A stretch of DNA of 24,114 bases from a virus. The notes beneath the pieces were generated by a model that did no database searches, was not told the DNA's origin, and saw only the letters and a list, made by a program, of their open reading frames with translations. Shown in pieces: positions 1-24,114 of this stretch (position 1 is the first letter of the stretch; each line of letters begins with the position of its first letter). The translations under genes were made by a program, and so were the position numbers. The DNA lies in the IMG/VR virus record IMGVR_UViG_3300010316_000046, positions 1 through 24,114 of that record; one strand, 5' to 3'.

Positions 1-27
1 GATGAAGATGATGGGATTCCATATTGA
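1..27 (+). CDS. 3' end of an upstream gene (partial), possible SSB-like acidic tail
   Basis: Frame 1 reads DEDDGIPY and then TGA at 25-27. A transcription terminator follows within 25 bases, so a gene plausibly ends here. The acidic run closed by I-P-Y resembles the DDDIPF tip of bacterial single-stranded DNA-binding proteins, which would suit a replication locus. Frame 2 is also open from an ATG at 2 to a TGA at 32-34, so the reading frame is not certain. Only eight residues are visible. Confidence 0.35.
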   Translation, partial: DEDDGIPY

Positions 28-50
28 TCTATGATTTGAATTAAATTTGA

Positions 51-75
51 ATGGGCGGTTTTTCCGCCCATTTTT
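51..75 (+). terminator. Rho-independent terminator before thyX
   Basis: A perfect 8-bp stem ATGGGCGG (51-58) / CCGCCCAT (64-71) with a five-T loop runs into a T tract at 71-75. It is by far the most GC-rich short stretch nearby. It separates the upstream gene from thyX and shows that thyX does not start at the ATG at 47. Confidence 0.9.
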
Positions 76-100
76 ACATCAATATAATGAAAGGGTTAAA

Positions 101-793
101 ATGCAAGCTGAATATATAGACCATATGGGAAGTGATTTGACAGTAGTAAATGCTGCTAGAGTTTCATTTAATAAGAAAAGTGAAGTTTTGGATGCTAAGG
201 ATGAAAAGCTTATTGATTATCTAGCATCACATGGACATTGGACACCATTTGCTCATGCTGTTATCACTATGCGCGAAACTGTACCAATTTTTGTAGCTCG
301 ACAGAGGTTTAAACATACGGTGGGTTGGAGTTATAATGAGGTTTCCAGACGATATGTATCAGACAAACCAGAGTTTTATACACCGCTTAAATGGCGAAGT
401 GCTCCAGTTGGTAGTGTTAAGCAGGGTAGTGGTTTGGATGAAATTACCAGACTAAAATTTGAAATTGTTGACCCTATCTATGGAAAGGGTTTTGGTTATG
501 AAGAATTTGATACATCTATTAGTGATGTATATGAAAATCTATTATTACATGCTGAATTGGTTTATAATGCTATGATTGAAAATAATGTAGCACCTGAACA
601 AGCCAGAATGGTGTTACCACAAAGCATGTACACATCATATCATGTTACTGGTTCTCTATATGCATGGGCTAACGCATATAAACAGAGAAGTGATCCACAT
701 GCACAACTTGAAATTCAAGAATTGGCTAAAGATTGGGATAAAGTGATTAGTGAATTGTTTCCATATTCGTGGGATTCACTCAAGAAAAGTTAA
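101..793 (+). CDS. thyX: Flavin-dependent thymidylate synthase ThyX
   Basis: ThyX makes dTMP from dUMP using FAD, NADPH and methylene-tetrahydrofolate. The signature RxR-(7 residues)-S is present as R67-Q68-R69...S77, followed by Y-N-E-x-S-x-R-Y at 78-85. Further conserved blocks are HGHWTPFAH (44-52), PEQARMVLPQ (165-174, with R169) and QRSDPHAQLEIQ (195-206). The product is 230 residues, normal for the family. I chose the ATG at 101, behind AAAGGG, because the open frame from 47 only translates the terminator hairpin. With the dCMP deaminase at 18492 it could supply thymidylate from the dCMP pool. Confidence 0.95.
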   Translation: MQAEYIDHMGSDLTVVNAARVSFNKKSEVLDAKDEKLIDYLASHGHWTPFAHAVITMRETVPIFVARQRFKHTVGWSYNEVSRRYVSDKPEFYTPLKWRSAPVGSVKQGSGLDEITRLKFEIVDPIYGKGFGYEEFDTSISDVYENLLLHAELVYNAMIENNVAPEQARMVLPQSMYTSYHVTGSLYAWANAYKQRSDPHAQLEIQELAKDWDKVISELFPYSWDSLKKS

Positions 794-812
794 TTATTAA
801 CATGGAGATAAA

Positions 813-1061
813 ATGAATATAGAAATAGATTATAGAAATTTCGATATAGAACATATACAAGAAGGTAATTATGTATATTTTTACACATTCATTAGAAGTG
901 CTCAGGTAAAGTTGTCACCTCGTGTTGAATTGGAAACTGGAACTACATTCGAAACTTTTACTAAAAATACAGAAATTATGAAAATTTTAGAAGAAGAATT
1001 GGCTTTAAGTATTAAAGATAATATAAGATTTTTAAATAAAGGTCCATTGAGACTCGCATAA
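813..1061 (+). CDS. Small protein of unknown function (82 aa)
   Basis: The ATG at 813 follows GGAG at 804-807 with normal spacing, 19 bases after the thyX stop, so it is probably co-transcribed with thyX. I do not recognise the product. It mixes aromatic and acidic residues, with a central stretch that looks beta-rich (YVYFYTFIRSAQVKLS) and a helical C-terminus (EIMKILEEELALSIKDNIR). No cysteines, signal peptide or membrane segment are visible. A promoter for the next gene starts just behind its stop. Confidence 0.75.
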   Translation: MNIEIDYRNFDIEHIQEGNYVYFYTFIRSAQVKLSPRVELETGTTFETFTKNTEIMKILEEELALSIKDNIRFLNKGPLRLA

Positions 1062-1074
1062 TTGTTATATTCAC

Positions 1075-1103
1075 TTTACAACGGGTTTAGAATATGATAT
1101 ATT
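1075..1103 (+). promoter_or_regulatory. Sigma70-type promoter, TTTACA-17-TATATT
   Basis: The -35 element TTTACA (1075-1080) and the -10 element TATATT (1098-1103) are exactly 17 bases apart, in the short gap before the ORF at 1133. The same architecture occurs upstream of seven other + strand genes or tRNAs and one minus-strand gene in this window. Confidence 0.7.
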
Positions 1104-1132
1104 AATCATAAGAGAAACAAAGGAATGAGATT

Positions 1133-1363
1133 ATGAAAGTTGATTGGAAACCAATAAGTGAAGCACCAAAAAATGATGATTACTATACTGGTCCGTGGTT
1201 GTTTGGTCGAAATAAATATGATGAATATCGAGTGATTCGATGGACTACAGAATATCCATGCACTGAAGGTTGTTGGATGTATGCATACTCTTATGATCAG
1301 GAACTTGACTATAGTGAAATTCAAGAATTTGATCCAGTAGAATTTGATTATCTCCCAGAATAG
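1133..1363 (+). CDS. Small phage protein with a W-x-P-I-x-x-A-P-K start (76 aa)
   Basis: The ATG at 1133 lies behind AAAGGA. The start MKVDWKPISEAPKNDDY matches, by pattern memory, a widespread class of short phage proteins beginning with W-x-P-I-x-x-A-P-K (DUF551-like) and of unknown function. It carries many aromatic residues (W at 5, 22, 36 and 47) and an acidic C-terminus. It has its own promoter and lies 11 bases before rnlA, so the two are probably co-transcribed. Confidence 0.75.
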   Translation: MKVDWKPISEAPKNDDYYTGPWLFGRNKYDEYRVIRWTTEYPCTEGCWMYAYSYDQELDYSEIQEFDPVEFDYLPE

Positions 1364-1374
1364 GTAAAAATATT

Positions 1375-2526
1375 ATGAATTATGAATTTCCAGTAATCAC
1401 TCATATCGATGAAGTGAAACATCTGCTTGAAGATAGAGATGATTTTCGTCTTTATGAGAAAGATGATTTTGATGTTATTGATTATGTCGTAGCATTTACC
1501 GATACGTTTCCACCAGTTACCGATTGGGATACTGCAGTATTGCGTGAATTTCGTGGTCTTATCTTTTACAAGGATGGTTTTATTGCGCGTAGAGCATATC
1601 ATAAATTTTTCAATGTTGATGAGCGTGAAGAAACAAAATCCATTGATTTGGATAAGAAGCATGTAATTTTGGAAAAATTGGATGGGTCTATGATTGCCCC
1701 ATTTTCTCTTGATGATGGTTCCATATATTGGGCAACAAAGGTTGGTGCTATTGATTTCCATGATGAGGTTGCTGCATTTGTAACTCCATCTTATGTTGAT
1801 ATGGTATCTGACTGCCTGCCAATGAATCAGCCTATCTTTGAATGGATGGGGCCAAACAACAGAATCGTTATTGGATATGACGTACCACAACTTGTTCTTA
1901 CTGGTATTCGTAGTAAGAATAGTGGTGAATATATGGCATATAATGAGATGAAAGCATTGGCTGAATATTATGGAGTGCCATGTGTGAAAGCTTATGATGG
2001 TACATTTGAGAACATGGAAAAACTCATGACTCATACACGTGGGTTAACTACTGAAGAGGGTTATGTTATTGTTTTTGAAGATGGACATAGATTCAAAATT
2101 AAGAGTGATTGGTATTGCCAGCTTCATAAGGTGAAGTCATATTTTGATTATGAAAAGGATGTTGTTAAGCTTATCATGCAAGGTGATATCGATGATTTGA
2201 TTCCAATGTTGGATGAAAATCAACAATCAAAAGTTAATGTATTTTCTCAAAAATTGAATGATGAATTATATGTTAATTTGTATGTTGGAATATGTTCTGA
2301 GGTAGATAGAGTTGAACGTGAAAAATTAGATAAAAAGGGTTTTGCTCTTTCATCTAAAAATGTTCATCATTTTGTTCGATCAGTGATGTTTAAATATTTT
2401 GATGATTTTGGTTATATCGTAGACAATATTAATGATATAATCAAAGATGGTGTTATCAACAATACATCATCTGGTAGGAAATGGGTTGACTTCAAGAAAG
2501 CAAATGGAATCACCCTTGATTGGTGA
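1375..2526 (+). CDS. rnlA: T4 RNA ligase 1 family (Rnl1)
   Basis: ATP-dependent RNA ligase that joins 5'-phosphate and 3'-hydroxyl RNA ends; in T4 it reseals tRNA cut by the host anticodon nuclease. All nucleotidyltransferase motifs are readable: motif I K101-L-D-G with K101 as the adenylated lysine, REFRG at 58-61 upstream, motif III FEW around E156, motif IV EEGY at 227-230 and motif V K241-x-K243 in FKIKSDWY. The length of 383 aa is near T4 Rnl1 (374 aa), and the C-terminal domain is present. The start at 1375 follows AGG and A-rich sequence. A terminator overlaps the last codons, so this ends a short operon with the ORF at 1133. Confidence 0.95.
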   Translation: MNYEFPVITHIDEVKHLLEDRDDFRLYEKDDFDVIDYVVAFTDTFPPVTDWDTAVLREFRGLIFYKDGFIARRAYHKFFNVDEREETKSIDLDKKHVILEKLDGSMIAPFSLDDGSIYWATKVGAIDFHDEVAAFVTPSYVDMVSDCLPMNQPIFEWMGPNNRIVIGYDVPQLVLTGIRSKNSGEYMAYNEMKALAEYYGVPCVKAYDGTFENMEKLMTHTRGLTTEEGYVIVFEDGHRFKIKSDWYCQLHKVKSYFDYEKDVVKLIMQGDIDDLIPMLDENQQSKVNVFSQKLNDELYVNLYVGICSEVDRVEREKLDKKGFALSSKNVHHFVRSVMFKYFDDFGYIVDNINDIIKDGVINNTSSGRKWVDFKKANGITLDW

Positions 2527-2537
2527 TTCCATTTCTT
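2502..2537 (+). terminator. Rho-independent terminator overlapping the rnlA stop
   Basis: A perfect 13-bp stem AAATGGAATCACC (2502-2514) / GGTGATTCCATTT (2522-2534) with a 7-nt loop is followed by CTT. The rnlA stop codon (2524-2526) lies inside the 3' arm, so the hairpin doubles as coding sequence. Confidence 0.8.
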
Positions 2538-2565
2538 AACTAAGGATATACAATGAAATTATCCG

Positions 2566-2594
2566 TTTACAACTTAGAGAATATGATGTATAAA
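2566..2594 (+). promoter_or_regulatory. Promoter of the tRNA-Arg gene
   Basis: TTTACA (2566-2571), 17 bases, then TATAAA (2589-2594). Predicted initiation near 2601 falls one or two bases before the mature tRNA 5' end at 2603. The -10 region also reads TATAAATA (2589-2596), the T4 late promoter box, so dual use is possible. Confidence 0.7.
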
Positions 2595-2602
2595 TATAAT
2601 AC

Positions 2603-2678
2603 GCTTCTATAGTGAAACTGGATATAACACAAATCTTCTAAATTTGAGTTGATGGTTCGAGTCCATCTAGAAGCTCCA
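2603..2678 (+). tRNA. tRNA-Arg (anticodon UCU)
   Basis: Cloverleaf: acceptor GCTTCTA (2603-2609) / TAGAAGC (2668-2674); D arm GTGA/TAAC with one mismatch; anticodon stem CAAAT/ATTTG with loop CTTCTAA and anticodon TCT at 2637-2639; T arm GATGG-TTCGAGT-CCATC. The CCA is encoded (2676-2678). It reads AGA/AGG. AGA is a very common arginine codon in this AT-rich phage, so the tRNA probably compensates for host codon supply. Confidence 0.93.
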
Positions 2679-2696
2679 ATTAAATAAGGATATATT

Positions 2697-3215
2697 ATGA
2701 AATTCTTTTTTATGTTTGTCGGTCTACCTGCATCTGGAAAATCATCCGCATTATGGACTATGGTTAAGTCTTTGCTAGATGATGGTGTCCATATGAGTAA
2801 TATCACTGTTTTGAGTACTGATGCATATATTGAAGATATCGCAAAAAAGTGTGGTAAAACTTATAATGAAATTTTCAAAAACCATATTAAGGATTCAACC
2901 AGAATTATGTACGAAGCTCTTGAAAAGGCTTTGGCTGCTGATGTTGAATTTGTATTTTGGGATCAAACCAATCTTACATCTAAGTCACGCAAACAGAAGT
3001 TTGATAAAATTAACAAAGATGAATTTGAGACTTATGCAATTGTCTTTGAGAAAGAGAGTCCTACTCTCCTTCATAACAGGATGGTTGAAAATAGACCAGA
3101 TAAAATTATTGGACTTGATATAATAGAAAGTATGTACAATAATTTTGAAGATGTAACTGAAGATGAAGGTTTTGATAAAATCATCAGAATCAAAAATGGA
3201 GAAAAACATGAATAA
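2697..3215 (+). CDS. Polynucleotide-kinase-like P-loop kinase, kinase domain only
   Basis: The 172-residue protein begins with a Walker A loop G9-LPASGKS16, has TD at 41-42 at the place of the catalytic aspartate of T4 polynucleotide kinase, a DQTNL segment near residue 94 like the DTNL of T4 Pnk, and an arginine-bearing lid (RMVENRPDK, about 107-115). It therefore looks like a 5'-hydroxyl kinase of the Pnk/AAA_33 group. T4 Pnk is 301 aa with a C-terminal 3'-phosphatase; that half is absent here. It sits right after rnlA and tRNA-Arg, which favours RNA repair. The start ATG follows AAGGA. The exact substrate is not shown by the sequence. Confidence 0.8.
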
Positions 3216-3468
3216 TACTGCAACTGTAGCACATGAACAACTTAAGTCTTTTATTGAACGTGTTGAACATTTGGAAGAAGACAAGAAAACTATTAGTGAT
3301 GATATCAAGGAAGTATATGGTGAAGCCAAGGCTACCGGATTTGATACAAAGGCAATCAAAAAGATTATTCAAATTCGTAAACTGGATGCTGATGAACGTG
3401 CTGAACAAGAAGCAATTCTTGATTTGTATCTTCAGGCAATTGGTATGGCAGATGGTGATGAGGTATAA
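3208..3468 (+). CDS. GapR / DUF2312 family DNA-binding protein
   Basis: The 86-residue product carries the family pattern almost complete: [16 protein letters not shown], then [20 protein letters not shown] and [18 protein letters not shown]. GapR (Caulobacter) is a nucleoid-associated protein that binds overtwisted AT-rich DNA. The family is typical of alphaproteobacteria and their phages. I chose the ATG at 3208 behind GGAG (3198-3201); the frame is open further upstream, but inside the kinase gene. It overlaps the kinase stop by 8 bases, suggesting coupled translation. In a phage it could organise replicating DNA or compete with the host protein (inference). Confidence 0.9.
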
Positions 3469-3469
3469 T

Positions 3470-3769
3470 ATGGCATGGATGTATGCATTAGATCATAATG
3501 GCACTCCGATTAATCGGAAAGGTGATTCTGGTATGATGAGTCAAGCAATTTTTCGTAATGAAGTTGGAAAGGCTGTTGCAGAAGATAATGCAAAACCCAG
3601 AGTTGGGGTTCGTATGAGAGTTGGTAGCATTTATGCTAGAAGTTATAGTGATCAAGATTATTGGACCACTACAGAAATTCAAGAAATTCTACGAGAAGAG
3701 GTTATTGATGGTGTTTTAACCATTGAGTTTAGGACACTTAATAGCGTCTATCTTTGGAGAGAAATTTAA
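3470..3769 (+). CDS. Protein of unknown function (99 aa)
   Basis: The ATG at 3470 begins two bases after the GapR-like stop, with GAGG in the end of that gene as ribosome site. The open frame extends upstream to 3233 but there only shadows the GapR-like gene. The product starts MAWMYALDHNGTPINRKGDS and has a beta-like core (RVGVRMRVGSIYAR) followed by an acidic helix (TTTEIQEILREEVIDG). I do not recognise the family. Confidence 0.75.
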   Translation: MAWMYALDHNGTPINRKGDSGMMSQAIFRNEVGKAVAEDNAKPRVGVRMRVGSIYARSYSDQDYWTTTEIQEILREEVIDGVLTIEFRTLNSVYLWREI

Positions 3770-3780
3770 AGGAGATACAA

Positions 3781-4662
3781 TTGAAAGTTGTTAATAATAA
3801 ATTAGTTGCTACTGATTCAACTGAGCATATTGCATATGTTGGAACAGATAAAAGGTCTGGAAAAGTACGTGCAATGGAATATATAGTTATTCATTATACT
3901 GCAAGTGCAAATTATGATGCTGATGTTAGAACATTATCTACATCATCTGCACAAGCATCTTGTCAACTTGTATTAAGCCCAGAAGGTGAGATTACCCAAA
4001 TTGGAGATTTGAATGATGCATTGTGGCATGCAGGAAGATCAAAGTGGCGCAATCGAAATGGTTTGAATAAGTATTCTCTTGGAATTGAGGTTACTTGTCC
4101 CGGTCCTGTTGAATATATTGGTTCAGAGGGTGGAGTAAGAACATTCAAAACTTGGTATGGTGCAAAACTATATGAAGATACTGCATCAAAATGGAATTTT
4201 GTACAGGCTAAACATAAGAATGGTGGACCAGAAAAATGGTGGGCTGGATTTACTTCTAAACAAATTGAAGTATTATCAGAATTGGTTCCAATTTTAGTTG
4301 AACATTACAACATCAAGGAAGTTGTTGGTCATGATGATATTGCACCTTCTAGAAAGATTGATCCGGGTCCATGTTGTCCTGATTCATTGTGGTCAATTTT
4401 TGAAGGTCGTATTGATGTAGATGATGAAGAAATTGTCACTACTCCACCAGAATCACATATCAAAAAGACTACTGCTCAAGTATATGGTATTACAGATGAT
4501 TCGAATTTAAATGTACGTGATGATATTAAAGGTAGAATTATTGGTTCTATACCAGAAGGTACATTAGTAACGATTCTTAAAAATAAATCTGGTTGGGTTT
4601 ATATGGAAACACCAAATGGACATCGTGGTTGGGTGTTTGGTAAATATTTAGTAGCAGTCTAA
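3781..4662 (+). CDS. N-acetylmuramoyl-L-alanine amidase endolysin with C-terminal SH3 domain
   Basis: Amidase_2 zinc enzyme that would cut the bond between muramic acid and the stem peptide at lysis. Visible are IVIHYTAS with H38, DALWHAG with H83 and GHDDIAPSRKIDPG with H184 and D194. Residues 228-290 form a bacterial SH3 wall-binding module (LNVRDDIKGRIIGSIPEG, then GWVYMET and GWVFGKYL). I use the TTG start at 3781, behind AAAGGAGA; the upstream TTG at 3754 lacks a ribosome site and overlaps the previous gene. The product is 293 aa. No signal peptide is seen, so a holin would be needed; none is recognised here. It converges tail-to-tail with the minus-strand gene at 4659. Confidence 0.9.
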   Translation: MKVVNNKLVATDSTEHIAYVGTDKRSGKVRAMEYIVIHYTASANYDADVRTLSTSSAQASCQLVLSPEGEITQIGDLNDALWHAGRSKWRNRNGLNKYSLGIEVTCPGPVEYIGSEGGVRTFKTWYGAKLYEDTASKWNFVQAKHKNGGPEKWWAGFTSKQIEVLSELVPILVEHYNIKEVVGHDDIAPSRKIDPGPCCPDSLWSIFEGRIDVDDEEIVTTPPESHIKKTTAQVYGITDDSNLNVRDDIKGRIIGSIPEGTLVTILKNKSGWVYMETPNGHRGWVFGKYLVAV

Positions 4663-5003
4663 TTACAATAGTTCTTATATATGGTGTTACACATCTCTTC
4701 AAGTTGACCGTTATTTGAAGAGATGTTGCCATTATCTGAAGTTGCTGCCATACCCTTAAGAATTTCCATAAGTGTTATTCTTTGGGTTTGTGTCATATAA
4801 AAACCACCAGCTTCATTTGAATTTACTGCATATATTCCCTTATCATCACCACCTTGGATGGTAATATTTTGAGATGGACTTCCAACAATTTTACCTCTGA
4901 AATTAATGTGTGTGCCGCTTATTTTGGTATTTTCATTTGGTTTGGTGTTGGAAAAGTTTATGTTTAGGGTAGAAAACCCTCTTCCGTAATCAGTATTATT
5001 CAT
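4659..5003 (-). CDS. Minus-strand protein of unknown function (114 aa)
   Basis: One of only two supported genes on the minus strand. Its ATG (5003) lies behind a strong AAAAAGGAG on that strand, and a TATAAATA box (5027-5020) precedes it. The product is rich in Asn, Gly, Ser and Thr. Its central part looks beta-structured (KISGTHINFRGKIVG, NITIQGGDDKGIYAV), followed by a helix (TQTQRITLMEILKGMAAT) and a C-terminal helix with two cysteines. This composition and the possible late promoter would suit a structural or virion-associated protein, but I do not recognise it. Its stop overlaps the amidase stop by three bases. Confidence 0.75.
   Translation of the reverse strand: MNNTDYGRGFSTLNINFSNTKPNENTKISGTHINFRGKIVGSPSQNITIQGGDDKGIYAVNSNEAGGFYMTQTQRITLMEILKGMAATSDNGNISSNNGQLEEMCNTIYKNYCN
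4691..4726. repeat. 12-bp perfect inverted repeat at a convergent gene junction
   Basis: ACATCTCTTCAA (4691-4702) and TTGAAGAGATGT (4715-4726) with a 12-nt loop. It lies 28 bases past the amidase stop and inside the 3' part of the minus-strand gene. No T tract follows on either strand, so it is not a classical terminator. It could still stop, stall or protect transcripts from either side. Confidence 0.7.
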
Positions 5004-5019
5004 TTAAACTCCTTTTTAA

Positions 5020-5027
5020 TATTTATA
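5020..5027 (-). promoter_or_regulatory. T4 late-promoter-like box (TATAAATA), minus strand
   Basis: On the minus strand TATAAATA reads from 5027 to 5020, just upstream of the ribosome site of the gene starting at 5003. Initiation 6-7 bases downstream would give a leader of only about 10 nt and would crowd the AAAAAGGAG. In DNA this AT-rich a few such octamers are expected by chance. Confidence 0.35.
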
Positions 5028-5039
5028 TGAATATAGGGG

Positions 5040-5068
5040 TTTACTATCTGTAATAAATAATGTATATT
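5040..5068 (+). promoter_or_regulatory. Sigma70-type promoter, TTTACT-17-TATATT
   Basis: GTTTACT (-35 at 5040-5045) and TATATTGAT (-10 at 5063-5068) with a 17-nt spacer, 30 bases upstream of the small ORF at 5098. It would drive the coupled series 5098-5181-5333-5434-6042. The GTTTAC start matches the T4 early-promoter -35 consensus as I remember it. Confidence 0.72.
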
Positions 5069-5097
5069 GATACTAATGCAATTAAGAGGAGAAAAAT

Positions 5098-5184
5098 ATG
5101 TGGATTCTATTTAATCTTGCCCATTTTCAATATACTGAAATTGGATTTTTTACACTTCTATTTCTTGAAAGGATGTTTACATGA
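5098..5184 (+). CDS. 28-residue hydrophobic small ORF
   Basis: ATG at 5098 behind AGAGGAG, ending in a TGA at 5182-5184 that overlaps the next ATG (ATGA). The peptide is hydrophobic and aromatic (MWILFNLAHFQ...FFTLLFLERMFT) and might sit in the membrane, although charged residues are few and the length barely allows one span. The good ribosome site, the promoter 30 bases upstream and the stop/start overlap are the evidence; there is no homology I can name. Confidence 0.5.
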   Translation: MWILFNLAHFQYTEIGFFTLLFLERMFT

Positions 5185-5318
5185 AGACGTTTCCATTCGT
5201 AATTCCGGGTGATTTTTTCGAAGTTGCAAAATCAGGAAAAATTATTGTTTATCGAGTTGTTGAAAAATTTGGATTTGCTACAGTAGCGAAACCTATAGCA
5301 TCTTATCCAAAAATTTAA
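5181..5318 (+). CDS. 45-residue small ORF
   Basis: Starts at ATG 5181 inside the stop of the preceding ORF, behind AAAGGA. It encodes MKTFPFVIPGDFFEVAKSGK and continues to a TAA at 5316-5318. The composition (alternating hydrophobic and basic residues) resembles a small folded beta protein. Unknown function; supported by translation signals and by its place in a coupled cluster. Confidence 0.55.
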   Translation: MKTFPFVIPGDFFEVAKSGKIIVYRVVEKFGFATVAKPIASYPKI

Positions 5319-5332
5319 TCAGGAGAGGGAAT

Positions 5333-5437
5333 ATGAAAAAGAAAAATCCAATTGCATATTCCCTCATCCATAAATGTTACAAATGCAAAGTAATAATTTC
5401 GAAGAAAAAGTATAATAGAAAGGGGAAATATATTTGA
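5333..5437 (+). CDS. 34-residue basic small ORF with a CxxC pair
   Basis: ATG at 5333 behind AGGAGAGGG. The peptide is very lysine-rich (MKKKNPIAYSLIHK, then CYKC, then KKKYNRKGKYI). The single Cys-x-x-Cys (C15, C18) could be half of a zinc site. Its TGA (5435-5437) overlaps the TTG start of the HAD gene at 5434, indicating coupling. No family recognised. Confidence 0.5.
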   Translation: MKKKNPIAYSLIHKCYKCKVIISKKKYNRKGKYI

Positions 5438-6045
5438 ATATATTATTGGTGGATGTGGATGGAGTTTTACTTAACTGGAAAGATAATTTTGATTTCTGGT
5501 TGGAAAATAATATGCATCCAAAAGACGTTGAATTGATCAAGGAATCCAAAGAAAAATTCAATTGTATCTCTTATGCAATGCATGATAGGTATGGTATATC
5601 TGAAGCGGAAATGATTTATTATATCAAGGGTTTTAATCAATCAATACATTTTTCGCATTTACTACCAATAAAAAATGCCAGAAAGGCAATGGATAAACTT
5701 GTTTCTAATGGTTGGATTATAAGTACTATTTCATCTTATTCAGATGATCCTCTTGTGGATGAATTACGAAAGTCAAATCTAGATAAATTTTTCAAAAAAA
5801 CTACATTTTATAGACATCATCGTGTTGGATTAAATGAGAGTAAAACATCATTTTTAAAACACTATCGCAATAAATATAAAAAAGAGCATGTTTGTTTTGT
5901 TGATGATAAACCAGCACATATTTTGGATGGTATTAAGTGTGATATTGAATCATATCTATTCATTCAACCACATAATAAAGATCACCGCCTAATAAATTCT
6001 GGTTATGGAACTGATTGGGAAAACTTTTTAGAAAGGTATAAATGA
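5434..6045 (+). CDS. HAD-superfamily phosphatase
   Basis: The 203-residue protein has HAD motif I D7-V-D9-G at its very N-terminus, motif II S97/T98 (IISTISS), a likely motif III lysine K137 (NESKTSF) and motif IV CFVDDKP with D157/D158. The fold is thus a D-x-D phosphatase or nucleotidase. In T4, Pnk carries a HAD-type 3'-phosphatase (DVDGT) fused to its kinase; the kinase at 2697 lacks one, so this separate protein could supply it, though a 5'-nucleotidase role is equally open. The start is TTG behind AAGGGG, overlapping the previous stop; a four-base ATGA overlap joins it to the next gene. Confidence 0.8.
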   Translation: MNILLVDVDGVLLNWKDNFDFWLENNMHPKDVELIKESKEKFNCISYAMHDRYGISEAEMIYYIKGFNQSIHFSHLLPIKNARKAMDKLVSNGWIISTISSYSDDPLVDELRKSNLDKFFKKTTFYRHHRVGLNESKTSFLKHYRNKYKKEHVCFVDDKPAHILDGIKCDIESYLFIQPHNKDHRLINSGYGTDWENFLERYK

Positions 6046-7244
6046 TTATTACAAGAGATGAAGCTATTAAAGCATTTGAAGCAGTTGAATTATATGATAC
6101 AAAGGTAGATGCTGCAAAGAGTTTGGGTATTACTACAAGTGCTTTATATAGACGAATTAAACACTATCATAAAGACCCTGAAGCCATAATCTATAGAAAC
6201 GCTAAAGAAAACAGAGTTCCATATGATGATATCAATATGGCTTGGATTAAGAATGATGAAGTATCGATGCTTTGGAAGAAGTCAGATGGTGTTTTATCAT
6301 ATACTGAAATCAGGGATCAATTAATTGAAGAAATGGTGAAATATGCACCTGTATATAAACCAATTTCAAGATCAACATTTTTAGAACAAAATTTACTTAT
6401 TATTGATGCAGCTGATATCCATGTTGGCAAATTATGTAGGACTTATGAAACGGGGTTTGATGAGTATAATATTGATATTGCTGTTAAGAGAGTTGAAGAA
6501 GCGATTGAAGCGTTAGTTGTGCAATCACAATTCTACAATCCAGAAAAAATTGTTTTTGTAATTGGTAATGATGTTCTACATATTGACAATGCTCGCAGGA
6601 CAACAACATCAGGTACACCACAAGATACAGATGGTCAATGGTGGGATATGTATTTGGCCGCTAAGATGTGTTATATTAAGGCTATTGAACGATTGATACC
6701 ATTAGCTGATGTACATGTTGTATTTTGCCCATCAAATCATGATTATGTATCTGGTTGGATGTTGGCTGATACTATTTCATCATGGTTTGCTAATAATGGT
6801 AATGTTCATTTTGGTGAAGATAACAAGAGCATTTCCATAAACCATAGAAAATATATTGTATATGGGTCAAATCTTATCGGTTTTACACATGGTGATGGAG
6901 CTAAAGAAAAAGACATTCCCAATTTGATGCAATATGAAGCAAGGGAAATGTGGGGAAAAACCACACATGCGTACATGTATACTCATCACACACACCATGC
7001 TGATAGAAAATTTGTTACAGATACATCTAAACATAGAATTGAAAAAGATCATATTGGAATCACTGTATTATCACCATCAACACATATAAATTCAGATCAT
7101 GGTGTTTATATTGAAACGGTTAGAAGCCCATCACCACCTGATGGTTGGCATTCTAGAAATGGTTACGTAAATAAGGCAGCAATTGAAGCTTTTATACATC
7201 ATCATAAAAATGGACAAATAGCTAGATTAACACATTTTTTTTAG
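6042..7244 (+). CDS. Metallophosphoesterase with N-terminal helix-turn-helix
   Basis: Residues about 20-42 (TKVDAAKSLGITTSALYRRIKHY) look like a Fis/resolvase-type helix-turn-helix. The remainder carries calcineurin-like phosphoesterase metal motifs: D125-x-H127, G175-N-D177 with a following H180, N232-H-D234, H283 (FTHGDG) and a histidine cluster at 315-319 (THHTHH). Related phage proteins are usually annotated as metallophosphatase or Mre11/SbcD-like. A DNA-binding head on such an enzyme suggests it acts on DNA, perhaps as a nuclease, but the substrate cannot be read. It overlaps the HAD gene by four bases (ATGA). The full length of 400 aa is intact. Confidence 0.82.
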   Translation: MIITRDEAIKAFEAVELYDTKVDAAKSLGITTSALYRRIKHYHKDPEAIIYRNAKENRVPYDDINMAWIKNDEVSMLWKKSDGVLSYTEIRDQLIEEMVKYAPVYKPISRSTFLEQNLLIIDAADIHVGKLCRTYETGFDEYNIDIAVKRVEEAIEALVVQSQFYNPEKIVFVIGNDVLHIDNARRTTTSGTPQDTDGQWWDMYLAAKMCYIKAIERLIPLADVHVVFCPSNHDYVSGWMLADTISSWFANNGNVHFGEDNKSISINHRKYIVYGSNLIGFTHGDGAKEKDIPNLMQYEAREMWGKTTHAYMYTHHTHHADRKFVTDTSKHRIEKDHIGITVLSPSTHINSDHGVYIETVRSPSPPDGWHSRNGYVNKAAIEAFIHHHKNGQIARLTHFF

Positions 7245-7253
7245 GAGTATATA

Positions 7254-7523
7254 ATGTATAGTAGATATGAAGTTTATAAGAATATTGATACAGAAAGAGA
7301 ATATCAAGAAATGGTAAATAATAATAACGAAATATATAATGAATATCATGAGTTGGTTATGGGTGAAGCAATACTAGCTATTCAAGTTAATTTAGGTAAG
7401 GTTCTTGCAAGTTGGTACTCTGATTCACCAAAAAATGATTATCAAATTACGATGGAGCATATTAGAGAAATTGCAGCATTAAGTGTTTATCTTGGTGAAA
7501 AATATGGAATGCCACCTAGATAA
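7254..7523 (+). CDS. Small phage protein of unknown function (89 aa)
   Basis: ATG at 7254 behind AGGAG, nine bases after the metallophosphoesterase stop. The pattern YEVYKNIDTEREYQ near the start and IREIAALSVYLGEKYGMP near the end resembles a widespread but uncharacterised phage family (an E-R-x-Y-Q head with a terminal I-A-x-x-A-V segment), recalled from memory. It is predicted to be mostly helical. No active-site motif is visible. Confidence 0.75.
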   Translation: MYSRYEVYKNIDTEREYQEMVNNNNEIYNEYHELVMGEAILAIQVNLGKVLASWYSDSPKNDYQITMEHIREIAALSVYLGEKYGMPPR

Positions 7524-7539
7524 ACTGCATAAATAATGT

Positions 7540-7959
7540 ATGACATGGTATTTAAATGATAATGTATTTACAGAAAATGATATCCCAGATGATGTTTTAG
7601 GTTTTGTTTATTGTATAACAAATCTTAAGACATCTCGAAAATATATTGGTAAAAAAATATTCTTCAACACAATCAAAAGACCACCACTAAAAGGTAAAAA
7701 ACGCAAACGTATTACAAAGGTTAATTCTGATTGGCAGAAATATTATGGCTCCAATGAAGTTCTGAAAGAGGAATTGTTAGTCGGTGATGAATCTGATTAT
7801 AAAAGAGAGATACTATATCTCTGTAAAAATAAAACCGAAATGGCTTATTTAGAAACAAAAGAACAATTCAACCGGGGTGTGTTATTGAGTGATGATTATT
7901 ACAATTCTTGGATAAGTGCTAAAATTACCTCAAGAGGTTTAGATGGACTTAAAGTTTAA
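7540..7959 (+). CDS. GIY-YIG-like putative endonuclease of T4-like phages
   Basis: The N-terminal core GFVYCITNLKTSRKYIGKK is a degenerate GIY-YIG motif (FVYCI then KYIGKK), followed by SDWQKYYGSN, EILYLCKNKTEMAYLE and a C-terminal TSRGLDGL. This arrangement is familiar from a T4-like phage family annotated as putative endonuclease or homing-like protein, of about 140 aa; this one is 139 aa. The start ATG at 7540 has almost no Shine-Dalgarno sequence, but the W-Y-x-N-D beginning fits the family. Whether it is an active nuclease is unknown. It overlaps the next ORF by 17 bases. Confidence 0.75.
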   Translation: MTWYLNDNVFTENDIPDDVLGFVYCITNLKTSRKYIGKKIFFNTIKRPPLKGKKRKRITKVNSDWQKYYGSNEVLKEELLVGDESDYKREILYLCKNKTEMAYLETKEQFNRGVLLSDDYYNSWISAKITSRGLDGLKV

Positions 7960-8152
7960 TAAACACTATTCAGAAGATGATGTAGATGGTGAATTATTGT
8001 TTTTAGAGGGAGATTGTGGAGTATGTCATAAACCAAATTCTTTGATATTAATGAATGATAAGAAACTGAGAAAATATAAAATTAAATTATACATCAAATG
8101 TATATCATGTTTTAGAAAGTTTGAATGCACTGCGGAGTTTTATAATGACTGA
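7943..8152 (+). CDS. Small putative zinc-binding protein (69 aa)
   Basis: Contains CGVC (residues 25-28) and CISC (53-56) plus a further cysteine in FECTAEF, consistent with a four-cysteine zinc ribbon split by a 24-residue loop. The start ATG at 7943 follows AGAGG inside the preceding gene. Its TGA (8150-8152) overlaps the start region of the next ORF at 8145. Role unknown; zinc ribbons this small often bind nucleic acid or protein partners. Confidence 0.7.
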   Translation: MDLKFNKHYSEDDVDGELLFLEGDCGVCHKPNSLILMNDKKLRKYKIKLYIKCISCFRKFECTAEFYND

Positions 8153-8375
8153 GAGTTTTATACTTGCCAATATACTACAAATCAAATCCAAGTTTTATGC
8201 GTTATGTTCAATTGAATTGAATATACAGGGTGATCCAGCGTTAGATGAGAAAACATTCAGTAAAATTATGAGAAAATCAAAACAACATAAGGAACTGAAT
8301 AATATATTCAGTGAATTGTGGAATGAATACAAGAAAAATTTAACCAAATTAGAGGAGATAAAATTTGTCAATTGA
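8145..8375 (+). CDS. Small helical protein of unknown function (76 aa)
   Basis: ATG at 8145 behind GGAG (8134-8137), overlapping the previous stop; the open frame from 8121 lacks a ribosome site. The product is lysine- and glutamate-rich, predicted to be almost wholly helical (ALDEKTFSKIMRKSKQHKEL and NNIFSELWNEYKKNLTKLEE) and could form a coiled coil. Its 3' end overlaps the glutaredoxin start by 11 bases and carries the GGAG for that gene. Confidence 0.68.
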   Translation: MTESFILANILQIKSKFYALCSIELNIQGDPALDEKTFSKIMRKSKQHKELNNIFSELWNEYKKNLTKLEEIKFVN

Positions 8376-8637
8376 AATCTATGGTAAAAATGATTGTCCA
8401 TATTGCGAATTAGCAAAGCTGGCATGTGAAAATTATGGTATTGGGTATCAATATAAATTGGTTGATACTCCAGAAGCAGTTGAATGGTTGCATGAAAATG
8501 TTAATGCACAGATTAAAACCGTTCCAGCTGTAATTTATGATGGAGTTTGGATTGGTGGTCTTGATGAACTAAAAGCGAAAATTAATGAGAGTTATACAAT
8601 TGAAAATGGAGCGATTAAAAACGTTCTTAATGGTTAA
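8365..8637 (+). CDS. Glutaredoxin
   Basis: A 90-residue thioredoxin-fold protein with the redox pair C11-P-Y-C14 in NDCPYCELA, the cis-proline P54 in TVPAV, and the GG of WIGGLDEL. In T4-like phages such proteins (NrdC, GrxA) feed electrons to ribonucleotide reductase; no reductase gene lies in this window. The start is TTG at 8365 behind AGAGGAGA, inside the end of the previous gene. The C-terminal tail of about 15 residues is slightly longer than the bare domain. Confidence 0.88.
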   Translation: MSIEIYGKNDCPYCELAKLACENYGIGYQYKLVDTPEAVEWLHENVNAQIKTVPAVIYDGVWIGGLDELKAKINESYTIENGAIKNVLNG

Positions 8638-8655
8638 TTAAAAGGAGAACGAGAA

Positions 8656-8934
8656 ATGTATACTAGAATTGAAGAGATAACACATGATTTAAAATCAGGT
8701 GTGGTTAAGTTTGAATTTGAAAAATCTAATGGTGATCATAGGGTTATGTATGGTAGTCTTCATCCTGCATTTTTACCAGAACGTAAACCAGCCGATCCAA
8801 CAAAAGTACCCAGAGCTAAATCAAAAAATGAAGATTTGGTAACAGTGTTTGATGTTGAAAGTGATGCATGGCGATCTTTTAACTTCAAGGGTTTGGTTTC
8901 TGGTGAAATTTTGTGGATAGAGGATGCAATTTAA
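8656..8934 (+). CDS. SH3-barrel phage protein (DUF2693 / WYL_2-like)
   Basis: ATG at 8656 behind AAAAGGAG. The sequence pattern LKSGVVKFEFEKSNGDHRVM, then LHPAFLPE and finally a block with VFDVESDAWRSFNF is the layout I associate with DUF2693 (WYL_2), a small SH3-like barrel common in T4-like phages and of unknown role. The stop overlaps the next ATG by one base (TAATG). Confidence 0.7.
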   Translation: MYTRIEEITHDLKSGVVKFEFEKSNGDHRVMYGSLHPAFLPERKPADPTKVPRAKSKNEDLVTVFDVESDAWRSFNFKGLVSGEILWIEDAI

Positions 8935-9200
8935 TGGGTGAATTACAAACACTTTTCACAAATGTAGATGTATTACTACCGGGTGTTACACCAGAAGTAA
9001 CACTCAATATAACATTGGATAATGTTAGTGATGGAGTCAGAGAAGAAGTTACTAACATGTTAATTGATCATGATAGTTTTTTATGGGATTCTCATGAAAG
9101 AGAATTAGAGGATTCTTATCCTATGATGAATAGTTTATTGAAAAATCATTTCTCGAATTTTGCTATTCGATATGCATTTATAGGTGTTGTTGATGACTAA
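8934..9200 (+). CDS. Small acidic protein of unknown function (88 aa)
   Basis: ATG at 8934 shares its A with the preceding stop (TAATG); AGAGGA lies upstream within that gene. The product begins MGELQTLFTNVDVLLPGVTP and is acidic, with alternating beta (EVTLNITLDNV) and helical segments. No family recognised. It overlaps the following gene by eight bases, so the 8656-9456 trio is translated as a coupled set. Confidence 0.72.
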   Translation: MGELQTLFTNVDVLLPGVTPEVTLNITLDNVSDGVREEVTNMLIDHDSFLWDSHERELEDSYPMMNSLLKNHFSNFAIRYAFIGVVDD

Positions 9201-9456
9201 ATTTGTTAAAAAACCTGTAGAAATAGAGGCATGGAAATACAACTTTCCTGCCTCTAACTTTCTAAAATCTTGGTTGGGTGCACATATGGGTAGAGAAATG
9301 ATTGGTGAATTGGAAATTAAAACATTGGAAGATGGTTCCAATCATCAAGTTAAACATATTGCCAGTGATGGAGATTGGATTATTCAAGGTATAAAGGGTG
9401 AATATTATCCATGTAAATCAGATATTTTTCACGAAACATATGAAGAAGTAAAATAA
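9193..9456 (+). CDS. Conserved phage protein, K-P-V-x-I-E-A-W type (87 aa)
   Basis: Starts MTKFVKKPVEIEAWKY and ends with DGDWIIQGIKGEYYPCKSDI plus FHETYEEV. This head-and-tail pattern is a very common phage family of unknown function (PGDWIIxGVKGExYPCKPDIF in most members). I chose the ATG at 9193; two TTG codons lie upstream in the same frame, but the family starts at this methionine. It overlaps the previous ORF by eight bases. Confidence 0.8.
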   Translation: MTKFVKKPVEIEAWKYNFPASNFLKSWLGAHMGREMIGELEIKTLEDGSNHQVKHIASDGDWIIQGIKGEYYPCKSDIFHETYEEVK

Positions 9457-9472
9457 TAATTTAAATATTCTA

Positions 9473-9501
9473 TAGACAATGTATAATGTATAATGTATAA
9501 T
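9473..9501 (+). promoter_or_regulatory. Promoter with repeated -10 boxes
   Basis: TAGACA (9473-9478), 17 bases, TATAAT (9496-9501). The spacer itself carries two more TATAAT hexamers (9482-9487, 9489-9494) because the region is a tandem heptamer. It lies upstream of the P-loop gene at 9537. Confidence 0.6.
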
Positions 9502-9503
9502 GT
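9478..9503 (+). repeat. Tandem heptamer AATGTAT, 3.7 copies
   Basis: AATGTAT is repeated at 9478, 9485 and 9492, with a partial AATGT at 9499-9503. Each copy generates a TATAAT hexamer, so slippage here would shift or multiply promoter -10 elements upstream of the gene at 9537. Confidence 0.9.
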
Positions 9504-9509
9504 TAATTA

Positions 9510-9517
9510 TATAAATA
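9510..9517 (+). promoter_or_regulatory. T4 late-promoter-like box (TATAAATA)
   Basis: TATAAATA followed by TTAATAAAAAGG, 20 bases upstream of the ATG at 9537. It could add late transcription to the gene behind it. It is a single exact octamer in AT-rich intergenic DNA, so chance is a real alternative. Confidence 0.35.
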
Positions 9518-9536
9518 TTAATAAAAAGGATCAACT

Positions 9537-10430
9537 ATGAAAAATTTTACTGAGTTTCTTAAAGAAAGAAATACAACAGACACTATTCGGGAAGAATATA
9601 TCTCGGAACAATATGACATTTTGTTAGAAAAACTCATTACAGTTGGTGGTAGAGCATATCCAAAATTTGGTAATGTTGTTATTATGGCTGGTGGAGCAGG
9701 ATCGGGTAAAGGATTCATAAAAGATAAACTATTAGGCTTAGAGGGTGCTATATTTGATGTTGATGCATTAAAAACATTGGCAGCTAAAGTACCTGTAATC
9801 AGAAAAAAGATTAAAGATGAAATGGGTCTTGATTTGGAAATGATTTCACAGAATTTGAAAGACCCTAACAATGTGGCTCAATTACACCAAATTATAGGGG
9901 ATTATCTGGATATACCAAATAAAAAACAGAAAGCATTTTTTACTTCGGTTCTATCAGCAGATATGGAACGTAAACCAAATATCATATTTGATGTAACACT
10001 AAAAGATTTATACAAACTAGAAAATATAACTAGGAGAGTTTCTATGTTTGGTTATGATACAAAAAACATCCATATTGTATGGGTTGTTAATGATATTGAA
10101 GTTGCCAAGGCACAAAACCAAAACCGTGATAGAGTTGTGCCTACAGAAATATTGATTAACACTCATCGTGGTGCTTCGTCCACAATGGCTGATATTGTTA
10201 ATATGGGTGATAAAATTAAGAAATATATGGATGGTGATATTGTATTTGCATTCAATAAAGTAAAAGTTGATAGTGATCTTGTGAAATCTAAAACAGGTGG
10301 AGCTTACATCAAGGATGCAGCTTATTTTTATGTTAAACGTAAAGGTAAACCACCAACTTCCATTGAACTTATGGATAAAGAAATTCGTAATAAAATAAGG
10401 CAATATGTACCAAAAGGCGTTGAGTGGTAA
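9537..10430 (+). CDS. P-loop ATPase/kinase-like protein (297 aa)
   Basis: ATG at 9537 behind AAAAAGGA. After a charged N-terminal region, NVVIMAGGAGSGKGF (47-60) gives a Walker A loop with K58, and IIFDVTLKD is a plausible second catalytic strand. The layout (P-loop near residue 52, then long helices, then NRDRVVPTEI and a C-terminal KRKGKPP region) resembles zeta-toxin/AAA_33-type kinases seen in T4-like phages. The substrate is unknown. The start MKNFTEFLKERN is also the sort of N-terminal tag seen on some T4-like virion proteins, but that is a weak hint. It has its own promoter and is followed by the glycosyltransferase 18 bases later. Confidence 0.72.
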   Translation: MKNFTEFLKERNTTDTIREEYISEQYDILLEKLITVGGRAYPKFGNVVIMAGGAGSGKGFIKDKLLGLEGAIFDVDALKTLAAKVPVIRKKIKDEMGLDLEMISQNLKDPNNVAQLHQIIGDYLDIPNKKQKAFFTSVLSADMERKPNIIFDVTLKDLYKLENITRRVSMFGYDTKNIHIVWVVNDIEVAKAQNQNRDRVVPTEILINTHRGASSTMADIVNMGDKIKKYMDGDIVFAFNKVKVDSDLVKSKTGGAYIKDAAYFYVKRKGKPPTSIELMDKEIRNKIRQYVPKGVEW

Positions 10431-10448
10431 TAAACACAAAGGATTAGA

Positions 10449-11414
10449 ATGTCACAAATATATAATGGTGAGATAATTTATAATGATATGAGTAAAAATG
10501 CTCATGGTGGAACTGAACTTATTATGGATAGGATGGTTAAGTATATTCCTAAAGAATATATGGAAGGTTGGCAGATCATCCATTCCAGACCACCAGAGGA
10601 ACTTGATACAGATAAAAGAATCATGTTAGTATTTCATGATTTACCAAATGACCCCTGTTATGATAAATTGAAGGATGAATCATATAGAGATAAAATTGAT
10701 TTGTTTGTTTTTGTGTCAAACTGGCAATTACAATATTTCAATTTATCTATGGGTATCCCATATTCAAAGTCTGTTGTTATTCAAAATGGCATTGAACCAT
10801 TTGCGATCAGAACTGACGTACTTGAACCACCTGAAAAAACTAAATTGATTTATCATACCACTCCACATAGGGGTTTGGAAATTCTGATTCCAGTTTTTAA
10901 TGAATTACTGAAAACTCATTCTGACATAGAGTTGGATATATATTCATCATTTGAAATCTATGGTTGGGGTGAACGTGATATAAAATACAAGCATTTATTT
11001 GATATGGCAAAAGAAAACCCACATATAAATTATCATGGATTTCAACCAAATGAAAAAGTGCGAACCGCATTAACGGAATCACACATCTTTGCATACCCTT
11101 CTACATGGCCTGAAACATCTTGTTTAGCTGCTATTGAAGCTTTGGCTGCAGGGTTATACGTTGTGAATCCAAATTATGCAGCATTACCAGAAACATGTGG
11201 TTTCTTTGGTTCTAATTATCAATGGTCGGAAAATTCAAATCAACATGCTACTGTATTCTATAGAGAATTACATAACACAATCGAATATATTAGAAAATAT
11301 GGTATGAGTAGTAGGATTCTCCAACAAAATCTATATAATACGTTTTACAAATTTGATGGAGAATTTATCAAAAATAAATGGGTAACAGCATTAACCACTA
11401 GAAAATATCAATAA
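10449..11414 (+). CDS. GT-B fold glycosyltransferase (family 1/4-like)
   Basis: The 321-residue protein ends its Rossmann-like C-domain with the nucleotide-sugar site ESHIFAYPSTWPETSCLAAIE and ALAAG (E222 and E230 in the E-x7-E pattern of GT4 enzymes). Earlier hallmarks are NAHGGTELIM near the N-terminus, FVFVSNWQ (87-93) and the inter-domain segment VVIQNGIEP (109-117). It would transfer a sugar to an unknown acceptor: modified phage DNA, phage protein or host envelope. Because the gp42-like protein in this window lacks its catalytic cysteine, glucosylated hydroxymethylcytosine is not a safe guess. It converges with the small minus-strand gene, overlapping it by seven bases. Confidence 0.85.
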   Translation: MSQIYNGEIIYNDMSKNAHGGTELIMDRMVKYIPKEYMEGWQIIHSRPPEELDTDKRIMLVFHDLPNDPCYDKLKDESYRDKIDLFVFVSNWQLQYFNLSMGIPYSKSVVIQNGIEPFAIRTDVLEPPEKTKLIYHTTPHRGLEILIPVFNELLKTHSDIELDIYSSFEIYGWGERDIKYKHLFDMAKENPHINYHGFQPNEKVRTALTESHIFAYPSTWPETSCLAAIEALAAGLYVVNPNYAALPETCGFFGSNYQWSENSNQHATVFYRELHNTIEYIRKYGMSSRILQQNLYNTFYKFDGEFIKNKWVTALTTRKYQ

Positions 11415-11605
11415 GCCTCTGATATGATGATTGAGAATTTTCTGTTTTTCATCATATCACTAGCTTCTAATCGTTCAAGTAATGATAGAGCCTCAAATTT
11501 TTCATGTTCGAAGAACGCCTTAACAATTCTTCGAACATGAATATATTCACTGAATGAGTTAAGAACCAAGTCAGTCTGTATTACCAAATAAAATTTCTCA
11601 TGCAT
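11408..11605 (-). CDS. Minus-strand small ORF with strong hairpins (65 aa)
   Basis: On the minus strand a promoter (TTGACA-17-TATATT, 11663-11635), AAAAGGAG and an ATG at 11605 line up, giving MHEKFYLVIQTDLVLNS and a helical remainder (SLLERLEASDMMKNRKF) ending at 11408. No family recognised. The reading frame contains two long perfect inverted repeats (11501-11541 and 11420-11459), which force the peptide into a partly mirrored run, FSEYIHVRRIVKAFFEHEKF. The transcript may therefore act as a structured RNA as much as a message. It lies between two + strand genes and overlaps the end of the glycosyltransferase gene. Confidence 0.6.
   Translation of the reverse strand: MHEKFYLVIQTDLVLNSFSEYIHVRRIVKAFFEHEKFEALSLLERLEASDMMKNRKFSIIISEAY
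11420..11459. repeat. 11-bp inverted repeat after the glycosyltransferase stop
   Basis: TGATATGATGA (11420-11430) and TCATCATATCA (11449-11459), loop 18 nt. It begins five bases after the glycosyltransferase stop and lies in the 3' end of the minus-strand ORF. No T tract follows on either strand. It may act as a 3' stem-loop for one or both convergent transcripts. Confidence 0.75.
11501..11541. repeat. 15-bp perfect inverted repeat inside the minus-strand ORF
   Basis: TTCATGTTCGAAGAA (11501-11515) and TTCTTCGAACATGAA (11527-11541) with an 11-nt loop. It is the longest perfect hairpin I found in the window and lies wholly within coding sequence of the 65-residue minus-strand ORF. It could be an RNA structure or a binding site for a dimeric protein. 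Confidence 0.85.
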
Positions 11606-11634
11606 CTTTTCATCTCCTTTTCAATTTATTATTC

Positions 11635-11663
11635 AATATAGAAAATTTTTAATTTAATGTCAA
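11635..11663 (-). promoter_or_regulatory. Minus-strand promoter, TTGACA-17-TATATT
   Basis: On the minus strand TTGACA (11663-11658), 17 bases, TATATT (11640-11635), followed by GAAT. It matches the + strand promoter at 17419 closely: same hexamers and a similar spacer beginning TTAA and ending C. It is divergent from the promoter at 11679. Confidence 0.75.
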
Positions 11664-11678
11664 CATCAAAAATAAATC

Positions 11679-11707
11679 TTTACAATCATATTTTTGTATG
11701 CTATGTT
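11679..11707 (+). promoter_or_regulatory. Promoter of the 371-residue gene, TTTACA-17-TATGTT
   Basis: TTTACA (11679-11684), 17 bases, TATGTT (11702-11707), placed 28 bases before the ATG at 11736. Its -35 starts 16 bases beyond that of the minus-strand promoter, so the two genes diverge from one short control region. Confidence 0.65.
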
Positions 11708-11735
11708 GAATTATAAACGAAATAGGAGAAATCTA

Positions 11736-12851
11736 ATGGCTAAAATGTCACTGATTAAACGGAAGAAAAAAGTTGGTCGCACAAGTCGGATTCAAGAATC
11801 CATAATGGACCGGAAGTCCATGGGTGCTGAAGCAATTGAAATAAATCCAGATTCTTCCAATGTGCATCTTATGCTGGCTTATAACTGGTACAATTATATG
11901 GTTGATCCAAAGACTGCGATCAATTACCTCTTTGATTATCTAGAGCTTAATGACAAAAAGCTTTATAAACATGTTATCAATATTGATGAAAAGCATATCA
12001 ATCGCACTTTGTGTTATGTTGCGAATATGATGAATAAAGGGCAAACTATGCCTAAGCGGATTGCGGATAAATTCGAAAATCATCTGATTGAGCTTTCGAA
12101 AATTGTAAAACGGAATGTCAAATCAAATAAAGTAGATGATACTCCATTCAAAGAAAACAAAGCAGATTTCGTGATTGCTGATTTCGAAGATGAATTTGAT
12201 AGCAAGAATTTTGAATTTTCTGCTTATGAGTATATGAATAGTAACACAATTCCAAAAGCCCATTGTTCTACTGTTGTAGAGCATTATCAGCGTCTTGCTG
12301 CAGAACTTGAAATGGTTGTCAAAAAGACTGATAAAGATGTTATGGAAGCGTATTCAATCTATTCACGTAAAGAGATTATAAATATGTATAATTTCGTAAA
12401 TACTCTGATTGCAGATGTGAATCGTTATGAGAGTAACAAGAAAAAAGAACGTAAGCCACGTGCGAAAAAAACCAAGGCACCAAGCGATCTTCTAAAATTT
12501 ATTGAACCATGTAAAGAGGATTCAAACCTCAAGATTGTTTCAATTAATCCAGAAAATATTCTCACTGCAAAATCATTGTTCGCTTATAATGTAAAATATG
12601 GAACATTGGTGCATTTTGTTGCTGAAGAAGACAAAACACTTTCAGTATACCGTACTGCGATTATCAATTTTGATGCAAAGCTATCCAAGGCTAAAAAGGT
12701 TGGACGTAAGGCAAAGGAAGCTATTGAAATTGTGTTGAATGGCAATAAGACACAACGCAACAAGGTTTTCGATTTGGTTAATACCAATGAGATTGAAATT
12801 CCAAATCGAATTAATGGTAATGTAGTGCTTCTTGCATCAAGCAATAAATAA
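11736..12851 (+). CDS. Unrecognised basic protein, own promoter and terminator (371 aa)
   Basis: ATG at 11736 behind AGGAG; the frame is open from 11694 but that part overlaps the promoter. The protein starts very basic (MAKMSLIKRKKKVGRTSRIQ), has a helical middle, a lysine-rich linker near residues 236-250 (KKKERKPRAKKTKAP) and a C-terminal half with beta character (KYGTLVHFV, LSVYRTAIINF) followed by another basic patch (KAKKVGRKAKEA). Nucleic-acid binding is plausible. Codon use differs from neighbours: CGG for arginine occurs at least five times in the first 130 codons, where neighbouring genes favour AGA and CGT. It forms a monocistronic unit. I cannot name a family. Confidence 0.8.
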   Translation: MAKMSLIKRKKKVGRTSRIQESIMDRKSMGAEAIEINPDSSNVHLMLAYNWYNYMVDPKTAINYLFDYLELNDKKLYKHVINIDEKHINRTLCYVANMMNKGQTMPKRIADKFENHLIELSKIVKRNVKSNKVDDTPFKENKADFVIADFEDEFDSKNFEFSAYEYMNSNTIPKAHCSTVVEHYQRLAAELEMVVKKTDKDVMEAYSIYSRKEIINMYNFVNTLIADVNRYESNKKKERKPRAKKTKAPSDLLKFIEPCKEDSNLKIVSINPENILTAKSLFAYNVKYGTLVHFVAEEDKTLSVYRTAIINFDAKLSKAKKVGRKAKEAIEIVLNGNKTQRNKVFDLVNTNEIEIPNRINGNVVLLASSNK

Positions 12852-12852
12852 A

Positions 12853-12882
12853 GTTGGGGGAAATTAATCCCCAACCATCTTT
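12853..12882 (+). terminator. Hairpin terminator after the 371-residue gene
   Basis: GTTGGGG (12853-12859) pairs with CCCCAAC (12869-12875), followed by CATCTTT. The stem is GC-rich for this DNA and lies two bases after the stop codon. The T tract is short, so termination may be incomplete. Confidence 0.7.
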
Positions 12883-12886
12883 AATG

Positions 12887-12894
12887 TATAAATA
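12887..12894 (+). promoter_or_regulatory. T4 late-promoter-like box (TATAAATA)
   Basis: TATAAATA followed by TTATG in the 77-base gap between a terminator and the ORF at 12929. No well-spaced sigma70-type pair is visible here, so this box is the best candidate start for the rnh block. Chance occurrence cannot be excluded. Confidence 0.4.
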
Positions 12895-12928
12895 TTATGT
12901 ATGCTCTAAGATAGATATTAGGAGTTAA

Positions 12929-13291
12929 ATGGAAAAACTTAAAGAAAATAAGAAAACTAATGTAGTTGAATTTCCAGTGATTGATAATTTTATGAAACCA
13001 GTGGATGGTCAAATAGAACTTGTAAAAGCTAAAAGTGATTACAACATCGAAGCTGTTGAGTTTATATATGATGATATCATAGCTAAAATGACTGCCATTG
13101 GTGTCATTGCACCACATAGAACTGATAGGTATAATGAAAATGATTTCATGTTGATTTATGAAGCAATAAGTTCAGCCCTTAATAGATATCAAAAATTATC
13201 ACATCCATTACATTTTGTTGTAGATGATTTTTTTATAATGGATGAAAATGAAGAAGAAATAGAACCATATGATGAAGAGGAAAACGATTGA
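12929..13291 (+). CDS. Acidic-tailed protein of unknown function upstream of rnh (120 aa)
   Basis: ATG at 12929 behind AGGAG. The product starts with a lysine-rich stretch (MEKLKENKKTNVVEFPVIDN), continues with a helical segment (IYDDIIAKMTAIGV, ALNRYQKLSH) and ends in a strongly acidic tail (DENEEEIEPYDEEEND). T4-like phages often carry such a short ORF before RNase H, but I do not recognise the family. Its TGA overlaps the TTG start of rnh, so translation is coupled. Confidence 0.75.
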   Translation: MEKLKENKKTNVVEFPVIDNFMKPVDGQIELVKAKSDYNIEAVEFIYDDIIAKMTAIGVIAPHRTDRYNENDFMLIYEAISSALNRYQKLSHPLHFVVDDFFIMDENEEEIEPYDEEEND

Positions 13292-14151
13292 TTTTATTAG
13301 ATTATTCACAAGTTGCGACATCGACATTTTTTGCTTTATTAAATAATTCACGTGATAAGGTTGAACCAGATGTAGATTTCATAAGACATTTGATTCTAAA
13401 ATCTATTGGTTCGGTAAATGTCAAATTTAGAAAAAAATATGGTAAGATGGTAGTTTGTGTTGATGGTGGAAATTCATGGCGCAAGCAAATATTCCCATAT
13501 TATAAGGCTGCTAGGAAAAAGGCTCGCAGTAAGATCGATATTGATTGGACACTTTTCTACGCATCCATGGAAACAGTCAAGAATGAATTAGATGAATATT
13601 TTCCTTATAATGTAATCCATTTTCAAGAAATGGAAGCTGATGATATCATTGGTACACTTTCATTAAGATTGGATGAAGAACCTAATATTGTAATTTCGTC
13701 TGATAAGGACTTTATTCAATTACAAGCCATGACTAAAAATACCGATCAATATGATAATATTAACAAAAGGTTCCTTAAAGTGGATGATCCTAAGCGTTAT
13801 CTATATGATCATGTTATGTCAGGTGATCGTGGTGATGGTGTACCAAATGTACTATCAGATGATGATACCTTTGTTGTTGAAGGTAAAAGACAAAAGAGTT
13901 TAGGGCCAAAAAAATTAGAACAGTGGTTTGGTACTCCTCTGAAAGAATTATTTCCTGATCAAGAATCTATCCAGAGATATAATAGAAACAAACGTCTTAT
14001 TGATTTAAGACAAATCCCAAAACAGTTACAAATTCAAATTTTAGAAAAACATGAAGAAGGAAAAAGTAAAACTCCACCTGATTCATTATTTAACTATTTC
14101 TCAAAATTTGGCCTAGTACAATTATTAGAAAGCGTAGGAGATTTTAAGTGA
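13288..14151 (+). CDS. rnh: T4-type RNase H (5'-3' flap exonuclease, FEN-1 family)
   Basis: Removes RNA primers and short flaps from the lagging strand. The acidic active-site residues are readable: D5 (LLDYSQ), D59 (VCVDGGNSWRK), E116/D118/D119 (EMEADDIIG), D139/D141 (SSDKDF) and D180/D183 (GDRGDGVPN). The 287-residue length is close to T4 RNase H (305 aa). The start is TTG at 13288 behind AGAGG, overlapping the previous stop; MILLDYSQ fits the family N-terminus. Its stop overlaps the GTG of the next gene (GTGA). Confidence 0.93.
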   Translation: MILLDYSQVATSTFFALLNNSRDKVEPDVDFIRHLILKSIGSVNVKFRKKYGKMVVCVDGGNSWRKQIFPYYKAARKKARSKIDIDWTLFYASMETVKNELDEYFPYNVIHFQEMEADDIIGTLSLRLDEEPNIVISSDKDFIQLQAMTKNTDQYDNINKRFLKVDDPKRYLYDHVMSGDRGDGVPNVLSDDDTFVVEGKRQKSLGPKKLEQWFGTPLKELFPDQESIQRYNRNKRLIDLRQIPKQLQIQILEKHEEGKSKTPPDSLFNYFSKFGLVQLLESVGDFK

Positions 14152-14654
14152 GTATTATTCAAGTTAAAAGAAAAACAATGATGCATGTGTTGAATGAAGT
14201 AAATGATGTTGAAGATAAACAGGATCGAATTTACGTTTTGAGAAATATCTGTCAGTCAATTCAGACATATGCTAAACTAATTCAGTATACATATCATCCA
14301 GATATTCAATTTGATTTACCATCTGGTGATATTCCTGATAGCCTATGGCGAAGGTCTGATCATGATGAATATGGTATTTTATATAGACTTATTAACCGTG
14401 GTGAAATTAAGGCTCTATTACCATCTAAAAACCCAGAAGAGGAAGAAACCAAATATCGTAAACAAAGAAAAGAGTTGATTTTTATTTCGTTTCTTGAAAA
14501 GGTTGCAAGGTCAGATGCAGACCTTATTATTGGCTTGAAAGCTAAGAAACTCCCACAAAGAAGGTTAACTGAAAAATTCTGTTTAGACGCATTACCAGAA
14601 TTATTTCCAACATCAGTTGAATCCAATTTTACAGCGGAAAAGGTAGATGGCTAA
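14148..14654 (+). CDS. DUF6433-like T4-phage protein (168 aa)
   Basis: The GTG at 14148 lies behind AGGAG and overlaps the rnh stop. The protein has the layout I recall for DUF6433 proteins of T4-like phages: an N-terminal helix with DKQDRIYVLRN, a short DLPSGDIPDS segment, LYRLINRGEIKAL, then KQRKELIFISFLEKVARSD and ADLIIGLKAKKLP leading to a final LDALPELFP. The function of the family is unknown; its constant place beside rnh hints at replication or recombination. Confidence 0.8.
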   Translation: MSIIQVKRKTMMHVLNEVNDVEDKQDRIYVLRNICQSIQTYAKLIQYTYHPDIQFDLPSGDIPDSLWRRSDHDEYGILYRLINRGEIKALLPSKNPEEEETKYRKQRKELIFISFLEKVARSDADLIIGLKAKKLPQRRLTEKFCLDALPELFPTSVESNFTAEKVDG

Positions 14655-14796
14655 AAAATTTAAGAAATATGATGATGATGAAATGAATGAGCGTCGATAC
14701 AAAAAAATTAAAGAATTGACACGTAGAGTTAAAAGTAAAGAACGCAGAAAGCAAAAGGCGGAACCAATTAATGCCAACCTACACTTTTCGAAATAA
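14647..14796 (+). CDS. Small highly basic protein (49 aa)
   Basis: ATG at 14647 overlaps the end of the previous gene by eight bases and lies behind AAAAGG. It encodes MAKKFKKYDDDEMNERRYKK and continues with many Lys/Arg residues (ELTRRVKSKERRKQKAE) to a TAA at 14794-14796. It overlaps the next gene by 26 bases in another frame. The charge suggests nucleic-acid binding. It is short and unrecognised; support is from translation signals and the coupled arrangement. Confidence 0.6.
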   Translation: MAKKFKKYDDDEMNERRYKKIKELTRRVKSKERRKQKAEPINANLHFSK

Positions 14797-14995
14797 GGTC
14801 ACTGGAGTCACCAGTAATCATATATTAACACTTAAACAAAGGGAGGAATATCTAGAGCAAAATCCAAATGAACAGCAAATGATATTAAATTCAACATTAG
14901 TATCGGGTGTTGGTGGTTTAAAACCATCTGATGGGTTTAAGGACGTACTCAACACCATCAAAAAGAATAATCCCCGATCAACAATAAACACGTGA
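14771..14995 (+). CDS. Conserved T4-like phage protein, M-P-T-Y-x-F type (74 aa)
   Basis: The beginning MPTYTFRNKVTG, the middle LKQREEYLEQNPNE and the ending SGVGGLKPSDGFKDVLNTIK match by pattern a small T4-like phage protein usually found near phoH or rnh. The N-terminus looks like an FmdB-type strand, but the cysteines of a zinc ribbon are absent. Function unknown. A weak AAGGCGG precedes the start. Its TGA overlaps a GTG that opens the phoH frame, but the likely phoH start is further on. Confidence 0.78.
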   Translation: MPTYTFRNKVTGVTSNHILTLKQREEYLEQNPNEQQMILNSTLVSGVGGLKPSDGFKDVLNTIKKNNPRSTINT

Positions 14996-15027
14996 TTCTA
15001 ATTTTGTTATGTACAATAGGAGTCTAT

Positions 15028-15777
15028 ATGTTAAATAGAATTGATGAACCAACAAGAAAAAGAAGTAAGAGAAATAAGAAAAATAGTTCGTCATTAGATA
15101 TACAATATGTGGAAGGTAAAACTGCAAATCAAACTAAATTTATGGAAGCATTTGAAAATAATGATTTAGTTATTGGAGTTGGATATCCGGGAACAGGTAA
15201 AACATATTTAGCATTATATATGGCTTTAACTGAACTTGAAATTAACAAAGAATTTGAAAAAATTTATATTGTTAGGTCTTCAGTATCATCTAGAAATTTG
15301 GGATTCATGCCCGGAAATGCTAATGATAAAATGAAGGAATATGAAAAACCATATATGTCGAATGTCAATGATTTATATGGTCGTGGTGATGCTTATAATA
15401 TTCTTAAACAAAAAGGTATTATTGAGTTTTCACCTACATCATATTTGCGTGGTCAAACATTCAATAACTGTATCGTAATTTTGGATGAATTTCAAAATTT
15501 ATCATTTCAAGAGCTTACTACTGTTATTACAAGGTTTGGTGAGAATTGTAAAATGGTTGTTATTGGTGATACGGGTCAAGATGATTTAACCAGTGAACGA
15601 TATAAGGAATTTTCCGGTGCTAGAGATTTGATGAAAATTACCAATAAAATGAAAAATGTTGAAACGGTTTATATGGGTGTTAATGACATTGTTAGGTCTG
15701 GATTTGTTCGAGATTTCATAATTGCTCAATATGGAATACCAGAGGAATTTGATATAAAACAATATCAACTAATCTAG
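15028..15777 (+). CDS. phoH: PhoH-family ATPase
   Basis: The 249-residue protein has Walker A G52-YPGTGKT59, IVRSSVSSRNLGFMPGN with the family-typical L-G-F-M-P-G, Walker B VILDEFQN with D153/E154, and VVIGDTGQDD as sensor. PhoH proteins are RNA-linked ATPases common in T4-like phages; their precise role in infection is not settled. I chose the ATG at 15028, behind AGGAG; the GTG at 14992 would add a hydrophobic stretch and lacks a ribosome site. The N-terminal 30 residues are basic. A strong terminator follows directly. Confidence 0.93.
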   Translation: MLNRIDEPTRKRSKRNKKNSSSLDIQYVEGKTANQTKFMEAFENNDLVIGVGYPGTGKTYLALYMALTELEINKEFEKIYIVRSSVSSRNLGFMPGNANDKMKEYEKPYMSNVNDLYGRGDAYNILKQKGIIEFSPTSYLRGQTFNNCIVILDEFQNLSFQELTTVITRFGENCKMVVIGDTGQDDLTSERYKEFSGARDLMKITNKMKNVETVYMGVNDIVRSGFVRDFIIAQYGIPEEFDIKQYQLI

Positions 15778-15804
15778 AAAAAGGAGCCGAAAGGCTCCTT
15801 TTTT
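15778..15804 (+). terminator. Rho-independent terminator after phoH
   Basis: GGAGCC (15783-15788), GAAA tetraloop, GGCTCC (15793-15798), then six T; five A precede the stem and could extend the pairing. It is a textbook intrinsic terminator, one base behind the phoH stop codon. Confidence 0.95.
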
Positions 15805-15805
15805 G

Positions 15806-15834
15806 TTTACATATATTATGATTTGATATATATT
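15806..15834 (+). promoter_or_regulatory. Sigma70-type promoter, TTTACA-17-TATATT
   Basis: GTTTACA (-35 at 15806-15811) and TATATT (-10 at 15829-15834), spacer 17 nt, beginning two bases after the phoH terminator. It would drive the 15855-17395 group. Confidence 0.75.
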
Positions 15835-15854
15835 AAAACTAATAGGAGAGAATT

Positions 15855-16151
15855 ATGAAAGATATTGATTGGATTATAAATGATCTTAAAGAGGCTGCTA
15901 GTAAAGCTACTAGTGGTGTGTGGGATGTATCTGGTGTAAGAGCAAAAAGATTGGATGTAGAATCCATCACTATTAATACAGATGATGATGCATTTATATT
16001 TTTTCCAATTGGTGAACGTGGTGAGTATCATAGTGAAGCATTTAATGATGCAAATTATGTTGCTAAATGCTCTCCATCTGATATTCTGGCTTTGATTGAT
16101 GAGATAGAATCACTTAGAGCACAACTTAAAAGATTAGTAGAAACGTGGTGA
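15855..16151 (+). CDS. Ead/Ea22-like phage protein (98 aa)
   Basis: ATG at 15855 behind AGGAGAG. The layout of an N-terminal LKEAASKATSGVWDVSGV segment, a middle variable region, and a terminal NDANYVAKCSPSDILALIDE followed by a coiled helix (IESLRAQLKRL) is the pattern of Ead/Ea22-like proteins of phages, which have no firmly known function. It is first in a transcription unit with the RNA ligase at 16164. Confidence 0.68.
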   Translation: MKDIDWIINDLKEAASKATSGVWDVSGVRAKRLDVESITINTDDDAFIFFPIGERGEYHSEAFNDANYVAKCSPSDILALIDEIESLRAQLKRLVETW

Positions 16152-16163
16152 AGGGAGAATAAA

Positions 16164-17198
16164 ATGACTGAGATGATTAAATTTGGTTCTATTGGACAAT
16201 TTCGAAACACAATTCGAGATGTGAAGGATTATGTTGCACGTCAAAATGAAATTAATGGTACATCTGGTACACTACCAACACTAGAATTTCGTGGGAGTGT
16301 TAAACTTCATGGTACAAACTGTTCATGGAATTACTCAGCTGATAGTGGCACTTTTACTCCACAATCGCGCAATCGTGTATTGAGTGTTGGTGATGATAAT
16401 GCAGGATTTGCAAAATACTGTGAAGATAATCGGGAATCTATTAATACCTTGTTTAATACATTAACGGGTTTTGTTGATGTAAATAATAAAATTGATAATA
16501 TTATTGTTTATGGTGAATGGGTTGGTCCGGGAATACAAAAGGGTGTTGCTATTTCCTCTATACCAACTAAATCATTTTTTGTGTTTAGTGTTAAATACAT
16601 ATTCAAAAATGGTTCTGTTGAAGAATATCCGGGTACAATTTTTGGTGTAACCAATGCTCTTAGTCTGATTCAAGTTCCAGATGCATACTCAATAACAGAT
16701 TTTCCAGAATGGAGAATTGTTATCGATTTTAATGAACCAGATGTAGTTCAAAATGAATTGATTAAAATTACAGAAGATGTTGAAGCTGAATGTCCAGTTG
16801 CACTTGTTTTTGGTGTTTCTGGTATAGGTGAAGGTGTTGTTTGGACACACTATCTTGAAGATGGTTCCACACTGAGATTTAAGGTTAAGGGTGAAAAACA
16901 TTCAATTTCTAAAGTTAAAACTCTTGCTGCAGTTGACATTGAAGAGATTAACAACATCAAAGAGTTTGTTGATTCTGTATTGACTGAATCTAGGTTAATG
17001 CAAGGTATTGAATACCTTAAGGAAATGAACCATAAGATTGATGAAACATCTACTGGTCATTATGTTAAGTGGGTGGTTTCTGATGTATTTAAAGAGGAAA
17101 TGGACACCATTAACGAAAATGGTCTTGATAGTAAAAAGGTTGGGAAGCATCTCTCTAATGGTGCAAGGAAATGGTTTTTTGAGAAAGGAATTTGTTAA
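16164..17198 (+). CDS. RNA ligase of the T4 Rnl2 family
   Basis: ATP-dependent RNA ligase/nucleotidyltransferase. Motif I is K47-L-H-G-T-N (T4 Rnl2: K-I-H-G-T-N), motif III is GEWVGPGIQKGV with E118 (T4: GEFAGPGIQKNV), motif IV GEGVVW around E223, and motif V FKVKGEKHS with K240/K242. At 344 aa it compares with 334 for T4 Rnl2, so the C-terminal domain is present. Rnl2 enzymes seal nicks in duplex RNA and can repair RNA breaks. Together with Rnl1 at 1375 this phage has two RNA ligases, as T4 does. The start follows GGGAG; the stop overlaps the next ATG by one base. Confidence 0.9.
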   Translation: MTEMIKFGSIGQFRNTIRDVKDYVARQNEINGTSGTLPTLEFRGSVKLHGTNCSWNYSADSGTFTPQSRNRVLSVGDDNAGFAKYCEDNRESINTLFNTLTGFVDVNNKIDNIIVYGEWVGPGIQKGVAISSIPTKSFFVFSVKYIFKNGSVEEYPGTIFGVTNALSLIQVPDAYSITDFPEWRIVIDFNEPDVVQNELIKITEDVEAECPVALVFGVSGIGEGVVWTHYLEDGSTLRFKVKGEKHSISKVKTLAAVDIEEINNIKEFVDSVLTESRLMQGIEYLKEMNHKIDETSTGHYVKWVVSDVFKEEMDTINENGLDSKKVGKHLSNGARKWFFEKGIC

Positions 17199-17395
17199 TG
17201 AGTAATATGGATAATGCAGCTAATATGATTAAATGCCTTACTTGGAGTGAAATGATTGAATTTGCTTCAGAATTGAATGATGCCATGGAAGAAGTTAATG
17301 ATGGTGTTGGTATTGGTGGTATTGGTTGTGTTGGTGTAGACCAAACATATAAGATATGTGAAGTGTTAAACGGATGGGCTGAAACTAGAGCATAA
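17198..17395 (+). CDS. Small protein of unknown function (65 aa)
   Basis: ATG at 17198 overlaps the stop of the ligase gene (TAATG) and lies behind AAAGGA. The product has a helical first half (ANMIKCLTWSEMIEFASELN) and a glycine-rich turn (GVGIGGIGCVGVD). No motif or family is recognised. Its coupling to the Rnl2-like gene suggests a shared transcript. Confidence 0.65.
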   Translation: MSNMDNAANMIKCLTWSEMIEFASELNDAMEEVNDGVGIGGIGCVGVDQTYKICEVLNGWAETRA

Positions 17396-17418
17396 TTTGA
17401 TATTTTCTAATTTAGTTG

Positions 17419-17447
17419 TTGACATTAATTCAAAAATACTCTATATT
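17419..17447 (+). promoter_or_regulatory. Consensus-like promoter, TTGACA-17-TATATT
   Basis: TTGACA (17419-17424), 17 bases, TATATTGAT (-10 at 17442-17447). It is one of two in the window with a perfect -35 hexamer; the other is the minus-strand promoter at 11663-11635. It lies 37 bases upstream of the winged-helix-like gene at 17484. Confidence 0.8.
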
Positions 17448-17483
17448 GATCATATAAATTAAATGAAACAAGGAAATTATATT

Positions 17484-17723
17484 ATGAATAAGTCAAAGCT
17501 TGAAAATAAGTGGTGGATTGTTGACCGTCTCAAGGTTATCAATGGTGATGATGATGCAAAGGATTTGAAGATTTCCTATTACCACAAGAAGATTTTGGTT
17601 GAACGTGGTTTTGTTGCAGTGGAAAATCTAAAAGGTGAAGGTCGCGGTCGACCAACTTCAATTTATAAGTTGTCTGGTAAAGGTCGTGGTTATTTGGCTC
17701 TTTCCACAAAATGGAAGAGGTAG
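17484..17723 (+). CDS. Small winged-helix-like DNA-binding protein (79 aa)
   Basis: ATG at 17484 behind AAGGA; an ATG at 17463 in the same frame lacks a ribosome site. The part KISYYHKKILVERGFVAVEN reads as a recognition-helix region, and GRGRPTSIYKLSGKGRGYL is the basic wing with the G-R-G-R-P-x-x-x-Y-x-L-(T/S)-x-K-G-R pattern of winged-helix regulators. It stands between a strong promoter and a hairpin terminator as its own transcription unit, as expected for an early regulator. Its targets are unknown. Confidence 0.7.
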   Translation: MNKSKLENKWWIVDRLKVINGDDDAKDLKISYYHKKILVERGFVAVENLKGEGRGRPTSIYKLSGKGRGYLALSTKWKR

Positions 17724-17730
17724 TATGATA

Positions 17731-17770
17731 AGCAGTCTGACACATCGAAAGAAACACCAGACTGTTTATT
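17731..17770 (+). terminator. Hairpin terminator after the winged-helix-like gene
   Basis: CAGTCTG (17733-17739) pairs with CAGACTG (17758-17764), extended by one G-T and one A-T pair, loop 18 nt, followed by TTTATTAATTTT. The large loop makes it weaker than the phoH terminator. Confidence 0.65.
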
Positions 17771-17797
17771 AATTTTAATGAAATAAAGGAGACTACT

Positions 17798-18499
17798 ATG
17801 AAGATTAGTGATATTAGGCGAATTTTAGCAACAAAGTATCAAAAACAAGAATTTACAATGGATGCTGATAATGGTGATCGCATTATTGAAATTGTTGGTG
17901 CTAGTTTTGTTGCAGATACAGATAGTATTTTTGGTACACCAGATGTAAATTTTATCAAAAAAGAAATTGAATGGTATCATAAACTATCAACAAATATTAA
18001 TGATATTGGTGAAAAAACAGATATACAACAAAAATGGCTTGATGCTGCCGACCAATATGGTAACATTAATTCAAATTATGGTGAGCTTATTTTTTCACCA
18101 CGATATCTAGGTCAATATTCTGAAGTATCATATGAGTTGGAATTAAATCCAGAATCCAGACGTGCTGTTATGATTTATAATCGTCCTTCTATGTGTGAAG
18201 AATATAAGGAAAATGGTAAATATGATTTCATTCCTACAAATGCAGTGGGTTATCATATTAGAGATAATAGACTCAATGCTACTGTACAAATGAGTTCAAT
18301 TGATGCAGTTACTGGATACCATAGTGATTATGCATGGCAGAAGCATGTTTTGGCAATGCTTCATAATGATTTGGATCATACAGATAGTCGTATGGATCAA
18401 ACAACAAGTTTTGAAGTTGGTGATATTACATGGCAAGCAATGTCACTTTATGTCCATGAAAAAGACTTCCACCTTTTGGATGAGTATCTAAATGTATGA
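17798..18499 (+). CDS. gp42 (dCMP hydroxymethylase)-like protein lacking the catalytic cysteine
   Basis: The 233 residues align along their length with T4 gp42 as I remember it: IEIVGASFVAD (30-40), KKEIEWY with E56 matching catalytic E60, NSNYG (91-95), ESRRAVMIYNRPSM (119-132) with the arginine pair, TNAV-x-Y-x-IRD (147-156), and SDYAWQKHVL with D177 matching the cytosine-reading D179. However, the nucleophile C148 of T4 is P146 here (DFIPTN for DFMCTN) and phosphate-binding R168 is S166 (QMSSID for NMRSND). The enzyme is therefore probably unable to hydroxymethylate in the known way. It overlaps the dCMP deaminase by eight bases; the start follows AAAGGAG. The frame is intact, so it is a divergent protein rather than a decayed gene. 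Confidence 0.85.
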   Translation: MKISDIRRILATKYQKQEFTMDADNGDRIIEIVGASFVADTDSIFGTPDVNFIKKEIEWYHKLSTNINDIGEKTDIQQKWLDAADQYGNINSNYGELIFSPRYLGQYSEVSYELELNPESRRAVMIYNRPSMCEEYKENGKYDFIPTNAVGYHIRDNRLNATVQMSSIDAVTGYHSDYAWQKHVLAMLHNDLDHTDSRMDQTTSFEVGDITWQAMSLYVHEKDFHLLDEYLNV

Positions 18500-18947
18500 T
18501 AAATGGGATTTGCGATTTCTAAAAATCGCAAAAGAAGTTTCCATGTGGTCCCTCGATCCTTCTACGAAAATCGGTTCGGTTATCGTAAAGGATCGAAGGA
18601 TTCTTTCAACTGGTTATAATGGTTTTCCACGAAATATTGAAGACACTCTTGAAAGACTTTCTGATAGAGAGTCAAAATATAAATATATGGTTCATGGCGA
18701 ATTGAATGCAATTTTAAATGCATCATATCATGGTATATCTTTATGTGGAGCTACCGCATACGTTTATGGTTTGCCGCCATGTGTGGAATGTTCAAAAGCA
18801 ATAATTCAATCTGGAATAAGTGTAGTTGTATCTCAATATGCACATCCATTACCTGAAAGATGGAATAATTCTTATTTACTGAGTAAAGAGATATTTGAAG
18901 AATCAAATATTGAATATAAAGAATTTGAAATAAACACTTTACTCTAG
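18492..18947 (+). CDS. dCMP deaminase
   Basis: Converts dCMP to dUMP, the substrate of ThyX. The zinc site is H68-G-E70 (usually H-A-E) with PPCVEC giving C97 and C100; E70 is the proton-shuttle glutamate. The upstream block DPSTKIGSVIVKDRRILSTGYNGFPR is typical of the family. At 151 aa it is shorter than T4 Cd (193 aa). The start at 18492 lies within the end of the gp42-like gene, so the two are coupled. The Ala-to-Gly change in the H-A-E motif is mild and compatible with activity. Confidence 0.92.
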   Translation: MYDKWDLRFLKIAKEVSMWSLDPSTKIGSVIVKDRRILSTGYNGFPRNIEDTLERLSDRESKYKYMVHGELNAILNASYHGISLCGATAYVYGLPPCVECSKAIIQSGISVVVSQYAHPLPERWNNSYLLSKEIFEESNIEYKEFEINTLL

Positions 18948-18966
18948 ATTAGATTCAGGTTATATT
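18938..18966 (+). promoter_or_regulatory. Promoter of tRNA-Ser and the polymerase locus, TTTACT-17-TATATT
   Basis: TTTACT (18938-18943) overlaps the last codons of the dCMP deaminase gene; TATATTGAT (-10 at 18961-18966) follows after 17 bases. Initiation near 18973 precedes the tRNA (18992) and gp43A. Confidence 0.7.
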
Positions 18967-18991
18967 GATATTTCATACATAAATATAATAT

Positions 18992-19080
18992 GGAGAGGTG
19001 GCTGAGTGGTAAGGCACCTCATTGCTAATGAGGCAGGGTGTGAAAGCATCTCATGGGTTCGAATCCCATTCTCTCCTCCA
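18992..19080 (+). tRNA. tRNA-Ser (anticodon GCU)
   Basis: Acceptor GGAGAGG / TCTCTCC, class II long variable arm (GGGTGTGAAAGCATCTC region), anticodon stem CCTCA/TGAGG with loop TTGCTAA and anticodon GCT (19024-19026), T arm ATGGG-TTCGAAT-CCCAT, encoded CCA at 19078-19080. It reads AGC/AGU serine codons, AGT being frequent here. It sits 16 bases before the gp43A start. Confidence 0.95.
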
Positions 19081-19096
19081 ATATTAAGGATATTTC

Positions 19097-20641
19097 TTGA
19101 GCGATAATTTTTACACATTTTTCAAAAAACATAAAAACAAGATACTATTATCAGGTTATGAAAATGGTGTTAAATTCAACAAACAGGTGCATAATAAACC
19201 ATATCTTTTTGTTGATTCTGATAAAGATAATAAAAAATATGTAAACATGGCTGGAAAACCAGTGCGTAGAATTGATTTTGAATCAACCTATGAGGCTCGC
19301 ACATTCTCTAGGGAATATCAGGATATAGAAAATTTTGAAGTGTATGGTTCCACGTATTTTGAATATGTGTGGATAAATGATAATTATTCTAACCTAAAAT
19401 CAGACAATTCTAAGATTAAGATTGGTAATTATGATATTGAAACTGATTCTGAAGGTGGGTATGGTAATATCGAAACAGCAGATAAAGCAGTTATATCAAT
19501 ATCAATAGGGTTGGTTGGTCATAAAGATATTTATTGTCTTGGTTTAAAAGATTATGATCCATCGAAATCCGAAAGATTAAAAAAAGAGATTCCAAACAAA
19601 AATGTAATCTATACTAAATGTAATAGTGAAGAAGCTTTATTGCGTAAATTCATTAGTATATGGGTTGCGCTGGAGATGGATTGTATTACTGGTTGGAATG
19701 TGAATGGTTATGATAATCTGTATGTTATCAGGCGTATAAGGCGCATATTGGGTGATGAAAAGGCTAAGAAATTATCCCCATTTGGTCTTATTAATGAATC
19801 ATTTTATGAAGCATGGGGTAAAACTCAATCTAGGTTTGATATTGTTGGAATACCGACACTTGATTATATTGAATGTTATAAAAAATTCTCATTTAAAAAT
19901 CATGAGTCGTATAAACTAGACTACATTGCTCATGATGTTCTGGATAAGAAGAAATTGGATTATTCTCAATATAGAACATTGGCCCGTCTATACAAAGAAA
20001 ATTCTGATCTGTTTTATGACTACAACATCATTGATATTGTGAGAGTTGAAGATTTAGAACATAAATTGAAATTTATTGATTTGATTTTTCAGTTAGCTCA
20101 TTTCACCAGAACAAATGTATTGGATGCATTTTCGACAGTTAAACCATGTGATGTTATTATTCATAATACATTGATGAGAGATAATATAGTAATACCACAT
20201 CAACAAGAAACAGGAGAAGTAGCAGAAGGAGCTAAGAATATTGTTGGTGGGTATGTAAAAAAAGTTATCACTGGACACCATAAATATGTTATGTCTTTTG
20301 ATTTTGCATCTCTATACCCACATTTGATAATGCTTTATAACATTTCGGCTGAAACATTTATGGGTAAACTATCACAATATGATAGTGTAAATACACCTGA
20401 TTTAGTTATTAAGGGTGAATTTGATCAATTTTATGATAAATTAATCAAAGATAATATGACAATGACACCAAAAGGAACTGTTTTCTCTAGAGATAAACCC
20501 GGTGTATTCGGTGTAGTTATGAAAGAATTGTTCTCTAAAAGAACTGAATATAAAAATGAAATGATGAAATATAAGAAAAAGAAAGAGAAAATATTAATAG
20601 AAATAGAAAAAAGAGGATTAAAACATCATCTTCTATCATAA
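19097..20641 (+). CDS. 43A: DNA polymerase gp43, fragment A: exonuclease, first half of the palm, start of the fingers
   Basis: Family B replicative polymerase. Exonuclease motifs: I D113-I-E115, II N201...Y205-D206 (NVNGYDN), III Y309...D313 (YNIID). Polymerase motif A is D402-F-A-S-L-Y-P. The fragment ends after LFSKRTEYKNEMM, the first finger helix, with a basic tail (KYKKKKEK to HHLLS) and TAA. It lacks motifs B and C, which are in fragments B and C, so on its own it could proofread but not polymerise. The start is TTG at 19097 behind AAGGA. The 514 residues match the first part of T4 gp43 (898 aa); nothing essential seems lost at the break. It must assemble non-covalently with the other part, since no intein sequence is seen at this break. 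Confidence 0.92.
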   Translation: MSDNFYTFFKKHKNKILLSGYENGVKFNKQVHNKPYLFVDSDKDNKKYVNMAGKPVRRIDFESTYEARTFSREYQDIENFEVYGSTYFEYVWINDNYSNLKSDNSKIKIGNYDIETDSEGGYGNIETADKAVISISIGLVGHKDIYCLGLKDYDPSKSERLKKEIPNKNVIYTKCNSEEALLRKFISIWVALEMDCITGWNVNGYDNLYVIRRIRRILGDEKAKKLSPFGLINESFYEAWGKTQSRFDIVGIPTLDYIECYKKFSFKNHESYKLDYIAHDVLDKKKLDYSQYRTLARLYKENSDLFYDYNIIDIVRVEDLEHKLKFIDLIFQLAHFTRTNVLDAFSTVKPCDVIIHNTLMRDNIVIPHQQETGEVAEGAKNIVGGYVKKVITGHHKYVMSFDFASLYPHLIMLYNISAETFMGKLSQYDSVNTPDLVIKGEFDQFYDKLIKDNMTMTPKGTVFSRDKPGVFGVVMKELFSKRTEYKNEMMKYKKKKEKILIEIEKRGLKHHLLS

Positions 20642-20701
20642 AAAAGATGGAGGATATTCCACATAATATTTTAGAAACACATAATATATGGAAGGATTAT
20701 A

Positions 20702-21618
20702 ATGTATGAAGAATTAAATGATGTTGAATTATTAGCTTTATATGAAAAAGCATCATATAATGAAACGCAATTACATAATGAACAGTTAGCAGTAAAAATC
20801 CTAGCAAATTCCTTTAATATTAGAGGCTTTATATAGTAATATATAAATGAAAATCTGGTGAATTGCTGGAAACTCCTGATAATAGGACAATCAGCAGCCA
20901 AGCTTGAAAGAGAAGGTTCAACGACTATTCCGCAAGGAAGTACACTTAAGTAAGTGGAAGCGCCAGACATCCATATGGATGATGATATAGTCTGCTCTTT
21001 ATGGTAACATAAAGCTGGATGTTATTCCGGGTAAAAACTAACGATTTTTATTGAACATAAGGTTATGGTGGGTTGGCTAACAAATACTCAAGATGGTTTA
21101 ACAATGATATCGCTGAAAGCATTACTATTAGTGGTCAACTTGCAACAAAATGGGTGGAAGTGGAAGTAAATGGATATTTGAATAAAATACTAAAGACAAC
21201 TGATTTTGACTATATTATTGGTTGTGACACAGATTCGGTTGTTGGTGATACTACTATTAATGTAAATGGTATAGATACCACTATATCTGAATATTTTGAA
21301 GATATGAAGGACTATATTAAATGTGATAAATTTAATGAAAACTATATCAAAGAAGGAGATAAGTCGTTAACTCCTTCTATTAATAAGATTAGTGGTAATA
21401 TTGAATATAAACCAATTAAATATGTAATGAAACATAAAGTTAAAAAGGAGATGTATAGAATAACTAATAACAGAGGTGAAAGTGTCACAGTGACAGAAGA
21501 CCATTCTGTAATAGTAAAAGATAAAAAAAGTGGTAAAATATTAGAGATATCACCAAAAAAAATTAATATAGAGAACCATAGAATCATAAATATAATAGGT
21601 ACTGATACAGATTCATAA
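20702..21618 (+). CDS. 43B: DNA polymerase gp43, fragment B (spliced) fused to the N-half of a split intein
   Basis: The reading frame needs RNA splicing: exon 1 20702-20814, exon 2 from 21063, joined inside a TTT codon to give KILANSF-YGGLANKY (motif B, K-x3-N-S-x-Y-G). The polymerase part is 95 residues, from a new ATG behind GGAAGG (MYEELNDVELLALYEK, second finger helix) to IIGCDTD (motif C). From S at 21235 the frame continues as 127 intein residues to TAA at 21616-21618. Without splicing, translation stops at 20834-20836. This fragment carries the metal-binding aspartates of motif C but not the residues after them, so it needs trans-splicing with fragment C to be useful. Confidence 0.88.
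20815..21062 (+). mobile_element. Group I intron (subgroup IA-like) without an internal ORF
   Basis: 5' site: exon CCTT (20811-20814) and intron T20815 pair with the guide AGAGG (20822-20826), giving P1 with the required U-G pair at U20814. The last intron base is G21062. P4 is TTGCTG (20863-20868) with CAGCAG (20892-20897), P5 TCCT/AGGA (20874-20877 with 20884-20887), P7 GACTA (20923-20927) with TAGTC (20988-20992), P8 a palindromic CATCCATATGGATG, and P9 CTTTATG-GTAA-CATAAAG (20997-21014). GGTTCAACGACTA and GATATAGTCTG are the strings seen around P7 in T4 introns. Length 248 nt, so it carries no endonuclease of its own. Self-splicing restores an exact motif B. Confidence 0.9.
21235..21615 (+). 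other. N-terminal half of a split intein (polymerase motif C site)
   Basis: The intein begins with Ser1 in SVVGDTTINVNG (block A) directly after GCDTD. RGESVTVTEDHSVIV (about residues 87-101) is block B with its T-x-x-H. Then come EISPKKINIENHRIINI, the normal end of an N-intein, and eight extra residues, IGTDTDS with the preceding I, that copy the extein motif IIGCDTDS. A TAA follows. The block F and His-Asn end are missing here and are found at 22680-22805. Confidence 0.88.
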
Positions 21619-21628
21619 GGGTTCGATA

Positions 21629-22699
21629 GTGAAATCAATAAAAGAAAAACTAAATAATTATATTTTTCCTATAATATATGATGATGATAATATAGATATA
21701 GAATTTATATATTCGAGAAGACACACAAAAGGATTTAAAAATGTTATAAAATATAATAAACCTGATACGATATCAGGTTTGTATGATATTCTATATAAAA
21801 TAATGATTATGGGTTCTGCAATGTTATTAGAAAAGTATATATTGATGTATGGTGATAATTTAGGAGAAATTAGATATAATAAGTCATGTGCTGGATCGTC
21901 TATAACACTTGATAATATGGTTTCTAAATATGGTGTTATAGATGGAACTAAAAAATTCAATATATATAGAAATAGACAATCGTATAGTAATTCATATGAA
22001 TATAAATTTGAAAAATATGGTATGTCTAAAGAAGAATATAATTCTTATAATAAATCAAGAGCTGTAACACTTGATAATATGGTTTCTAGACATGGTGTTA
22101 TAGATGGAACTAAAAAATTCAATATATATAGAAATAGACAATCTTATACTAACTCAGAGGAATATCTTGGTAAAGAAAAATATAAAGAAGTTAATAGTAA
22201 AAAAGCTAATACTATTGAAAATTTTATTACACGATATGGTAAAGAAGTGGGAATATCAAAATTTGAAAAATATATCAATAAAATGCCATGTGGATATTCC
22301 AAAATAAGCCAAGAATTATTTTGGAATATCCTAGATAAAACTGATATATTTTCAGATGCTTATTTTGCTGAAAGAAATAATGAATATGGTGTTATGGATA
22401 TAGTAAATAATAGATATTTTAAATATGATTTCGTATCTATTAATATGAATATTGTTATAGAATTTCAGGGTGATCATTATCATGGTAATCCTAAGATGTA
22501 TAAACCATACGATTATTTATGTGGTAAAGGCTGTACTAATATAATAGCGAAAGATAAATGGATATATGATAAACAAAAAGAAGACCTGATAAAAGAGAAA
22601 CGGGGTTTTGAAACTATATTTGTTTGGGAATCTGATTATCGTGATGATAAAGATTTTATGGTAAAGAGGATAATTGATTATGTTAAAAATAGAATTTGA
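21629..22699 (+). CDS. Homing endonuclease (Vsr-like / EDxHD type) between the intein halves
   Basis: A 356-residue ORF in a different frame from both polymerase fragments, with GTG start (21629) behind AAGG. The C-terminal part has the nuclease core YDFVSINMNIVIEFQGDHYH, i.e. D...E-F-x-G-D-x-x-H, followed by a conserved K-D-K-x-x-x-D-K region and FETIFVWESD. The middle has three repeats of a DNA-binding type module (TLDNMVSKYGVIDGTKKF, twice almost identical, then IENFITRYGKEVGISKF). This matches the endonuclease family described with fractured genes and split inteins in metagenomic phage DNA (Dassa et al., from memory). It would cut uninterrupted polymerase alleles near motif C and spread the cassette. 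Its stop overlaps the C-intein start by 20 bases. Confidence 0.85.
   Translation: MKSIKEKLNNYIFPIIYDDDNIDIEFIYSRRHTKGFKNVIKYNKPDTISGLYDILYKIMIMGSAMLLEKYILMYGDNLGEIRYNKSCAGSSITLDNMVSKYGVIDGTKKFNIYRNRQSYSNSYEYKFEKYGMSKEEYNSYNKSRAVTLDNMVSRHGVIDGTKKFNIYRNRQSYTNSEEYLGKEKYKEVNSKKANTIENFITRYGKEVGISKFEKYINKMPCGYSKISQELFWNILDKTDIFSDAYFAERNNEYGVMDIVNNRYFKYDFVSINMNIVIEFQGDHYHGNPKMYKPYDYLCGKGCTNIIAKDKWIYDKQKEDLIKEKRGFETIFVWESDYRDDKDFMVKRIIDYVKNRI
21904..22143 (+). repeat. Near-identical 78-nt direct repeats in the endonuclease gene
   Basis: Copies at 21904-21981 and 22066-22143 are offset by 162 nt (54 codons) and differ at only two bases by eye. They encode TLDNMVS(K/R)(Y/H)GVIDGT followed by KKFNIYRNRQS. 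A third, diverged protein repeat follows (NTIENFITRYGKEVG). The low divergence indicates a recent in-frame duplication of a DNA-recognition module. Confidence 0.92.
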
Positions 22700-22805
22700 T
22701 GATGATTATGTGATTGAATCATTAGGTATACAAGAAATAGATGTGTATGATATCGAAGTTGAAGATAATCATAATTTTTTTGGTAATAATATATGTGTTC
22801 ATAAT
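22680..22805 (+). other. C-terminal half of the split intein
   Basis: Forty-two residues starting MLKIEFDDDYVIESLG and ending with block F/G: VYDIEVEDNHNFFGNN then ICVHN. The penultimate His, terminal Asn and following Ser+1 are the residues needed for branching and Asn cyclisation. The length is usual for natural split C-inteins of the gp41/NrdJ kind. Confidence 0.92.
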
Positions 22806-23627
22806 TCGATTTATGTGAATGTAGAGGGTATTGTTGATAAAATCTATCCGGGATCAGACCCTAACAATGATGAAGATAGATCAAAGATAACTGATATGTT
22901 AACAGAATTTGCTAAAACATTAGAAGAAAAAGCAATTAGTGTAGCACTAGAGAAAATGTATAAGACTACAAATGCATATGATCCATGCCTTAATATGAAA
23001 GTTGAAGCTATTGGACAAGGTGTTTGGAGAGCGTCTAAAAACTATATTATGTCTGTGTGGTCCATGGAAGGTATTAAATATCAAACACCTGTAATCAAAA
23101 TGACGGGTATTGAGGCTGTTAAATCATCAACACCAGAGATATGTAGAAATTACATCAAGGATTCAATTTCCTATATCGTTAAAAAAGATGAAGCTGGTTT
23201 AATTAAACATATTGAAAAATGTGTTGAAGAATTTTACTCAATGCCATTTGATAAAATTGGTAAACCATCAGGTGTTACTGATATTGATAAATGGATTGAT
23301 TCAAACACTATATTCAAAAAGGGTGTACCATATCACGTGCGCGGGGCAATAACATATAACAATTTAGTAGATGAAAAAAATCTAAATGATGTGTGTACAA
23401 AGATACAAAATGGTGATAAGATGCGTATCTGTTATATGCTTTTACCTAACCCGACTGGTCAGAATATATTTGCTGTGCCAGATGAATTACCAGAGGAGTT
23501 TAGATTAGAGGGTTATATTGATTATGTAAAACAGATAGATAAAACATTCTTAAAACCAGTTAATTCATTGGCTAGTCTAGCTGATATTGATTTGGATGGT
23601 AAAAAGAAATTAGATGAATTTTATTAG
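22680..23627 (+). CDS. 43C: DNA polymerase gp43, fragment C with N-terminal split-intein half
   Basis: The first 42 residues are the C-intein; the extein begins at Ser 22806 (SIYVNVEGIVDK), completing motif C as GCDTD-SIYV. It then has palm and thumb hallmarks of T4-type polymerases: MKVEAIGQGVWRASKNYIMS (equivalent of the K-K-R-Y-A motif region), GIEAVKSSTPEICR, YHVRGAITYN, and a C-terminal SLADIDLDGKKKLDEFY whose last residues resemble the clamp-binding tail of RB69 gp43. The extein is 273 aa. I use ATG 22680, spaced well from AGAGGA; a TTG at 22674 is in frame. Fragments A, B and C sum to 882 residues. Confidence 0.9.
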   Translation: MLKIEFDDDYVIESLGIQEIDVYDIEVEDNHNFFGNNICVHNSIYVNVEGIVDKIYPGSDPNNDEDRSKITDMLTEFAKTLEEKAISVALEKMYKTTNAYDPCLNMKVEAIGQGVWRASKNYIMSVWSMEGIKYQTPVIKMTGIEAVKSSTPEICRNYIKDSISYIVKKDEAGLIKHIEKCVEEFYSMPFDKIGKPSGVTDIDKWIDSNTIFKKGVPYHVRGAITYNNLVDEKNLNDVCTKIQNGDKMRICYMLLPNPTGQNIFAVPDELPEEFRLEGYIDYVKQIDKTFLKPVNSLASLADIDLDGKKKLDEFY

Positions 23628-23636
23628 GAGATAATA

Positions 23637-23867
23637 ATGGCGCAACATGATGTACGTATGACACCAGATTTTGGTTTCACGTTTGAAAATGAAAAGGATA
23701 ACGATACAACGCAAGCACAAGAATTGTATGATATACAGGTTTCATTCCTTAATAGACTTAAGGGTGATATCGATAAAGATACAATTGCTTGGCCGGGTCA
23801 ACAAAGACACCAACAAATTGAGAATTTTATTGAAAAATTAAACGCAATCATGAAGGGAAATAAATGA
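23637..23867 (+). CDS. Small protein between gp43 and uvsX (76 aa)
   Basis: ATG at 23637 behind AGGAG. The product begins MAQHDVRMTPDFGFTFENEK and ends in a helical region with IAWPGQQRHQQIENFIEKLN. A short ORF of this kind sits before uvsX in other T4-like phages as I recall; its function is unknown. Its TGA overlaps the uvsX ATG (ATGA), so the two are translated together. Confidence 0.8.
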   Translation: MAQHDVRMTPDFGFTFENEKDNDTTQAQELYDIQVSFLNRLKGDIDKDTIAWPGQQRHQQIENFIEKLNAIMKGNK

Positions 23868-24114
23868 GTTTTAGAGACGAATTACTTAAAGCAACAAAAA
23901 TCAAGGAATCTGGTTTACTATCTGAATCTTTAGTTTACAACAAGAGAGAATTTGCACCAACACAAATTCCAATGATGAATGTTGCATTATCTGCAGACCC
24001 ATTTGGTGGAGTTTCTTCAGGGTTGACTGCATGGTGTGGACCATCTAAACACTTCAAATCTTTGTTTTGTTTGGTATCAGCTAAAGCATATTTGGATAAA
24101 CATGATGATGCTAC
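23864..24114 (+). CDS. uvsX: UvsX recombinase, 5' part (runs off the window)
   Basis: RecA-like strand-exchange protein of T4 recombination. The first 83 codons are present: MSFRDELLKATKIKESGLLS, then IPMMNVALSADPFGGVSSGL and the Walker A CGPSKHFKS (T4: GPSKSFKS). The start ATG is behind AAGGGA and overlaps the preceding stop. The window ends about 15 residues after the P-loop, so the rest of the ATPase core cannot be checked. Its place directly after gp43 is the usual T4-like order. Confidence 0.93.
   Translation, partial: MSFRDELLKATKIKESGLLSESLVYNKREFAPTQIPMMNVALSADPFGGVSSGLTAWCGPSKHFKSLFCLVSAKAYLDKHDDA

Follow-up and report, generated by a model that had tools for sequence, protein, structure and literature searches.

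How can a replicative DNA polymerase gene that has been interrupted three times still yield a working enzyme, and by what route did the interruptions arrive? The question is raised by a 24,114-nt virus record in IMG/VR (IMGVR_UViG_3300010316_000046), an incomplete genome fragment whose whole length we call the window, in which a polymerase gene extends from 19097 to 23627 on the forward strand in the order 43A, a 60-nt gap, 43B1 with a group I intron and an N-terminal intein half (IntN), a Vsr-like endonuclease gene, and a C-terminal intein half fused to the last polymerase fragment (IntC-43B2; Table 1). The original prediction had placed three interruptions in this one gene: a stop and restart at the tip of the fingers (20641/20702), a group I intron at motif B (20815-21062) and a split intein at motif C with an endonuclease gene between its halves. 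These coordinates stand almost unchanged, and Rfam, a match to the PDB structure 9HTH (the Aes123 PolB1 intein) and sequence comparison bear out the four elements. The accompanying claims that all family B polymerase motifs are kept across the pieces and that the exteins sum to 882 residues also hold on recomputation (514 + 95 + 273). We consider it highly likely that the locus encodes a working two-subunit family B replicative polymerase of a T4-like (gp43) phage, in which three conserved sites have been invaded, the intron is spliced out, the intein ligates 43B, the product assembles with 43A, and mobility is driven by nucleases.

Table 1. Parts of the broken polymerase locus, with positions in the window.
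Feature	Positions	Strand	Basis
43A, N-terminal polymerase fragment, 514 aa	19097..20641	+	ORF; Pfam DNA_pol_B_exo1 + DNA_pol_B; PHROG 262 and 2062; RB69/Aeromonas comparison
Gap between 43A and 43B1, 60 nt, with RBS GGAAGG at 20690-20695	20642..20701	+	sequence
43B1 exon 1 (second fingers helix; first part of motif B, KILANSF)	20702..20814	+	sequence comparison; splice-boundary search
Group I intron, 248 nt, without an ORF of its own	20815..21062	+	Rfam RF00028; boundary search
43B1 exon 2 (N-extein): motif B (YGGLANKY) through motif C (..DTD)	21063..21234	+	sequence comparison; extein count; boundary search
IntN, 127 aa: Ser1, TEDH block B, then stop	21235..21618	+	9HTH match; residue census
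Putative homing endonuclease, Vsr-like (EDxHD-type) and free-standing, 356 aa from a GTG start	21629..22699	+	PHROG 22677; Aeromonas VSR relative; AF2/Foldseek
IntC, 42 aa, C-terminal HN	22680..22805	+	9HTH match; residue census
C-extein of 43B2: +1 Ser, palm/thumb, 273 aa + stop	22806..23627	+	RB69 polymerase match

The first break divides the polymerase into two cistrons at the fingers tip, between motifs A and B. 43A, which contains the exonuclease domain, motif A (DFASLYPHLI) and the first fingers helix, runs from a TTG at 19097 with an SD-like AAGGAT on its 5' side to a TAA at 20639-20641; 43B1 (20702-21618, intron included) has a start of its own, ATG at 20702 with the SD sequence GGAAGG at 20690-20695, and lies in the frame of 43A with two in-frame stops between them. 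No homing gene is found inside the 60-nt gap, and the predicted RNA fold of the gap is not significant (z -1.84). A -1 frameshift at AAAAAAG after the 43A stop was rejected as an alternative, the heptamer being out of the 43A frame and preceded by the stop. At the far end of the locus, the C-extein of 43B2 matches RB69 polymerase residues 623-898 (E about 1e-26). Elsewhere, the window carries a free-standing SegE-type GIY-YIG endonuclease gene (7540-7959; Pfam E 1.2e-34) and two RNA ligase genes (1375-2526 and 16164-17198), one belonging to Pfam RNA_lig_T4_1 and the other to the general RNA_ligase family.

The intron matches RF00028 with 118.9 bits (E 9e-31, gathering threshold 50) over model positions 1-253, that is, at full length and with the conserved core. 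Its boundaries come from a search of all U/G splice pairs (U before the intron, G at its end) that restore motif B, which returned only 20815-21062 and an alternative shifted by 1 nt that puts Cys for Phe; with junctions at 20814/20815 and 21062/21063, removal restores both the frame and motif B (NSF^YGG). As read from the sequence, CCUU of the 5' exon and GAGG of the intron can form a pairing that places a U.G at the splice site, and the intron is predicted to be a self-splicing RNA.

The intein halves are likewise encoded separately: the IntN coding sequence (21235-21615) ends in a stop at 21616-21618, and IntC, in a different frame, has its own start, most likely the ATG at 22680 (AAAGAGG upstream) rather than the TTG at 22674. 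IntN and IntC match 9HTH with E 2.7e-18 and 5.8e-11, respectively; Pfam Intein_splicing scores IntN below its cut-off. An alignment census found Ser1, T-x-x-H, the block F Asp and the terminal His-Asn invariant in the 53 to 59 loci scored, and the window's intein has the expected Ser/Cys1, TxxH, block F Asp, His-Asn and +1 Ser/Cys/Thr residues. By analogy with its characterized relative, it probably splices in trans: the Aes123 intein, from PolB genes of T4-like Aeromonas phages, does so natively with about 30% efficiency (PMC11923092). The two share homologous IntN and IntC, Ser1, a +1 Ser and the same place in PolB, but the Aes123 intein is cysteine-less whereas that of the window has one Cys in IntN (IKCDKF) and one in IntC (NICVHN).

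The gene between the intein halves, which overlaps 43B2 by 20 nt, has the E...G-D..H pattern of Vsr-like catalytic sites, with E278, D282 and H285 invariant in 20 sequences, and its Aeromonas phage homologue is annotated as a VSR-domain protein. Its AlphaFold model (pLDDT 85) has Vsr (1cw0) as second Foldseek match (prob 0.98, E 0.18, TMt 0.55), which is suggestive only, as the Foldseek search gave no match at E <= 0.001; a profile comparison with Vsr chains is also weak (E 0.36-0.51). Repeated motifs lie N-terminal to the nuclease domain, and the gene itself contains a 104-nt direct repeat (21900-22003 and 22062-22165, 92% identical and 162 nt apart), presumed to encode a DNA-binding motif. 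In two near-identical phages of the wider set, the motif C endonuclease is whole in one (L072) and apparently deleted to a remnant in the other (L077).

Taken together, these parts suggest how one polymerase would be made. The group I intron would be removed from the 43B transcript by RNA splicing; three proteins would then be made, 43A, 43B1-IntN and IntC-43B2; the split intein would join the 43B halves (95 + 273 = 368 aa); and the 368-aa 43B would assemble non-covalently with the 514-aa 43A, as gp43A and gp43B of Aeromonas phages do, whose split fragments co-purify and are active (review, PMC2988022). We infer RNA splicing, trans-splicing, subunit assembly and homing in the window from sequence features. 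The insertion at motif C would owe its mobility to the Vsr-like nuclease between the intein halves, while the fingers split and the motif B intron may be what is left of a second insertion, one that spread when cuts introduced by a different homing gene, not present here, were repaired. Judging by relatives, that homing gene was probably lost from the fingers gap, against which counts Aeromonas phage 44RR2.8t, where the fingers are split, again with no homing gene in the gap.

The original prediction regarded the nesting of these breaks as unusual, which does not hold: the combination of gene split, intron and split intein is already on record in Aeromonas phages. In the records of Aes508, Aes512 and Aes516 (GenBank JN377894, JN377903 and JN377905) the same three kinds of break are annotated in the same gene and the same order. 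The Aes508 annotation reads gp43A, a GIY-YIG gene, an 'N-terminal fragment including group I intron and N-intein', a VSR-domain protein and a 'C-terminal fragment including C-intein'; Aes512 and Aes516 agree with it, except that Aes516 is without both endonuclease genes, and Rfam confirms the Aes508 and Aes516 introns. Aes508 and Aes512 thus share with the window the Vsr-like endonuclease between the intein halves, but they have a GIY-YIG gene in the fingers gap, where the window has none, and the exteins of these triple-broken phages are only about 30-41% identical to the window's. Simpler states are known from the same host genus: in Aeromonas phage 25 the polymerase is split, the gap holds a homing gene and 43B is interrupted by a group I intron at the Aeromonas site (PMC2988022), and 44RR2.8t shows the fingers split alone. 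Both have the window's two-cistron division at the fingers tip, and phage 25 also its intron in 43B, but neither has an intein.

Parts of the arrangement are familiar more widely. Split inteins whose halves flank an EDxHD (Vsr-like) endonuclease gene are said to have been described as 'fractured genes' by Dassa et al. in 2009; the order N-extein-IntN, endonuclease, IntC-C-extein is the window's, but here the interrupted gene is gp43, which also carries an intron and is split a second time. The phage SPbeta ribonucleotide reductase and the Campylobacter phage IBB_35 terminase are also reported to combine an intron with an intein, so that RNA and protein splicing are needed for one product, which likewise weakens the claim of unusual nesting; these are different genes, and the part of the source that deals with them describes no extra, unligated gene split (PMC3322345).

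If Aeromonas phages have the same architecture, the whole broken locus may have come, by descent or by transfer, as a single block from a triple-broken polymerase of the Aeromonas type. We find this quite improbable. A search of phage genomes for the same breakpoints did find the fingers split, motif B intron and motif C intein shared by Aeromonas phages, so that the order of parts and the kinds of element at all three sites match, but the introns occupy different positions, that of the window lying 11 nt upstream of the Aeromonas site (20 vs 31 nt from the motif B Lys codon) and hence not being simply inherited from the Aeromonas arrangement. The extein, moreover, is sister (44-48% identical in each of the three pieces) to the intact, inteinless polymerase of Rhizobium phage RHph_I1_18, apart from Straboviridae, and the neighbours of that polymerase are also the window's, PhoH upstream and UvsX downstream; the intein groups with that of another IMG/VR lineage, L024, apart from the Aes inteins. 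By these groupings the window is a distant member of the triple-broken kind.

Slightly less probable still is that the gene is a decaying relic and that the phage replicates with another, intact polymerase. An essential gene with three interruptions invites that reading, as does the incompleteness of a 24-kb genome fragment, but all polymerase motifs and intein catalytic residues are retained, and the layout is maintained in isolated Aeromonas phages. Two other IMG/VR contigs also show the same breaks, one (L013) covering 15629-24114 and the other (L012) running from 20521 on; each is 4 nt different from the window, and all eight differences are synonymous, though they sit in two small clusters and hence are not eight independent events. 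Recurrence in other contigs and synonymous-only differences argue against error as well as decay. That any of the breaks is an artefact of assembly or sequencing, as might be feared of a metagenome contig whose fingers break is a same-frame stop and restart, can practically be dismissed, given the two other contigs, the element-specific sequence at each break (RBS, full group I core, intein blocks) and the isolates with the same breaks. The break-up of the polymerase is real, and the broken polymerase is probably functional, since intron removal restores motif B, the intein residues are kept, the pieces have their own RBSs, the contig differences are synonymous only, and relatives share the architecture.

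To see how widely the pattern recurs, we turn to the 80 viral contigs with the same intein site that an IMG/VR search with the C-terminal fragment returned; they form 61 clusters at 90% identity, 54 of them classable. Unbroken fingers without an intron were found in 30 clusters, the split only in 15, and the split together with an intron in nine. Eight of these nine (the window, the Aeromonas group, L024, L026, L036, L039, L044 and L055) also have a split intein, which adds six further IMG/VR lineages with all three breaks and tells further against unusual nesting; in the ninth, L090, the intein is unsplit. All nine intron clusters in this set are thus fingers-split, and none of the 30 unsplit clusters has an intron (Fisher p 2.5e-4, uncorrected for relatedness). 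A rule that an intron in polB requires a split gene is nevertheless rejected on account of E. coli phage PSD2002, whose intron-bearing polymerase is unsplit, and of JSE, for which a gene 43 intron is reported (PMC2993671) and which has two polymerase ORFs broken at a place other than the fingers split. Among relatives picked by the N-terminal fragment, 76 of 78 are unbroken and none has an intein, a contrast with the intein set that is confounded by relatedness, since this set is mostly marine and cyanophage-like by look. The nearest intron in the phage collection, in Vibrio phage D69, was set aside because its flanking ORF is not a polymerase. Two loci show further variation: L152, fingers-split without intein or intron, has a purM-like gene (AIR synthase domains; 2789-3721) between 43A and 43B, a metabolic gene at the spot where others carry a homing gene, and L050, intronless, has a break in the 43B1 frame just past motif B (5034-5180; YGALA / ANNHF), with a frame change over about 7 nt that is either a frameshift or an error.

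The introns of these lineages occupy at least three insertion positions within 24 nt. Counted from the motif B Lys codon, the offset is 20 nt in the window, L026 and L090, 22 in L055, 7 to 9 in L024, L036, L044 and L039, and 31 in the Aeromonas phages and G2285, an E. coli phage; the L024 and 31-nt sites were placed by hand and the remainder come from the splice-boundary search. Rfam reports no intron in L026, L039, L055 and L090 (the first three are missed even at a relaxed threshold), and these were located by splice-boundary and motif search; L090, without a clear core motif, is counted as a weaker case.

Two pairs of close relatives show the locus before and after such insertions. L025 (1679-3790) and L026 (1533-4660) are about 98.5% identical over the last 600 nt of 43A and 99% over the intein; L025 is intronless and its fingers are unbroken, whereas in L026 a stop is followed by about 1 kb that contains an antisense ORF (unmatched in Pfam and PHROG), then by a restart and an intron placed as in the window, and exon 2 of L026 falls to 85-92% identity with L025 for about 150 nt before returning to 99%. 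E. coli phage G2285 (L174, MK327933, 1379-5180) is 97% identical around the polymerase to RB69, whose polymerase is intact, but its own gene stops, resumes beyond a GIY-YIG gene and is then interrupted by a group I intron, with about 180 nt upstream at 82-88% vs RB69; the authors of that record could not place the intron/exon boundaries. The diverged stretches in both pairs look like gene conversion tracts, which suggests that the fingers split and the intron can arrive together. The intron of PSD2002, 95% identical and in a polymerase without the split, indicates that it can also arrive alone, so that split and intron are separable.

The ends of the split genes have features of their own. By eye, about 21 of 23 split genes have a 43B fragment that opens (L/M)(S/T)xx(E/D)L-like, and the ends of the 43A fragments are (K/R)RG(L/I)-like in many; the unsplit relatives compared have neither signature. 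The two resemble helix N- and C-caps where the fingers helices are cut, though common descent of the split explains them equally well. From all this we draw a tentative proposal, which we rate a little short of evenly balanced: fingers split and motif B intron would belong together in a single mobile cassette, made up of the 43A stop, in some cases a homing gene, the 43B restart and the intron, which has entered polB repeatedly by co-conversion and brings its own end caps, the split being tolerated at once. The window would then hold a relic of this cassette without the homing gene, on a second, independent split-intein island.

New here are the distant lineage of the window, the site of its intron, the before/after pairs and the recurrence of the triple break in six further IMG/VR lineages. 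Protein engineering may also gain from the window, whose polymerase split intein could be tried there. For the biology of these phages, the making of one polymerase from one gene would take two splicing enzymes, one of RNA and one of protein, as well as subunit assembly. The literature proposal that separate insertion elements act as one system moving polB DNA becomes testable on defined alleles through the before/after pairs. Across the IMG/VR set the pattern is recurrent and modular, with introns at several neighbouring sites, inteins whole or split, and homing genes kept or lost.
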